Below are positions 1 to 64,000 of a DNA stretch of 64,000 nt, one piece after another; within the stretch, counting starts at the first letter, position 1, and the number at the start of each line of letters is the position of its first letter. The DNA comes from SAR324 cluster bacterium. Lineage in GTDB: Bacteria; SAR324; NAC60-12. The position numbers and the translations under genes were made by a program. Under the pieces are notes generated by a model. The model did no database searches. It worked only from the letters and a program-made list of their open reading frames with translations, and had not been told where the DNA came from. The stretch covers positions 124,001-188,000 of the forward strand of contig JADFZZ010000001.1 in the NCBI GenBank assembly GCA_015232315.1, read 5' to 3'.

Positions 1-885
1 TCTCCGTACTGGCACGGCAAGTTCCATCGCCGCTGAAGGTGTGGGAGCCCGTAAATCACTGACAAAATCCGCAATGGTGAAATCGGTTTCATGTCCTACA
101 GCGGAAATCACCGGGATTTTTGAGGAAAAAATTGTTCTTGCCAGACCTTCATGGTTGAACGCCCACAAATCTTCCATGGAACCACCGCCCCTGCCAATAA
201 TGATCACATCCACAGACTGAGGGCTGATTTCATTGAAGTAACGCAAGCCTTCCATCAGTTCTGCCGGAGCCGGTGTTCCCTGCACTGCCGCGGGAAATAA
301 AATGACATGCACTCCCGGGAATCGGCGGTTGAGCACGTTGAGCATGTCATGGATGACAGAGCCTGTGGGAGACGTGATGATGCCTATTCGTTTAGGGAAA
401 AACGGAATTTTCTGTTTATGCTCGGGTAAAAACAGACCTTCTTCAGTCAGTTTTTTTTTCAATTGTTCAAAGGCCAGTTGCAGAGCTCCAATGCCTTTCG
501 GTTCCATCGAGGTGATGGTCAGTTGATACTCACCTCTGGGGGGATACACGCTCAGCGACCCTTTCACAATCACTTCCAGGCCATCTTCTACCCTGAATTT
601 AAGGCGCTGTGCCGACTGACGGAACATCACTCCCCTGATCTGGGCCTGGGCGTCCTTGATTACAAAATATAAATGTCCCTGGGCGGATTGTTTGAAATTG
701 GACAGTTCCCCCTGAAGACTCACTGCACCCAGTCCTGTTTCCAGAAGTGCTTTGATACGTCGGGTTAGTTCTGTGACAGTCCAGATGGATGTTTTGTCTT
801 CGTTTCCTGAGTCGGTGTTCTGATAACTGTTGGGCGTTTCAGCCGTCAGGATGGCAGGAACTTCAATTTCAAAAGGAACAGCCAT
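1..885 (-). CDS. xseA: Exodeoxyribonuclease VII large subunit, C-terminal part missing
   Basis: Large, catalytic subunit of exonuclease VII, which with XseB degrades single-stranded DNA to short oligonucleotides in the cytoplasm. The 295 visible codons begin MAVPFEIEVPAIL. They contain the N-terminal OB-fold (WTVTELTRRIKALLE, then GELSNFKQSAQGHLYFVIKD at the usual place) and the start of the exonuclease domain (IGIITSPTGSVIHDML, IIIGRGGGSMEDLWAFN, ISAVGHETDFTIADFVSDLRAPTPSAA). These motifs are diagnostic of XseA. The remainder, including the coiled coil that binds XseB, lies beyond the window edge. The gene starts 6 bases after the aroE stop and is probably the last visible member of a metK-ptsH-aroE-xseA transcription unit. 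Confidence 0.95.
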   Translation of the reverse strand, partial: MAVPFEIEVPAILTAETPNSYQNTDSGNEDKTSIWTVTELTRRIKALLETGLGAVSLQGELSNFKQSAQGHLYFVIKDAQAQIRGVMFRQSAQRLKFRVEDGLEVIVKGSLSVYPPRGEYQLTITSMEPKGIGALQLAFEQLKKKLTEEGLFLPEHKQKIPFFPKRIGIITSPTGSVIHDMLNVLNRRFPGVHVILFPAAVQGTPAPAELMEGLRYFNEISPQSVDVIIIGRGGGSMEDLWAFNHEGLARTIFSSKIPVISAVGHETDFTIADFVSDLRAPTPSAAMELAVPVRR

Positions 886-891
886 TTGCGC

Positions 892-1743
892 TTATTTTGT
901 GGAGATTTGTTTCAGTAATTCAGTTTTCATCACTTCTTCAGGCGCTTTCTGTCCTGTCCAGAATTCAAAGGCTTCACATCCCTGGAATAACAGCATTCCG
1001 AGTCCATTCATCGCTGGAATTCCCAGTTGTCGGGCCTGTTCCAAAAATTTTGTTTCAGGGGGATTGTAGATAATATCCACTACATTCCGGATGGTTGAGA
1101 AACGTTTCAGATCAACAGGGGCTATCGGTTCTTTCATGCCGGCAGACGTGGTGTTGATCAGAAGGTCCAGTTCCTGCGGGTAGAGTGCTTCCAGAGAAAC
1201 GGCTTCCAGGGGGATGTGTGGGAAAAGAGGCTGGAATTCCGCAACAAGCGCTTCAGCTCTGGCATGAGTCCGATTGTTTAACAGCAGATGCTTTGCACCG
1301 TTTTTAGCGAGGGTTGCCAAAATAGCTCTGGCAGATCCTCCAGCCCCAAGGATTCCAATGGTTTTTTGAGCAGGATCAAAGGAAATTTTCTGTAGAGATC
1401 GAACAAATCCGGGCCCATCGGTGTTGGTCCCTGTCAAACATCCATTGTGATGGATCACCGTATTCACAGCACCAATGCTTTGAGCCAGTGGTGTGATGTC
1501 GTCCAGAAATGGTATGATGGCTGTTTTGTAGGGCACTGTGACGTTGATTCCGGCAATGTTGAGCGCTTTCAGTCCTTTGACGGCTGATTCCAGTAGTTCT
1601 GGCAAAACGGGAAAAGCAACATAAATGGCATTAAGATTCAGTGCTGAAAAAGCACCATTGTGCATGGCAGGGGAAAATGTGTGCTGGACAGGATTCCCGA
1701 TAATGCCATAGAGTCGGGTGTTTCCATTGAGGGAACCGGGCAT
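892..1743 (-). CDS. aroE: Shikimate dehydrogenase
   Basis: NADP-dependent reduction of 3-dehydroshikimate to shikimate in aromatic amino acid biosynthesis. The substrate-binding N-terminal domain shows YGIIGNPVQHTFSPAMHNGAF (shikimate-binding serines), VPYKTAIIPFLDD with the catalytic lysine, and AINTVI-like GAVNTVIHHNG followed by GTNTDGPGF. The Rossmann domain has GILGAGGSARAILATL and the NNRTHARAEAL adenosine-phosphate site typical of NADP use. About 283 residues, normal for the family. An upstream in-frame ATG at 1809 would overlap ptsH by 60 bases, so I chose the ATG at 1743, one base after the ptsH stop, giving MPGSLNGNTRLYGI as the N terminus. Confidence 0.95.
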   Translation of the reverse strand: MPGSLNGNTRLYGIIGNPVQHTFSPAMHNGAFSALNLNAIYVAFPVLPELLESAVKGLKALNIAGINVTVPYKTAIIPFLDDITPLAQSIGAVNTVIHHNGCLTGTNTDGPGFVRSLQKISFDPAQKTIGILGAGGSARAILATLAKNGAKHLLLNNRTHARAEALVAEFQPLFPHIPLEAVSLEALYPQELDLLINTTSAGMKEPIAPVDLKRFSTIRNVVDIIYNPPETKFLEQARQLGIPAMNGLGMLLFQGCEAFEFWTGQKAPEEVMKTELLKQISTK

Positions 1744-1744
1744 A

Positions 1745-2014
1745 CTACTCCAGTTCGTTGAACTTGTTATTGATGAGTTCAACAATGGCCTCAACAGCGG
1801 CATCTTCATCGGCGCCTTCCGCGGTGATGGTCAGGGAGGTTCCCTTGGTTGCGGCCAGCATCAGAAGTTCCATGATGGTCTTTGCGTTGGCTTTTTGAGT
1901 GCCTTTGATCAAAGAGATGCCAGACTTGAACTGGTTAGCCAGTTTAAGGAGCTGGGCGGCGGCCCGGGCGTGTAAACCCAGGCGATTTATGATCGTGACA
2001 TGCTCTGTTCTCAT
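1745..2014 (-). CDS. ptsH: HPr-family phosphocarrier protein
   Basis: Small PTS phosphocarrier of 89 residues. It has the active-site motif NRLGLHARAA with the phosphorylatable histidine and a second conserved block, KANAKTIMELLMLAATKG. In regulatory HPr proteins the residue after NAK is Ser46; here it is threonine. Start ATG at 2014 is set by an AAGGA ribosome site about 8 bases upstream; a longer frame back to 2056 would run into the hairpin. There is no enzyme I or EII gene nearby, so it may belong to a nitrogen-type or regulatory PTS rather than a sugar-uptake operon (inference). Sits between metK and aroE. Confidence 0.93.
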   Translation of the reverse strand: MRTEHVTIINRLGLHARAAAQLLKLANQFKSGISLIKGTQKANAKTIMELLMLAATKGTSLTITAEGADEDAAVEAIVELINNKFNELE

Positions 2015-2036
2015 GATCGTTTCCTTGGCGAAACAA

Positions 2037-2062
2037 TGAGTCTTGCACGAAGGCAAGACTCA
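2037..2062 (-). terminator. Hairpin between metK and ptsH
   Basis: A perfect 10-bp inverted repeat (TGAGTCTTGC, 6-base loop, GCAAGACTCA) starts 7 bases after the metK stop. It is followed on the minus strand by ATTGTTT rather than a clean U tract, so it may be a weak terminator, a processing site or an mRNA-stabilising structure that sets the ratio of metK to ptsH. Confidence 0.55.
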
Positions 2063-2068
2063 GGAGGA

Positions 2069-3223
2069 CTACAGACCAGCTTGAGTTCTGAGGGAATCCG
2101 CCTTGTCAGTGCGTTCCCATGTGAACTCCGGCAATTCCCGGCCAAAATGACCGTAAGCCGCGGTTTTCTGATAAATGGGTCGCAACAGATCCAGTGTTTT
2201 GATAATGCCAGCGGGGCGTAAATCAAAAGTATCCTGAATCAGTTTTGCGATTTTTCCTTCATCAATTTTTGAAGTACCAAACGTGTTGACTGAGACAGAA
2301 ACAGGTTCAGCCACACCAATCGCATAGGCCAGTTGAACTTCACAGCGCTCCGCAAGACCCGCCGCGACAACATTCTTGGCAACATAACGAGCGGCATAAG
2401 CGGCTGAGCGGTCAACTTTGGAAGGATCTTTTCCAGAAAAAGCACCTCCACCATGACGTCCCATTCCACCATAAGTATCAACAATAATTTTTCGTCCGGT
2501 CAGTCCCGCATCACCCTGTGGACCACCGACAACAAAACGTCCAGTTGGATTGATGTGAAATTTGGGTTTGACCAGAAATTGGGAAGGAATGACGGATCGG
2601 ATGATCTTTTCGCTCACATCTTTGCTGATTTGTTCCTGTGACACATCTGGAGAATGCTGGGTGCTGATGACCACAGCGGTGACTTCCACAGGCAATCCAT
2701 CGACATATTTGACGGTGACCTGGGATTTTCCATCAGGTCGCAGGTAAGGCAGGGTTCCATCTTTGCGGAGTTGAGAAAGTCTCAGCGCAAGTTTGTGAGC
2801 CATTGAAATTGGCAGAGGCATGAGTTCAGGGGTTTCGTTGCAGGCGTACCCGAACATCAAGCCCTGATCGCCGGCACCCTGTTCCTTTTGTTCGCCTTCA
2901 TTGACACCTTGGGCAATATCAGGGGACTGCTTGCCAAGACTGACGAGCACACCACAGCTAAAACTGTCAAAACCCATTTCTGAACTGGTATATCCGATGT
3001 CCTTGATGGTGGAACGGACAATTTCCTGAATGTCTACCTGGGCTCTGGTGGTGACTTCACCCGCAACCACAGTGAGCCCTGTCGTGACGAGTGTCTCACA
3101 GGCTACACGACTTTTCGGGTCCTGCTTCAACATCGCATCCAGCACACCATCTGATATTTGATCACAGATTTTATCGGGATGCCCTTCAGTCACACTTTCG
3201 GAAGTAAACAACATTTCTGCCAT
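2069..3223 (-). CDS. metK: S-adenosylmethionine synthetase
   Basis: Makes S-adenosylmethionine from methionine and ATP. The 384-residue protein has all family signatures: [20 protein letters not shown] (methionine/ATP loop), the [16 protein letters not shown] hexapeptide region, and the phosphate-binding loop [18 protein letters not shown]. Length matches bacterial MetK. A TAAGGAG ribosome site lies upstream of the ATG. The 230 bases upstream carry no SAM riboswitch that I could recognise. First gene of the minus-strand group continuing into ptsH, aroE and xseA. Confidence 0.97.
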
Positions 3224-3453
3224 AACAATTGCTCCTTAAAATAATTAGGAAAAGACCGGCTTTGAAGATAGTTTCAAATAAATTCCACTACTGGAACAGC
3301 CAATTTCAAGCGAATGTTCCTATCAAATGCAGTGTAAGGCACAAGTTAATAATACGGGCATATTGTTCAGGTTTACAGATGCTCAGACAGCTTGTTATAA
3401 TCCCTGTTGTGAGCGAACCTTGTGGCCTCCGGAAATCCCGGAAACCGGAATGA

Positions 3454-4497
3454 TTACGCCTCAAACCGGAACAATTCTTCGAGACTTTGAGCGGTCAGAA
3501 TACGCTCTGCCAGCGTTTCCAGTTGGGCGAAAGACAACGTACTCAGTTGAGTCAGGTAGATTGCTGGAATTTCACGGAATTTGATCCGCAATTGTTTTTC
3601 TACCGTTCTGCGAAGTCCTTTCTCAATGCCTTTCTCAATGCCTTTCTCAATGCCTTTCTCAATGCCTTTCTCAATGCCTTTCTCAATGCCTTCGGCTCTT
3701 CCTCTTTCAAATCCTTCATCAATCCATTGCTGGGCCATGGTGGGCATAACGACCTCCTCTAATAATTCCGGGTTCGGGAGTTTGTGAAATTCTTCAATGA
3801 ATGAATCCTTCTCCAGATTCGGAGAGGCTTTGAACAGATAATACAACAACGTTTCCAGATATTCCAGTCCGGTTTTGCTACGGGAATAGTCCCACAACAT
3901 GGGAAACAGCGTGCCGAATAGAAACCGTGGCAAATCATGGTCATCAATGTGTTTCATCATCAGCATCGCGGTTTTGACCAGCACATCGCCCCGGATGGCT
4001 TCATCCGGAATGTGGGACAGATCCAGCAGGGCGTAGTGGAATTGCGGAACATAGGCTTTGAGCGCGGGGTGAACCTGAAAATACTCATGAAAACTCAAGG
4101 GCGTATTCCAGCCAGCGTGTCCCTGATACACGACCATCGGAAACACGGGCGGAAGAGGACTGTCCGGCTTCTGTTTGCGGAAGTTTTTCCAGCAACCGAC
4201 CATGTACTCCAGAATCCGGAACGGCATGTCGGCATCGGGTTGGCGTTGATGTTCCAGATGCAACAGAATCCAGCCGGTTTGATCTTCCGCCAGAGTCACC
4301 TCATACAAAATATCAGTCCGGCGGTTTTTAAGGGTTTTGTCCACGAATTCCCCAGACACCAGTTTCAAGGTGCTCCAATCCATCAGGGCCGCCACTTCGG
4401 CGGGCAGATTGTGGCGGAAAAATTCCTGCGCGAAATTCAGACTGCTGAACTGCGTGAGGAAAAAATCATTGTGGGGATTGCCCTGTTTTTTGGCCAT
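3454..4497 (-). CDS. Rpn-family (transposase_31-like) nuclease-fold protein
   Basis: 347 residues. The N terminus (HNDFFLTQFSSLNFAQEFFRHNLP), then RRTDILYEV and ILLHLEHQRQPDADMPFRIL, is typical of the Rpn/YhgA-like family (PF04754), PD-(D/E)XK-fold proteins linked in E. coli to RecA-independent recombination and DNA cleavage. RTDILYE and the E in LHLEHQ are the likely D and E of the active site. The C-terminal part has six consecutive IEKG tetrapeptides, encoded by perfect 12-bp DNA repeats, then a helical tail. The gene stands alone with no transposon ends and is probably a nuclease-like accessory gene; its biological role is unknown. Confidence 0.85.
   Translation of the reverse strand: MAKKQGNPHNDFFLTQFSSLNFAQEFFRHNLPAEVAALMDWSTLKLVSGEFVDKTLKNRRTDILYEVTLAEDQTGWILLHLEHQRQPDADMPFRILEYMVGCWKNFRKQKPDSPLPPVFPMVVYQGHAGWNTPLSFHEYFQVHPALKAYVPQFHYALLDLSHIPDEAIRGDVLVKTAMLMMKHIDDHDLPRFLFGTLFPMLWDYSRSKTGLEYLETLLYYLFKASPNLEKDSFIEEFHKLPNPELLEEVVMPTMAQQWIDEGFERGRAEGIEKGIEKGIEKGIEKGIEKGIEKGLRRTVEKQLRIKFREIPAIYLTQLSTLSFAQLETLAERILTAQSLEELFRFEA
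3618..3689 (-). repeat. 12-bp tandem repeat, six units, inside the Rpn-like gene
   Basis: Six identical copies of ctttctcaatgc head to tail, each encoding IEKG in a predicted charged helix. Gain or loss of units would keep the reading frame and change only the helix length. Confidence 0.95.
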
Positions 4498-4814
4498 AAC
4501 GCAAGATTCTTACATGGTGGGTGAACGCTGGACGAGATCATAATAAGGCCGGACTTGTAACCCGCCTATTCCTGAGAGTAAAGCGGGATTTGCGGGCAGG
4601 GCTGTTAAGTTCTCATGAGATGGACTGGATTCCAGTCTGCGCGGGAACGACAGCAAAGTGTCAGCTACTTTTGAAAGGTGCCGGATTTTTCCTGATTTTT
4701 TAAACCGCCCTGACGGGCGGTGCTCCGATCTCAACAACCCGTTTCCCTCACTAACATCAAACCGTGCCATTCAACAACCCGTGGAACAAATAACCAAAGC
4801 GCCAAAGCACCGAC
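4498..4814. other. Intergenic region with a degraded dispersed repeat
   Basis: No convincing gene. Around 4621-4652 lies the motif GGATTCCAGTCTGCGCGGGA, followed by ACGACA, a form of the dispersed repeat whose translation often shows PRRLESSP. A minus-strand reading frame of 86 residues across the region is a translation of that repeat and is not believed to be a gene. From about 4763 to 4814 the sequence resembles the coding DNA downstream of the first variable domain of the next gene (see findings). Confidence 0.6.
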
Positions 4815-7322
4815 TCACCCGCCTCCACGAACGCACCGGACATAGGAGGTATCGTACTTATTGACGCTGACCACGCTGCCGTCGAGGAAGCTCACGTCCC
4901 ACGCGTAGCTCGAATGGCCGGCGGACGACGTCGAAGACCAATAGTTCGAGGACTTCATATTAGGGAAACTCGTCGCCGGTTTAAACCGTTTTCGGTCAAG
5001 CAGAAATTCCAGTTCTTTCACCGCGGGTAAACGCCAGTCTTCATAGCCGCCCAGACGCAGACCCTCACAATAACTCACAGCGGCATTCCAGGTTTTCTCT
5101 CCCCCATCCGCCTTCTGCCACTCCAGCCCGGTTTGACGGTCAACAACGGTCTGGCCCCGCTCCAAATAATCAAAGCGCCGAAGCACCGATTCACCGCCTC
5201 CACGAACGCACCGGACATAGTAGGTAACGGACTTACTGCTGCTGTTCAAGTTGCCGTAGCTGAAGTACACGGTCCATGCTCTGCCCGAATCGTAGGCGGG
5301 CGACGACGAAGACCAATAGAACGAAGACTTCATATTAGGGAAACTCGTCGCCGGGTTGTATTTCCCGTAATCCACAAGGGTCAGCAGTTCTTCAGGCGTC
5401 GGCAAGCGCCAGTCCGTCTGACCGCTCGCGGAAAGGCTGTCGCAATAACTCACGGCATCGTTCCAGGTTAGTGCGCCGCCATCGTCTGTCTGCCACACCA
5501 GACCTCCAGCCATCTTGAGTCCTTCCTCCATCCTGATTTCGATTTCCAGACTTTGTTGATCTTTGACCGTGAGAGTTTGCGTGCCTTCCTTGTCCGCGGA
5601 ACGGACGGTGATTTCATGAGACCCGGCGGACAGTTTCAGCACAGCGGGGGCTTCTCCCATGTCCTGCCCATCCACAAGGATTCTGGTTCCATCTTCAAAG
5701 GGGGTGGCCGTGATCGTTACGGTGCCTTCCAGTTTCCGGAGGGTGGCTGTCGTTCCGCGGATCGTTTGTTGTTGTCCGCGGGCGACATTGAGTTTGAATT
5801 CCAGCGAGGCATAACCCGTTTTTTCCAGAAGCAGGCGGTACTCTCCCGGTTCCAGTTTCAGGGTCGCCGGGCTGGTTTCTGTCAGAAGCGGGGATTCTTC
5901 TCCTCCCCTGTTCACGGGGGAGGCCGGGTGGGGGTAAACCTTGATCGCGGCTCCGGCAGGAAGGCTTTCCACCAGGGTTTCGCCGAAATTGGGTTCCAGT
6001 TTCAGCTTCAAGGGCAGGGTTCCGCCATCCCTGATTTCAACACTCTGGTTTTCAAGCGGCAGATACAGGGGTTTTCTGAGGCTCATCAGGTAGGTTCCGG
6101 ACAGGACATGGTCGTTGCTGTAAGGGGTTTCTCCCACTTTCTCATCCGCCAGATAAACTTCGGCTCCCGGGGGATCGCTGGTGATTTGCAGACTGCCGAA
6201 GCGGGGGATCAGTTTGAGGTTGGTGAATTTGTTGGTGCCGCCACTGAGAGGCAGTTCCAGGGTTTTGTCATGGTAGTCCGGTTTTTTCAGTGTGACCCGC
6301 AAGGTTTGACCCGCTTGCAGTCCGGTTTTCTGATACGGGGTTTTGCCCGCTTTGGCGTTGCCCAGAAACACTTCCGCCGCTGACGGAATACTGGTGATGA
6401 CCAGGATCGCCATGGAAGAAGCGGTGTTTCCACTCACCTGAGGGGTGATCAACTCCACTCCGCTCACCCCTGCGCTGACGGGTCCCACGCTCACAAACGC
6501 CGCTCTGCCGCTTCCTGTTTTCTTTCCCGCCAGCAAAGCCGCCAGTTCTTCCAGACGCGGATTGATCGTGTCCGGATTTCCATCGTGCTCCACAAACTCG
6601 GTGGTACTGCTACCTTTTTCAATATCATGCAGGGTGGCTGAAAACTGGTATTTTTTCTCTCCCAGTTTCAGGCGCTGGGTCGCGACGACATGCGTCATCT
6701 TGTTTTCCTTGCCGACCTCGATGGCGCATTTATCCAGGGTGCATCCCACTTCCTTCAGAGACTCGATCTTCTTCTGGTCGGTATCCGCCGTGCTGGAGAG
6801 CTTAAACCCCTGATTGCTCAGCGCGGAACGGAACACCCGGCTATAAGCGGTTTTCTGAGCTGGTGTCCATTCTGTGGAATCAATATCAAACACCCCCATC
6901 AGCATGGTTTGCTGGGTATCGGTTTCATACTCCGCTTTCATCTGTATGATGATTTTTTTATCCAGGCCCTGGAGTACTCTGGTCTGGAGGACAATCATTT
7001 TGCCCTTGGGTTCATACGCCACATCCAGCCACAGCACATTGTACGAAGTCCCGGCGATTCCCGCGTCACGAGCGTCCATGAGCCTGGCGTTGCGAAACTG
7101 GTTACGCAGAGCGATGAACAGTTCTCCTGAAATATCGCCTGCCTTGCTGTCCTCTTTTTTGGTCAGGTAGTGATACACATTCACCACCAGATCTTCCTTG
7201 GTATCGGTTTTGAGTTTGGTAGTAAGCTGACGAGCGAGTTCCTCCGAGGCCTCTTTCATGGTGTTGGCGTGAACTGGCAACGTGATGAACAGCAGCAGAA
7301 GCAGGGAAAGTAGAGGTTTCAT
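4815..7322 (-). CDS. Secreted PEGA-repeat protein with two variable DUF1566 lectin-like domains (putative DGR target)
   Basis: About 835 residues. A signal peptide (MKPLLSLLLLLFITLPVHA) favours the ATG at 7322 over the longer frame. Residues ~25-270 resemble CsgG/TolB-like or FlgO-like exported domains (GCTLDKCAIEVGKENKMTHVV). About four PEGA-type beta domains follow (~305-600; e.g. ITSDPPGAEVYLADEKVGETPY), a fold common in surface proteins. Two DUF1566 (Lcl C-terminal, C-type-lectin-like) domains end the protein (~604-710 and ~728-835), each with TWNxAVSYC, DWRLP and TSFPNMKSS...YVRCVRGG. Within each domain a 36-codon tract differs almost only at codon positions 1 and 2, a DGR mark. DUF1566 proteins are known DGR targets. 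It follows a TlpA-like gene after 86 bases and probably shares its transcript. The ligand is unknown. Confidence 0.88.
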   Translation of the reverse strand: MKPLLSLLLLLFITLPVHANTMKEASEELARQLTTKLKTDTKEDLVVNVYHYLTKKEDSKAGDISGELFIALRNQFRNARLMDARDAGIAGTSYNVLWLDVAYEPKGKMIVLQTRVLQGLDKKIIIQMKAEYETDTQQTMLMGVFDIDSTEWTPAQKTAYSRVFRSALSNQGFKLSSTADTDQKKIESLKEVGCTLDKCAIEVGKENKMTHVVATQRLKLGEKKYQFSATLHDIEKGSSTTEFVEHDGNPDTINPRLEELAALLAGKKTGSGRAAFVSVGPVSAGVSGVELITPQVSGNTASSMAILVITSIPSAAEVFLGNAKAGKTPYQKTGLQAGQTLRVTLKKPDYHDKTLELPLSGGTNKFTNLKLIPRFGSLQITSDPPGAEVYLADEKVGETPYSNDHVLSGTYLMSLRKPLYLPLENQSVEIRDGGTLPLKLKLEPNFGETLVESLPAGAAIKVYPHPASPVNRGGEESPLLTETSPATLKLEPGEYRLLLEKTGYASLEFKLNVARGQQQTIRGTTATLRKLEGTVTITATPFEDGTRILVDGQDMGEAPAVLKLSAGSHEITVRSADKEGTQTLTVKDQQSLEIEIRMEEGLKMAGGLVWQTDDGGALTWNDAVSYCDSLSASGQTDWRLPTPEELLTLVDYGKYNPATSFPNMKSSFYWSSSSPAYDSGRAWTVYFSYGNLNSSSKSVTYYVRCVRGGGESVLRRFDYLERGQTVVDRQTGLEWQKADGGEKTWNAAVSYCEGLRLGGYEDWRLPAVKELEFLLDRKRFKPATSFPNMKSSNYWSSTSSAGHSSYAWDVSFLDGSVVSVNKYDTSYVRCVRGGG
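4845..4952 (-). other. Putative DGR variable region 2 (C-terminal domain)
   Basis: Thirty-six codons (residues ~791-826). Flanked upstream in coding sense by 27 bases and downstream by 25 bases identical to variable region 1, yet differing from it at 30 of 108 positions: 14 first-codon, 13 second-codon and 3 third-codon bases. Invariant codons (TGG, TTC, GTG, AAG) form the expected lectin scaffold. Confidence 0.8.
5220..5327 (-). other. Putative DGR variable region 1 (internal domain)
   Basis: Counterpart of variable region 2, exactly 375 bases away (residues ~666-701). Of 19 codons differing at position 1 or 2 between the copies, 16 end in C or T in both, as expected if the template codons were AAC or AAT. 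The conserved tail TATGTCCGGTGCGTTCGTGG in both copies would be the place to look for an initiation-of-mutagenic-homology site. Confidence 0.8.
5896..5935 (-). repeat. Dispersed repeat inserted in frame in the third PEGA domain
   Basis: GC-rich segment with arms CCTCCCC...GGGGGAGG that encodes PHPASPVNRGGEES in the third PEGA-like domain. The peptide is absent from the other PEGA copies and resembles the translation of a common short dispersed bacterial repeat. It lengthens a loop without breaking the frame. Confidence 0.5.
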
Positions 7323-7347
7323 GGAGGGTTTCCGGTTCGAGGTTAAC

Positions 7348-7375
7348 GTAGGGGCGAAAGATGTTTCGCCCGTAC
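7348..7375. repeat. GTAG-bounded palindrome (REP-like)
   Basis: 28-base imperfect palindrome GTAGGGGCGAAA / gatg / TTTCGCCCGTAC in the gap between the TlpA-like gene and the DGR-target gene. The GTAG edge and stem-loop match the general form of REP sequences mobilised by TnpA-REP proteins. Confidence 0.6.
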
Positions 7376-7408
7376 TGAGGTCAGAGGTTAAAGAACAGAG
7401 GTTTATGT

Positions 7409-7972
7409 TCAAGGATTCTTCAATAATTCCGAGATTCGGGTTTTGAGCTTTTCTTCAAGATGGTCCTCAAAGCCGGTGATGACCTCCGCGATTTTCCCGG
7501 CACGGTCAATCATCACGATTCGGGGCAGGGCATCGGCTCCATAGGCTTCGACCGCGTATTCCCGTTGCGGCAACAACACAGGAACCCTCAGATTGTATTT
7601 GGCGATCATTTTTTTGACAGTAGCCTGAGTGATTTCCTGATCCACATTCACATACAGGAACTTCACAGGCTGGTCTTTCATGCTTTGAGCCAGCCGGTTG
7701 AAGGCGGGAATCTCCCGAATACAGGGAACGCACCAGGTCGCGAAAAAATTGAGCACCACCACATTGCGTTGTCTCAGGGCAAGGTACTTGTCGCCCTGTT
7801 CCACAAATTTGAGTTCTTCCAGCAAATCACTCACTTTGAGTTTTCCGGGTTCCGGCGCTAATTCCCCGGATAAGTCAGGAGCCTCCCTGCCCACCAGGTC
7901 TTCCGCGTAAAGCGTAGGTGACATAAGGCACTGGACGAGCAGGCACGCTAACAAGAAGGCTTTCAGGTTCAT
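7409..7972 (-). CDS. TlpA/ResA-like periplasmic thioredoxin
   Basis: 187 residues with a signal peptide (MNLKAFLLACLLVQCLMSP...YA), placing it in the periplasm. The thioredoxin fold has VVVLNFFATWCVPCIREIP with redox CxxC at residues 81-84, and ALPRIVMIDRAGKI containing the cis-proline loop. Such proteins reduce disulfides in exported or cytochrome-c maturation proteins. It lies just upstream of the secreted variable-lectin gene in the same direction, so it could help that protein fold (inference), though the pairing may be incidental. Confidence 0.88.
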   Translation of the reverse strand: MNLKAFLLACLLVQCLMSPTLYAEDLVGREAPDLSGELAPEPGKLKVSDLLEELKFVEQGDKYLALRQRNVVVLNFFATWCVPCIREIPAFNRLAQSMKDQPVKFLYVNVDQEITQATVKKMIAKYNLRVPVLLPQREYAVEAYGADALPRIVMIDRAGKIAEVITGFEDHLEEKLKTRISELLKNP

Positions 7973-8169
7973 CAGGGTGGCCTTGAAACAAGAGGTTAAG
8001 AAGAGCGGGATTGGTTATTTTTCGGAAAAGAAAGATGAATTTAGCCTAAACCTTTCAAACGCAACCATGGTTGTCAAGAGGTTTTTATGATTTTATTGAA
8101 AGCGGAAGGCTGATCTTCAAAACCGGAAGGTGGGACAGATCCATCAGGGCGTAATGGAATTTTGGCTGT

Positions 8170-10431
8170 TCAACTCCGGATCAGTTGAAAGCTGGCGCGT
8201 TTGAACTCACGACGGTTCAGGATTTCAAGGTAATGACTGGCCAGCATGTAAAGATTTTCTTCATGTTCATCGAAATCTGTCGCGGTGGAAATGCTGACCA
8301 GTCTTGAAAAGTGCATGCGGGCGTCATGCAGATTTTTTTTGCGAAAGGCAATGACACCCAGATGGAACAGGGCTACAGGGTGATTGCTACTTAATTCAAG
8401 GCAACGGGTGAATGTTTCCTGGGCTTCATTCAATCGATCCAGTGCAAGGTATAGCCTGCCGGTTTCCAGCAAGAGCTGGGTCGTTTCCTCTTTCGACAGT
8501 CGATCGGCTTTGATGTCGGCTTCCATTTTTTTAAAAAACACTCCTGGATTGGTTTTTTTACCAAAGTATAAGGGAAATCGCAGTGGTTTGAACGGTTCCA
8601 TGGCTTTGGCCTCAGCTTCAGAAATTTTGAGTAATTGAGCTGTCAGCGTTTCCGCGTATAAATTTGATAAAAATTCTTTATCAACCCGAAAGGGTAAGGA
8701 TGCCTGGCAGTTTTTACAGTTCAACTGATCAGGAGTCCATATGTGGATGTTATCAAACACACGGCGCTGTTCAATCATTTCCTGATCATAATACAGAACA
8801 GAAATAGGATAACGGTAGGAGGCATGACATTCCGGGCATAAAATTCTCACATGAGGCAGTGTGCCTCCTTCCGTCGTTGAAATCAGTGGATGATGGTCAT
8901 TCAAGGGATTGGGGATGTTGTGAATCAGACACAGCAATTCAATCAACTGGGCGAGTTCCGATTCGTCCTCACGATAATGCTGGAGCAATTTGGGGAGGAA
9001 TGATTGATCAGGATAGTATTCCATGAGTTCAAAAAACAGATGAAAATGCTGATTGATCAATACCGTGAAATGCTTGAGCATGATCTGAAGCGATTCCTCA
9101 TCAGGCAATCTCGCGAATAATTCCAGCGCGTAATCCACCTGGTCATGCTGTCCAGTCAGGATATAGTTTTCCAGCCTCGTTTTATAAATTTCTGAAAGTT
9201 TGGGCAATAAAAATGTCAAATTGTGCTTCCACGGTTTCGGAAGAACCTGCGGGAAGGGGTACTCCACTTGATCGAGTTGCCTGGTGATCAATTTCCATAA
9301 GGCGTCTCTGGCGGTGTCATGAGAGAACGTTCCTGACAGCGGAGGCGAGGTTACATGATCAAAAGAAAGATCTGAAAATAGTTCTATGACCTGAACCATG
9401 AAACCATTTCTGAGGATTGCGGAATGGTAAAGCCGGGATATGGTTGCTGTGTGTTGTTCAGGGGACGCCATGCATTGCTGTTCCACTTGCTTGATCAGAT
9501 GAAGCAAGGGCAGAGACATGATAAAATTAAGCTCACGATCCTGAATTTTGAGAATCGTGTCTTCCCAGCAGGGAATCACAATAGCACCAAACGCACGAAC
9601 ACAGGCGGATTCCAGTGATTCATTTTCTGTTTGAGGAAACTGGCTGAAGAGAGACTGCATCAATGCTGGTATCTGCTCAATGGCACGATTTTGACGGGTT
9701 GCGTCAAGCTGATCCAGCAAATCAAGGCAGGAGGTCTCCAGATGAACACCTAACACATTGGCGCATTCCTGATACATCATTCGAAGAGAATAGCCATAGC
9801 CCATGCGGACTGAAATATAATCAATGACCTCATCTCCTTCAAATATTTCTGTCAGGTGTTGCAGAAACAGGGGATCAGCAAAATTTTTGCGATAATGCGT
9901 GTAATGCCGGATTAATTCTTCAATTTGAGCCGGTGTGGTTAAGGCTTCGGACAAGACACCAAACAAGGCCAGTGATTTGACATGGCTTTCATAATGATCT
10001 GTCAGGATCTGAGCCAACGCTGTCCAGTACTTGATGTTGTCAAATAACAGCATGCTTTGCGCGGCACTCTGGAGTTCCGGTATATTGAATTCGTTGGCCT
10101 GCAACAGCTCTTCGGTCCACTTCATCAAGGCGGGTTCAGCATTTTCATAATGCAGTTCTGCCAGAGCCGTTGCGCTGGCGATTTTCAGGGTTCCTGAGGA
10201 TTGGTTGAAAATTCGAAACAGTGGAAATCCCAATTCCTGGATCTGGTATTGTCCAATCAGGTAAATGCCGGATTCCTTGATTTCATCCGTGTCCGATTCA
10301 ATGAATTTACGGGCAAATTTTTCACAGTCTTTCCCCCAGTGTTCAGTCAGATGGTAGGCGGCCCACATCTGAATCCTGATATAGGGAGAGTCCAGGTGTT
10401 TCAGCAAATTTTCATAACTCAACACATCCAT
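8170..10431 (-). CDS. HEAT-repeat, zinc-ribbon and TPR protein of unknown function
   Basis: 753 residues, no signal peptide or membrane segment, so probably cytoplasmic. The N-terminal two thirds are helical repeats of HEAT type (SYENLLKHLDSPYIRIQMWAAYHL; SGTLKIASATALAEL). A four-cysteine zinc-ribbon-like section follows (CPECH, about 45 residues, CKNC). The C terminus has two or more TPR motifs (LLLETGRLYLALDRLNEAQETF; HPVALFHLGVIAFRKKNLHDA). A GGAGG ribosome site precedes the ATG. The layout suggests a protein-binding scaffold; no enzyme motif was seen and I do not recognise a named family. Confidence 0.8.
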   Translation of the reverse strand: MDVLSYENLLKHLDSPYIRIQMWAAYHLTEHWGKDCEKFARKFIESDTDEIKESGIYLIGQYQIQELGFPLFRIFNQSSGTLKIASATALAELHYENAEPALMKWTEELLQANEFNIPELQSAAQSMLLFDNIKYWTALAQILTDHYESHVKSLALFGVLSEALTTPAQIEELIRHYTHYRKNFADPLFLQHLTEIFEGDEVIDYISVRMGYGYSLRMMYQECANVLGVHLETSCLDLLDQLDATRQNRAIEQIPALMQSLFSQFPQTENESLESACVRAFGAIVIPCWEDTILKIQDRELNFIMSLPLLHLIKQVEQQCMASPEQHTATISRLYHSAILRNGFMVQVIELFSDLSFDHVTSPPLSGTFSHDTARDALWKLITRQLDQVEYPFPQVLPKPWKHNLTFLLPKLSEIYKTRLENYILTGQHDQVDYALELFARLPDEESLQIMLKHFTVLINQHFHLFFELMEYYPDQSFLPKLLQHYREDESELAQLIELLCLIHNIPNPLNDHHPLISTTEGGTLPHVRILCPECHASYRYPISVLYYDQEMIEQRRVFDNIHIWTPDQLNCKNCQASLPFRVDKEFLSNLYAETLTAQLLKISEAEAKAMEPFKPLRFPLYFGKKTNPGVFFKKMEADIKADRLSKEETTQLLLETGRLYLALDRLNEAQETFTRCLELSSNHPVALFHLGVIAFRKKNLHDARMHFSRLVSISTATDFDEHEENLYMLASHYLEILNRREFKRASFQLIRS

Positions 10432-10519
10432 TGATATCCTCCATTGATGTCAGATTGTTTAGGAACGACAAAAGAATAACGGCCCAAAGTTTTTTAACAC
10501 ACAGCCCTTGCCCAGGTCT

Positions 10520-10548
10520 GTAGAGACGTGCGAATCGCGCGTCTCTAC
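10520..10548. repeat. GTAG-bounded palindrome (REP-like)
   Basis: GTAGAGACG, an 11-base GC-rich centre, then CGTCTCTAC: perfect 9-bp arms bounded by GTAG/CTAC. A close relative is at 45057-45084. The rest of the 210-base gap shows no gene. Confidence 0.75.
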
Positions 10549-10643
10549 GCATGCACGGCAGGAGATGTTTTTTGAAAAGTTATGGAAGTTATTTTTCGAA
10601 TGTTCCTTAAGATTGATCACACCTATTCTTATTCAAGAACCGT

Positions 10644-11204
10644 TCAGCGCTCAGGGAAGGGCCCAAGTTCATCTCCGAAAACATTAATAGCCATGTCATA
10701 CGCCGTATCGACCGACTGAAATCGATATCTCCCCAGGACAGTTCCTTCCGGTGTGATGAGCATGATCAGCGGTTTCGTTGTTTCTGTCGCATAATATTTG
10801 TTCGCGAACAGTTTATCCCAGTCAATCAGGACGCGCGCCTTCATTTCCTTTGGAATTTTTACATCAATCATGGACATGGCCATGGCATTGGGCAGAAATC
10901 GGGATATTCCCGGGGAAATGACCATGAATGCTTTTTCAGGAAATCGGACGAACAGTTTCTTGTATAGCTCAGCCGCCAGTGGAATCGTGTCTTTTATTGG
11001 TGCCAGCACAATCAGAACAGGGGTTTTTACGACCTGATTCAGCTTAATTTCTTTTTCATCCAGGTTTTGGTATTGGGACCGCATCGGATGCGCTCCATAG
11101 ACGGTTGAAGCGCATAACAGCAACAACAGAATCACAGTTGAAACCAATTTCAACATTTTTTTTTCAGCAGGAGCAGGGATTGATGTGTTTTTTTCAGTAT
11201 GCAT
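10644..11204 (-). CDS. Exported thioredoxin-like-fold protein, function unknown
   Basis: 186 residues with an N-terminal signal sequence (MLKLVSTVILLLLLCASTVYG, reached from a second ATG at 11156, which may be the true start; neither has a clear ribosome site). The body, TPVLIVLAPIKDTIPLAAELYKKL ... RVLIDWDKLFANKYYATETTKPLIMLITPEGTVLGRYRF, has the strand-helix order and terminal TPEGTVLGRY strand of thioredoxin-like proteins. It lacks a CxxC, so a redox role is doubtful. Between folP and the HEAT/TPR gene, same strand. Confidence 0.75.
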   Translation of the reverse strand: MHTEKNTSIPAPAEKKMLKLVSTVILLLLLCASTVYGAHPMRSQYQNLDEKEIKLNQVVKTPVLIVLAPIKDTIPLAAELYKKLFVRFPEKAFMVISPGISRFLPNAMAMSMIDVKIPKEMKARVLIDWDKLFANKYYATETTKPLIMLITPEGTVLGRYRFQSVDTAYDMAINVFGDELGPFPER

Positions 11205-11299
11205 GAGATGCCGGCGTGTTTAACATAACCTTCAGATTCAGAAAGCAATGAACAGATTTTTATTCAGATATGCATTCTTTTACAATTTTTTTGCCATTT

Positions 11300-12178
11300 C
11301 TATGTTTTAGAATGAATGGAACAGAAAGTATCAATCAACAATCGTGCTTCTGCGGTGTGATGCATGCGAATCCATGAGGCACCCTGATGCAATCCTGTGC
11401 AGGCCGCTGCCAGTCCCGGAATCTCCCGTTCCTGAACATTGAGAACCCTGCCTGGACGGATGCGTGATAAAAAGGATTTCCGTGAAGGACCGATCAGCAC
11501 TGGAAACCCCCAGGCGACCAGTTCGTCCAGACGTCGCAGGATCTCAAAGCTGTATTGAGGATTGCCGCTGATAAAAAATCCCATGCCCGGATCAAGAATG
11601 ATAGCCTCTTGTCGAAGGCCCTGTTTTTCAGCCCAGAGGATTCGTTCTTCAAAAAAAGCCTTTACCGTTCCCATAACATCCGTGTATTCCTTTGATTCTG
11701 TCGAAGTTCTGGCAGAAGTGTCCTTGGAATACATCAACACCACAGGGGCTCCTGTTTCCACAAGAACTTCCACCAGGTGTGGATCACCCCGGAGCGCGGT
11801 GACATCGTTGATCATGTCGGCGCCAGCTTCAATCGTTTTGCGGGCAACGCCCGATTTCCAGGTGTCAACAGAAATCCAGACATCACTTTGGGCTCTGAGT
11901 GCTTCAACGACAGGAAGGACACGCAGTGTTTCCTCAGTTTCGCTCACATCCAGACTACCGGGACCGGAGGATTCGCCACCGATATCAATACAGTCCGTTC
12001 CATCCTGACACATGGAAAGTCCCTGCTGGAACGCATGATCCTGCTGGAAATATTTTCCACCATCAGAAAAAGAATCAGGGGTGACATTTAAAATCCCCAT
12101 CAATCGGGGTTTTTCCAGTGAAATTGTTTTGCGACCGGAAGTAATCTGTCGTATGGATTCAATGGGGAATATATCCAT
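11300..12178 (-). CDS. folP: Dihydropteroate synthase
   Basis: Condenses p-aminobenzoate with dihydropterin pyrophosphate in folate synthesis. 292 residues: MGILNVTPDSFSDGGKY, IDIGGESSGPG, VDTWKSGVA, INDVTALRGD, LDPGMGFF, GPSRKSFLSRI and a terminal RMHH matching the R-x-H pterin-phosphate site. The usual GGESTRPG loop reads GGESSGPG, replacing the conserved Thr-Arg pair by Ser-Gly. The enzyme is otherwise complete, so activity is probable. Divergent from the 911-residue gene at 12276; the 97-base gap should hold both promoters. Confidence 0.93.
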   Translation of the reverse strand: MDIFPIESIRQITSGRKTISLEKPRLMGILNVTPDSFSDGGKYFQQDHAFQQGLSMCQDGTDCIDIGGESSGPGSLDVSETEETLRVLPVVEALRAQSDVWISVDTWKSGVARKTIEAGADMINDVTALRGDPHLVEVLVETGAPVVLMYSKDTSARTSTESKEYTDVMGTVKAFFEERILWAEKQGLRQEAIILDPGMGFFISGNPQYSFEILRRLDELVAWGFPVLIGPSRKSFLSRIRPGRVLNVQEREIPGLAAACTGLHQGASWIRMHHTAEARLLIDTFCSIHSKT

Positions 12179-12275
12179 AATCTGTCAGGCACATGAAAAA
12201 GGAATACATTTTGAACATCAGGTTTTGAAATATCCGGGGAAGATTTCTTGAGAACCATCACACCGTTGATCATCT

Positions 12276-15011
12276 ATGGCTGAAGTTAGCAAAAAAGAAC
12301 GTCAGGAACAAATGCTTCGTCAATTCGCACGAATTGACAAGTTTTTGCAGGCAAACTCAAAAAAGTTCTATCAGGAATATGACACGTTCAATGAGTTTCT
12401 GGTGGAAACACGACTGCACATTCTGGAACAGGCTGAGCACCTGCAACGTGAACATAATGAGGAACTGACTGAAGAAATGCGGGATGTGTTGTCCATTGAC
12501 GCGGAAGATGGCATTGCCAACAGACTCAACATGATGACGCTGATTCTTGCGAGAATGGCAAACCCGCCCCTGTTCAATTTTTTAATTCAGCACAAACTCA
12601 ATGTAAAAAACATTGAGAATCTGTCGTTTCAGCAAATTCCTCTGGAAGTGGATACTCTCCTGTTTATCACCAATCCGTTGTTGGCCTTTGATCTGGTGTT
12701 TGATCTGCTGGAGTTCCGGAACAGGCACAATCGTTTCGTGCATCTTTACATCACCAATCGTATCGCACGCTGGTTGTTTCGATTTACCCAGTTTGTGATC
12801 AACTATGACCAGTTTGACAAGGTCATTCACCTGACCTTGCTTCAACCCGCGCGGTTTGATGCTTACAAGGACAAATTTGTCAAATCAGTCCATTTTCTGG
12901 CCGCGGAAGCCCTGGATCATATTCTCAATGATAAAAAATCCATTTATGTGAATGATCTCCGACGTCTTTATCTGATATTGAGCCGAACCCTGTTTATTGC
13001 GGCACGTTCAGGTCAAACAATAGCGCCAGAGATTCTGGAAATGCTGACAGATCTGATTCCGATCATGGACATGGATCCTGAACAGTTGAAAGAAGACGGT
13101 TTTTATGCGGAGTATCAGGAAATTCATTTTATGAATCCGCAAAAAGTTTTTTTGCAGCAATTCACAGAATTACAAAAGCAGGATGTCGATCATGTTCTGG
13201 TTTTTCTGGGTTCGATTCACCCCGTGGACCGTAATCAGATTCTGCAAATGGTCTATGATCGCACCCGTTTGTATCCACTCAAATTGTTTGCGTCGATCAA
13301 AAAGCATTATCAGCAAAATGATGGAGTGATTCCGGTTTATTATAAAATGGTCGCTGAAAGCCTGCGTCAGATTGTGGATTATCATTCTGTCAAGAATGGG
13401 GGAATGGTCCGCAAGGAAATTTATGAACCGTTGTTTTTTCAGGAACATCTTTCTCTTGCGGATCACAAGATTGAGGCACCTTCAGACGAATTGCTGCACA
13501 AACCGCAGGAATGGCTGACTCCCGGGCAGATTTTTGAAGTGTTCCACAAAGCCGGTGCGGGAGATGATAAAAAAATGCTGTTTGATCTTGCCAGCCTTCC
13601 CTTCTGCTACATCATGATTGAATTCGGGCGTCCATCTTACCACACATTCTCGCTCATTCATCTGTTTATTCTGGACCTTCAGCCTAAAACCTACCGGGAT
13701 ATTCTAGGGTATCTTGCGGGATCACTGCAAATGGATTCACGGGAGTTGGATGTTTGCCTGAAACAAATCAAGGCCTTGAGCGATTTCACTCAGGATCTGG
13801 TAATTAGAAACAAGATCCGGCGCAAACGAATCAAGATGTATGACTCTAAAAATCAGTTGAGGTTCTATGATTTTAATGCCGCGCTGGTTGAAATAAATGA
13901 TGAACTGGAAGCACGCTATCCACAAATTCTGTTCAGATTTGAATACAGAAAAATGCTGATGGAGTTTCTGGAAGAATCCAAACGTTGGTTGGCTATCAAG
14001 AAAGGTCAGACGGTTCAGGCACTTACCGCTGATGATATGCATAAACTGCTTTCAGGTAAGGAATGGCCGCTGGTGGTTAAAGCGCTGAAGGATTCTGTGA
14101 TTGGCCGGGTGTATTCCGAAAAGTACCAGGCTTTGATGGACAATGAGGATAAACTGCGAAAAGAACTGCTGGAGATTCATGGGCTTCAGCAACAGGTCGT
14201 TGATTATGAGAAACTGAGACAACTGGCCACCGATGAAAATAAGGAGAAATCCCGGATTTCAACAGAAACAGTCAAGCAGAGGCTGGCAATATATGATGTC
14301 AAAACCCAATCATTTGAAGTCATGTCCCAAAATCCCACCCAGAAAGAACCATGGTTTGTTGAATGGGGACGAACACCTCTGCGTTTTATGACACCACCAC
14401 AGGTGAATCCACAAATCACCATTTTTACATGGTTTGATATGGCTGTTCTCAACATAGACGGTCAGACAAGGAATACGCTCATCAGTTATTTGCAGAATAC
14501 TCAGCAACTGGATGAAACTGAAGTGGCCATTTTAAAGCAGAATATGGTTCAGTTCTGGATGCTTCTCAAACGTCTGACCGGAAATATAGAATGGAAACAA
14601 CAGCCACAACTCTGGAAACAGAACAACGGCCATATTGATTATTCCCTGATGCTGAAATTGCTGGGTCAGATTCATGAACCCTTAGCCTCCCAAATGCCAC
14701 AGATGACAGAACACAGGAATGATGTTCAGGCCCATTTGACCTGTCTGCATGAAATTCAGAAAAATCTCATAAAAAACGGGGCCTCCACGCCATACGGTGT
14801 GTTGTTCACCCAGAAAATGATGACGGCGCTGGCTTCTTCAGATGACCCGACCAAGGCCTTGTCTGTGATGAAACAGTCAGAAAAAAATGCCGGTCATATG
14901 AAATATCTGGCTTATGCCTCCAACACACCGGATATCTTCCGGGAGCGTCTCAAAATTGAATATCAAATCAATTACAGGATCGTGAAGTATTTTCAGCAGA
15001 ACCAGGATTGA
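12276..15011 (+). CDS. Large cytoplasmic helical protein of unknown function
   Basis: 911 residues, highly charged and largely helical, without signal peptide or membrane segment. It starts MAVEVSKKERQE-like (MAEVSKKERQEQMLRQFARI), and a clear coiled-coil section occurs near residues 640-670 (LMDNEDKLRKELLEIHGLQQ). No enzyme motif was recognised. It is followed after 15 bases by a membrane-protein gene and then infA, suggesting a shared transcript. It resembles in style the 515-residue protein at 61822 and the 753-residue protein at 8170: large, helical and apparently lineage-specific. I do not recognise the family. Confidence 0.8.
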   Translation: MAEVSKKERQEQMLRQFARIDKFLQANSKKFYQEYDTFNEFLVETRLHILEQAEHLQREHNEELTEEMRDVLSIDAEDGIANRLNMMTLILARMANPPLFNFLIQHKLNVKNIENLSFQQIPLEVDTLLFITNPLLAFDLVFDLLEFRNRHNRFVHLYITNRIARWLFRFTQFVINYDQFDKVIHLTLLQPARFDAYKDKFVKSVHFLAAEALDHILNDKKSIYVNDLRRLYLILSRTLFIAARSGQTIAPEILEMLTDLIPIMDMDPEQLKEDGFYAEYQEIHFMNPQKVFLQQFTELQKQDVDHVLVFLGSIHPVDRNQILQMVYDRTRLYPLKLFASIKKHYQQNDGVIPVYYKMVAESLRQIVDYHSVKNGGMVRKEIYEPLFFQEHLSLADHKIEAPSDELLHKPQEWLTPGQIFEVFHKAGAGDDKKMLFDLASLPFCYIMIEFGRPSYHTFSLIHLFILDLQPKTYRDILGYLAGSLQMDSRELDVCLKQIKALSDFTQDLVIRNKIRRKRIKMYDSKNQLRFYDFNAALVEINDELEARYPQILFRFEYRKMLMEFLEESKRWLAIKKGQTVQALTADDMHKLLSGKEWPLVVKALKDSVIGRVYSEKYQALMDNEDKLRKELLEIHGLQQQVVDYEKLRQLATDENKEKSRISTETVKQRLAIYDVKTQSFEVMSQNPTQKEPWFVEWGRTPLRFMTPPQVNPQITIFTWFDMAVLNIDGQTRNTLISYLQNTQQLDETEVAILKQNMVQFWMLLKRLTGNIEWKQQPQLWKQNNGHIDYSLMLKLLGQIHEPLASQMPQMTEHRNDVQAHLTCLHEIQKNLIKNGASTPYGVLFTQKMMTALASSDDPTKALSVMKQSEKNAGHMKYLAYASNTPDIFRERLKIEYQINYRIVKYFQQNQD

Positions 15012-15026
15012 AACAACGGAATCATT

Positions 15027-15848
15027 ATGTCAGGTTTCATTTCAGGTTCAGTGCTGGCTCCGGCGGCTATTGGTGCCGGGTATGCGTTGTCGAAAGTCTT
15101 GGCTCTCCGCTGGTTGTGGCCTGATTTGCTGGAATATCAGGATTTCCGATTCCTGTTCCTCTCGGGGATTTTACTGGGATATACCCTGCGCCCTGTCCTT
15201 CAACGCATCTACTGGAAATACCCCACAGGCGCCTTCGCCGTTGGACTCCTTCTTTTGGGCCTGGGCACTCCCGGGAAACTGCCTGAATTGCTTTTGACGG
15301 ATATTCCCGTGCAGGAATGGCTGTCCCAAAGCGCAATGCTTGATCTGGGGCCCATTCTTGTGACGGCATTGCTGTCTCCGTTGCTGATTCCCTCTTTTCA
15401 AACGATGATCTCCCGGCAGGTTTTGCTGTCACAATTAAAAGCAATTTTTTTTAATACAAGCGGCAGTCTGAAAATAATCGCCGCGGTGGTGTTTTACCAG
15501 GCCTTGTTTTTCATGATTTATGGAATTTATTATTGGGACGAATGGGCCTCAGCCTCACGGCCATCTTTTTTATCGCCACACTTACCGCTGGTGTCTCAAC
15601 TGATTTTGATCGGGTGCAGGGGATTGACGATTTTGATCGCTTTCATGCCTGTTCTGAGTATGATCACCAGTCAGAACCGCTGGAAGGTGACGTTGGTTTG
15701 TACCAGTCTGTTGTTTGTGATTGCGGATTTTATTCCGACTTTTTCGCAAATTTCCGGAATTTCCCCCGTTTTATTATTTGATGATCTCATTCTAAGGCTT
15801 TTCCTTGACATTATTTTCTGTTACGGTGTAGCCGTTTTGTTTGTGTGA
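15027..15848 (+). CDS. Polytopic inner-membrane protein, function unknown
   Basis: 273 residues with about seven hydrophobic segments (e.g. FLFLSGILLGYTL, GAFAVGLLLLGLG, IIAAVVFYQALFFMIYGIYY, LILIGCRGLTILIAFMPVL, VTLVCTSLLFVIADFI). No catalytic or transport signature was recognised. It starts 15 bases after the 911-residue gene and is probably co-translated with it, so the two may act together at the membrane (inference). Confidence 0.78.
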   Translation: MSGFISGSVLAPAAIGAGYALSKVLALRWLWPDLLEYQDFRFLFLSGILLGYTLRPVLQRIYWKYPTGAFAVGLLLLGLGTPGKLPELLLTDIPVQEWLSQSAMLDLGPILVTALLSPLLIPSFQTMISRQVLLSQLKAIFFNTSGSLKIIAAVVFYQALFFMIYGIYYWDEWASASRPSFLSPHLPLVSQLILIGCRGLTILIAFMPVLSMITSQNRWKVTLVCTSLLFVIADFIPTFSQISGISPVLLFDDLILRLFLDIIFCYGVAVLFV

Positions 15849-15909
15849 AAGAACTTCCCCCTGTCATAGAATCTTTCCCACAGATTTCTAACCTTATCTG
15901 GAGCATACC

Positions 15910-16137
15910 TTGAGCGAAGAAAAAATTGAGTTGAAAGGCACCATCGTTGATTCATCCAATGGCATTTTTAGAGTTAAACTGGAAAATGACCATGTGGTGA
16001 TTGGTCATCTTTCCGGGAAAATGAAAATGTATAAAATCAGGGTGCTTCCCGGCGATACTGTCACTGTTGAACTCTCGCCTTATGATCTGTCACGTGGAAG
16101 AATTGTCCAACGTGAGAAAGTCCAGCCATCCTCATAA
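15910..16137 (+). CDS. infA: Translation initiation factor IF-1
   Basis: 75-residue S1/OB-fold protein that binds the ribosomal A site during initiation. [46 protein letters not shown]...[14 protein letters not shown] aligns over the whole IF-1 family. The start codon is TTG at 15910, with GGAG at 15900-15903 at good spacing; no ATG is available in frame nearby. Rare-codon starts on initiation-factor genes can reflect feedback on initiation. Lies between a membrane-protein gene and mreB. Confidence 0.95.
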
Positions 16138-16242
16138 AGATGACAAGCCGAAAGATCTTCAGGTTCTGATTCCATCATGTTTCTGAAAAATATTTATCAG
16201 TAAATCTCAGTATTTATCAACGAGGTGATTCACATGGAATAG

Positions 16243-17358
<1,116 letters not shown>

Positions 17359-17371
17359 CATCATTTTTCAG

Positions 17372-17416
17372 GTCATGTCACATTCTCCTGTGACATGACG
17401 TTCCCCCTCATTTTTT
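17372..17416 (+). terminator. Rho-independent terminator after mreB
   Basis: Perfect 11-bp stem GTCATGTCACA / TTCTCC / TGTGACATGAC followed by gttccccctcattttttcc, ending in a T run. It separates mreB from argS. Confidence 0.85.
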
Positions 17417-17446
17417 CCAATAATTCTTTGATCCAATAAATCCCTT

Positions 17447-19201
17447 ATGAATTTATTTACGTCTACCATTGCGCAATGGCTGTCTGAAGTGTTTCATGAA
17501 TTGATGCCCTCTGAAACATGGGATCAGACAACTCTGGAAAATTCCCTTGAAACGCCGCCTGATTCTTCCATGGGGGATTATGGTTTTCCCTGTTTCCTGC
17601 TGGCAAAAAAGTTTAGAAAGGCACCTCCGCAAATCGCGATCATGCTGTGTGAAAAACTGGAACCCGCGGTTAAAAATTCGCCCCTGTTTTGTGACGTCAA
17701 CGCGTTGGGACCTTATCTCAATTTCAGGGTTAATTTTTCCAGCATGGCCGCTGAAGTTCTGCCCAGAGTTTATGACGGGAGCTATTTTCGTGAGAATGCC
17801 GGACAATCCCGGAAAAAAGTCATGATTGAATATTCTCAACCCAACACCCACAAGGGATTTCATGTAGGACATCTGCGAAATGTAGCTCTTGGCGACTGCC
17901 TTTGCAGGGTTTACCGTTACAATGGTTATGAGGTGATTGCCGCGAATTATATCGGTGATGTCGGCACGCATATTGCCAAATGTCTGTGGTATTATGAAAA
18001 ATTCAATCAGGAAACTCCGCCCGAAACCCTCAAGGGCGAATGGCTGGGGACGCTGTATACCAAAGCCACATTGATGCTGGAAGACGCGTCTGATACGGAA
18101 AAAGCAGAATACCAGCAGGAAATCAGCCGGATTCTGGCGGCTCTGGAAAGTAAGGATTCCGTCTGGATGAAAAAATGGGCCGAAACCCGTCAATGGTCGC
18201 TGGATGATTTCAATGAAATTTATCACTGGCTGGATGCGCACTTTGATCATGTGTTTTATGAATCAGATGTGGATGACATCGGCAAACAACTGGTGCTGGC
18301 TGAACTGGAAAAAGGCACATTCATTCGCTCTCAGGGGGCTGTGGGTCTTGATTTGGAGGATGCTTCACTGGGTTTTTTCATGTTGCTTAAAACAGATGGA
18401 AATACGTTATATTCCACCAAAGATCTGGCACTGGCTCAAAAAAAGTTTGATGAATTCAGGATTGAACACTCCATTTATGTGGTGGGATCTGAACAGACTC
18501 TGCATTTCAAACAGGTGTTTGAAACACTCAAACGTATGGGCTACGCCCAGGCTGAATCCTGTTTTCATCTGCCTTATGGCCTGGTGGTACTCCCCTCAGG
18601 AAAAATGAGTTCCCGTAAAGGCAATGTGATCATGTTTTCAGATTTACGCCAACAGGTCACAGACTACATCAGAAAAAATTACCTGGATCAGCATGCGGGG
18701 GATTGGGATGACGCGGAAATTCAGGAAACAGCCCGTCAGACCGCCGTTGCCGCCTTGCGGTATGGAATGCTCAATCAGGATCCAAACAAGCAGATTGTGT
18801 TTTCCATGGAAGACTGGCTGGTTTCAGAAGGGGATACCGGAACGTATCTGATCTATGCGTATGTCCGGGTTCGTAGCATCCGTCGTCAGGTGCCCGTGGA
18901 GCTGACGGCTGATGTGTCATTTGACGTGTTGACCCATCCTAATGAACATGCCCTAATTCGTAAAATTTATGATTTCAACCAGATGGTCAGTCTGGTTGGC
19001 GCACAATACCGGCCCTCCTTACTCACCAAATTTTTATTTGAGATGTGCAAGGATTTCAGTCGGGCTTACAACACCTGTTCCATCAAATTTGCGGAAAATT
19101 CTGAAATTCAGTCAGCAAGACTCTTGCTTTTTCACTCTGTAGCAGAAATTTTAAAGCAGGGACTATTTTTATTGGGCATCACCCCCCCTGAACGAATGTG
19201 A
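17447..19201 (+). CDS. argS: Arginyl-tRNA synthetase
   Basis: 584-residue class I synthetase that charges tRNA-Arg. An N-terminal Add-1 domain is followed by IEYSQPNTHKGFHVGHLRN (HIGH motif as HVGH), the insert with YIGDVGTHIAKCLWYY, and GKMSSRKGNVI (KMSKS equivalent as KMSS). The C-terminal DALR anticodon-binding domain begins about YAYVRVRSIRRQ and ends with LLGITPPERM. Length is at the family norm. The ribosome site is weak. A WS/DGAT gene follows after 25 bases on the same strand. Confidence 0.96.
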   Translation: MNLFTSTIAQWLSEVFHELMPSETWDQTTLENSLETPPDSSMGDYGFPCFLLAKKFRKAPPQIAIMLCEKLEPAVKNSPLFCDVNALGPYLNFRVNFSSMAAEVLPRVYDGSYFRENAGQSRKKVMIEYSQPNTHKGFHVGHLRNVALGDCLCRVYRYNGYEVIAANYIGDVGTHIAKCLWYYEKFNQETPPETLKGEWLGTLYTKATLMLEDASDTEKAEYQQEISRILAALESKDSVWMKKWAETRQWSLDDFNEIYHWLDAHFDHVFYESDVDDIGKQLVLAELEKGTFIRSQGAVGLDLEDASLGFFMLLKTDGNTLYSTKDLALAQKKFDEFRIEHSIYVVGSEQTLHFKQVFETLKRMGYAQAESCFHLPYGLVVLPSGKMSSRKGNVIMFSDLRQQVTDYIRKNYLDQHAGDWDDAEIQETARQTAVAALRYGMLNQDPNKQIVFSMEDWLVSEGDTGTYLIYAYVRVRSIRRQVPVELTADVSFDVLTHPNEHALIRKIYDFNQMVSLVGAQYRPSLLTKFLFEMCKDFSRAYNTCSIKFAENSEIQSARLLLFHSVAEILKQGLFLLGITPPERM

Positions 19202-19226
19202 TATTTTTATATTTTCCCGGAGGATT

Positions 19227-20579
19227 ATGGAAAAAGAACTCAAGATTGAAAAAATGGAATTTAAGGACAAGGCATGGTTGCGGATGGAGAATCCTCGAAA
19301 TCTGATGACTGTAACCGGGGTGATGATGTTTGATGAAATGCCTGACAGGGATCATCTGGTGGCGACGCTCAAAGTTCGTCTGCTTTCTCTCGACAGGTTC
19401 CGTCAGAAAGTGATCAAGCGCGACAAAACCATTTATTGGGAAGAAGTTCCAGAATCTGAAATTGATTTTGATTATCACTTGACTCCATTGACCCTGGCGG
19501 ATCCCGGGGATGACACAGAATTGGAAAAACTGGTCGGTGAACTCGCCAGTTCACCTCTGGATTATCATCGTCCGTTGTGGCAGATGTTTCTGGTCAGCAA
19601 CTATCATGGAACAGGGGCCGCACTGGTTGTGAGGATCAATCATGCCATTGCCGATGGTATTTCGTTGATTCAGGTCTTGATTTCACTGATGGACAATGAG
19701 CCCAATCAACCCGTTCCGACGCCTGAAGACGGCTTTGTCGCCAAATCACCGTTGAGCTTGTTTCCTTCAGGATCTTCGGAACCTCCGGAAAAAAAATCCC
19801 TCAAGGATCTGTTGCTGTCGCCTTTTATGCTGCTGTTTCGTATTCTTTATACGATATACAAGGCGTTCTTCCTGCTTCCGGACACAACCACTATTCTGAA
19901 AGGGGAACTGACCGGCAAAAAAGGATTTGCCTGGTCAAAACCGATCCCCTTGAATGATATCAAGGATATTGGCCGGAGTTTGGGGGGCAAACTGAATGAT
20001 GTCATTCTCACGATTGTGACAGAAGCCTTGCGTCAATATCTGAAGAATCAGAACGCCTATGTGGAAAAAGCCAACATCCGGGTAGTCATTCCGGTCAATG
20101 TGCGCCCTCTCACTGAAAACATATCGCTGGGGAACAGGTTTGGGTCCATGTTTCTTGCTCTGCCATTGTCCATTGAGGATCAGGTCGCCTGTCTGAATGA
20201 AGTTCAGCGCAGAACCCAACGGATTAAAAACTCCTTTGAAGCTCTCGTTTTATACTGGATGACCGCTTTTTCCGGAACACTGACCAAGAAATTTCAAATG
20301 TTTTTTCTGGATATGTTCACCCAGAAATCATCACTGAATCTCTCCAATGTTCCCGGCCCGAAACAGACCCTCTATGTGGCGAATGTTCCGATGCAACGCA
20401 TTATTTTCTGTGTTCCGCAACCGGGCCGACTGGCAATGGGTGTCAGTATTCTGAGCTACAACAACAACATCATGTTTGGTGTCACCGGGGATCTGAACGT
20501 TTTGAAAGATCCACACGCCATCGTCAGAACATTTGAGGAAGAAGTGGAGAAACTCAAAGCGCTGGCGAACATCCGGTGA
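19227..20579 (+). CDS. Wax ester synthase / diacylglycerol acyltransferase (WS/DGAT) family protein
   Basis: 450 residues. WS/DGAT enzymes transfer acyl groups from acyl-CoA to long-chain alcohols or diacylglycerol to make storage wax esters or triacylglycerols. The condensation-type active site appears as RINHAIADGISLIQVLISLMD; the usual HHxxxDG reads NHxxxDG, retaining the catalytic second histidine and Asp-Gly. LSNVPGPKQTLYVANVP near the C terminus is the family ND/NVPGP motif. A strong GGAGG ribosome site precedes the ATG. Possible alternatives are a related acyltransferase with other acceptors. The cobalamin riboswitch follows it but controls the next gene. Confidence 0.88.
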   Translation: MEKELKIEKMEFKDKAWLRMENPRNLMTVTGVMMFDEMPDRDHLVATLKVRLLSLDRFRQKVIKRDKTIYWEEVPESEIDFDYHLTPLTLADPGDDTELEKLVGELASSPLDYHRPLWQMFLVSNYHGTGAALVVRINHAIADGISLIQVLISLMDNEPNQPVPTPEDGFVAKSPLSLFPSGSSEPPEKKSLKDLLLSPFMLLFRILYTIYKAFFLLPDTTTILKGELTGKKGFAWSKPIPLNDIKDIGRSLGGKLNDVILTIVTEALRQYLKNQNAYVEKANIRVVIPVNVRPLTENISLGNRFGSMFLALPLSIEDQVACLNEVQRRTQRIKNSFEALVLYWMTAFSGTLTKKFQMFFLDMFTQKSSLNLSNVPGPKQTLYVANVPMQRIIFCVPQPGRLAMGVSILSYNNNIMFGVTGDLNVLKDPHAIVRTFEEEVEKLKALANIR

Positions 20580-20594
20580 TGGAATTAAAAGTTC

Positions 20595-20785
20595 TTCTTG
20601 TGTTTTCCGGTAAGGACCACTAGCTTCGGCTTTCGGTTTATTCATCAGATCTCTTCTTGGGAGGAAGAGAGGTGCGAACCCTCCGCTGACCCGCAACTGT
20701 GATTCAGGGCATTGTCCTGATAAGCCAGATCTTCCCAATAACCTGATTCTTCGTGGAATTGAGGAAGGTTATGTCCAGTCTCTCA
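20595..20785 (+). promoter_or_regulatory. Cobalamin riboswitch
   Basis: The conserved core reads GAGGTGCGAACCCTCCGC, then TGACCCGCAACTGTGA, then a hairpin (CAGGGCATTGTCCTG) and AAGCCAGATCTTCCC. That is the hallmark order of adenosylcobalamin-type riboswitches. It lies about 230 bases before a BtuB-like receptor gene, so B12 should repress that receptor and the binding-protein gene after it. End coordinates are approximate. Confidence 0.88.
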
Positions 20786-21013
20786 ACAGCCTGTCTGTTT
20801 TTCTTTCTGACTGTCAACATCCCTATTGTCATCTCGTTTGTATAAAATCTGAATTCAGCATGTTCAATTCATGCCTGAATTGGGGTTTCCAAACGTGGGT
20901 GCCATATTTCAACTTCATTGATGCCTAATGTTTCAGAGATCCGGGAATATTCCTGGTTGTGGGACTGGATATCGGTGTCCGGTTATTTTGAAAAACATTC
21001 ACAGGATAAAAAT

Positions 21014-22996
21014 ATGAAATCGCTGATTTGTTATACGCTGATGGCGTGTATGTTATTGACAATGTCACCAGATCTTATGGCTGAAGACATGACGAATGCC
21101 AATGAACCCGTAAAACTGGAGGAAGTGGTGTCGGTGGCGACACGTCGTGAAGTTTCAGTGGAACGTGTCGGTGGAAGCTCTGTATCGGTCATCACACAGG
21201 AGGAACTGGAAAACCGTCAACAACCGCAGGTGAAGGATGTTCTCAAGGGCACTCCCGGACTGGATATTTCCTCTAGTGGTGGAATGGGTGGAAGCAGTTT
21301 TGTGCAGGTTCGAGGGGCAGATTCCAAGAACACGCTGCTGCTCATGGATGGTGTCATGCTGAATGACCCTGCCGGAGCCAATCGTGGCGCGGATATTGGC
21401 GGAATGACCCTGGATAATATTGAACGGATTGAAATCATTCGTGGCCCCCAAAGCGTACTTTATGGAAGCAACGCCACGGCCGGTGTGATCAATCTGGTGA
21501 CAGCCAAGGGCAAAGGGACTCCGGAATATTATGTTGGTGCTGAATCCGGCAGTTACAGTACCAGCAAACTCTATCTGGGAGGCAAAGGCTCAATGGGTGC
21601 GTTTAATTTCTCATTCAACGCAACACAACACCAGAGCGAAGGGTTTTCTGTAGCGGATTCACGCAATACCAAATTGCCGGATGATGGCAATACCGATGAA
21701 GCGGATGGCTGGCACAATACAACCATTTCAACCCGCTTGGGCTATGAACTGTCAGAAACTTTTGAAATCAATCTGTTTCTAAGAAACACGCAGTCGTCTA
21801 ACAAATATGATGACTTTGATGCTGTTTATAATGGTTCTGGTTCTGGTTTTGCCGGTGACGAATTCACTTTTGACCATGTAACATTTGAATCCATTGCCCA
21901 TCCCGATGGCAAACATAAGCAGGAACAGCAGGAGATCAGAACAACCGGAAAGCTCGAACTGCATGGTTTCGCCATGGATAAAACACTGGAATGGCGTGTT
22001 TATCAGAACATGATGACAAGTGATCGCACCAATTTTGATGCCAACGGCGATAAAAGTTATGATTTTCTGGGAAGTTCCAATGAAACAGGAACGCAGGTGG
22101 ATTGGTTTGTAGGCGATATTCAAATTATCAGTCTGGGTGGTAGCCAGTATACTGAAATGATGAACAGTGATGCCAATTTGATTTCTGATAAAAGTGCGGC
22201 AACTTCCAGTTTCTGGACTCAATACGAACTGGATGACGATGCCCTGAATCTGGTGCTCGGCGCAAGAAACGATAACCATGAAACATTTGGTTCCGCAACC
22301 ACTTACCGTCTGGCTCCGGCTTATCGGATTGAATCCATTGATACGAAAATCAAGGCCTCTTACGGAACCGGATTTCGGGCACCCTCTCTGTATGAACTCT
22401 ACTCCGCCTATGGTAATAAAAAACTGGAAGCGGAATTGAGCACAGGAATGGACGCGGGATTTGAAGTCAAATTCGCAAAATCATGGAAAGCCGGTCTCAC
22501 CTGGTTCAGCAATGTGTTCACGAACCGGATTGATTATGATTTTACAACTTCAGCTTATGCGCAAGTGGAGGGAGATACACTGACCAGTGGTACAGAAAGT
22601 TTTGTGGAAGGTGTGCTGTCACCATCCATGGAATTGGGGATCAATCTGACACAAATGTCCACCGAAGATCCCAATGGCGAGCCACTGCCACGGCGTCCGG
22701 AATTGAAAGCCCTGATCAATTTTCTGTACAAACCGCTGGAAACCCTGAAAATCAATACCGATCTGCATCATGTGGGTGAACGTGATACGGTTCCCTTCAC
22801 TATGGATAAAGATGGCAATACTGTGGAAACGCTGGATGCGTATGCGTTGATCAATGTGGCGGTGACTTACGATTATTCACCGATGTGGCGTTTTTATGGC
22901 AGAGTCGATAACCTCTCAGATGCCTATTATGAAGACGCATGGTCCTATGGAACTTCCGGCAGAGCGATGTATGCTGGAATCAAGGCCACATTCTAG
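21014..22996 (+). CDS. btuB: TonB-dependent outer-membrane receptor, BtuB-like
   Basis: 660 residues from ATG 21014, chosen because it gives a signal peptide (MKSLICYTLMACMLLTMSPDLMA). A TonB box-like segment (LEEVVSVATRRE) precedes the plug domain: VGGSSVSVITQEELENRQQPQVKDVLKGTPGLDI, LLLMDGVMLNDP, IERIEIIRGPQSVLYGSNATAGVINLVT. The 22-strand barrel follows, with GTGFRAPSLYELY and a terminal aromatic residue (ATF). The preceding cobalamin riboswitch indicates a cobalamin or corrinoid substrate. The BtuF-like gene starts 9 bases later. No TonB, ExbB or ExbD gene lies in the window. Confidence 0.92.
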   Translation: MKSLICYTLMACMLLTMSPDLMAEDMTNANEPVKLEEVVSVATRREVSVERVGGSSVSVITQEELENRQQPQVKDVLKGTPGLDISSSGGMGGSSFVQVRGADSKNTLLLMDGVMLNDPAGANRGADIGGMTLDNIERIEIIRGPQSVLYGSNATAGVINLVTAKGKGTPEYYVGAESGSYSTSKLYLGGKGSMGAFNFSFNATQHQSEGFSVADSRNTKLPDDGNTDEADGWHNTTISTRLGYELSETFEINLFLRNTQSSNKYDDFDAVYNGSGSGFAGDEFTFDHVTFESIAHPDGKHKQEQQEIRTTGKLELHGFAMDKTLEWRVYQNMMTSDRTNFDANGDKSYDFLGSSNETGTQVDWFVGDIQIISLGGSQYTEMMNSDANLISDKSAATSSFWTQYELDDDALNLVLGARNDNHETFGSATTYRLAPAYRIESIDTKIKASYGTGFRAPSLYELYSAYGNKKLEAELSTGMDAGFEVKFAKSWKAGLTWFSNVFTNRIDYDFTTSAYAQVEGDTLTSGTESFVEGVLSPSMELGINLTQMSTEDPNGEPLPRRPELKALINFLYKPLETLKINTDLHHVGERDTVPFTMDKDGNTVETLDAYALINVAVTYDYSPMWRFYGRVDNLSDAYYEDAWSYGTSGRAMYAGIKATF

Positions 22997-23005
22997 GTTG
23001 GAGGT

Positions 23006-24184
23006 ATGATGAACCGGAACTTTCTGTTCAAAATCATGCTCTGTTGCCTGTCATGGACATTGTTCACAGGAATGATTCTGACAGATGTTCTGGCAGAGGA
23101 TTGTGGAAAGTATGATCCTGACAGGGACTACTTTCCGCACAAGACGACCTTGCGTTATGCGAAGGGTTTCAGTGTCAGTTATCACCAACACTATAAACTA
23201 CTGGAAATCCCGATGGGGGCCGACAATAGCCAAATGGTACGGTATTGGCTGGTGCAGTGCGGCACACCGGTGCCGGAACATTCCGGTACTCTGGATCAGG
23301 TGATCATTATCCCCTCAAAACGGGTGATTCCTCTGGCAACCACCTACCTTCCCTTTCTCGTGCAGTATGGCATGGCCGAAAGAATTGTTGGCGTTTCCCG
23401 TGCGGCGTATGTCAACACACCGTTGATTCGTGAACGGTTAAAGTCAGGTCAGATCAAGGAAATCGGTGTGGAAGGCAACATGGATTTTGAGGCTATTCTT
23501 AAACTGGAGCCTTCCTGGATCATGCCGATTGGGGATGCTTCCGTGCTGGATGGCGATTTCGGCAAACTTAGGCAGATGGGTGTTCCTGTGGTGCTTCACC
23601 GGGGTTTTCTGGAAGAAACACTATTGGCCAGTGTCGAATGGGGCAAAATGATGGCTCTGTTTTTTAACGCTGAAGACGAAGCTGAGCGTCATTTTGAACA
23701 GATTCGCCAAACCTATGAATCGCTGGCGGACAAGGTTCGGCAACCACCTCGACGGCCTGTTGTTCTGGCCGGCAGCATGTTTCAGGGCGTGTGGTATGTT
23801 TCCGGAGGTAAAAGCTTTTTATCAAGGCTGATCCACGATGCCGGTGCCCGTTACCTTTGGGAAGATACCGATTTTCGGGGGAACCGCCCCTACGATTTTG
23901 AAAGCCTGCTCTCAGAAGGACAACACGCTGAATTCTGGATCAATCCCGGCATCTGGAACAGCAGGCAGGAAGCTATGGCTGAAGATCCACGCTATGGATT
24001 GTTTGATGCCATGACTCACAAGGGCATTTATAACAACAACCGTCAACTCAGCCCTGATGGTGGCAATGATTACTGGGAAAACGGGTTGGCCAATCCGCAT
24101 TTGTTATTGGCGGATCTCATCAAAATTTTTCATTCTGAGGTGATTCCAGACCATGAATTGATCTGGTACAAACAACTGGAATAA
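23006..24184 (+). CDS. Periplasmic cobalamin-binding protein, BtuF-like
   Basis: 392 residues with a signal peptide ending near VLAEDC. The central part matches the periplasmic binding protein 2 family (PF01497): IIIPSKRVIPLATTYLPFLVQYGMAERIVGVSRAAYVN, MDFEAILKLEPSWIM, VWYVSGGKSFLSRLIHDAGARYLWED. Riboswitch and receptor context point to cobalamin, making it a likely donor for BtuCD. It is about 120 residues longer than E. coli BtuF, mostly an N-terminal extension (residues ~30-95). BtuC and BtuD genes do not follow and must be elsewhere if this route works. Confidence 0.85.
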   Translation: MMNRNFLFKIMLCCLSWTLFTGMILTDVLAEDCGKYDPDRDYFPHKTTLRYAKGFSVSYHQHYKLLEIPMGADNSQMVRYWLVQCGTPVPEHSGTLDQVIIIPSKRVIPLATTYLPFLVQYGMAERIVGVSRAAYVNTPLIRERLKSGQIKEIGVEGNMDFEAILKLEPSWIMPIGDASVLDGDFGKLRQMGVPVVLHRGFLEETLLASVEWGKMMALFFNAEDEAERHFEQIRQTYESLADKVRQPPRRPVVLAGSMFQGVWYVSGGKSFLSRLIHDAGARYLWEDTDFRGNRPYDFESLLSEGQHAEFWINPGIWNSRQEAMAEDPRYGLFDAMTHKGIYNNNRQLSPDGGNDYWENGLANPHLLLADLIKIFHSEVIPDHELIWYKQLE

Positions 24185-24238
24185 TCGTTAGGGATTGCAC
24201 AAAAAATAAAATACCAAAGGAACGGGATAACAGTTAAC

Positions 24239-24292
24239 GGTAGCCCGGGGTTACGTCCCCGGGAATGAGCCGGGACGTAACCCGGCTCTACC
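24239..24292. repeat. GTAG-bounded palindrome, GTTACGTCCC subtype
   Basis: Inverted repeat GGTAGCCCGGGGTTACG ... CGTAACCCGGCTCTACC around a central GGGAATGAGCC. A relative is at 63459-63503. It sits in the 200-base gap between converging btuF-like and holB genes and could also act as a terminator for both. Confidence 0.75.
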
Positions 24293-24388
24293 AATCATCC
24301 CGGGATGGTATCTTTGACGGGACCTGAAAGTTGGTATGGTATTTATTTTGATGTCCCTTAGAGGCAAGGCGATGATGAAACTGAAAAA

Positions 24389-25375
24389 TTATCCCAGAAC
24401 TTTTTTAAGACTGAGCCACAGGTGTTCCAGCGCAAGGAGTTTGTTGGCATTGTTTTGAATGTCAATCCGGGTTTTGATCACCAGCTCAAAGGCCTCTGTG
24501 ATCCGGGATTCTGTATAGAGAACGGCCGCTTGTTCAAGTTCGCGGTGATAGGTGGGATAGAACAGTTTTTCCGGCTTCAGGCCACACTGAATCCAGCGCA
24601 GATCCCTGAACCAGAATTCCAGCAGGCTCAGCAAAAATCCCCATTCATTATGCTTGGTGCTTTGCCATTCCTGACAATGTTTGAGCAAAGTTTCCATTTG
24701 CGGAGAAATGGATTGGCTCATGATGGTGGCAAGGCGCTGATGCAATTTTCTGATGGAATCCAGACGATTGATCCAGTCTTCCTGGATTTGTCCCATGGCA
24801 AGCGATTGCAAAAATTGCCGATCATTTTCTACTAACTGAAATTTTTCGCGTAAAATCTGATCCACATGAATCGGGTTTAAATAGTAAAATCGCACCATCT
24901 GGCAGCGGGACACAATGGTTTCCAACAGTTGTCCGGTTGATTCCGCCAACAGAATAATCAGAGTAGAGAGCGGGGGGTCTTCCAGGGTTTTTAAAAACGC
25001 ATTGGAGGATTCCTTATTCAATTTTTCGGCACTTTTAATAATGACGATTCTTTTTTTTCCAATTCCCGGATGAAACTGAACCCATTGTCCCACCTGCCGA
25101 ATCTGGTCGATCCGGATATCACTGTCCTGAGGTTCCACCAGCAGGACATCCGCATGGGACTGGTGTTCAATCTGCCGGCATGAATCACAATGACCACAAG
25201 CATTGCCAGGGGTTGAAAGACAATTGACGGCCTGGGCAAAAAGCAGGGCTGTCTGAAATTTGCCCACATGATTGGGGCCGCAAAACAGCCAGGCGGAAGG
25301 CATACGTTCCTGACGCAGGGCTTTCTGGAGTGATGTAATGGCGTGATCCTGTCCCAGGATAGACTCAAAGCCCAT
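24389..25375 (-). CDS. holB: DNA polymerase III delta-prime subunit
   Basis: 328-residue AAA+ clamp-loader subunit. GQDHAITSLQKAL, Walker A-like GPNHVGKFQTALLFAQAVNC, a four-cysteine zinc module (C...CGHCDSC), IRQVGQWVQFHPGIGKKRIVII, LNKESSNAFLKTLEDPP (Walker B and sensor region) and SRCQMVRF are all in order. Delta-prime subunits often have a degenerate ATP site, as HVGKF suggests here. It helps load the beta clamp. Downstream of gltA on the same strand, with a hairpin between them. Confidence 0.92.
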   Translation of the reverse strand: MGFESILGQDHAITSLQKALRQERMPSAWLFCGPNHVGKFQTALLFAQAVNCLSTPGNACGHCDSCRQIEHQSHADVLLVEPQDSDIRIDQIRQVGQWVQFHPGIGKKRIVIIKSAEKLNKESSNAFLKTLEDPPLSTLIILLAESTGQLLETIVSRCQMVRFYYLNPIHVDQILREKFQLVENDRQFLQSLAMGQIQEDWINRLDSIRKLHQRLATIMSQSISPQMETLLKHCQEWQSTKHNEWGFLLSLLEFWFRDLRWIQCGLKPEKLFYPTYHRELEQAAVLYTESRITEAFELVIKTRIDIQNNANKLLALEHLWLSLKKVLG

Positions 25376-25410
25376 AGCATGAAAAGGAAGTTTGGAATGA
25401 AGGAAGGAAA

Positions 25411-25431
25411 GAAGGGGAGTGAATCCCCTTC
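25411..25431 (-). terminator. Hairpin after gltA
   Basis: 8-bp stem GAAGGGGA / GTGAA / TCCCCTTC immediately after the gltA stop (read on the minus strand as GAAGGGGA-loop-TCCCCTTC), followed by pyrimidine-rich CTTTCCTTCC. It contains GGGAGTGAATCCC, also present in the hairpin after guaB. Confidence 0.6.
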
Positions 25432-25437
25432 CCTGAA

Positions 25438-26715
25438 TTATCTTTTGTCAACAGGCACATACTCCCGTTGAACTGGTCCTGTATAGATTTGACGTGGGCG
25501 ACCGATCTTGGAGGGCTGATGTTTCATTTCACGCCAGTGAGCAATCCATCCGGGCAGACGACCAAGCGCGAACAACGCTGTAAACATTGGAAGCGGGAAA
25601 CCAATAGCCTTGTAAATAACACCGGAATAAAAATCCACATTCGGATACAGTTGCCGTTGAATGAAATACTCATCCTTCAGGGCAATTTCTTCAAGTTGAT
25701 AAGCAAGATCCAACAGTGGATCATGGCCCACGATCTTGATGACTTTGTCACATTGCTGCTTGATAATTTCAGCGCGTGGATCAAAGTTTTTATAAACACG
25801 GTGGCCGAATCCCATAAGCCGCACCCCTGATTTTTTACTTTTAACCTGTTCCACAAACTCCTTGATATTCCCTCCCTTCGCATAGATACCCTGTAGCATT
25901 TCCAGCACCGCCTGATTGGCTCCACCATGCAGAGGACCTGACAGTGCGGCAATTCCAGAGGATACGGAAGAATACAGATTGGCTTCGCTACTACCCACCA
26001 TACGCACAGTGGATGTCGAACAGTTCTGTTCATGATCAGCATGCAGAATCAGCAGAACATTCAGGGCTTCGACAAACTCTTTGGGAGGCTGATATTCAGC
26101 GGCTGGTAGAGCGAACATCATGTGCAGAAAATTGGAACAGTAATCCATGTTGTTTCGTGGATACATAAATGGCTGCCCCACACTTTTTTTATAAGTCCAG
26201 GCTGCAATGGTGGGTAATTTGCCCATCAGTCGCCATATCAAAAGATCTACAGCTTGTGGATCTTCATAGTTCACATCGGTATAAAACGTGGAAAGTGCTG
26301 AAACCACAGACGATAAAATCGCCATGGGATGGGCTGTTTTAGGAAACGCCTGGAAAATATGTTTCAAATCCTCATGAATCATCGTGTGATAAGTCACATT
26401 GTTTTTGAATTCAGCCAGTTGTTTGGTATTGGGCAATTCTCCATAAATCAGCAGGTAAGTCACTTCCAGAAAGTCAGATTTTTCCGCCATCTGTTCAATG
26501 GGATATCCACGATATCGCAAGATGCCTTTTTCTCCATCGAGAAAGGTAATGTTGCTGGTGCATGCACCAGTATTGACAAAACCCGCATCGAGTGTGATCA
26601 TGCCGGTTTCTGCCCTCAGCTTGGAAATATCCAGTGCCAGTTCTCCTTCACTTCCTTCAATCACCGGAAGATCATAAGATTTTCCACCAAATTCCAAACG
26701 AGCCGTTTTTCCCAT
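25438..26715 (-). CDS. gltA: Citrate synthase
   Basis: Condenses acetyl-CoA with oxaloacetate at TCA entry. 425 residues with an N-terminal beta domain (LEFGGKSYDLPVIEGSEG) as in Gram-negative hexameric citrate synthases, then GILRYRGYPIEQMAEKSDFLEV, HADHEQNCSTSTVRMVGSSEANLYSS (catalytic His), SGPLHGGANQAVLEML, MGFGHRVYKNFDPRA (second catalytic His) and FYSGVIYKAIGFP. Normal length. A GGAGG ribosome site precedes the ATG. Confidence 0.97.
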   Translation of the reverse strand: MGKTARLEFGGKSYDLPVIEGSEGELALDISKLRAETGMITLDAGFVNTGACTSNITFLDGEKGILRYRGYPIEQMAEKSDFLEVTYLLIYGELPNTKQLAEFKNNVTYHTMIHEDLKHIFQAFPKTAHPMAILSSVVSALSTFYTDVNYEDPQAVDLLIWRLMGKLPTIAAWTYKKSVGQPFMYPRNNMDYCSNFLHMMFALPAAEYQPPKEFVEALNVLLILHADHEQNCSTSTVRMVGSSEANLYSSVSSGIAALSGPLHGGANQAVLEMLQGIYAKGGNIKEFVEQVKSKKSGVRLMGFGHRVYKNFDPRAEIIKQQCDKVIKIVGHDPLLDLAYQLEEIALKDEYFIQRQLYPNVDFYSGVIYKAIGFPLPMFTALFALGRLPGWIAHWREMKHQPSKIGRPRQIYTGPVQREYVPVDKR

Positions 26716-26972
26716 AAAGCCTCCACATTGATCAGTTTAAGGAAATCTGATTGAGGATTCCTCAATCAGTGTGATCTTCATCTATTGAAGTGCTGACAAT
26801 TTGAGTCGGGCAAATTTAACAAAATTGAATGATCAGAGCAAGATATACTTCACCGATCTTCACCAGCGATTTCAGTCAGGACCCCATGGCCTGATTATTG
26901 TATTCCATCAGGCAAGCCTGTTCGAGGGGCAGAAAATAATCATTTGATAAATCTCTTTCAGCAAGAGGAAGT

Positions 26973-27656
26973 ATGCAGGTGCAAAACAATCCTGTGGCGA
27001 TGACCGATAAAAATCCGGTTTCCCAAAAAAAAGAATTACAGTCCGATAAGGCTGAACTAAAAGGTGATAGTGGTGTCGAAAAAAAAGATGGAACCCTGGA
27101 ATCTGACAAGGAAAAAACCTCAGTTTATCTGAAAGTTGTGTCCCGGCTTGAGAGTATGATCAAAAAAGGAGACTTGTCTGAAACTTCGCTCAAGGGATTT
27201 TCCAAAGCTGTGCAGACCCGACTTGAGGAAATGAAGGAAAACGATAAAAAAACTTTAAGCATGCTTGAAGAATTTAAGGCCCTCAAGTTGGAAGGCCTGG
27301 AAAAAATTCCGGAATTTCTGGAAAAAAATATGAAAAATCCTCAAAACGCTGAAAAAATTCTGGCATTGTTGAAACATCCAAAATTTGCTGAACTCATGGA
27401 TGCCAAACGGGAACAACCACCTCAAACCTACAGTCCGCAATCCTTGGGTGTTAAGGGTGGAAAAAACCTGACTCCGGGTAATATGAAGGAAGTTGTTGCC
27501 CCAACGGGTGGAGACGCGACGGTCCACGCTCCTGGAGGTTCTGAAGGAGGCGTAACATCACCTTCAGTCAAGGAATCCACACCAACCAGGCCCGTCAATG
27601 AGGTGCCGGTAGAAGCCGGTCCAGTTGATTCGGCCGCAGTATCTCAGGCAGCCTGA
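26973..27656 (+). CDS. Hypothetical charged protein
   Basis: 227 residues. A lysine-rich, low-complexity N terminus (~1-45) is followed by a helical core (YLKVVSRLESMIKKGDLSETS ... KIPEFLEKNMKNPQNAEKILALL) and a Pro/Thr/Gly-rich C terminus. No signal peptide or known motif was seen. Third-position use and its clean tail-to-tail junction with the bactofilin gene support a real gene. Function unknown. Confidence 0.65.
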   Translation: MQVQNNPVAMTDKNPVSQKKELQSDKAELKGDSGVEKKDGTLESDKEKTSVYLKVVSRLESMIKKGDLSETSLKGFSKAVQTRLEEMKENDKKTLSMLEEFKALKLEGLEKIPEFLEKNMKNPQNAEKILALLKHPKFAELMDAKREQPPQTYSPQSLGVKGGKNLTPGNMKEVVAPTGGDATVHAPGGSEGGVTSPSVKESTPTRPVNEVPVEAGPVDSAAVSQAA

Positions 27657-28022
27657 TCAGCTTGGACTATCTTCATACGAATCTGAGATTATCGGGGTTT
27701 TGATCAAATGAAATGAGCCATCCAGTTTTCCCCCCTGAAAGATGCTGATACCGCCGGGAGGGGAATAAAAATTTCCTACGACTTCTGCTTCAGAGAGCAG
27801 CGTGATCGTTGATTCCGCAACAAGATCTCCCTTGATTTTCCCATTTATCACAATCGACCGGGCATTGATTTTCCCATCAATGTCCGCCATGGTTCCTATC
27901 GTGATTTCATTTTTTCCCAGGATGGTTCCTCGACAATTGCCGTCAATTCTGGCAGAGCCATTGCAAGTGATTGTTCCTTCAATATGGACATCGGAGGCAA
28001 TGTAGCTGGAAATAACTTTCAT
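27657..28022 (-). CDS. Bactofilin
   Basis: 121-residue polymer-forming protein of the bactofilin family (PF04519). The right-handed beta-helix is seen as regularly spaced turns: VHIEGTITCNGSARIDGNCRG, ITIGTMADIDGKINARSIVING, KIKGDLVAESTITLLSEAEVVGNF. Bactofilins form non-polar filaments at the membrane that scaffold shape, stalk or polarity proteins. The N terminus MKVISSYIASD is short. Its stop abuts that of the preceding gene. mreB and this gene are the two cytoskeletal genes of the window. Confidence 0.93.
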   Translation of the reverse strand: MKVISSYIASDVHIEGTITCNGSARIDGNCRGTILGKNEITIGTMADIDGKINARSIVINGKIKGDLVAESTITLLSEAEVVGNFYSPPGGISIFQGGKLDGSFHLIKTPIISDSYEDSPS

Positions 28023-28171
28023 AGCGGATTATCCTTTCCTTAGCATGTCAGGAATTTACTGTTAAACTTTAGGATAAGTGAATAAAAATGAGGCCTCTCG
28101 GCATGGTTTCTGAATACTAACGCAGGAAACGGGGTTATCACAATATAATATTTTTAACGCTAAAGAATTCC

Positions 28172-29380
28172 ATGGGACTTTTTCAGGCTTTTAAGGAGCA
28201 TCGTAAACAACAGCGGATAATAACCCGGGATTTTTCCCGGATCCATATCACTCCACCTGAAGTGGAAGTGAATCTGGTTGATTTGTCGCTCAGGGGAATT
28301 CGAATCATGAGCCGGATTTCGCTGGATTTGGGAAACTCACTGAGTCTGTATCTGTTTGATAAAACGTTCCGGACTCAGGCTAAAGTCTGCTGGGTCAAAC
28401 GCCTTGACGATCAAAATGAACAGGAAATTGGTCTGCATCTTGAGTTGCCGGATTTTTCAGATCTTTTTGAAGAAATCAATCAGGAAAATAAACTGAATCT
28501 GTTGATTCTCACTGCGTTGCCCTTTGCCAGGGCCTCCATTGAAAGTTACGTTCAGTTGACCAATATGAATATTCAGGTGATTGAATCCTTCGAAGAACTG
28601 CCTGCCAGCCTTAAACAACACCCCTGGGATCTGCTGTTGGTTGATCTGAAAGCCGAAGATTCCCGAACCTTGACTTCTATTTTGCAGGATTCTGTTCTGC
28701 CTTCGAGTTTACCGGTGATTTTATTGACAGACCGGATCTCGAAAGACATGTCAGAATGGCGCAAGCAGTATTTTTTTGTGGAAATATTCAGAAAGCCGGC
28801 TGATCCGGATGAAATTGTGAAACGATCCTTTATTCTCAGAGAACAGTCTCTCCGATTTCAAACGATGGATCAACTCCGCAAAAAAGCCATCGACGAACTC
28901 ACAAATACCCAGAACATGATGAATCAACAGTCACAGGAGATGATGACCATGCTGACCCAGGTCATGGAACAATCAGAAGTAATGGGACACCTCATTCAGT
29001 TGCAGGAAGCCTTGATGGCCATGAATTCGCTCAATGAAGTGGTATTGTTTGCCCAGCAATGGGCCATGCAGAATTTCAAGGCCTCAATCAACCTTTGGCA
29101 TTGCGCAAAAGCACCTTTTTATATTCTGGGACAGGAAGTGCCGGCCCATTCACAAATGAACTGGGACCAGCGAATCGGCAAAATCAATCATCTGCTGGGC
29201 AAATCTACCAAAATTCTGCAGGATGGAATCACACTGATACGAAAAAATGATATTGTGCTGGAAGTGGTGGCTCAGGAACCCGGACTGGATATTGTGGATC
29301 GATTGACTTTTTTTATGAAAATCCTGATTCCCGTCTTGTTGTACAAAGGCAATCTCCAGCTACAACATCCATCTTCCTGA
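28172..29380 (+). CDS. PilZ domain protein with degenerate receiver domain
   Basis: 402 residues. The N-terminal PilZ domain (residues ~10-105) has RKQQR and DLSLRGIRIMS, matching the RxxxR and D/NxSxxG c-di-GMP-binding motifs. A receiver-like domain (~110-230) keeps a phosphoacceptor-like Asp (DLLLVDLKAED) and the terminal lysine (FRKPADPDE), but its first strand LNLLILTALP lacks the acidic pair needed for Mg2+, so phosphorylation is doubtful. A coiled coil rich in Gln and Met (~235-285) and a C-terminal domain follow, with GAF-like spacing but no clear motif. Probably a c-di-GMP effector; the output is unknown. Confidence 0.82.
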   Translation: MGLFQAFKEHRKQQRIITRDFSRIHITPPEVEVNLVDLSLRGIRIMSRISLDLGNSLSLYLFDKTFRTQAKVCWVKRLDDQNEQEIGLHLELPDFSDLFEEINQENKLNLLILTALPFARASIESYVQLTNMNIQVIESFEELPASLKQHPWDLLLVDLKAEDSRTLTSILQDSVLPSSLPVILLTDRISKDMSEWRKQYFFVEIFRKPADPDEIVKRSFILREQSLRFQTMDQLRKKAIDELTNTQNMMNQQSQEMMTMLTQVMEQSEVMGHLIQLQEALMAMNSLNEVVLFAQQWAMQNFKASINLWHCAKAPFYILGQEVPAHSQMNWDQRIGKINHLLGKSTKILQDGITLIRKNDIVLEVVAQEPGLDIVDRLTFFMKILIPVLLYKGNLQLQHPSS

Positions 29381-29444
29381 ATTATTCAATAATGAGGCGA
29401 ATCAGGATTGTGCTCCTTTTTCAAATCCCTGATTGTCAGGAGTT

Positions 29445-30554
29445 ATGCAAGCTCACTCAATTCATTTTCCCTTACCTGCGAAACCCGAAATCAGCGCACT
29501 CCTCCTGTCTCTGCTGTGCCTTGCCTGGTGGACTGTTGTATTCACAGCCGAAGTCCGGGGCATTGAATTTGTGAGTAGAGGGGGTGATTCCATCCTGGAA
29601 TGGGGGATCGAAGTCGGACCAGGCCGGCCTGTTCCATCATGGACACGGGTGCATCTGAAAAATATTTCTCAGGAATTGATCCTTCTCTCTTCGTTTCAGG
29701 TGATTGCACTGGAAAATATCAGTCAGGACACCTCAGGGTTTTTGACGGCTGGAATCAAAATCAAGCCTGGTGAGTCCACAAATTTTCTCATTTTTCCTCA
29801 AATTCCTGAACGCCTGTTTCAATATGATTTTCATTATGCCTATCTGCTGGGAACGGATACCACAGGGATCGACTCTGGAACCTATCATTCGTCACGAACA
29901 TCCTATAATCCAAATGAAGCGTTATTGTCACAGGCCTCGGAGGAACGTGATTCAGCAGGAATTCGCAGACTCAGAAAGTCTATCATGACTCAGAAAAATC
30001 TGGTACTCAGTCGCTTTGAGGCATGCACTGAAGTATTGCTTGAAGCACAGAAACCGCATTGTGCTTCCGATGAAGTTCTGGTTGAAAAACGCATGAATGA
30101 ATGTGACTGCTTTCAGAAATACACCAATAGCTGGGTATGCCAGATTCGTTATATCGATCATTGCCAGTTGCGTGAGTTAGCCGATTTCAGGTTGGTTACA
30201 GGGGTTATCGTTGTGCCTTCATCGCAGATATCGAAACGTTCAGCCGCATGTAACTGGGCACAATGGCAGGCAAAAAAGAATCATTGTCTGTCTGCACAGG
30301 AAAAATTGCTGGACTCTCAGATCCAATCCTGCTTATGTGACAGCAACCAAGGGGAAACTTATAAAAAGTGTTACCTACCTTACAGAAATAATTGTGTTTT
30401 CCAGACAACACTCAACGCTGTTTCCATACAGGGGTTATCTTCCCAGGTGATGTTGCAGGATTTTCAGGCGACTCCTGAAATTCCCGCGAATGAAACAGAA
30501 AACAGCCAGACATCTGAGAATCAGCAGGAGGAACAAACTCCACCTGCCGAGTAA
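29445..30554 (+). CDS. Exported cysteine-rich protein with duplicated six-cysteine motif
   Basis: About 369 residues. A hydrophobic N-terminal segment (ALLLSLLCLAWWTVVFTAEVRG) indicates export or anchoring. The frame also opens at a TTG at 29433; I prefer the ATG at 29445, though its AGGAG sits only 2 bases upstream. Residues ~30-150 are beta-rich. The C-terminal half holds two copies of a motif, C-x11-C-x13/14-C-x-C-x9/10-C-x7-C (one begins ACTEVLLEAQKPHC, the other ACNWAQWQAKKNHC), probably disulfide-bonded. The tail is Glu/Gln/Thr-rich. No family recognised. Followed after 23 bases by another exported cysteine-containing protein. Confidence 0.75.
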   Translation: MQAHSIHFPLPAKPEISALLLSLLCLAWWTVVFTAEVRGIEFVSRGGDSILEWGIEVGPGRPVPSWTRVHLKNISQELILLSSFQVIALENISQDTSGFLTAGIKIKPGESTNFLIFPQIPERLFQYDFHYAYLLGTDTTGIDSGTYHSSRTSYNPNEALLSQASEERDSAGIRRLRKSIMTQKNLVLSRFEACTEVLLEAQKPHCASDEVLVEKRMNECDCFQKYTNSWVCQIRYIDHCQLRELADFRLVTGVIVVPSSQISKRSAACNWAQWQAKKNHCLSAQEKLLDSQIQSCLCDSNQGETYKKCYLPYRNNCVFQTTLNAVSIQGLSSQVMLQDFQATPEIPANETENSQTSENQQEEQTPPAE

Positions 30555-30577
30555 CACTAAAAAACGGAGTGGCCTGA

Positions 30578-31396
30578 ATGAATAAAGTATTGAATATCAG
30601 GAATTTCATTGTCGTAATCGAGATCATCATTCTAATGTCCATTTGGTGGTCTTATGCGGTGGTTGATGCCGCAGAGCCTGAAGATTGGTCAAAAATACAG
30701 AATTCCCGTGAAATTGTCGACTATCTGGATTTTCTGTTTCTATACCCTGACGGTGTGAATGCGCCGATAGCCAGGCAACGCATTGATGCCATACAACACA
30801 ACAACATCGATATTGTGGAATCCAATACGGATCCCACAGAATGTCTTCTCTGCGGGGGCTGGGAAATTTCCGGGCATTCCAGCAGTTTCAGTCTCAATCC
30901 TGATGGAACAGCGGTGCTCCAGCAGGTTTTTGCCACCAAAGATGTCACGTGTCTTCTCCGTTATCGTAACTGGGCTATCGAAGATGATGTTTTGGTATTT
31001 CGTCATGGTGAAGCATCCTGTCAGAACAGAAAAAAACACATTCTTGAGGATTTGAAGATATTCTTTCGCATGGAGAATCAAGATACCCTGACCCTGCGTG
31101 GAGAACAGGATGTGGTTTATAAACGCAATCCGGATCTTGTGATTGAGGACCTGAAAATCACCGGCATTCCCCAATTGTGCATTTATGACCAATGCCTGCT
31201 GGCACGTGGCAGCACCTGCGAGCAACGTCAGGTTCTGTTTGAATGTGTGGAATACACTTATGAAAACACTACCTGTACCGATCAACTCGGCTCTGACTGG
31301 AAACCGCTGAAAACAGTAAGGCCCCTTCATTTTGACTCCATGGACGACTGTCAACAGGCACGTGCCGGCATGTCTGAACGTTACGCTTCACAATGA
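30578..31396 (+). CDS. Exported protein with C-terminal cysteine cluster, function unknown
   Basis: 272 residues with an N-terminal signal or anchor (FIVVIEIIILMSIWWSYAVV). The middle part, WEISGHSSSFSLNPDGTAVLQQVF ... WAIEDDVLVFRH, looks like a small beta-barrel or lipocalin-like module. The C terminus has CIYDQCLLARGSTC ... C ... C, echoing the cysteine-rich protein just upstream. The two probably share a transcript and cell compartment. No homologous family recognised. Confidence 0.7.
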   Translation: MNKVLNIRNFIVVIEIIILMSIWWSYAVVDAAEPEDWSKIQNSREIVDYLDFLFLYPDGVNAPIARQRIDAIQHNNIDIVESNTDPTECLLCGGWEISGHSSSFSLNPDGTAVLQQVFATKDVTCLLRYRNWAIEDDVLVFRHGEASCQNRKKHILEDLKIFFRMENQDTLTLRGEQDVVYKRNPDLVIEDLKITGIPQLCIYDQCLLARGSTCEQRQVLFECVEYTYENTTCTDQLGSDWKPLKTVRPLHFDSMDDCQQARAGMSERYASQ

Positions 31397-31449
31397 TTTT
31401 GACCTTTCCTTTTATTTTGGTAGCCTGCCTGCTTTCCTTGTTCTGATGA

Positions 31450-32967
<1,518 letters not shown>

Positions 32968-32972
32968 ACAGG

Positions 32973-32993
32973 AGGAGGGAGTGAATCCCTCCT
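32973..32993 (+). terminator. Hairpin between guaB and the convergent small gene
   Basis: 8-bp stem AGGAGGGA / GTGAA / TCCCTCCT just after the guaB stop. No clear T run follows on either side. Shares GGGAGTGAATCCC with the gltA hairpin at 25411. Confidence 0.6.
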
Positions 32994-33005
32994 GTCTGCC
33001 TACAT

Positions 33006-33203
33006 TCAGGACAGCAAGGTGGTGCAAACTTCGTCTTCGATAACCTCAGTCAGAGATTCCCTGAGCAAATTCACCACAATCACCTGCTCATAGCTGGTGG
33101 CGGACTGCTCCAGAATATCCAATCCTCTGGATAGTGTGATGTGTTCGTTGTTGACGGTTTGTTGAAGCTGTTCTGTGATTGAGTGAATAATTGTATCAAA
33201 CAT
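33006..33203 (-). CDS. Small hypothetical protein
   Basis: 65 residues, MFDTIIHSITEQLQQTVNNE..., one or two predicted helices, acidic, no signal peptide. A purine-rich AGGGGGAAAG ribosome site immediately upstream of the ATG supports translation. It lies between guaB (convergent) and ribH. Function unknown; could be a chance frame, but the ribosome site is good. Confidence 0.5.
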   Translation of the reverse strand: MFDTIIHSITEQLQQTVNNEHITLSRGLDILEQSATSYEQVIVVNLLRESLTEVIEDEVCTTLLS

Positions 33204-33325
33204 CTTTCCCCCTTTTTATTGAATGAATCAAATCTCTCCAGCAACCGGAATCCCCATTCCTGTTTTTTGGAAATTCTTTTCATGACACCCCTCAGGTATG
33301 TAATGAAAAGCATATTTTATACCAA

Positions 33326-33784
33326 CTAAATCTGTTTCAGTAAATTAACCATTTCAATAGCGGTGACAACTGCGTCACGCCCTTTGTTTCCTGCTTTAGT
33401 GCCAGCTCGTTCGATGGCCTGTTCAATGGTATCGGTGGTTAGAATTCCAAATGAAACCGGAATTCCTGTTTCGAGTGAAATAGAAGCAATACCTCCGGCC
33501 GCTCCGGAGCAGACATAATCAAAATGGGGTGTTGAGCCCCGGATCACCGCACCCAGACATACCACCGCATCATACTTTCCGCTTTGTGCCAGTTTTTTGG
33601 CGGCAAGTGGAATTTCAAACGCTCCGGGAACCTTGACCGTTACGACGTTATCACGATTTCCACCATGCCTCACAAAGGTATCCATCGCGCCCAGTAGCAG
33701 GCTCTCCGTGATAAATTCATTGAATCGCGCGATCACAATCGCCAATTTCATTTCTGTAGCAATCAACTGTCCTTCTATTTGCAT
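33326..33784 (-). CDS. ribH: 6,7-dimethyl-8-ribityllumazine synthase
   Basis: Penultimate step of riboflavin synthesis. 152 residues with [47 protein letters not shown] (active-site His) and [24 protein letters not shown], all conserved. The ATG at 33784 has GAGGAAC upstream and gives a normal-length protein; a longer frame to 33856 is not needed. No other rib genes adjoin and no FMN riboswitch was seen. Confidence 0.95.
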
Positions 33785-34213
33785 GTTCCTCGTTTGATGA
33801 ATGGATATTAACTCGACACAGAGTTGAGACTTTTCAAAAAAACGATGAACAATCAAGTATTCTTTTAAAATATTGTTTTAAAAGCAACTAAACCAAACCT
33901 AAGCAGAAATGTGTAGTTTGGTGGAATTTTCTGGATTCCGAGTCTTTGCCCGGACACTGTGGAGTTATTGTCATGCCGGACTTGATCCGGCATCCAGAAG
34001 CGCCAAAACGAACGTTTTCTGTCTGGGATTGGTTTATTTAGCTCCAGTCTCACTGCCTTCCCATGATTTAAAAATGATGGGAAGTGAATGGCAAGGTCAA
34101 GAGTATGGTAATGGGCCTGGTTATATTGGCCTGAATTTGAACTTGTTTTGACGGATAAAACATGAAAATTATGCACCCATTCCCCTGATATAAATTCTAT
34201 TCGTGAGACTGAC
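33785..34213. other. Intergenic region with a dispersed palindromic repeat
   Basis: No gene is supported. At 33969-33995 the segment TGTCATGCCGGACTTG then ATCCGGCATCC is a short inverted repeat common in many bacterial genomes. A minus-strand frame of 131 residues here is an overlapping translation of that repeat (FWMPDQVRHDN) and is discounted. Confidence 0.6.
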
Positions 34214-35191
34214 ATGAAACGTTTGATCAATCCCTTGATTGACTGTGTGTTCAAAGCCATTCTGGGAGACCCCGATCACAAGGAAGTTCTTCAGCATTTC
34301 CTCAACAGCATTCTCAAACCTGTCATCCCTATCACTTATGTGGAAATTCAAAATCCCTACAATGCCAAAGAATTTGTTGCTGACAAACTCACCATCGTTG
34401 ATGTCAAGGCTCGAGACGAACATGGTCGTTTGTACCAGATCGAGGTGCAGTTAACGCTGGATCGATGCCTGGGAGAACGGATGATGTATAATTGGAGTGT
34501 TCTGTACAAAAAACAGATTGAGGAAGGTGACGACTATTCAGCACTTCATCCTGTGATTGCCATCTGGTTGCTGGACGGAACGATGTTTCCTGAATCTCCC
34601 GTTGTACATCATCATTTTCAAGTGTATGATTCAAATCATGAGGTTTCACTGACAGATCAATGTTCCATCCATGTGCTGGAACTGCCCAAATGGAAGAAAC
34701 CTGAAAATCATCAATTGAATCCGGAAGATTCCTGGCTGTATTTTTTTGAAGAAGCCAAACACTGGCAGGAACTGCCAGAAGAACTGAAACCCATTGAATC
34801 CTTGAGGGAAGCCATGAATGTACTGAAACGTTTCTCTGAAAAAGATGCCGATTACTGGTTGTATGAGGCGCGTCTGGAAGGCATGCGTCTGCAACGATTC
34901 CGTGAAAAGGAAATGCTTCGTATTGAACAGGAAAAAAGCAAAATAGAACAGGAAAAATTCCAAGTGGAACAGGAAAAAAGCAAAATAGAACAGGAAAAAT
35001 TCCAAGTGGAACAGGAAAAAGCCAAAATAGAACAGGATTTAAAACAAGCACTGCTTTTAGTGGAGAAAACTCAGAGACTGGCCGAGCAGGATAAGCAAAA
35101 AACGGAACAGGAGTTATTATTGACCCGTCAACGGGAAGAAAAACTCGTGGAACAGCTCAAACAGGCAGGACTCGATCCCGACAAGGAATGA
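34214..35191 (+). CDS. Rpn-family PD-(D/E)XK nuclease-like protein with coiled-coil tail
   Basis: 325 residues. The N terminus (NPLIDCVFKAILGDPDHKEVLQHFLNSIL; ADKLTIVDVKARDEHGRLYQIEVQLT) is the PF12784-type Rpn family, with likely catalytic residues D of TIVDVKA, E of IEVQ and the family Q. The C-terminal ~110 residues form a coiled coil of repeated IEQEK and VEQEK segments encoded by a 42-bp tandem repeat. Distinct in sequence from the Rpn-like protein at 3454. No transposon ends were found beside it. Confidence 0.85.
   Translation: MKRLINPLIDCVFKAILGDPDHKEVLQHFLNSILKPVIPITYVEIQNPYNAKEFVADKLTIVDVKARDEHGRLYQIEVQLTLDRCLGERMMYNWSVLYKKQIEEGDDYSALHPVIAIWLLDGTMFPESPVVHHHFQVYDSNHEVSLTDQCSIHVLELPKWKKPENHQLNPEDSWLYFFEEAKHWQELPEELKPIESLREAMNVLKRFSEKDADYWLYEARLEGMRLQRFREKEMLRIEQEKSKIEQEKFQVEQEKSKIEQEKFQVEQEKAKIEQDLKQALLLVEKTQRLAEQDKQKTEQELLLTRQREEKLVEQLKQAGLDPDKE
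34925..35037 (+). repeat. 42-bp tandem repeat in the Rpn-like gene
   Basis: Two full perfect units and a third partial unit; each encodes 14 residues (EQEKSKIEQEKFQV) of the coiled coil, in frame. Confidence 0.93.
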
Positions 35192-35273
35192 TCGGCACGT
35201 TTCATTTTCCAGCTTACTGTTTCTCATCTCGACCAATGGAAGAGATCGTCGCTCGGCATCTCAAGATCCGTTG

Positions 35274-36995
35274 TCATGAATCTTTCTGCAATTTGGCCCA
35301 GGTATCACGCAACGTGACGGCACGATTGAAGACAGGTTTTTGCGGTGTAGAATCCTTGTCCGGACAGAAATAACCAAGACGTTCAAACTGATACCGGTTA
35401 TTCACGCTGGTTTGTTCCAGAGACGGTTCCAATTTGCAGTTTCCCAGGATTTCAATGGAATCAGGATTCAGGTGTGTCTTGTAATCCACATCCTTGTCAC
35501 CATCAGGAATTTCCACATTGAACAATCTGTCATACAACCGAACTTCCGCAGTCAGCGCTTTCGATGCCTCAACCCAGTGAATGATGCCTTTGATTTTTCG
35601 GCCATCGCTGGTGGGTTTTCCTCCAAGCGTTTCCGGATAATACACACAGCGCAGTTCCTGAATTTCTCCAGTATTCGGATCTTTGAGCACTTCATCACAG
35701 CGGATCACATAGGCAAATCGCAATCGGACTTCCTGGCCGGGACCCAGTCGAAAGAAATTTTCAGGAGGATTTTCCATAAAATCATCCCGGTCAATAAACA
35801 GTTCACGACCAAAATAAATCGTTCGTGTTCCCATTTCCTGAATTTTGGGATGGTTATGAACCTGCAACGCTTCAGTCTGGTTTTCAGCATAGTTGGTAAT
35901 CACCACTTTCAGCGGACGCAGCACAGCAAAAGCACGTTGGGCGCGGGCATCCAGATCTTCCCGCAGACAATCTTCAAGAAGGGTCATGTCGGTGTAACTT
36001 TCGCTTTTTGAAATACCAAGTCGTTCCACAAACAAACGCATGGATTCCGGTGTGTAGCCCCGGCGTCGCAGGCCGCAGATCGTCGGCATGCGTGGATCAT
36101 CCCAGCCTGCAACATAGCATTGTGTGACCAGTTCATTGAGTTTGCGCTTACTGGTCACCGTATATTTCAGAAATAGCCTAGAAAACTCAATCTGTTGCGG
36201 ATGACACGGAACCGGAAGTTGATCCAGACACCAGTCATAGAGTGGACGGTGGTCCTCAAATTCCAGAGTACATAGAGAATGAGTGATGCCTTCCAGAGCG
36301 TCAGAAATGCAATGGGTGTAGTCATACATCGGATAAATGCACCACTTGTCTGTTTTGGGATGCACCATGTGCTTGATGCGATAAATCGCGGGGTCACGCA
36401 TGTTGATGTTGGGAGATGACATATCAATTTTAGCCCGCAGAACCTTGGCACCATCAGGAAATTCGCCCTTACGCATCCTCTCAAACAATTCCAGATTTTC
36501 TTCCACGGAGCGGGTGCGGTACGGACTGTCTTTTCCCGGCTCCTGAAGGGTGCCCCGATATTCCCGGAGTTCGTCCTGATTCAGATCACAGACATACGCT
36601 TTGCCGTCACGAATCAGTTGCACTGCGTATTCATAGAGCTTGTCGAAATAGTCCGAGGCGTGGAACAATCGATCTTCCCAGTCAAATCCCAGCCATTTCA
36701 CATCTTCCATGATGGCTTCCATGTATTCAATGTCTTCTTTGGCCGGGTTGGTGTCATCAAACCTCAGATTGCATAATCCCTGATAATCCTTGGCAGTGCC
36801 AAAATTCAGACAAATGGATTTGGCATGACCAATGTGCAGATAGCCATTGGGTTCTGGCGGAAAACGGGTGTGAACCGTGGTGTGTTTGCCGGAATTCAGA
36901 TCCTGATCAATGATATTCCTGATAAAATTTCTGGGACTCTCAGGCGAGGAAGTTGCTGGTGTGAATGTTTTGGTATTTTTGTTTTTTGCGCTCAT
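35274..36995 (-). CDS. glnS: Glutaminyl-tRNA synthetase
   Basis: 573 residues, class [25 protein letters not shown] contains [21 protein letters not shown] and [32 protein letters not shown] follow; the second catalytic loop is VTSKRKL. The C-terminal anticodon-binding beta-barrels end with [38 protein letters not shown] is diagnostic of GlnRS over GluRS. GlnRS in bacteria descends from an ancient transfer from eukaryotes and is restricted to some lineages, mainly proteobacteria, which fits the inferred host. Confidence 0.97.
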
Positions 36996-37208
36996 GCAAT
37001 ATCAATGGATAGAGGTTTGATCAATTAATGCGAATCAGGATTAAAATGTGCCTTCATCGCTGATTTTTAAACGAAATCCAGCGGTTGAAGCAATGTTTGG
37101 GATGCCTGAGGACAGGTGTTTTTGAATTTGTTCAATATATGTTATTGTTGGCATTTTTACTGTTTAGATGATGTTGCGATCAAAAATAGGTGGAACTTCT
37201 TGACGTGG

Positions 37209-37463
37209 TTACAGGAGTTTGACCAAGGCTGCGATGATTCCAGTTTGCGCAAGCAGGAGTGTTATAATCCATTTTATGAGGTCAAGTTTCGCCTGATTGA
37301 TTTCATGACGAAGTTCATCTTTTGTCGCAAGGTTTTCGCTGATAGATTCAAATGATTTTTCTTGGGTTTCTTTCACCAATTCTGTGACAATTTCAGCCTG
37401 ATCTTTAGTGAATCCCGCTTTTTCAAGGCGGTTGTAAAATTGGAGTGTGTCGAAAACCAGCAT
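37209..37463 (-). CDS. DUF1640-like coiled-coil protein with C-terminal membrane helix
   Basis: 84 residues: FDTLQFYNRLEKAGFTKDQAEIVTELVKE, a short coiled coil with LATKDELRHEI, then a hydrophobic end (IKWIITLLLAQTGIIAALVKLL). This arrangement is typical of the DUF1640/CCDC90-like family of small membrane-tethered coiled-coil proteins, often found as accessory genes. Function in bacteria is unknown. Confidence 0.82.
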   Translation of the reverse strand: MLVFDTLQFYNRLEKAGFTKDQAEIVTELVKETQEKSFESISENLATKDELRHEINQAKLDLIKWIITLLLAQTGIIAALVKLL

Positions 37464-37580
37464 GGGCGCCCTTTAATTTATTATTTTTGTGCTATTCTTA
37501 ATCAGGATTCGCATGGGTATCAGTAATGGTGGACTTTGAAGATTTTCTCATAAACCACTGAGATTATTGATCTCACGGTG

Positions 37581-37650
37581 TGTCATTTCGACCGAAAGGA
37601 AAAACTTAACTCTTTGATATCACGAAAGATCTCTCACATTCGAGATGACA
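37581..37650. repeat. Dispersed repeat beginning TGTCATTTCGACCGAAAGG
   Basis: TGTCATTTCGACCGAAAGG ... CGAGATGACA forms a loose inverted repeat of a type seen repeatedly in unrelated bacterial genomes. No gene in the 210-base gap. Confidence 0.5.
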
Positions 37651-37673
37651 CCTCGAAATGTTCAAAATCCAGA

Positions 37674-38504
37674 TTAATGGTAATATTTATTATAAAGTTT
37701 TGTGGTAACACCACTTTTTTCCAGTTCCTTCAAGGCCTTTTCCAGTTTTCCCGCGACACTGTCCGGCGTGACAATGATGGGGACGTTCTTTATATCCAGT
37801 GGTTTGAATTTGTTATAGCCAGAGTTGGGGGCCTGGCCAAAGTGTTTGGATTTCATGGAAAAAGCGAGATATAGCGGTTCATTGCCGCCACAGCAGTCTG
37901 GATGAATCTGGATATCAGTGATTTTATTCTTTTTCAGGTAATATTCCACGGAGGATCTATTGTAGATATAAAAATGCCCTTTTTTTCCGCGAATCAGGTC
38001 AATGGCTTTATCCAGCGACATTTCCGGAATTCTGCTTTGGTAGACGCCCCCGATTCCTTCAAGATGGTTCGCTCCACCCAGATCCATGAGCATGGTTTTG
38101 CCTTTCAGTTGGTTGAGATCGGTTACTTCAGGGAGATCCATCAGTGATATTCCTACATTGCCTCCTGGAAGTCCATTGATGATGTAATAGACATTTTCAC
38201 TTCGTTCTTCCGTAAAATTGAATCCGGGATAAAAATCAATTTCTCCTGTTTCAAGATTATACTCGATACTTCTTTTGGTTTTTCGCACCACTTCCAGGGT
38301 GCATCCAATTTTTTCCGCGGCGATCTTGTATAAATCATAGTACAGACCGGAATTATCCGGCGCCTCGGCGATCAACGGCACATTTTCGTTTGTGCGATAG
38401 CCCATTTTCAGAACACAGGCAGCATCCGCAGTCTCAACCATGACCGCAAGCGCAAGCATGATGGTGAGCGTGAGTTTCATTGTTGTTAGCATGGAATTAC
38501 GCAT
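37674..38504 (-). CDS. Periplasmic solute-binding protein (SBP_bac_3-like)
   Basis: 276 residues with a signal peptide (LTLTIMLALAVMVETADA). The body follows the type 3 solute-binding fold: LKMGYRTNENVPLIAEAPDNSGLYYDLYKIAAEKIGC, then EVVRKTKRSIEYNLETGEIDFYPGFNFTEER and LNQLKGKTMLMDLGG. A GGAGGG ribosome site precedes the ATG. No permease or ATPase gene adjoins, so it may be an orphan binding protein serving a sensor. Cognate ligand unknown. Confidence 0.82.
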   Translation of the reverse strand: MRNSMLTTMKLTLTIMLALAVMVETADAACVLKMGYRTNENVPLIAEAPDNSGLYYDLYKIAAEKIGCTLEVVRKTKRSIEYNLETGEIDFYPGFNFTEERSENVYYIINGLPGGNVGISLMDLPEVTDLNQLKGKTMLMDLGGANHLEGIGGVYQSRIPEMSLDKAIDLIRGKKGHFYIYNRSSVEYYLKKNKITDIQIHPDCCGGNEPLYLAFSMKSKHFGQAPNSGYNKFKPLDIKNVPIIVTPDSVAGKLEKALKELEKSGVTTKLYNKYYH

Positions 38505-38646
38505 AAGTTCCCTCCGTTGTCGGGATACATTGTCAGGATTTGGCCGACATTGACCATCCCCGCTCGACAGATCCCCTCAAGAATTTCAATAGTTTTACAT
38601 TATTTGTGTTCTACTGATCCCATCTGTAAAATACAAACTGAAAAAA

Positions 38647-41600
38647 TTATCTGTCTACAAGATCCGTAGTCCTGCTCAAGGCCTGTTCACAACGCTGAAC
38701 ATACACCTGTGCCACCGGGTCCTGTGGAAAAACTTCCTGGCAACTTTTGAAACGCTTCAACGCGTCCTCATAGCGTTGCGACTGATATAAATGCCATCCT
38801 TCTTCAAAAAATCCTCTGGTGGCATGTTTCAGTTCCTGAATTTCCGGAAGATCGGCGTTGAACACTTCATACACCGTGACCATCTGTTCCTTGCCTTTGG
38901 CTTTGACCCGATCCACAAAACGTGTCGCGTATCGACCGGGATCGGACAATCGGGAGCGTGTCTGTTCACTGATCAGCAAGGGCACCTGATACATTTTGGT
39001 CATTCCTTCAATGCGTGACGCCAGATTGACAGCGTCACTGATCACTGTTCCTTCCATGCGTCCCTGTTCACCAATGGTTCCCAGCATGAGTTCCCCGGTG
39101 TTCAAACCAATGCCCACACGAATTGGAACTTCACCACTACGTTTTCTTTGGGCATTGTAAAGTTCCAGAGCTTTCAGCATCCCGATAGCCGCGTCCAGCG
39201 CGTTATCGGCGCTTTGATCAAACAGGGCCATGATGGCATCGCCAATGTATTTATCGATGAATCCGTGGTGTTCACGAACCACCGGACCAAGCTGATTGAG
39301 GAAGGAATTCAGAAACTTGAAATTTTGCTCCGGTGTCATCTTTTCTGAAATGCTGGTGAACGAACGGATATCGGAAAACAGGATGGTCATGTCACGTTTG
39401 ACCTGATCGCCCAGATGGATATTGAGAATGCTGTCCTTGCCAAGCAGATCCAGAAATTCGCGCGGCACAAACCGGGTGTAGGCGTTGGCCATTTGCGAAA
39501 CTTCAAGATGCATGGAAATCCGTGACAGCAATTCCTGCTTGAAAAAAGGTTTGGTGAGATAGTCATTGGCGCCGGAATTGAACCCTTCGGTCAAATCATT
39601 CACCCGATTTTTGGCCGTGAGCAAAATCACTGGCAACGTGCTGGCGGGAAATTGCTCACGAAGCTGTCGGCAGACTTCATAGCCTGTCATTTTCGGCATC
39701 ATCACATCCAGCAGAATCAGGTCCGGTTTCAGTCCATTGGCTATGAGATCCAGCGCTTCCCTGCCATTGCTCGCTTGTGTGACCGCATAGTGATAGAGCG
39801 ACAGATAATTCACCAGCACCTGCAAATTCACCGGCTCATCATCCACAATCAGAATGTTGAAGGTCGCGTCTGGTTGAACCGATCTGATCACGTCCAGGGC
39901 GGCGTCCGGGCTTTCCTGTATGCCATAAATCGAGGATGTCAGCGGCGATGACGCGGTTTCCGCGGATTCTTTACTGACAGGAATGGTGAAACAAAAAGTA
40001 GATCCGTGATTCAGTTCCGATGTCAGCCCTATGGTTCCACCATGTAGATCCACCAGTTGCCGGGTGATCGCCAGTCCGAGTCCGGTGCCTCCATATTGCC
40101 GTGACGTGGAAGCGTCCACCTGATCAAACGCGGCAAAGACCTGTTCAAATTTGTCTTCAGGAATCCCAATACCGGTATCATTCACTGAAATTTCTGCCAG
40201 CTTGTCACGCACCATGGCGGTCACACTGATTTCACCCTTGTCGGTGAATTTGATGGCATTGCCCACCAGATTATACAAAATCTGCTGAAGACGGTTTTCA
40301 TCACCCGCCACATCCGGAAAATCGTCAGGAATCAGATTATTCAGTTTCAGTGATTTCTGCAGGGCCAGAGGTTCCATGATTTTCAGGATGATGTCCGCAA
40401 TCTGACGCATGTTGACCGGTTTGATCTGCAACACAATGTCCTTATTTTTCAGTTTGGAAAAATCGAGGATGTCATTCACCAGATGCGCCAGTCGTTTTCC
40501 ACTCAATACCACCAGCACCAGATTGTTTTTCTGAACGGCTGTCATTTCTCCGGTTGCGCCATCCAGCATGGATTCCACAATGCCGATGATGCCATTGAGC
40601 GGCGTCCGCAATTCATGGGAGGTGTTGGCCAGAAACTCATCTTTCATCTGATCCATGGTTCGGAGTTCTCTGTTTTTAATTTCCAGATCCTGGGAATACT
40701 GAAACAACTGTGCCCGAATATCGGAAAAATGCTGTTCCACCAGCCAGATCAGGGACAAAATGAGCACAAGCAGGCCTTCAGTGGTCCAGAATGACAGCCA
40801 TGGAACCAACCCCAACGCAACCAGCATATCATTGATCCCTGCCAGGCCGAAGATACCGGAACCCAGCGAAAAGATCCGGCCTTTCAGCGATTGGCTGTGA
40901 TGATAACGGGTGTGATACACCATCATGATCAAAATATTGAGAATCATGAACACATACAGAAAATTCATGGTGTGAGAGGGTTCCGCGAGACCCGTGATGT
41001 TGAGCAAAAATCCCAGCAGACCCACAACCAGAAATGACTGCCATTGACGCCGGATGATCCATTTGTTTTCTCCTCCGAACAATTGCTCATAAGCAGAAAA
41101 CAAACCGACCGGCATGAGATAGAAGGAAAAAACCGAAGCCTGGGACATTACCCTGGCAATGGATGGATAAAGACCCGTAATCACGCATAAACTGAGTTCA
41201 AAAATACCCATGGACAGGCAGAATACGCCAAAGGCCAGAAAAATAACATTCTTCCGGTTCAGGAGGTATAACATGAACTGAAACAGCCCCAGAATGACCA
41301 TCAGGCTTCCCACAAACAATTTGGGCGCGCCGAATCGGAGAACTTCAAGGAACAGGTCCATCTGTTCACCCAGATACACCGGAGAAAACCGGAACATATT
41401 ATTTCCAGCGGCCGGGATACGGATCAGCAACCATTTTCCCGAAAAATCAGGAGACAGGCCAAACAGACTGACACCGACCATTTTGCCGTTTCCCTGACAG
41501 AAATGCGCCACGCAAGTCCCAACCAACTCATCATTGACATGAATGCTGTAGGCATAATTGATGTGAAAATGATAAATTCCCGGCTGAACCCATTTGTTTT

Positions 41601-41901
41601 CAGGCAGGCGGGTTCGAAACCAGGTATCGGTGTCTTTTTCCGGAAAGAAGGGCAGATAAAAGCTGTTGAAGGGTTTCCAGATCTGGTCGGTTTCCGGTTG
41701 CAGATATTTTGACGGAATCGTCTGTTGAAGTGGTTCCGAGGGCAACGTGAGGGTTTCCCACTGGAGTATTTCGATCAACGATTGTTCCTCCATGCTCAAC
41801 ACATGCTGTCCTTCAGCATGAAGCTGAAACAGGAAGGATGAGGCCGATAATATCAGGATGGAACCCCACAATCTGGTGAAAATCAGGATTTGATGTTTCA
41901 T
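38647..41901 (-). CDS. 7TM hybrid histidine kinase-receiver with class III nucleotidyl cyclase
   Basis: 1084 residues. Signal peptide and periplasmic beta domain (~30-190), seven membrane helices of 7TMR-DISM type (~195-395), HisKA with NTSHELRTPLNGIIG (His ~430), HATPase with NAIKF, DTGIGIP and GTGLGLAI (~530-645), a receiver with LIVDDEP and LLDVMMP (~682-800), and a class III cyclase (~840-1010). The cyclase keeps both metal aspartates (FSDIRSFT, YIGDAIMALF), an adenine-site lysine (FIDKYIGD) and transition-state Asn/Arg (NLASRIEG), so adenylate cyclase activity is likely. The C terminus is TPR-like. The ATG is one base after the upstream tandem-CheR stop, with GGAG, so the pair is translationally coupled. 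A ligand thus appears to control cAMP by phosphorelay. Confidence 0.92.
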   Translation of the reverse strand: MKHQILIFTRLWGSILILSASSFLFQLHAEGQHVLSMEEQSLIEILQWETLTLPSEPLQQTIPSKYLQPETDQIWKPFNSFYLPFFPEKDTDTWFRTRLPENKWVQPGIYHFHINYAYSIHVNDELVGTCVAHFCQGNGKMVGVSLFGLSPDFSGKWLLIRIPAAGNNMFRFSPVYLGEQMDLFLEVLRFGAPKLFVGSLMVILGLFQFMLYLLNRKNVIFLAFGVFCLSMGIFELSLCVITGLYPSIARVMSQASVFSFYLMPVGLFSAYEQLFGGENKWIIRRQWQSFLVVGLLGFLLNITGLAEPSHTMNFLYVFMILNILIMMVYHTRYHHSQSLKGRIFSLGSGIFGLAGINDMLVALGLVPWLSFWTTEGLLVLILSLIWLVEQHFSDIRAQLFQYSQDLEIKNRELRTMDQMKDEFLANTSHELRTPLNGIIGIVESMLDGATGEMTAVQKNNLVLVVLSGKRLAHLVNDILDFSKLKNKDIVLQIKPVNMRQIADIILKIMEPLALQKSLKLNNLIPDDFPDVAGDENRLQQILYNLVGNAIKFTDKGEISVTAMVRDKLAEISVNDTGIGIPEDKFEQVFAAFDQVDASTSRQYGGTGLGLAITRQLVDLHGGTIGLTSELNHGSTFCFTIPVSKESAETASSPLTSSIYGIQESPDAALDVIRSVQPDATFNILIVDDEPVNLQVLVNYLSLYHYAVTQASNGREALDLIANGLKPDLILLDVMMPKMTGYEVCRQLREQFPASTLPVILLTAKNRVNDLTEGFNSGANDYLTKPFFKQELLSRISMHLEVSQMANAYTRFVPREFLDLLGKDSILNIHLGDQVKRDMTILFSDIRSFTSISEKMTPEQNFKFLNSFLNQLGPVVREHHGFIDKYIGDAIMALFDQSADNALDAAIGMLKALELYNAQRKRSGEVPIRVGIGLNTGELMLGTIGEQGRMEGTVISDAVNLASRIEGMTKMYQVPLLISEQTRSRLSDPGRYATRFVDRVKAKGKEQMVTVYEVFNADLPEIQELKHATRGFFEEGWHLYQSQRYEDALKRFKSCQEVFPQDPVAQVYVQRCEQALSRTTDLVDR

Positions 41902-41902
41902 G

Positions 41903-43663
41903 CTAACTCCATGGTTTCTGATAAACGCATTCTCTCGCGTAAATGAAGGGAAGCTTCATCACAATGTCTGATGACACATACGGGTCCAGAAAGAGGAAGC
42001 CTCCAGGTTCGAGCATGTGGTATAACCGCTTTATCATCTCCAGCATCCGGTTTTTCTCAAAATACCGCAACACATGACGGCAGAAAATCACATCGAAGCG
42101 GGCAAGCTGGATGATGTCAAAATGATGCGCCAGATTCATGCGGTTGAAGGTCAGATTCCGGCGAATCAGTGGCGTCACCTCATACGCGTTGTCTTTCATC
42201 ATAAAATAATGAGAAAGGTATTCATCCGGCATATTGGTCAGTTTGGATGCGTAATATCGACCTTGCTTCGCGGTTTCCAGCAACCGGCTGCTGATGTCTG
42301 TGGCCACGATTTCATAGTTCCATCCGGTATTGCTGAGTATGATATCCAGAATGATCGCAAGGGTATAAGCTTCTTCGCCAGAGCCGCACCCCGCGGACCA
42401 GACCCGCAGTGTCGGTAACAGCCGTGGCGAAAATTCCATGATCTCAATAAGGCATTCCTCCGCTAAAAAATCCAGTTGATCAAATTCCCTGAAAAACCAC
42501 GTTTCCTGTTCAACCACCTGATCCAGCAAATTTTCCAGTTCACCTTCATCCGGTTGACGCAACAATTCCAGATAATTTCCACTATGCTGTATTTTATGAA
42601 CCATCATCCGTTGTTTCATCTGGGCCATTACCTGAGCTTCCCGGTATTTGAAAAACAAACCCGTTTTCTCCTGAAGAAACCGGCACACCTCGGTGATGTC
42701 GTGGTTGCGGGGTTGAATCAAGGTATCGGGACGCAAAAATGCAGGCTCCACCGGCAATGGCCGAATGAGTTCCTCCTCCATTTCGAAAAAAACCAGATCC
42801 ACCGGAACTTTTTCCAGCGGCGTCTCAATTTTCATCAAATGATGCTTCTGGTGCATGAGATTGCCTGAAAACCGGCGCGGAATAAAATCAGCGGAAATTC
42901 TCGAAACAGATTCGGTGGTGCTCAGACAGATAAACCCGCCGGGATTGAGGGCCTGATGCAGATCCTCCATGACCTGTTGCCGCGTTTCCTGATTGAAATA
43001 AAACAGAACGTTTCGGCAGAAAATGAAATCAAAATTTCGCATCCGCTTCATTTCACTGCGGTCCAGCAAATTCAAACGGTTGAAGCTGATTTTTTTTCGG
43101 AGGGTGTCACCTACGGAATAGCCTTCCGGAAATTTACGGAAATAATCTGTCAGATAATTGGCGGGGATTTGTTTGAAAACACGGTCATCGTAAATACCGG
43201 TTTTGGCGAAATTGAGTGAAATAAAATCAAAATCAGTGGCGACGATTTCAAAATCCCACCGGGAGTCCAGGGCCAGCGTCATGAGCAGGGCCACGGAATA
43301 GGGTTCTTCCCCGGTTGAGCATCCGGCGGACCAGACCCGGATGGTTCTCTGTCCGGTCTGAATTTTTCTGGCCTTGATTTCAGGCAGGCAATTTTCAATA
43401 AAACAGGCGAGTTGCTTGATATCCCGGAAAAAATAACTGTGATGATTCAGTAGCGGTCCCATCAGGATCGCCAGTTCCCCAAGGGCATGTTCCGGAGAAA
43501 AAAGGTATTCCTGATATCGCGTCAGCTCAGGAATATTCATCTGTTCCATCCGCAAACGAATCTGCCGCTCCACTTTGGGGTATTTTTCAGGCTCCAGCAA
43601 AAATCCGCTCTCACGCTCCAGATATCTGTATATTTTTTTCAGTTCATCCGTGTCAACAGTCAT
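41903..43663 (-). CDS. Tandem CheR-type methyltransferase protein
   Basis: 586 residues containing two complete CheR units: residues ~1-275 (LNHHSYFFRDIKQLACF, RVWSAGCSTGEEPYSVALL, FEIVATDFDFISLNFAKTGIY, FDFIFCRNVLFYF) and ~320-586 (VEQETWFFREFDQLDFL, RVWSAGCGSGEEAYTLAII, YEIVATDISSRLLETAKQGRY, FDVIFCRHVLRYF). Both keep the SAM-binding GCxxGEE. CheR methylates glutamates of chemoreceptors; two fused copies in one chain are unusual. No chemoreceptor, CheB, CheA or CheW gene is in the window. Its stop overlaps the start region of the kinase-cyclase gene, so the proteins probably work together. Confidence 0.9.
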   Translation of the reverse strand: MTVDTDELKKIYRYLERESGFLLEPEKYPKVERQIRLRMEQMNIPELTRYQEYLFSPEHALGELAILMGPLLNHHSYFFRDIKQLACFIENCLPEIKARKIQTGQRTIRVWSAGCSTGEEPYSVALLMTLALDSRWDFEIVATDFDFISLNFAKTGIYDDRVFKQIPANYLTDYFRKFPEGYSVGDTLRKKISFNRLNLLDRSEMKRMRNFDFIFCRNVLFYFNQETRQQVMEDLHQALNPGGFICLSTTESVSRISADFIPRRFSGNLMHQKHHLMKIETPLEKVPVDLVFFEMEEELIRPLPVEPAFLRPDTLIQPRNHDITEVCRFLQEKTGLFFKYREAQVMAQMKQRMMVHKIQHSGNYLELLRQPDEGELENLLDQVVEQETWFFREFDQLDFLAEECLIEIMEFSPRLLPTLRVWSAGCGSGEEAYTLAIILDIILSNTGWNYEIVATDISSRLLETAKQGRYYASKLTNMPDEYLSHYFMMKDNAYEVTPLIRRNLTFNRMNLAHHFDIIQLARFDVIFCRHVLRYFEKNRMLEMIKRLYHMLEPGGFLFLDPYVSSDIVMKLPFIYARECVYQKPWS

Positions 43664-43691
43664 TCAGGAACGCCAAAGAATAAGTTATAAC

Positions 43692-44504
43692 TTATGTTTG
43701 TCGATTTTGACGCAGTAATTCCAGTTCCCTGCGTAATGCTTCATTTTCCTTTTCCACGGTTTCAGCCCGATTCAGCGCAGAGGTTTCCGCTTGTCTTGCC
43801 CTGGCTGTCTTCTCTTTTTCTTCCGCTACCGCTTTTTCCGCGGTATCCGCTCTTTGGGCTTCCTGTTCCGCTCTTTGGGCTTCCTGTTCCGCTCTTTGGG
43901 CTTCCTGTTCCGCTCTTTGGGCTTCCTGTTCCGCTCTTTGGGCTTCCCGCTCAATACTGGTCGGAATCGGGTACTGATGTTGATTAAACAACCTGAACAG
44001 ACCCTCTGTTTCGAGTCCTACGTAAATCCCCAATTTTTCTAAAAAAAACATCCCTTTTTCATTGGCTTCCACCGCGTGATATTTGCCTTTGCGGGACTCA
44101 AACACATTCAGATAAATAGCGTGGGGATCAAAAATCACATAATAGGGGACTTTCAGGATTTGTTCATAAATCTGTTTTTTGTGATGATGATCCATCCGGC
44201 GAGTGCTGAAGGAACTGAATTCCATGACCAGATCCAGTTGGGATTCTTCTTCCCAAGCCAGATACACCCGTTTGGCGTGGGGCGGCTGCTGACGGCATAG
44301 CAGAGAATCGGGCGAAATCATTTTGCGGGGATTGCCTTCCTCGTAATACAGGCAGATGTTGCCGGAAACATAGGCTTGAGGAAAAGCGTTTTGCAGAAGA
44401 TCTGCCGCGCGTAACAACAGAATGCGGTGGGTGTCAGTTTCAGCCATCGGTTTTCCATCGGTTTCAGGGTAAACAATATCCGTTTTTTTCTGGGTAGCCA
44501 GCAT
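43692..44504 (-). CDS. Uma2/DUF820-family PD-(D/E)XK endonuclease-like protein
   Basis: About 270 residues from ATG 44504, supported by GGAGGAGG upstream. Uma2 domain (residues ~1-170): MAETDTHRILLLRAADLLQNAF, ISPDSLLCRQQPP, QLDLVMEFSSFSTRRMD, KKQIYEQILKVPYYVIFDP, matching the PD-(D/E)XK pattern. A coiled-coil region of EAQRAEQ heptads, encoded by 21-bp repeats, fills the C terminus. Function of the family is unclear; it is abundant in cyanobacteria and other filamentous or surface-associated bacteria. 28 bases upstream of the CheR gene. Confidence 0.85.
   Translation of the reverse strand: MLATQKKTDIVYPETDGKPMAETDTHRILLLRAADLLQNAFPQAYVSGNICLYYEEGNPRKMISPDSLLCRQQPPHAKRVYLAWEEESQLDLVMEFSSFSTRRMDHHHKKQIYEQILKVPYYVIFDPHAIYLNVFESRKGKYHAVEANEKGMFFLEKLGIYVGLETEGLFRLFNQHQYPIPTSIEREAQRAEQEAQRAEQEAQRAEQEAQRAEQEAQRADTAEKAVAEEKEKTARARQAETSALNRAETVEKENEALRRELELLRQNRQT
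43846..43950 (-). repeat. 21-bp tandem repeat, five units, in the Uma2-family gene
   Basis: Five copies of tccgctctttgggcttcctgt, the last slightly diverged, each encoding a heptad EAQRAEQ of the coiled coil. Exactly one heptad per unit, so copy-number change would preserve both frame and heptad register. Confidence 0.95.
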
Positions 44505-44558
44505 GTCGGCCTCCTCCGTTAACAGCGAATTGACGATGAGTGACACGGCACAAGACAA

Positions 44559-45102
44559 GGTTTCCCTCTCGTCGGCATGTCAGGAATGAAAGAAGGTGAA
44601 GCATTCTCCACCAACGCCAGGAGAATAGTTGTGTTGTAATAGAAAATGGGGGGGAACTCCAGAAGGATTTTTATGATCCTTCATTCCTCACTCCCTCTGC
44701 GGGCCACTTATGTGTAATTTCGCGCCAGCGACTCATTATAGCGTTTTTGCTCATCGTCGCCTCGTTTCATTGGAGGAAAAGCAAGATCGGGTTCTGTTAG
44801 AAATCTGCATACAACAGCATCCCTTCAGGCGCGTCCGGATTCCATTCCGCTCCTTCCAGCGCGCAATGTGCGCCTGTAACATTTCCAACCCTCGTTCCAC
44901 ATCATGTACAAGATATGTGACCATTTTCTGAACAAACGCCGGTTTGGAAGTCATGATGTCCTTGTCAAAATTTATCTTGAACGCGAGGCATCGAAATCGT
45001 TAAACTGTGTAGAGGCGCAACATATTACACTTGGGATGGGTGAAATTTGGAATTTTGTAGAGATGCGATTAATCGCGTCTCTACAGTTTCCTGAGCGACA
45101 GA
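44559..45102. other. Gene-poor region with a REP-like palindrome
   Basis: No convincing gene in 540 bases. Overlapping short frames on both strands lack ribosome sites and family features. At 45057-45084, GTAGAGATGCGATTA and ATCGCGTCTCTAC form a palindrome bounded by GTAG/CTAC, related to the one at 10520. A partial sister motif (GTAGAGGCGC) is at about 45009. Confidence 0.7.
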
Positions 45103-47394
45103 TCACGATTTGGCGGGAGCCGCTGGTTTTCTGCCACCTTTTTTGCGAGGAGTCGGAGCTGTGGCAATGATCTGTTCACAGAGTTCCTGAGTGAGTGTGT
45201 TGGGGTCCTGGTCTTTAGGGATTTTATAGTTGTTAGAACCTTTTTTGATGTAATGCCCATAAGGTCCCTTCCGCACGGTAATATCACCAAATTCATGCAA
45301 AATCCCTTTAGGCTGGGAAGCCTGTTGTTCAATCACTTCCAGCGCCTGTTCCAGACTGACATCCAGCGGGTCCACATTTTTCAGGGAATAAAAGGTTTTG
45401 CCTTTCCGGATATATGGCCCGAATCGGCCACGACCAACCCAGATTTCCTCATCAGCGGTATCTTTTCCCAGCATTTTGGGGAGATCAAAAAACTTCAGGG
45501 ATTCCTCGAGTGTGATGTCATAAATATTTTTTTCTTTGGGAACTGACGCGAACAAGGGTTTTTCCGGATCATCCTTGGTGCCAATCTGAACCATCGGTCC
45601 AAAGCGGCCTACACGCACAGAAACTTCCCGTCCTGTTTTGGGATCAGTGCCCAGCTTGCGTTCCTGAAAAACTTCCCCGCGTCGCACCGATTGCTGTTTT
45701 TCATCAATTTGGGAATGAAACGGCTGATAGAACGCCTGCATCACGCTTATCCACTGTTTTTCTCCACGGGCAATGCTGTCAAAATCCTGTTCAATCTTGG
45801 CGGTGAAGCCCAGATCCACAATATCCGCAAAATGCTGGATCAGAAAATCCGTTACAATTTCACCGATATGGGTGGGGATCAGTTTTTTCTCAGGCGTTTT
45901 TTCCACATACTTCCGATCCATGATCGTGGAAATGGTCGGCGCATAGGTCGAAGGCCGTCCAATGCCTTCTGATTCCAGTTTCTTGACCAGAGACGCTTCG
46001 GTGTAGCGTGCGGGCGGTTTGGTGAACAGTTGTTCCTTCAGCAGATTTTTTAAATGTAGCGGATCACCTTTCTTGATATCCGGCAACAGCACATCATTGG
46101 TTTCCAGTTCGGCTTCAGGATTGTCGGAACCTTCCACATAAACTTTCAGAAATCCGGCAAACAGCAGTTTCTGGCCTTTTGACTGAAACAGATATTCCTG
46201 ATCGGTGCCGCCCAGAATATTGATGGTGGTCTGCGCAAATTTCGCGTCTGACATCTGCGTCGCCAGGGTTCGTTTCCAGATCAGATTATACAATTTGAAC
46301 TGCTGATCGTTCAAATGGGCTTTCACCTGTGCGGGTTTCAGCGACAAATCCACCGGACGGATCGCTTCATGGGCTTCCTGTGCCCCTTTGGTTTTGGTTA
46401 CAAATTGCCGGGGAGACTTCACCCGATATTCATTTCCATATTCCTGTGTGATCACATCCAGTGCCTGTTGAACCGCCTGTTGTGCCAGATTGACCGAGTC
46501 GGTACGCATGTAAGTGATCAATCCGCCGGTGTAACCGGGAATTTCAAAATTCCCTTCATAAAGCTGCTGAGCTACCGACATGGTTTGTTTGACGGAATAT
46601 CCCAGTTTACGGGAGGCTTCCTGTTGCAGAGTCGATGTTGTGAAGGGTGGAACAGGTCGGCGAATGCTGTCTTTTTCTTCAATGCTATCAATATTCAGCG
46701 GCCCCTGGCGCACATTGCGTTCAATGGCTTCCGCTTCTTCCTGATTTTTTACCCGGATGGCCTTGCCTTTGAATTTGGCCAACTCCGCCTGAAACGCCGG
46801 ATCCTGGAACAGCAACTTGATTTTCCAGTATTCTTCGGGAATGAACTGGCGGATCTCCCGTTCCCGCTCAACCACGATCCGCACTGCCACGCTCTGGACA
46901 CGTCCGGCGGAAAGACCGCCCTGAATTTTTTTCCAGAGCAACGGAGACAGTTCATAACCCACTGCCCGGTCAAGAATCCTGCGAGCCTGCTGGGCGTCAA
47001 CCAATTGCTGGTCCACATCCCGTGGATTCCGGAGCGCTTCCTGGATCGCGGTTTGAGTGATTTCATGAAATACAATCCGTTTTACCGGATTTTTTTTAAT
47101 GCCCAGGGCTTCTAGCAAATGCCATGAAATCGCTTCTCCTTCACGGTCCTCGTCGGTTGCCAGATAAATCATGGTATCTTTCTGAATCATCTGTTTGATG
47201 GACGAAATGACCTTCTTTTTATCTTTGGTCACTTCATAAAACGGAGTGAATGATTCAGTGTCAAATCCCAGTTGTTTCTCGGGCAAATCCCTGACATGTC
47301 CCATAGAGGCGACAACCTGATAATCTTTACCCAGAAATCTGGAAATGGTTTTTGCCTTGGCTGGAGATTCCACAATGATCAAATGGCTGGTCAT
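45103..47394 (-). CDS. topA: DNA topoisomerase I
   Basis: 763-residue type IA topoisomerase relaxing negative supercoils. TOPRIM domain: LIIVESPAKAKTISRFLG, IYLATDEDREGEAISWHL (acidic residues); QARRILDRAVGYELSPLLW; GGLSAGRVQSVAVRI; ITYMRTDSVNLA with the nucleophilic tyrosine; ARYTEASLVKKLESEGIGRPSTY. C-terminal zinc fingers are absent; instead there are three cysteine-free repeat modules (VRVGRFGPMVQIG, VGRGRFGPYIRKG, VRKGPYGHYIKKG) and a Lys/Pro/Ala tail, as in several non-enteric bacteria. Confidence 0.97.
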   Translation of the reverse strand: MTSHLIIVESPAKAKTISRFLGKDYQVVASMGHVRDLPEKQLGFDTESFTPFYEVTKDKKKVISSIKQMIQKDTMIYLATDEDREGEAISWHLLEALGIKKNPVKRIVFHEITQTAIQEALRNPRDVDQQLVDAQQARRILDRAVGYELSPLLWKKIQGGLSAGRVQSVAVRIVVEREREIRQFIPEEYWKIKLLFQDPAFQAELAKFKGKAIRVKNQEEAEAIERNVRQGPLNIDSIEEKDSIRRPVPPFTTSTLQQEASRKLGYSVKQTMSVAQQLYEGNFEIPGYTGGLITYMRTDSVNLAQQAVQQALDVITQEYGNEYRVKSPRQFVTKTKGAQEAHEAIRPVDLSLKPAQVKAHLNDQQFKLYNLIWKRTLATQMSDAKFAQTTINILGGTDQEYLFQSKGQKLLFAGFLKVYVEGSDNPEAELETNDVLLPDIKKGDPLHLKNLLKEQLFTKPPARYTEASLVKKLESEGIGRPSTYAPTISTIMDRKYVEKTPEKKLIPTHIGEIVTDFLIQHFADIVDLGFTAKIEQDFDSIARGEKQWISVMQAFYQPFHSQIDEKQQSVRRGEVFQERKLGTDPKTGREVSVRVGRFGPMVQIGTKDDPEKPLFASVPKEKNIYDITLEESLKFFDLPKMLGKDTADEEIWVGRGRFGPYIRKGKTFYSLKNVDPLDVSLEQALEVIEQQASQPKGILHEFGDITVRKGPYGHYIKKGSNNYKIPKDQDPNTLTQELCEQIIATAPTPRKKGGRKPAAPAKS

Positions 47395-47482
47395 GTTTTT
47401 TTATGTAACGGGTTAAAAAATATAATGGATTTCAATAATTAACATGGTTTTCTGTGACATAAACTTGCCGAAGGAAGCCCAT

Positions 47483-47638
47483 CAATGTCGTCAACTTAAG
47501 AAATTCTTCGCTGGATAATCCCCCTTTACAAAGGGGGCATGGGGGATTTAACACTCAGAATTACATCCCCCTATCCCCCTTAAACCAAGGGGGAATTAAT
47601 ACTCAGCACCCTTCAGAATGCTTAAGTTGATGACATTG
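47483..47638. mobile_element. MITE-like element with 18-bp terminal inverted repeats
   Basis: 156-base element between CAATGTCGTCAACTTAAG and CTTAAGTTGATGACATTG (17 of 18 complementary). The interior has two G/C-rich hairpins (CCCCCTTTACAAAGGGGG; CCCCCTTAAACCAAGGGGG). It contains no coding capacity. No transposase for it is visible in the window. Confidence 0.75.
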
Positions 47639-47766
47639 GGACGTCCATAGGCCACCGGGATTAGATGTATCAATTGAAAAATAAATGTCAACACCCACAA
47701 TGAGGAACATCCGGGACATTTTTAAAAACAGGGATAGAAATGGACTGAATAATCGGATGTCAGACC

Positions 47767-47794
47767 GTCGAGACGTAACAAGTTACGTCGCTAC
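47767..47794. repeat. GTAG-type palindrome overlapping a kinase gene end
   Basis: GTCGAGACGTAAC / AA / GTTACGTCGCTAC, arms imperfect. On the minus strand it begins GTAGCGACGTAAC, which gives the last residues and stop (VAT-stop) of the downstream-ending kinase gene. Confidence 0.7.
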
Positions 47795-50008
47795 AAAGGT
47801 GGATGTTTGAGGAGGGGCATTCAGAATTTGTTGAATCAACCGCTGACATGTCTGGTCATCACCTTTCCAGATGGCATCAGTGATCTGGATGACAAGTTGA
47901 TTCAGATCCGTGTTGTAAGCCTTACACATGGCATGGATCAGATTGATATGATGGATTTGTTCGGATTGATCATAGGCTGGAATCAGGGAAAGAATTCTAA
48001 ATGATTCCAGAATCTCATCCATGACAGTTTCAGGAATTTCCAGGGGGGTTTTAGATGGGGGCTCAACGGTTTCTTTCATACTCAGATATTTTTTCAGCAC
48101 CGGCAGTAGTTCTTCAAATTTCAGGGGTTTTGTCAGATAGTCATTGCATCCCATGATGATGGCGGTTTTTTGCTGTTGGATGAAGGCATCCGCAGAAATC
48201 GCGACAATGGGAATGTTTATGGTTTCCGGATCCTGATGCAGAATCCGGGCGACTTCCATACCATCCATGCCCGGCATGTGCATATCGAGTAAAATCAGAT
48301 CAGGGCTTTGCTGATTCCGTACCATGCCGCGTACCATTTCGATCCCGGTTTCACCACTGTCTGCCATGATTAATGACAAACCTAATTCCTCAAACAGTGA
48401 TTGTGTCATTTCCTGATTCATCAGATTGTCTTCTATCAGTAAAATTCTGTTTGCAGGAGCAAATCCATAAGTGGACATATCCAGCGAAAAAGACTCTACC
48501 GGAGTGCCTTTGATCAGAGGGAGCCGTATGATAAAGGTTGAGCCTTCATGCACCACGCTTTGCACCTCAATCCGTCCGTTCAGCAGTTCAGTCATTTTTT
48601 TCACGATTGCCAGTCCCAATCCTGTGCCCTGGTATTGTCTGGTGGTGGAGCCATCCACCTGTTCAAACGGATTAAAAACCAATTTAAGTTTTTCTTCAGC
48701 AATGCCGATCCCCTGATCCTGAACTTTCAACACCAGCCATTCTATCTCTTTGAACACACTCACAAAAATACTTTTGTTTTCCGGTGTGAATTTCACCGCG
48801 TTGCTGACCAGATTCATCAGGATATGATTGAGTTTGTTCCGGTCTGTTTGGATGAATTCCGGTAGTTGCGGATCAATTTCATAAGTGTAATTATGCCGTT
48901 TCTCAATAGCTCTTGCCTTATTGATGTGGAAAATGCCCTGAACCAGTGTTCTGAGGTTCAGACTTTCGAGTACAACATTCATTTTTCCTGCTTCAATTTT
49001 GGAAAGATCCAGGACATTGTTGATCAGTTCCGACAGATTTTGACTGCTGAGATGAATGTTGGACAGAAAATGGCTGAATTCCTCAGGCAAATCAGCATAT
49101 CTCCGGGCTTTGCTCAACAATACCTGACTGAAGCCACTGATGGCATTCAGGGGGGTCCGGATTTCATGGCTCATATTGGCCAGAAACTGGGTTTTGGCAA
49201 GGCTGGAGGCTTCAGCCTGTTCCTTGGCTGAGAGTAACTTTCTGTTGGTTTCGAGCAATTGCTTTGTGCGGATGACCACTTCGGCTTCCAGGTTTTCACG
49301 ATAGAGTTCCAGTTGCTGATCCCGGAATTGAATCTGGAAGAGCATCTCGTTGAAATGCTCAATGAGAACGCCGATTTCATCCTGACCGATCGGTGTGGCC
49401 CGAAGGGAGTAGTCCCGTTCTTCAGACACTGTTTTTGCAACCTCCGCCAGATTCAACAGTGGTTGTGAAATTCTTTTTTGTAGAAAAAAAGATAGCCAAT
49501 ATGCCGCAATCACTGACAACACAGTGGTTCCACCCGCAATGACAAGGTATTGCCTCAGGTTTTGATACAGGTGGGTCATATCGGCCTGTATAAAGATGGT
49601 CCCAATCCGGCTATTTTCAAAAAAAATGTTTCGATACAACAGGATGGCGTTGTCCTCAAACCACCAGGATTCTGGTTGAATTTCCGGCACAGGCATATAG
49701 GTCAGAAAATACGATGCAAAGGGTTGGTTTTGCTGGTCAAACAGAACTGAGCCTCTGATGTGAGGATCATCCTTGAGGGATTCCAGTATTTCATGCGCAA
49801 TGTCCTTGTTTCCGGACATCAGTGCGGTTTTCGCGTTATTGGCGATCACATCGGCAAGGGTTGTGAGTTCACTGCTTTTCAATTCTCTGAAAGAGTGGAT
49901 TTCATAGATGGACACGGCAACCATGGCCAGAATCAGTGCCAGAAACGTGGTTGAAACAATGACTATGGTTAATTTGTGCTGGATGGAAATATCATCAAAT
50001 TTCTGCAT
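47783..50008 (-). CDS. CHASE8-like HAMP hybrid histidine kinase
   Basis: 741 residues. First membrane helix (~15-35), periplasmic CHASE8-type sensor (ELTTLADVIANNAKTALMSG ... PHIRGSVLFDQQNQPFASY, ~40-150), second helix, HAMP (QKRISQPLLNLAEVAKTVSE), coiled coil, HisKA with [15 protein letters not shown], HATPase with NAVKF, DQGIGIAEE and GTGLGLAI, then a receiver with [12 protein letters not shown] and LILLDMHMPGMDG. The receiver is followed by an HPt-like or helical tail (~650-741). The last residues are provided by a REP-like palindrome. One of three hybrid kinases of similar build in this region. Confidence 0.93.
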   Translation of the reverse strand: MQKFDDISIQHKLTIVIVSTTFLALILAMVAVSIYEIHSFRELKSSELTTLADVIANNAKTALMSGNKDIAHEILESLKDDPHIRGSVLFDQQNQPFASYFLTYMPVPEIQPESWWFEDNAILLYRNIFFENSRIGTIFIQADMTHLYQNLRQYLVIAGGTTVLSVIAAYWLSFFLQKRISQPLLNLAEVAKTVSEERDYSLRATPIGQDEIGVLIEHFNEMLFQIQFRDQQLELYRENLEAEVVIRTKQLLETNRKLLSAKEQAEASSLAKTQFLANMSHEIRTPLNAISGFSQVLLSKARRYADLPEEFSHFLSNIHLSSQNLSELINNVLDLSKIEAGKMNVVLESLNLRTLVQGIFHINKARAIEKRHNYTYEIDPQLPEFIQTDRNKLNHILMNLVSNAVKFTPENKSIFVSVFKEIEWLVLKVQDQGIGIAEEKLKLVFNPFEQVDGSTTRQYQGTGLGLAIVKKMTELLNGRIEVQSVVHEGSTFIIRLPLIKGTPVESFSLDMSTYGFAPANRILLIEDNLMNQEMTQSLFEELGLSLIMADSGETGIEMVRGMVRNQQSPDLILLDMHMPGMDGMEVARILHQDPETINIPIVAISADAFIQQQKTAIIMGCNDYLTKPLKFEELLPVLKKYLSMKETVEPPSKTPLEIPETVMDEILESFRILSLIPAYDQSEQIHHINLIHAMCKAYNTDLNQLVIQITDAIWKGDDQTCQRLIQQILNAPPQTSTFVAT

Positions 50009-50161
50009 GCCGATTTTGTCCTGTCATGGCCATAGTCGTTATTTCGCCGGTTTTCAGACGGTGGTCGATAAAGAAGATGCGCGAATCATCAAGGATAAAT
50101 ACTCTTTCGAAGAGGGTAGCATCGGGTTAGGTCCCGATGAAATTCCACATTTGCCTGATTA

Positions 50162-51466
50162 TTATAAAATTTCCAAACCGAGGATTGTCAGATCATCTTC
50201 ATATCTGCCAGTGGTCGAATGTTCACGTCCAATGCCATAGAGTTGCTCAATGATTTGCTCTACGGGTTTCTCGATATGAGGCAAAAGTTTGTTTCTGATT
50301 TGATAAGGGTGAAGCATTTCATTTTTATGATTGAGCGTTTCAGTCAGCGCGTCCGTGAACATGATAAACTTGTCTCCGGGAACCATCTGAATGGTTTGTT
50401 CCTCATATTCCGCAAGAGGGTAACTGAACGTTCCGACGACAGTCCCGTGTGTTTTCAGAAACTCAATCTTGCCCTGTTGCGGGCGTATCCATAAGTTTGC
50501 GGGCGTTCCGGCATTGGTGTAAGTCAGCGTGTTGCCGGAGGGATCCAGCAATGCGTAGGTCATGCAGGCAAACTTATGATTTTTCAGTTTTTCCTTGATG
50601 TAACTGTTCGTCAACGAGATGGCTCTGGCGGTTGATTCTCCGGATTGGCGCGCATAGGAAAAAGTGAACAGAAAGGTAAAGGCCAGTAACGACGCGGAAA
50701 TTCCATGTCCCATGACATCGCCAATCACCAGGCCGACCTTTTGGTCATCCATCTGAAAAACATCATAAAAATCGCCGCCAATCAGATCTGTGGTTTCATA
50801 TTTATGGGCAAAGTGGATGTTGGGAATTTGAGGAAATTCCTGGGGCAAAATCACCTTCTGGGTTTCACGAGCCAGTTGCAGTTCCTCCAGCATTCGGCTT
50901 TGCTGGCTGTGAATTTGTGCATGAGATAACTCAAGTTCCCTGAATTTTTCTTCCAGTATGAGTCGGGTCTGATTGAGTTCATTTTCATGCCGCATCCGCC
51001 GGAGTGTTTCTTCTTCCAGTTCAATAATCGTTTTTTTCAGTTCTACAGTACGCTGATCCACCATCTGTTCCAGGTTGATGCGGTTCCAGTGAGCTGTCAG
51101 CAACGCCTGGATCCTGGCCAGCAGGACAGCGCTATGGATGGGTTTGTTGACAAAATCTGACGCGCCAATGCTGAAACTTTGAGCAACCAGTTGTTCGCTG
51201 ATGTCTCCGGTCAGCATGATGACAGGTATCTTTCCAAATTGAGGATGTCGCTTAAGATCCTGTAGCAAATTGAGTCCGCTGACACCCGGCATGTGGATGT
51301 CCAGCAGGATCAGATCAAACTGGTCTGATTGCAGAATCGGAAACAAAAACTCGGAACGGACAATAAATTTAGGAATGTAGTCATGATCTTTCAGCAAGGT
51401 GACCAGAAACTCCACCGTTTGCCGATCATCATCGACTACCAGAATTTTAGCTTTTTGAGGGGACAT
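50162..51466 (-). CDS. Response regulator with PP2C/SpoIIE phosphatase output
   Basis: 434 residues from ATG 51466 (a longer frame overlaps the upstream gene). Receiver: KILVVDDDRQTVEFLV, LILLDIHMPGVSG, VNKPI. A coiled-coil linker rich in Glu and Gln follows. The SpoIIE-type PP2C domain has IGGDFYDVFQMDD, VIGDVMGHGISASLLAF, TNAGTPANLWI and FTDALTETL with metal-binding aspartates. RsbU-like proteins of this form dephosphorylate an anti-anti-sigma factor, but no STAS or anti-sigma gene is in the window. Lies between two hybrid kinases, 10 bases after the stop of the cNMP-binding kinase gene. Confidence 0.92.
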   Translation of the reverse strand: MSPQKAKILVVDDDRQTVEFLVTLLKDHDYIPKFIVRSEFLFPILQSDQFDLILLDIHMPGVSGLNLLQDLKRHPQFGKIPVIMLTGDISEQLVAQSFSIGASDFVNKPIHSAVLLARIQALLTAHWNRINLEQMVDQRTVELKKTIIELEEETLRRMRHENELNQTRLILEEKFRELELSHAQIHSQQSRMLEELQLARETQKVILPQEFPQIPNIHFAHKYETTDLIGGDFYDVFQMDDQKVGLVIGDVMGHGISASLLAFTFLFTFSYARQSGESTARAISLTNSYIKEKLKNHKFACMTYALLDPSGNTLTYTNAGTPANLWIRPQQGKIEFLKTHGTVVGTFSYPLAEYEEQTIQMVPGDKFIMFTDALTETLNHKNEMLHPYQIRNKLLPHIEKPVEQIIEQLYGIGREHSTTGRYEDDLTILGLEIL

Positions 51467-51476
51467 AGAGGCCTTT

Positions 51477-53405
51477 TTAATCCAGAACAGGAAGAAATGT
51501 TGAAACAAGGGTCTGAATTTTATTTGAGTCTCCAGCAAACACGGCGTCCTTCAACTCCAGTACGAAAGCCTTTGAAAGGCCTTTTTCAGAAGACAGATAG
51601 TGGTCAATTCGTCCAATGGATTCAAGCAGTGTTGCACCATCATACACAGGAATCTGCAAGAGATGATTCAGTTCCATACGTAGCTTCTGTTTGATTTCTA
51701 ACGGCAGTGTGCCCTCCTGTTTCAGTGATTCCTGTTCAATGTCTGATCGTTTGAGATATTTTGCCAGTACAGGCATCAGCATGGCGTGATCTACCGGTTT
51801 GATCAGATAATCGTTGATTCCGGCTTCAAGTGCGGATTTTTGCTGTTCCACGAACGCATGGGCCGATATTGCCACGACAGGAATCCGCTGAAACTGGGGA
51901 TATTGTCGGATAATACGGGTGGCCTCCAAGCCATCCATACCGGGCATCTGCATGTCCATCAAAATCAGATCAGGAATTTCCTGTCTTACTGCGGAAATTG
52001 CTTCGTGTCCGTTTTTTGCCAGCACAGGCTCAATTCCAAGATCACGAAAAAGCACCATCATCATTTCCTGGTTCATGAGGTTGTCTTCCACCAGCAGGAC
52101 TTTGTTATCACTGGAAAAATGGAGGTCTGAAAATGAATTTTCAGAGGCCTTCATATCAAAAGCGCCCTTGGTCAGTGGCAGAAACACTGAAAAAGTTGAG
52201 CCTTTACCCACCTGGCTTTCCACTTGAATTTCACCGCCCAGCAAATCGACCAGCACTCTTGTGATGGAAAGTCCAAGCCCCGTTCCCTGAAAATCATCGG
52301 GTATGTCATGAATCTGCTCAAAATTTTCAAAAATGAGTTCCAGTTTTTCTTCAGGAATCCCTATTCCCTGATCCACGACCTGAAAGATGAGCCAGTCCAT
52401 GTTGCAACTCACCACCAGCATCACAGATTTTCCTTCAGGAGTGAATTTCAGCGCATTGCTGAGCAAATTCATGAGTATCTGATTGAGTTTGGTGCGGTCG
52501 GTGATGATCACAGACGGCAGATCGGGCGCGATTTCATAGGTGAATTCAATGCCCTTCTGCAACGCGGTGGCCTTGTTGATGTGATAGATCCCCTGAATCA
52601 GCAATTTCAGATTCAACGGACCTGTCAGGATTTCCAGTTTACCAGCCTCAATTTTTGCCAGATCCAGAATGTTATTGATCAATTCGGACAGGTTTTGTCC
52701 ACTGGTCCGGATGTTTTCCATGTATTGTAAAATCTCTCCGGGCAAGTCATATTCTTTCGCTTTTTTGAGCACAATTCCGCCGAATCCGATGATCGCGTTC
52801 AGTGGCGTTCGGATTTCATGGCTCATGTTGGCCAGAAACTGTGTTTTGGCGTGGTTGGCTGTTTCCGCATGATCTTTGGCTTGTTGAAGTTTTGCGGTCA
52901 TTTCATGCAGTTGCCGATTCAATATCTCAAACTGCCGGGCTTTGTGAGTGATCAGGGAAAGCTTGTCGCTGAGCACAACCGCAAAAATTCGGTAAAACAG
53001 GCTTTCCAGTGTATCTACAGCAAGATTGGTGTATTCCTGAATATCTCTGACCTGAATGCTGAACAGGTCTACCGGGGTCTGGGCAACTACGGTATTCACG
53101 GAAGGGCGGGTTGAGATCACCGCCATTTCTCCAAAAATATCCCCTTTTCTGCGCAGATGCATGAGCAATTCACCCAGCGAATAGACACTCACCACACCTC
53201 GATTGAGCAGGAAAATACGATCATTCAAGGAGCCTTCTTCCATCAGCACCGTGCCCGCTGGGTATTTCTCGAGCCTGGAAAGCGGGACAATCTGTGCAAG
53301 AAAGTCTTCAGGAAGGTTATTGAACAACCTGGATTCCTGAAGATATTTGAGAACTTCCAGGTTTTCCTGAATGAGTTTATCGGATTTATCAGGCATCATA
53401 GGCAC
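51477..53405 (-). CDS. Cyclic-nucleotide-binding hybrid histidine kinase
   Basis: 642 residues, cytoplasmic, no membrane segment. An N-terminal cNMP-binding domain (~15-150; [66 protein letters not shown]) resembles CRP/PKA phosphate-binding cassettes (FGEMAVIS...). Next come HisKA ([15 protein letters not shown]), HATPase ([22 protein letters not shown]) and a receiver ([25 protein letters not shown]). A cyclase-bearing kinase is about 10 kb away on the same strand, so cAMP may feed this kinase (inference). Confidence 0.93.
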
Positions 53406-53450
53406 TCACAGAATTGCTAAAGTTATCCAGAGGGTAAACATGAAATGGAA

Positions 53451-56009
53451 TCATATTTCCGTACGCAAGCAGGTTTTCAGGATTGACATCAATTGACTGG
53501 ATTCTAACGGTTTGGTCAAATAGTAATCGGCACCGCTAAGCATGGCTTGTCGTTGCTGATCTGTGAAGGCATCTGCCGAAAGGCCAATGATCGGAATTGT
53601 GATGAACATATCCATGGCACGAATTTTTTGAATGGCCTCCAGACCATCCATCACAGGCATGTGCATATCCATCAGGATAACATCGGGTAATATTCCTGAA
53701 TGGGAAAGTTCATGCAGTTTTTGGATTCCGGTCTGTCCATTATCAGCAAGTACGATTTCCAAACCGATTTCCTCAAACAGTGCTTTGATCACTTCCTGGT
53801 TCATCAGATTGTCTTCACACACAAGAATACAGTTATCTTTCGCAAACGGGACATCCCAAATTACATCCGCCTCAATCGTATGCTCCGGGACATCTGCGGG
53901 AATGAATGGTATCCGCAGGACAAAGGTGCTTCCACCACCGGGAGTATCTTCCAGTTGAATATTGCCATTCAACAACCGTGTGATTTTTTCCACAATGGTC
54001 AATCCAAGGCCTGATCCGCCAAACTTGCGGGTGATGGTTCCATCGGCCTGTTCAAAAGGCAGAAAAATCGTTTGTTTTTTTTCATCCGGGATCCCCATCC
54101 CCTGATCAATAACGTGGAATATCAGCCATCCTTCATTGACTTTTGTTGTCAGACAGACTCGTTTTCCATCAGAGGTGAATTTGATCGCATTGCCCAGCAA
54201 ATTGATCAGAATCTGGCGTAATTTACCTCGATCGGAATGAATATATACTGGAAAGTCCGGATCAATCAGGTTTTCATACCGTAAGTGTTTTTCACTGGCC
54301 TGTAGATGATGCAGTCCAAAAATTTCGTTGATCAGCGCCTTCACGTTGAAGGCTTCAGATTGAATCTCCATTTTACCGGATTCAATTTTGGTCAGATCCA
54401 GAATGTTGTTGACCAGTTCAGTCAGACCGATACCCGCTCGATAAATATTATCCAGATAATGCTGAACTTTCCCGGACAGGCCCAGGCTGTCTTTTTGTTT
54501 CAACAGGATACTGCTGAAACCATTGATTGAATTCAGCGGAGTTCGGATTTCATGACTCATGTTGGCCAGAAAAATACTTTTTGCCGCATTGGCTTTTTCA
54601 GCGTTTTCTTTTTCGGAAAGTAATTTCTGATGGGTGAGTTGATGCTGGGAAACTTCTGTAAGCAATGCTTTTGTCCGTGATTCTATCTGTTTTTCCAGGT
54701 TTTCATTGAAACTCTTGAGTTGCAAAGAACTCTGATGCAATTGTTTAGACAATGTTTCGACTTTCACAAAACTGGAGGAAAATTTCTGTGAAAGCAAATG
54801 AGCCTGACTGAGAATCAGAAAAAAAACACCCACAGGTCCCAGATACATGGTGTGAATGATTTGATTTGCATGGAGAGTGTCCTGAAGGAACGCCAGAAAA
54901 GCGGCCAGAAACCCCATAAAAAAAATGAAGGAACCCTCCTCTCGCTTGCGGATAATTCCGAGCATGAGCTTGATATAATAGATTCCCGCAACCAGTACGA
55001 TCATTTCAAACAGCAATGGCCCCCATGAATAGAGAACTGGAGGCATCAGGATAATGCTGGCAGTAAAAACAATGGAAATCCCGTAACACCATTTAATGAT
55101 CCGGGATTGGGGATGTTCTGGAAAAACAGAATGGAAAAAACTGAGAAATAATGGAAATGAAAAATACATGGATACATATTCCATAGACAGTTGCAGTTCC
55201 CATGGAATGTCTGGAAACATCATGGTGATATAGCGTTCTCCGGTGGAAATGTTGCGTATTGCCACCACCAGACAGAAAATTGCGAAATACAGTGCTGATT
55301 TATCCTTTCTGCGCATGTAAAATAGTCCAAAGTGATACATGAACATGATCACCAGTGCTCCCAGCAGAAACAGATGAAGCGCAATGTTCATTTCCCGGGC
55401 GTTGTTTATCTGAGAAGAAACACCCAGTTCCAGTTGTTCCCAGAGTCCACCCTTGCGGTAATGAAAGTTGGAGACATGAATCACGATCTCCAGTTGTGAC
55501 GAAGATTCAGGAATATGAATAACATGAGGGCGAAAATCAGGTGTTGAATTCTTTTCTGAAAGCCCCGGGGATCCATTACCTGTCAGAAAGTTTTGATTCA
55601 CGAACAGGGAATAAGCGGTAGACGCGTTCATCAGTTTGAACGATAAATCAGGATAGGAATGTCCCAACAGAATCACCAGACGGTAAGTCGCGTATCCTGT
55701 TCCACCTACAGTATTTCCGGAAATCCTGTGGTCATTCCATACGCCTGGAACTTTCATCATTCCAGTTCTTTCCGGAGGGGATCTCCGGTGGAAATCTTCA
55801 GGCATGATGAACTGTTCATAATAAAATTCCCAGTCTCCATCCAGATTGATATTTCCCTGGTTTTCCAGATCCCAGTCCCTCAGATCAAGCACACCATTCA
55901 CAGCAACAGGATGAGGCGAGACGGTTCCCTGTATCTGGGCAAACGCAGACAACGACAGTATCGTGAAAAAATGGCAGAAAAGGAAAAATACATGGAAAAA
56001 TAATTTCAT
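53451..56009 (-). CDS. 7TM-DISM hybrid histidine kinase
   Basis: 852 residues from ATG 56009, which gives a clean signal peptide (MKLFFHVFFLFCHFFTILSLSAFA). A start at 56081 overlapping the upstream gene by ATGA is the alternative. Periplasmic 7TMR-DISM2-type beta domain (LDGDWEFYYEQFIMPEDF, GTGYATYRLVILLG), seven helices, coiled coil, HisKA ([15 protein letters not shown]), HATPase (NAIKF, DQGMGIPDE, GSGLGLTI) and receiver ([25 protein letters not shown]). Similar in kinase core to the other hybrid kinases here, indicating local duplication. Confidence 0.9.
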   Translation of the reverse strand: MKLFFHVFFLFCHFFTILSLSAFAQIQGTVSPHPVAVNGVLDLRDWDLENQGNINLDGDWEFYYEQFIMPEDFHRRSPPERTGMMKVPGVWNDHRISGNTVGGTGYATYRLVILLGHSYPDLSFKLMNASTAYSLFVNQNFLTGNGSPGLSEKNSTPDFRPHVIHIPESSSQLEIVIHVSNFHYRKGGLWEQLELGVSSQINNAREMNIALHLFLLGALVIMFMYHFGLFYMRRKDKSALYFAIFCLVVAIRNISTGERYITMMFPDIPWELQLSMEYVSMYFSFPLFLSFFHSVFPEHPQSRIIKWCYGISIVFTASIILMPPVLYSWGPLLFEMIVLVAGIYYIKLMLGIIRKREEGSFIFFMGFLAAFLAFLQDTLHANQIIHTMYLGPVGVFFLILSQAHLLSQKFSSSFVKVETLSKQLHQSSLQLKSFNENLEKQIESRTKALLTEVSQHQLTHQKLLSEKENAEKANAAKSIFLANMSHEIRTPLNSINGFSSILLKQKDSLGLSGKVQHYLDNIYRAGIGLTELVNNILDLTKIESGKMEIQSEAFNVKALINEIFGLHHLQASEKHLRYENLIDPDFPVYIHSDRGKLRQILINLLGNAIKFTSDGKRVCLTTKVNEGWLIFHVIDQGMGIPDEKKQTIFLPFEQADGTITRKFGGSGLGLTIVEKITRLLNGNIQLEDTPGGGSTFVLRIPFIPADVPEHTIEADVIWDVPFAKDNCILVCEDNLMNQEVIKALFEEIGLEIVLADNGQTGIQKLHELSHSGILPDVILMDMHMPVMDGLEAIQKIRAMDMFITIPIIGLSADAFTDQQRQAMLSGADYYLTKPLESSQLMSILKTCLRTEI

Positions 56010-56077
56010 GATCCAAATGAATGAGAAGGTTACCCTGCGAAACTCACTAAAATGATCTGAATCTCCGTGAGTCTGTA

Positions 56078-57172
56078 TCATCTGGCAGGAAATTCATCAA
56101 CTATAGTTGCTGATATTTTATCATGGAACGCGTCAATAACGGTGAGAACCTGATCGGGTGTGATGTCCGTCATGCATTGCAAGGGTGGAGTCAGCTTACA
56201 GTGGCCTTTACCCGTTTTGCTACAGGGACGGCAGGGCAGTTGAGATTCAATCAACCGGCTTTGCAGTAAAAAGGGCGCAAAGCCAAATTCCCGGACGGTT
56301 GGGCCGAAAATGAGCATTGCCGGAGTTCCTACCGCTTCCGCCATGTGTCCCAGGGACGTGTCATTGCTGACGAGAAACCGGGCATGTCGCAATAAAGCGG
56401 CTGTTGCCAACGGCGATAGCTTCCCGGAAAGATTGATCACCTGTTCGCCGAAATGAGCTTCCAGTTTTTCTGCTTCAGGTTCTCCCGGGCCACCGATCAA
56501 CACAATCCTGTCCTGGCGCATGAGGAGATTCCGAATCAGTTCCTGAAAATATGCCAGCGGCCATTGTTTCAAGGGAAACGATGCTGATGGTCCGGCACAA
56601 ACAAACGTGCCTGTCCGCAGACCATGTTGCCGCATCAGCTCCTGAATGGTTTGACGATCCTTGTCTGACGGATAAAGTTCGGTATGACTGGCCAGGCGTG
56701 ATCCCGTTTCACGTTGAAGCGGTTGCAAATAATATTCACGTTGGGAAAGGGCGTTTTTGAGCAGGTTGATTCGGGCATGGACCAGCAGGTTCCGTTTCAG
56801 GTTCCGTTTGGGAAATCGCCAGACTGTGACATCATGTTTTGTGCCGAAACCCCTCAAATTCCAGCAGATCCAGCGACTGCGAAGAGAGCCATGCAGATCA
56901 TAAATCAGATCAAATTGTTGTTGTTTCAGGCGTTGAATGAGTTGCTGTAGCTCTGACCAGGATTCTTTGCGTGGATGAAACAGGTAGTCATCAATGTAGG
57001 GGTTGTTGCACAGGATTTCGCCAAAGCCCCGGGAGGTGAGCAATGTGACATGGCATTCAGGCGCAATTTTTTTAATTTCACGAAACACCGGAGTTGTCAG
57101 GACAAGGTCTCCGAGTGAGCTGAAGCGAATGACAAGAATTCTTGCAGGAAATGAGGAGGCTCTGTTTTTCAT
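56078..57172 (-). CDS. Glycosyltransferase family 9 (heptosyltransferase-like)
   Basis: 364 residues from ATG 57172 (RILVIRFSSLGDLVLTTPVFREIKK at the N terminus). The frame can extend to a GTG at 57232, but that would leave only 18 bases before the divergent gene. GT9 motifs: VCAGPSASFPLKQWPLAYFQELI, VLIGGPGEPEAE, NLSGKLSPLATAALLRHARFLVSNDTSLGHMAEAVGTPAMLIFGPT. Family members add ADP-heptose to the LPS inner core. The C-terminal CRPCSKTGKGHCK motif is seen in such enzymes. Fits the LPS theme with lpxB nearby. Confidence 0.9.
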   Translation of the reverse strand: MKNRASSFPARILVIRFSSLGDLVLTTPVFREIKKIAPECHVTLLTSRGFGEILCNNPYIDDYLFHPRKESWSELQQLIQRLKQQQFDLIYDLHGSLRSRWICWNLRGFGTKHDVTVWRFPKRNLKRNLLVHARINLLKNALSQREYYLQPLQRETGSRLASHTELYPSDKDRQTIQELMRQHGLRTGTFVCAGPSASFPLKQWPLAYFQELIRNLLMRQDRIVLIGGPGEPEAEKLEAHFGEQVINLSGKLSPLATAALLRHARFLVSNDTSLGHMAEAVGTPAMLIFGPTVREFGFAPFLLQSRLIESQLPCRPCSKTGKGHCKLTPPLQCMTDITPDQVLTVIDAFHDKISATIVDEFPAR

Positions 57173-57250
57173 AAAATTTGCATTAACTCCAGCCATAGTG
57201 GTTGCCATAGTCAAACATGGCAAATTATTCACCTCAACTCAGGTACCATC

Positions 57251-57631
57251 ATGGATATACGACATCTTCCGCTCCATCCGCTGCCCGGAAAAAGTTCTGT
57301 GACCTCAAGCTGGCAAAATCTTTCTGAAAATATGGGACAGGGGTTAAGCCTTGATCAAATCAAACAGTTTCGCAACGACTTTGAAAAGGAATCCACTGCG
57401 CTTCATCAACTGGACACCGGAGAACATCAGGCCTTGCTGGTCACCATGTATGAAGGCACAGAAAAACTGCTGAATAAAAATATCAGTCCCTTTGAAGTGA
57501 CGTCCTATCTGGAAAATCTGAAATCAAATGCCAGGGAACTCCACCAGCAGGGCGTTTCCATTCATGAATTCAGACACTCACTCAACTGGCGTTCCCAAAG
57601 CACCCTTGCCGACATGATTCATAAAACTTGA
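57251..57631 (+). CDS. Hypothetical small protein
   Basis: 126 residues, helical, hydrophilic, no signal peptide: SLDQIKQFRNDFEKESTALHQLDTGEHQ ... FEVTSYLENLKSNARELHQQ. A weak AGG ribosome site lies about 8 bases upstream. Divergent from the glycosyltransferase gene. No family recognised. Confidence 0.6.
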   Translation: MDIRHLPLHPLPGKSSVTSSWQNLSENMGQGLSLDQIKQFRNDFEKESTALHQLDTGEHQALLVTMYEGTEKLLNKNISPFEVTSYLENLKSNARELHQQGVSIHEFRHSLNWRSQSTLADMIHKT

Positions 57632-57683
57632 ATTCATGCCTGCTGTAAATAATTTGGTGATGAAATCCTGTGATCCGCCACGA

Positions 57684-57750
57684 TGTCATCCCCGTGAAAA
57701 CGGGGATCCAGGAGTGCGCCGATGGATTCCGTGTCAAGCACGGAATGACA
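57684..57750. repeat. Dispersed palindromic repeat pair
   Basis: Two inverted repeats in tandem: TGTCATCCCCG...CGGGGATCC, then GGATTCCGTG...CACGGAATGACA. A widely scattered repeat type that yields spurious frames (PCLTRNPSAHSWIPVFTG). Confidence 0.75.
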
Positions 57751-57802
57751 CCGCGCGATGGCTTGAATCGGTTGCCGTCACCAGAAAATTTACAGCAACA
57801 AT

Positions 57803-59143
57803 TCATGCGCCACTGATAGACATTTTTTCCACCTTGAATGCCGGTGCAAGAATAGAACTGCGGTCATCAATTTCATCGGCAATCATGTGGATATTTCGTA
57901 GCATGTCCATGAAAGTGCTGGCGATGGTGAATTCATTGACCGGTTCCGCCAGTTTTCCATTACGAATCCAGATTCCCTGCGCCCCCCTTGAATAATCTCC
58001 TGTGGTCAGGTTGGCCCCCTGACCTGACATGAAAGTCAGGTACAATCCATCTTTCACACTTTCAATCAGTTCCTGTTCTGTCACATTGCCCGGTCGCAAC
58101 AGCAGATTGGAGATTCCGCTGGCATGGCCGGTGGTGGTCATTCCCATTTTTTTTGCGGAATACGTGGACAGCATGTAATTTTTCAGGGTGCCTTCCTCAA
58201 TCAGCACCAGCGGTTTGGCTTTAACACCCTCACTGTCAAAATAACGGCTCCCGAGTTTTTCAGGCATCAGTGGATCATCCATCAGATAAATTTCTGAACT
58301 CGCAATGGATTCATTGAGCTTGTCCGCCAGAAAAGAATGTTTCCGGAACACATTTTCTCCCATGAGCGCGCCCGCCAGATTGCCAATGAAACTGCGTGCC
58401 ATTTCGGGGCTGAAAACCACTGGAACTTCCGTGCTCTTTGGCTTGACCGCTCCGATTTTTCGCAAAACCCGTTCACGGGTGATTTCCGCGATTTTGTCGA
58501 GAGAATCCAGTTTGTGATAGCGGCGATTGCAACTGTACCAGCCATCGGTCTGTTTCCGTGCGGTATTGATTCCCGCGGGATCATGGTCTTCCACAAAGGC
58601 CGAGATGCCGATATTGAAGATGTTTTTGGTGTTTCCATCCGCAAAACCGTTACTGTCCGCATAGACCGAATGAGAGATACTGTCGGTGTAATAGGATTGT
58701 TCGGAATTGAGACGCGCATCCAGTTTCAGCACTTTCTGTTCGAGTTCCATCGCCTGCCTGATTTTTTCTGAGGCCTCATACGACTCATAAGCAGGATCCA
58801 CAAAATCCAGATTGCCTTCCGCACGACCCTGGAGTTCTGGATCAGGCAGGCAGTAAAACGGATCTTCGCCCATAAAGGGCAATGATCCGAGGGTGTCAAT
58901 GATCAACGGTTTCAAGACCTCAATTCTTAAATCATTGGATGAAACGGAGGATCGTTTCTGGTCTTTTGCGACAATGACATGGACGCCGGTTGAGCGTGCG
59001 TCTTTCAGCAATTCGATTTTTTGTTCCCTGATTTCAACCTGAAACGACACCGCGCTGCCCAGCGTTACGGTCACCTGTTCCGCACCCTGTTTTCTTGAAA
59101 ACTCAATAATTTCCCGTGCCAGTTCCTTATATTCCGCAATCAC
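57803..59143 (-). CDS. pmbA: Metalloprotease-associated protein TldE/PmbA
   Basis: 446 residues. Partner of TldD; the heterodimer degrades unfolded peptides and matures some modified peptides such as microcins. RSTGVHVIVAKDQKRSSVSSN, SHSVYADSNGFADGNT, PVVFSPEMARSFIGNLAGALMGENVFR, GHASGISNLLLRPGN and TGDYSRGAQGIWIRNGKLAEPVNEFTIA are family blocks. Starts at GTG 59143, with GGAGG well placed and the GTGA overlapping the tldD stop, so the two are translationally coupled. Confidence 0.93.
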   Translation of the reverse strand: MIAEYKELAREIIEFSRKQGAEQVTVTLGSAVSFQVEIREQKIELLKDARSTGVHVIVAKDQKRSSVSSNDLRIEVLKPLIIDTLGSLPFMGEDPFYCLPDPELQGRAEGNLDFVDPAYESYEASEKIRQAMELEQKVLKLDARLNSEQSYYTDSISHSVYADSNGFADGNTKNIFNIGISAFVEDHDPAGINTARKQTDGWYSCNRRYHKLDSLDKIAEITRERVLRKIGAVKPKSTEVPVVFSPEMARSFIGNLAGALMGENVFRKHSFLADKLNESIASSEIYLMDDPLMPEKLGSRYFDSEGVKAKPLVLIEEGTLKNYMLSTYSAKKMGMTTTGHASGISNLLLRPGNVTEQELIESVKDGLYLTFMSGQGANLTTGDYSRGAQGIWIRNGKLAEPVNEFTIASTFMDMLRNIHMIADEIDDRSSILAPAFKVEKMSISGA

Positions 59144-60612
59144 ATGCCTCCTACTGTAAGCTCTGAAATCAATACTGTTGGCAACCCGACACCTACCGGA
59201 ACACTCTGTCCGTCTTTTCCGCAGGTCCAGATGCCTTCACTGAACGCGAAATCATTTCCGACCATTGTTACCCGTGACATGGCGTCAGGACCATTTCCGA
59301 TCAGAGTAAAATTTTTGATGGGGTAGGTCATTTTCCCGTCTTCCACCATGTACGCGATGGTGGGAACAAACACAAAATCTCCATTGGAAATATCGACCTG
59401 CCCGCCATTGAACGATTCACAATAAATCCCGCGTTTGACGGAAGCAATGATGTCCTGCGGTTCAGATTCGCCATTTGCCAGATAGGTCACAGTCATGCGT
59501 GGCAACGGATAGTGCGCATAGGATTCACGCCGACCGTTGCCGGTTGCGGGTGTGTTGAAATGAGCTGAACTGATGCGATCATGCATGTATCCCCGCAATA
59601 TGCCTTTTTCAATCAGCACGTTTTCTCCGGGCAAATTGCCTTCATCGTCCATATTGATCGCGCCTCTGTCAAACGGAATGATTCCCGCGTCATAAATGTT
59701 ACACAATTCAGAGGCTACTTTTTCACCAAGACGGCCACTATAGGCCGAGGTGCCTTTGCGGTTAAAATCAGCTTCCAGCGGATGTCCGACCGCCTCATGC
59801 AACAGAATACCTGATTGTGCGGGACCTAAAATCACGGGCATCATTCCGGAAGGGGCCTGTTTGGCGCTCAACAGCAACAGTGCTTTTGAGGCGGCGTCAC
59901 GGGCGATCAATGTTGCATGATCTGCCTCTTCCAGAAACTCTGTGCCATAGCGTCCACCGACTCCGGCACTGGCGGACTGGATATGTTTGTCTTCCTGGGC
60001 CACACAATGGACATTCAACCGGAACATCGGCCTGGAATCACGGACAATCAAGCCTTCAGACGTTGCGATCTGGATCAATCTCAGGGTGTCAGACACGGAT
60101 GCCGTCACTTTGATAATCCGTGGGTCATGATCATGGGCAATTTCTTCGGTGCGTTGAATCAGTTTGATCTTCCGGGTGAGGTCCATGTCTGTCACTGAAT
60201 GAACCACCGGATAATAATTGTGTGGAATTTTTTCATTGAAGCGAAAGGCGTTCGCCAGGTTGACAGCACCGCCGGAAGCAATGGCGGCGGCGGAACGCGC
60301 GGCCTCCAGCATCGGTTTGATATCCAGCGATTCACTGTAGGCATAGCCGGTCTGATCGCCTTTCAGCACACGGATTCCAACCCCTGTGATCACGGCTCTG
60401 GAAGAATTTTTAATGATTCGTTCTTCCATGACGACTGAATTACGGAAGGTATACTCAAAATACAAATCAGCGTAATCACCACCATTTCTCAAGGCCTCTG
60501 ACAGAACACGGCGCATCACAGCGTCATCAACTCCCATCTGTTTTTCAAAAATTCCTGATGGAGAATAGGACATTAACGGGTTTTGTGATAACAACGCTTC
60601 ATTGGACGCCAT
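59140..60612 (-). CDS. tldD: Zinc metalloprotease TldD
   Basis: 490 residues. The catalytic motif SGILLHEAVGHPLEAD (HExxxH) is present, with downstream YAHYPLPRMTVTYLANGE, GIYCESFNGGQVDISNGDFVFVP and GKDGQSVPVGVG blocks. ATG 60612 is chosen for its CAGGAGACC ribosome site; the longer frame from 60687 adds an N-terminal stretch overlapping lpxB. Forms the active subunit with TldE, coupled downstream. Usual physiological roles are antibiotic-peptide maturation and antitoxin degradation in other bacteria; the target here is unknown. Confidence 0.93.
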   Translation of the reverse strand: MASNEALLSQNPLMSYSPSGIFEKQMGVDDAVMRRVLSEALRNGGDYADLYFEYTFRNSVVMEERIIKNSSRAVITGVGIRVLKGDQTGYAYSESLDIKPMLEAARSAAAIASGGAVNLANAFRFNEKIPHNYYPVVHSVTDMDLTRKIKLIQRTEEIAHDHDPRIIKVTASVSDTLRLIQIATSEGLIVRDSRPMFRLNVHCVAQEDKHIQSASAGVGGRYGTEFLEEADHATLIARDAASKALLLLSAKQAPSGMMPVILGPAQSGILLHEAVGHPLEADFNRKGTSAYSGRLGEKVASELCNIYDAGIIPFDRGAINMDDEGNLPGENVLIEKGILRGYMHDRISSAHFNTPATGNGRRESYAHYPLPRMTVTYLANGESEPQDIIASVKRGIYCESFNGGQVDISNGDFVFVPTIAYMVEDGKMTYPIKNFTLIGNGPDAMSRVTMVGNDFAFSEGIWTCGKDGQSVPVGVGLPTVLISELTVGGM

Positions 60613-60637
60613 GACTGGTCTCCTGAAAAAAGGTCTG

Positions 60638-61798
60638 TTAAACGTTGGTGGAACTAGATAGTTTTTCCGCATGATCAAGAAATTCAATCATGCAGTCGGC
60701 GGAACGTGAATAAGCGCCAGTTTCGCCGAGTACATGGCGAATCTCCTCAAGACTTCCAATCATAGTTTGCCGGTAATCCCGGTCTTCCAGCAGTTGGACC
60801 ACCTCATGGAACACGGCCTCGGCTTTGAGATCGTTCTGAAGCAATTCCTCAACAATTTTGCGGCCGGCAAGAATGTTGACCATGCCAATAAATTGGATTT
60901 TAGCGAGTTTTTTGGCAATCCAGAAACTCAGGGCGGAAACCTTGTAAACAATCACAAACGGAATCCTGGCCAATCCTGTCTGAAGTGTGGCTGTTCCAGA
61001 ACAAACGACCGCCGCGTCCGCGCTATAAATACATTCCAGAAATTTTCCCGGAAGCACGCTTACCGGTAAAGACTTGTTTTCGAGATATTGCTCAATCAGG
61101 GAAACTGGCAGTGTCTCAGAAACCGGGAGCAGGAACCGGACCTGACGGAACCGTTGATGCAACAGAACCATGGCCTCTGCCAACACAGGCATGATTCGGG
61201 TGATTTCACCGGGACGGCTTCCCGGCGCAATGGTGATCAGTGGTGAGTTTCCACTGGCATGGAACGGTTCCCTGAACTGTTGCACCTGATCCTGTGGGAT
61301 CCCTTCATCCAGCAGGGGATGACCGACAAAGGTGACATTCATGCCCAGTTTCCGGTAAATTGGTTCTTCGAAAGGAAACAAAACCACCATCTTGTCAACC
61401 ACCTGCACAATTGTTTTGAGGCGGCCTGCTCTCCAGGCCCAAACCTGGGGACTGTTAAAGAAAATGACAGGAATGCCGATATGTTTGATATGTCCCGCCA
61501 GTTTTAAATTAAACCCGGGATAATCGATAAGAATGGCCGCCTCCGGTTTTTCGAAGGACAAGGACTGTTTCAGTTGTTTGAGAATACGGAACATGCGGGG
61601 CAGATGCCGCAAGACTTCAATCAGTCCATGGACCTGAAGTTGATTGATCGGCACAATGGATCGAAATCCGGCCTGGATCATTTTGGGACCGCCCACACCA
61701 TAAAATTCCAGTTGAGGCTGTCGTTGTTTCAATTCACGAATCAGAGCGGCTCCATGCGAATCGCCGGAGGCTTCACCCGCAACCATAAACAGTTTCAT
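60638..61798 (-). CDS. lpxB: Lipid-A-disaccharide synthase
   Basis: 386 residues, GT19. Joins lipid X and UDP-diacylglucosamine in lipid A synthesis at the inner membrane. VAGEASGDSHGAALIRELK, FYGVGGPKMIQAGF, LIDYPGFNLKLA, FFNSPQVWAWRAGRLK, FVGHPLLDEG and CSGTATLQTGLARIPFVIVYK are all family signatures. Presence shows an LPS-bearing outer membrane. The usual lpxA/fabZ neighbours are absent; tldD and pmbA follow. Confidence 0.96.
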   Translation of the reverse strand: MKLFMVAGEASGDSHGAALIRELKQRQPQLEFYGVGGPKMIQAGFRSIVPINQLQVHGLIEVLRHLPRMFRILKQLKQSLSFEKPEAAILIDYPGFNLKLAGHIKHIGIPVIFFNSPQVWAWRAGRLKTIVQVVDKMVVLFPFEEPIYRKLGMNVTFVGHPLLDEGIPQDQVQQFREPFHASGNSPLITIAPGSRPGEITRIMPVLAEAMVLLHQRFRQVRFLLPVSETLPVSLIEQYLENKSLPVSVLPGKFLECIYSADAAVVCSGTATLQTGLARIPFVIVYKVSALSFWIAKKLAKIQFIGMVNILAGRKIVEELLQNDLKAEAVFHEVVQLLEDRDYRQTMIGSLEEIRHVLGETGAYSRSADCMIEFLDHAEKLSSSTNV

Positions 61799-61821
61799 AA
61801 AACCTTGATCAGTGTGATGTC

Positions 61822-63369
61822 ATGAATGCTTCAGATCCGGAAATGAGCTTGAAACAACTGGATGAATTGCTCTCACATGAACTGGAAAGATTGATGGAGT
61901 CTCCGGAAATCCGGATTCCTGAACAATTCCGTCATGAAGCCCGGATATTTCAAAAACATGGTGTTTTATGGGCAGAAACCCTGGAGCAGGACCGCAAGTT
62001 GTACAGCCGGTTTTTTCAGGAACATCCCCCGGTTTACCTCAGTGAGCTGCGTCAACAGGCCGAAACCCGCAAACAACTGGATCCGGTCATGGTGGATCAG
62101 CATTTGAGATTTTACCTCAAACAAAAAAAACAGGATACCTATCAAAATCATCTCCTGTATCTGGCAAATCTTTGTCTGCGTCTGGCTAGAAATGTCAGGA
62201 ATTCACAACAGCAGATCAACTGGGTATTCAGGAGTGTTGATTTTTTAAGAATGTATCAACAGTGTGATCATAAAGCGATTGATATTAAGGTTTCCGCTTT
62301 AATAGTCCATATTTTTTCTGTGTTTCCGGAAAAATACAGTGAAAAATTTGATAATGAACAAAAAATTCATCAGGAGTTACGTTATCTTTATCACCGACAA
62401 CAGCGTCTATCTCATACAGGTGCCACCCAGAACGACCAACCGGTCGCGCGTTTCCGGCTGGGACAACACTATCTGAAACAAAAATGTTTTTATGATGCGT
62501 TTGTTCATTTTTCATTTGTGTTGGATTACCTGGAACAGAGACCACCGGCTCATTCACGAGGGATATTCAGTAAAATGAGAGCGCATTCCGCACTCGGCCA
62601 TTTATTCCAGGAAATGATTCACTTCACGCAACCTGGCAATGCCACACTCCTGAAGCATTTCGTAGACCGCTATAACCGGGATTTCTCAAATGAGGGCGAA
62701 TGGGCAATCACGCCCTTCAAACGAAACGATGTGGTCGCGATGCGAAAAACAAAGGAAGATCTGGTCAGAATGGCCAATCATCATTTTCAGCAGATTGAAG
62801 GCACCGGCCAGCACATGAAAAAGGGCGGTATCCTCATCACGGATGCGGTGCTGAAATTTTTAGACGATTTTCGCTATCCGGCAGATGTGGTGCGTGCCAT
62901 GAGGCAGTCCCGAAAAGAACAGTTTTTGTCAAGAAATCAGTTTCAGTCTGTCATGGAAAGTTCTTTGTCACAAAGCCTGTCCGAAGAATTGGTGAAGGAA
63001 CTTTGGACGCTGCTGTTGAAAGACAGAGACAATCAAACGTCATTGTCATATCTCAAACTGAAGCATCATCCACACTGGAAGCCGCTTTATTCGGACGCAT
63101 TGCATCAAATTGCCAGAAATTATGAACGAATGGGAGCCGGAGACCGGGCCTTGGCGTATGCGAAACAGGCGTGTCAGGTTTTGCCCGACAGTAAAGAAAA
63201 ATATGTTCTGGAACAAAAACGATTGTTACTGACGTATATCAAACAACTCTGCCATGATCAGGAATTGATCTTTCGCCATCATACTGGCTGGAAGCGTTTC
63301 AAGGAAGGAACAGACGCGTTTATTGAAATCACCAGTATCAATGAACACCTTCAACAACAGACCAACTGA
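61822..63369 (+). CDS. Helical TPR-like protein of unknown function
   Basis: 515 residues, charged and helical, no signal peptide. C-terminal helices (YSDALHQIARNYERMGAGDRALAYAKQACQVLPDSKEKYVLEQKR) form TPR-type repeats; a middle segment (FRLGQHYLKQKCFYDAFVHFSFVL) may be another. No enzyme motif seen. Only 23 bases from the divergent lpxB start. Similar in overall style to the proteins at 8170 and 12276, but I do not recognise a family. Confidence 0.78.
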   Translation: MNASDPEMSLKQLDELLSHELERLMESPEIRIPEQFRHEARIFQKHGVLWAETLEQDRKLYSRFFQEHPPVYLSELRQQAETRKQLDPVMVDQHLRFYLKQKKQDTYQNHLLYLANLCLRLARNVRNSQQQINWVFRSVDFLRMYQQCDHKAIDIKVSALIVHIFSVFPEKYSEKFDNEQKIHQELRYLYHRQQRLSHTGATQNDQPVARFRLGQHYLKQKCFYDAFVHFSFVLDYLEQRPPAHSRGIFSKMRAHSALGHLFQEMIHFTQPGNATLLKHFVDRYNRDFSNEGEWAITPFKRNDVVAMRKTKEDLVRMANHHFQQIEGTGQHMKKGGILITDAVLKFLDDFRYPADVVRAMRQSRKEQFLSRNQFQSVMESSLSQSLSEELVKELWTLLLKDRDNQTSLSYLKLKHHPHWKPLYSDALHQIARNYERMGAGDRALAYAKQACQVLPDSKEKYVLEQKRLLLTYIKQLCHDQELIFRHHTGWKRFKEGTDAFIEITSINEHLQQQTN

Positions 63370-63458
63370 CCCCAACCTTATCCTGCTTGCTCTCTAAAAA
63401 CTTTTCTGCCAGAATGGTGACAGCTTTTTATAAAGCACTAATCATATCCGAGCCGATT

Positions 63459-63503
63459 GCTCGGGTTACGTCCCGGTTCCTTCCCGGGGACGTAACCCCG
63501 AGC
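63459..63503. repeat. GTTACGTCCC-type palindrome
   Basis: GCTCGGGTTACGTCCCGG / TTCCTT / CCCGGGGACGTAACCCCGAGC: near-perfect inverted repeat, relative of the one at 24239-24292. Otherwise the 195-base gap holds nothing recognisable. Confidence 0.8.
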
Positions 63504-63564
63504 GGCCATTAACAGTCCTCCCGAGTCTTTGGGATTTTATTTTTTGCAATGCTATTGAGGAACC

Positions 63565-64000
63565 ATGACTGACGAGGAACTCAAGGAACTGGTGGCCAGT
63601 CTGGCCATTGCCCAACAGGAAACAGATCGCCAACTTAAAGAAAAATTTGGTGAAACAGATCGCCAACTCAAAGAAAAATTTGGTGAAACAGATCGCCAAC
63701 TCAAGGAATTATCCAAAAATATTGGTGGTTTGAGCAACAAATTTGGCACCTTTACCGAAGCCATGGCGTTTCCTTCCATGTCCAGAATCATGGAAGAACA
63801 GTTTGGCATGGATACCTTCACAACAAGGTTGAAACGCAAAAAAGCTGGAGAACACGCTGAAGTGGATGCCATTGCCTACACCAACGGCAAAGTCAATGAA
63901 CTGTATGTCATCGAAGTTAAAAGCGCGCTGGATAAGCGCGAGGTGAAACAGGTGATCAAAACCCTGAAACGCTTTCGTGAGTTTTTTCCTGAATTCGCAG
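63565..64000 (+). CDS. Nuclease-like protein with N-terminal repeats (partial)
   Basis: 145 codons visible; continues past the window. ATG 63565 has GAGG upstream. The N-terminal helix carries TDRQLKEKFGE repeats from a 33-bp DNA repeat; then FGTFTEAMAFPSMSRIMEEQFGMD, EVDAIAYTNGKVNELYVIEVKSAL (D...ExK-like) and KQVIKTLKRFREFFPEF suggest a PD-(D/E)XK nuclease-like fold, as in DUF3782-type proteins. Function unknown. Confidence 0.8.
   Translation, partial: MTDEELKELVASLAIAQQETDRQLKEKFGETDRQLKEKFGETDRQLKELSKNIGGLSNKFGTFTEAMAFPSMSRIMEEQFGMDTFTTRLKRKKAGEHAEVDAIAYTNGKVNELYVIEVKSALDKREVKQVIKTLKRFREFFPEFA
63619..63705 (+). repeat. 33-bp tandem repeat
   Basis: Two full and one partial copy of a 33-bp unit (11 residues, ETDRQLKEKFG), differing at one base, in the coiled-coil part of the preceding gene entry. 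Confidence 0.92.

What the first reader, a model, noticed from the sequence alone, without database searches (positions are those of the whole stretch)
4845..5327. Two diversity-generating-retroelement-like variable regions in one secreted protein
Seen: two 108-base tracts exactly 375 bases apart lie between flanks identical over 27 bases on one side and 25 on the other. Inside, they differ at 30 positions: 14 first-codon, 13 second-codon and only 3 third-codon bases. Ordinary divergence would favour third positions. Of 19 codons with such changes, 16 end in C or T in both copies, as expected from AAC/AAT template codons mutated at adenines. Known: DUF1566/C-type-lectin domains are recurrent DGR targets and the variable residues line the ligand site. 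Inference: both domains are (or were) diversified by the same DGR, giving a two-headed variable surface lectin on a PEGA stalk.
Basis: partly seen in the sequence, partly recalled or inferred. Interest (0 to 1): 0.92.

Follow-up and report, generated by a model that had tools for sequence, protein, structure and literature searches.

The report
Two-headed DGR lectin, retroelement broken
A secreted protein from a bacterium of the Lambdaproteobacteria/SAR324 kind ends in two copies of a lectin-like domain, both of which carry the mark of a diversity-generating retroelement (a targeted mutation machine), while that machine survives in this genome only as broken pieces, so the variety is either frozen or written by an enzyme not in the assembly.

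Summary
The two tracts differ at 30 sites (14/13/3 by codon position); the rest of the same two domains shows the ordinary third-position pattern (12/11/21). The genome has three more variable regions (VRs) built on the same constants. A relative of the same class (Candidatus Lambdaproteobacteria RIFOXYD2_FULL_56_26) has a complete DGR: target1, MutS-like, Avd, TR, RT fused to MutS_I, target2. Its TR is A at 22 of the 30 window sites, against 22 of 99 invariant sites (p=6e-7). A 33-bp element follows all five window-type VRs and both VRs of a Desulfocapsa DGR, but not the TR; in the window protein the first copy has become the coding linker between the two heads.

No reverse transcriptase is found in this genome (95% complete). 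One contig keeps a TR 3' end and the first ~13 and last ~45 codons of the RT, its middle deleted. So the VRs are DGR-written, but their own cassette is broken; present activity is unproven. A two-VR protein in the relative is a fusion of target1-type and target2-type domains. Multi-VR targets and RT-less loci diversified in trans are already published (Thiohalocapsa). New variant of a known kind.

The parts
4815..7322 (-). Two-headed target gene: signal-peptide-like start, N-terminal module without a clear Pfam match, PEGA domains, two C-terminal Lcl_C domains (longest ORF 4815-7412 from TTG)
5991..6197 (-). Best-scoring PEGA domain stretch (3 stretches in the protein)
   Evidence: Pfam PF08308, E 3.2e-32
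5202..5504 (-). Lcl_C domain 1
   Evidence: PF07603, E 2.3e-29
4827..5153 (-). Lcl_C domain 2
   Evidence: PF07603, E 9.0e-31
5221..5328 (-). Variable region 1 (VR1)
4846..4953 (-). Variable region 2 (VR2)
5194..5220 (-). Constant 3' end of VR1 (IMH-like, TATGTCCGGTGCGTTCGTGGAGG)
   Evidence: identical in both copies; shared with the other three VRs
4819..4845 (-). Constant 3' end of VR2 (IMH-like)
5161..5193 (-). Post-VR element of VR1, here read as protein linker (ESVLRRFDYLE), 27/33 identical to the Desulfocapsa element
4785..4817 (-). Post-VR element of VR2, beginning at the stop codon, 30/33 identical to the Desulfocapsa element
5326..5354 (-). 5' flank of VR1, identical to that of VR2 but not shared by the other three VRs
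4951..4979 (-). 5' flank of VR2, identical to that of VR1

Best explanation
The gene is a target of a diversity-generating retroelement. Its two C-terminal lectin-like domains each received, at least once, an adenine-mutagenised cDNA copy of one template repeat, which replaced about 110 bp at the 3' end of each domain. The writing machine was a cassette of the kind intact in Ca. Lambdaproteobacteria RIFOXYD2_FULL_56_26 and Desulfocapsa IMS_BF-2: target1, (MutS-like protein in the former), Avd, TR, RT fused to MutS_I, target2. In this genome the only recognisable cassette (contig C38) has lost its RT catalytic core and most of its TR, so the VRs are now either frozen or rewritten in trans by an RT not in the assembly. 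The protein is exported and most likely displays two variable binding heads on a PEGA stalk. Shown: the mutation pattern, shared constants, related intact cassettes, the broken cassette, domain content. Inferred: retrohoming into both heads, cell-surface binding, current inactivity.
For: Codon-position pattern against internal control. Five VRs in the genome share constants; 38 of 45 variable columns hold an A, 7 of 81 invariant columns are A. Independent TR of the relative: A at 22/30 variable and 22/99 invariant sites for the window pair (p=5.6e-7); 33/48 against 11/81 for all five VRs (p=2e-10). That TR differs from its own two cassette VRs at 19 and 16 adenines and at no other base in 80 bp. 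Own TR remnant at C38 has A at all five of its adenine-type variable columns. RT remnants flank it: start MCGALVEESD against MSVASGRESD, and an RT-like C-terminus. The post-VR element sits behind all five VRs (26-30/33) and both Desulfocapsa VRs, against 11/33 behind the TR and at most 23/33 elsewhere in 122,018 positions. The four lysines whose mutation lowers glycosaminoglycan binding in Legionella Lcl fall on variable codons.
Against: No RVT_1, bAvd or complete TR in the assembly (the bAvd search had no ringing control, so it is weak). A few non-adenine changes (3 third-position changes of 30 in the pair; 8 of 45 variable columns at third positions over five VRs) mean drift, several templates, or no recent rewriting. 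W1 and W2 share a 29-bp 5' flank not found in the other VRs, which points to local copying as well. No population data.
Confidence: 0.88

Rival explanations
1. The DGR is alive: the RT, Avd and TR lie in the unassembled part of the genome or on an unbinned plasmid or phage and act in trans on all VRs, including the window pair. (A sub-case of the best explanation, set against a frozen, dead system.)
For: The assembly is 95% complete in 88 contigs. RT-less targets diversified in trans are published for Thiohalocapsa PB-PSB1 (PMC10907252). Relatives G041 (97% complete) and G042 (98%) also have VRs matching the Lambdaproteobacteria TR but no RVT_1 match.
Against: C38, the one cassette of this type, is visibly broken inside a contig and its target1 has an in-frame stop. 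Third-position changes have accumulated among the VRs. No match in viral or plasmid collections.
Confidence: 0.35
2. No DGR: tandem domain duplication and gene conversion of the flanks, plus strong positive selection on binding residues, produced the pattern.
For: W1 and W2 share a local 29-bp 5' flank that other VRs lack; amino-acid-changing sites would also be favoured by selection.
Against: Selection does not predict that variable sites are adenines in a distant template (p=6e-7), nor five tracts on three contigs with the same constants, a TR remnant and an RT remnant.
Confidence: 0.03
3. On origin: the two-headed protein arose by fusion of the two targets that flank a DGR cassette after the cassette between them was lost; both VRs kept the post-VR element and so stayed addressable.
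For: In G043 contig C62, domain 1 groups with target1 domains (95/91) and domain 2 with target2 domains (98/86). The VR1-VR2 linker of the window protein is the post-VR element that is non-coding behind other VRs. RT-less target1-target2 pairs occur at C38, G043 C61, G050 C217 and G041 C39.
Against: For the window protein itself the domain tree is unresolved. Tandem Lcl_C proteins are common in the phylum, so simple tandem duplication is possible.
Confidence: 0.4

Closest known systems
DGR target with several VRs in one gene, Thiohalocapsa PB-PSB1 DGR4 (PMC10907252)
   Same: one target gene with several VRs, RT and TR elsewhere, adenine-site variation, incomplete loci
   Different: there the VRs match a TR in the same genome and diversification was seen in metagenomes; other target architecture
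Complete DGR of Ca. Lambdaproteobacteria RIFOXYD2_FULL_56_26 (MFNF01000042; L064/L100)
   Same: Lcl_C targets, homologous VR constants, similar T-rich sequence behind the VRs
   Different: intact RT, Avd and TR; cassette targets with one VR each (but a two-VR protein on contig C62)
DGR of Desulfocapsa sp. IMS_BF-2 (DYDL01000164; L101)
   Same: Lcl_C targets on both sides of Avd, TR and RT::MutS_I; nearly identical post-VR element
   Different: intact; no two-VR protein seen on its 7-kb contig
Legionella Lcl C-terminal domain (PDB 8q4e, PMC11162425)
   Same: Lcl_C/DUF1566 by sequence (E 2e-8); ligand lysines at the DGR-variable positions
   Different: collagen-like stalk, trimer, binds glycosaminoglycans; no DGR link tested here
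DGRs with multiple VRs in the same ORF, survey of Yan et al. 2019 (PMC6642488)
   Same: reports 31 of 271 multi-VR DGRs with several VRs in one ORF
   Different: its main example is described as having few adenine changes and may be repeats of an adhesin

Membership tests
Diversity-generating retroelement target | VR differs from its own TR almost only at TR adenines | tested here: inconclusive
   No full TR in this genome. Against a relative's TR variable sites are adenine-rich (p=6e-7); own TR remnant fits at 5/5 adenine-type columns
Diversity-generating retroelement target | Several targets written from one template share constants | tested here: met
   five VRs on three contigs
Diversity-generating retroelement (intact element in this genome) | DGR-type reverse transcriptase (SQ motif) in the genome | tested here: not met
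   RVT_1 absent from the assembly; only a deleted RT remnant at C38. Met in relatives: G043 and Desulfocapsa
Diversity-generating retroelement (intact element in this genome) | Avd accessory protein | tested here: inconclusive
   bAvd search of own genome empty but without a ringing control; present in G043
Diversity-generating retroelement target | IMH at the 3' end of VR followed by a hairpin/cruciform | tested here: inconclusive
   constant 3' end and a conserved 33-bp post-VR element; no significant hairpin behind own VRs
Diversity-generating retroelement target | VR in a C-type-lectin-like or Ig-like scaffold | tested here: met
   Lcl_C by Pfam and PDB 8q4e by sequence, described as C-type-lectin-like in PMC11162425; own structure predictions were poor
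Diversity-generating retroelement target | Ongoing diversification in populations | not testable with these tools
   no reads or second strain held

The most novel reading that the evidence does not exclude
Loss of a DGR core between its two flanking target genes repeatedly creates satellite target pairs and, by read-through of the non-coding post-VR recognition element, fused two-headed targets that remain addressable in trans by any DGR of the same clade.
Probability: 0.3. Interest if true: 0.65.

Novelty: new variant of a known kind. Interest (0 to 1): 0.52.

Why it matters
It adds members of a DGR clade (RT fused to MutS_I, RT gene starting inside its template, Lcl_C targets) in poorly known Lambdaproteobacteria/SAR324. 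It gives a case in which the RT is deleted but the written targets persist, and a candidate 33-bp target-recognition element conserved between phyla that can be tested directly. It also offers a route by which multivalent variable receptors could form.

Tried and rejected
Exact VR patterns in viral and genome contigs: none (the tool warns that near-identical genomes may be left out). VR protein in viral contigs: none. VR DNA in phages and plasmids: none. One viral match to the post-VR element (L253) is in an unrelated phage region. A hairpin behind the own VRs, as in BPP-1: no significant fold. AlphaFold models of the pair and of one head had pLDDT 42 and 53, and the Foldseek search gave nothing significant. 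The idea that all tandem Lcl_C pairs are DGR targets was rejected: many in the phylum, and C4 and the first C2 domain here, lack the pattern. Two regular expressions for the domain tree failed before the third worked.

Full report
Observation. The two 108-base tracts at 4846-4953 and 5221-5328 lie 375 bases apart and differ at 30 sites, 14/13/3 by codon position. Nineteen codons have first- or second-position changes, and 16 of these end in C or T in both copies. The same offset just upstream, in the rest of the same two domains, gives 44 differences at 12/11/21, the ordinary pattern. The contrast is therefore internal to the gene and not a codon-usage effect.

What the gene is. The ORF is intact. 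Pfam finds PEGA domains and two Lcl_C (PF07603, DUF1566) domains at the C-terminus. By sequence the only solved structure matched is the Legionella Lcl C-terminal domain (8q4e, E 2e-8). In that protein, alanine mutants of K369, K380, K385 and K391 reduced binding to sulphated glycosaminoglycans (PMC11162425). All four positions fall on codons that differ between the two heads (p=0.04 for four of four), in line with variable residues lining a ligand face. Predicted structures were too poor to use.

More copies in the genome. A DNA search of the window's assembly (5.25 Mb, 88 contigs, 95% complete) found three more VRs with the same constants, two on C38 and one on C2. A second two-VR protein on C66 has the same style of variation on different constants, hence probably another template. 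Over the five VRs, variable columns are A-rich and invariant columns A-poor (38/45 with an A against 7/81 that are A).

The machine in relatives. Searching with a reconstructed template (A at every variable site) found a real template in genome G043, which is Ca. Lambdaproteobacteria bacterium RIFOXYD2_FULL_56_26. Its cassette is target1, MutS_I-like protein, bAvd, TR, RT fused to MutS_I, target2. TR and VRs there differ at 19 and 16 adenines and at no other base over 80 bp. The window's variable sites were defined without this template, yet it is A at 22 of 30 of them and at 22 of 99 invariant sites (p=5.6e-7). A Desulfocapsa MAG has a cassette of the same order, with Avd, TR, a similar RT with a MutS-like C-terminus, and Lcl_C targets on both sides.

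The machine in this genome. No RVT_1 match exists, and the complete template is absent. On C38, between two VR-bearing genes, lies a template 3' end with A at all five adenine-type columns it covers, differing from the VRs at two sites in the IMH-like part. It runs straight into the first codons of an RT (MCGALVEESD; G043 has MSVASGRESD, which also starts inside the template) and then into an RT-like C-terminus, so about 450 codons are missing. The translated search score of that C-terminus alone is not significant (E 0.2); its position and the alignment carry the claim. Target1 there has an in-frame stop. This is a decayed cassette.

The post-VR element. All five VRs are followed by a version of TGAGTCGGTAATTTGGCGCTTTGATTATTTGTT, 26 to 30 of 33 bases identical to a Desulfocapsa copy; the Desulfocapsa template lacks it (11/33), and the best unrelated match in 122,018 positions is 23. 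It forms no clear hairpin, unlike BPP-1, where a hairpin behind the VR is required (PMC3240598). I infer that it is the target-recognition signal. Behind VR1 in the window it is in frame and has become the linker between the two heads, which suggests that VR1 once ended a gene.

Origin of two heads. In G043 a two-VR fused protein (C62) has domain 1 among target1 domains and domain 2 among target2 domains. RT-less target1-target2 pairs with MutS-like or RT leftovers occur at G043 C61 and G050 C217, and a pair without RT at G041 C39. So fusion of flanking targets is a good guess, but the tree does not resolve the window's own domains.

Known or new. Targets with several VRs, remote targets and broken loci written in trans are published for Thiohalocapsa (PMC10907252), and several VRs in one ORF were counted in a survey (PMC6642488). 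In 80 RT-centred loci scanned here I saw no ORF with two VRs, so the arrangement looks uncommon near RTs; the scan was not exhaustive. I rate it a new variant of a known kind.

Noticed in passing
G000 C66, L062:400-3207: A second two-headed Lcl_C protein with DGR-like variation on other constants, suggesting a second template; no template found in the assembly.
   Followed up: partly
G041 (97% complete): L223, L236: Five VRs matching the Lambdaproteobacteria TR (two checked: 2-3 non-adenine mismatches of 77) but no RVT_1 match in the genome.
   Followed up: partly
G000 C38, L061 about 7645-7815: Repeats of about 48 bp (CGAACGCCGGTAGCGTCGGGTTACGTCCCGACGTTTTGTGGAATGATC) lie where the 5' part of the template should be.
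   Followed up: no
G000 C40, L251 about 1740-1760: mutS appears to be split into two frames; real or assembly error unknown.
   Followed up: no
L064:13635-15617, L065:3732-5114, L062:5172-6830, L236: Proteins with an N-terminal module that looks like that of the window protein lie beside, or are fused to, Lcl_C DGR targets in several genomes.
   Followed up: partly
window 3615-3700: Short tandem repeat (CCTTTCTCAATG-like units) inside a YhgA-like Transposase_31 gene.
   Followed up: no
window 12276-15011: 911-aa ORF without any Pfam match.
   Followed up: no
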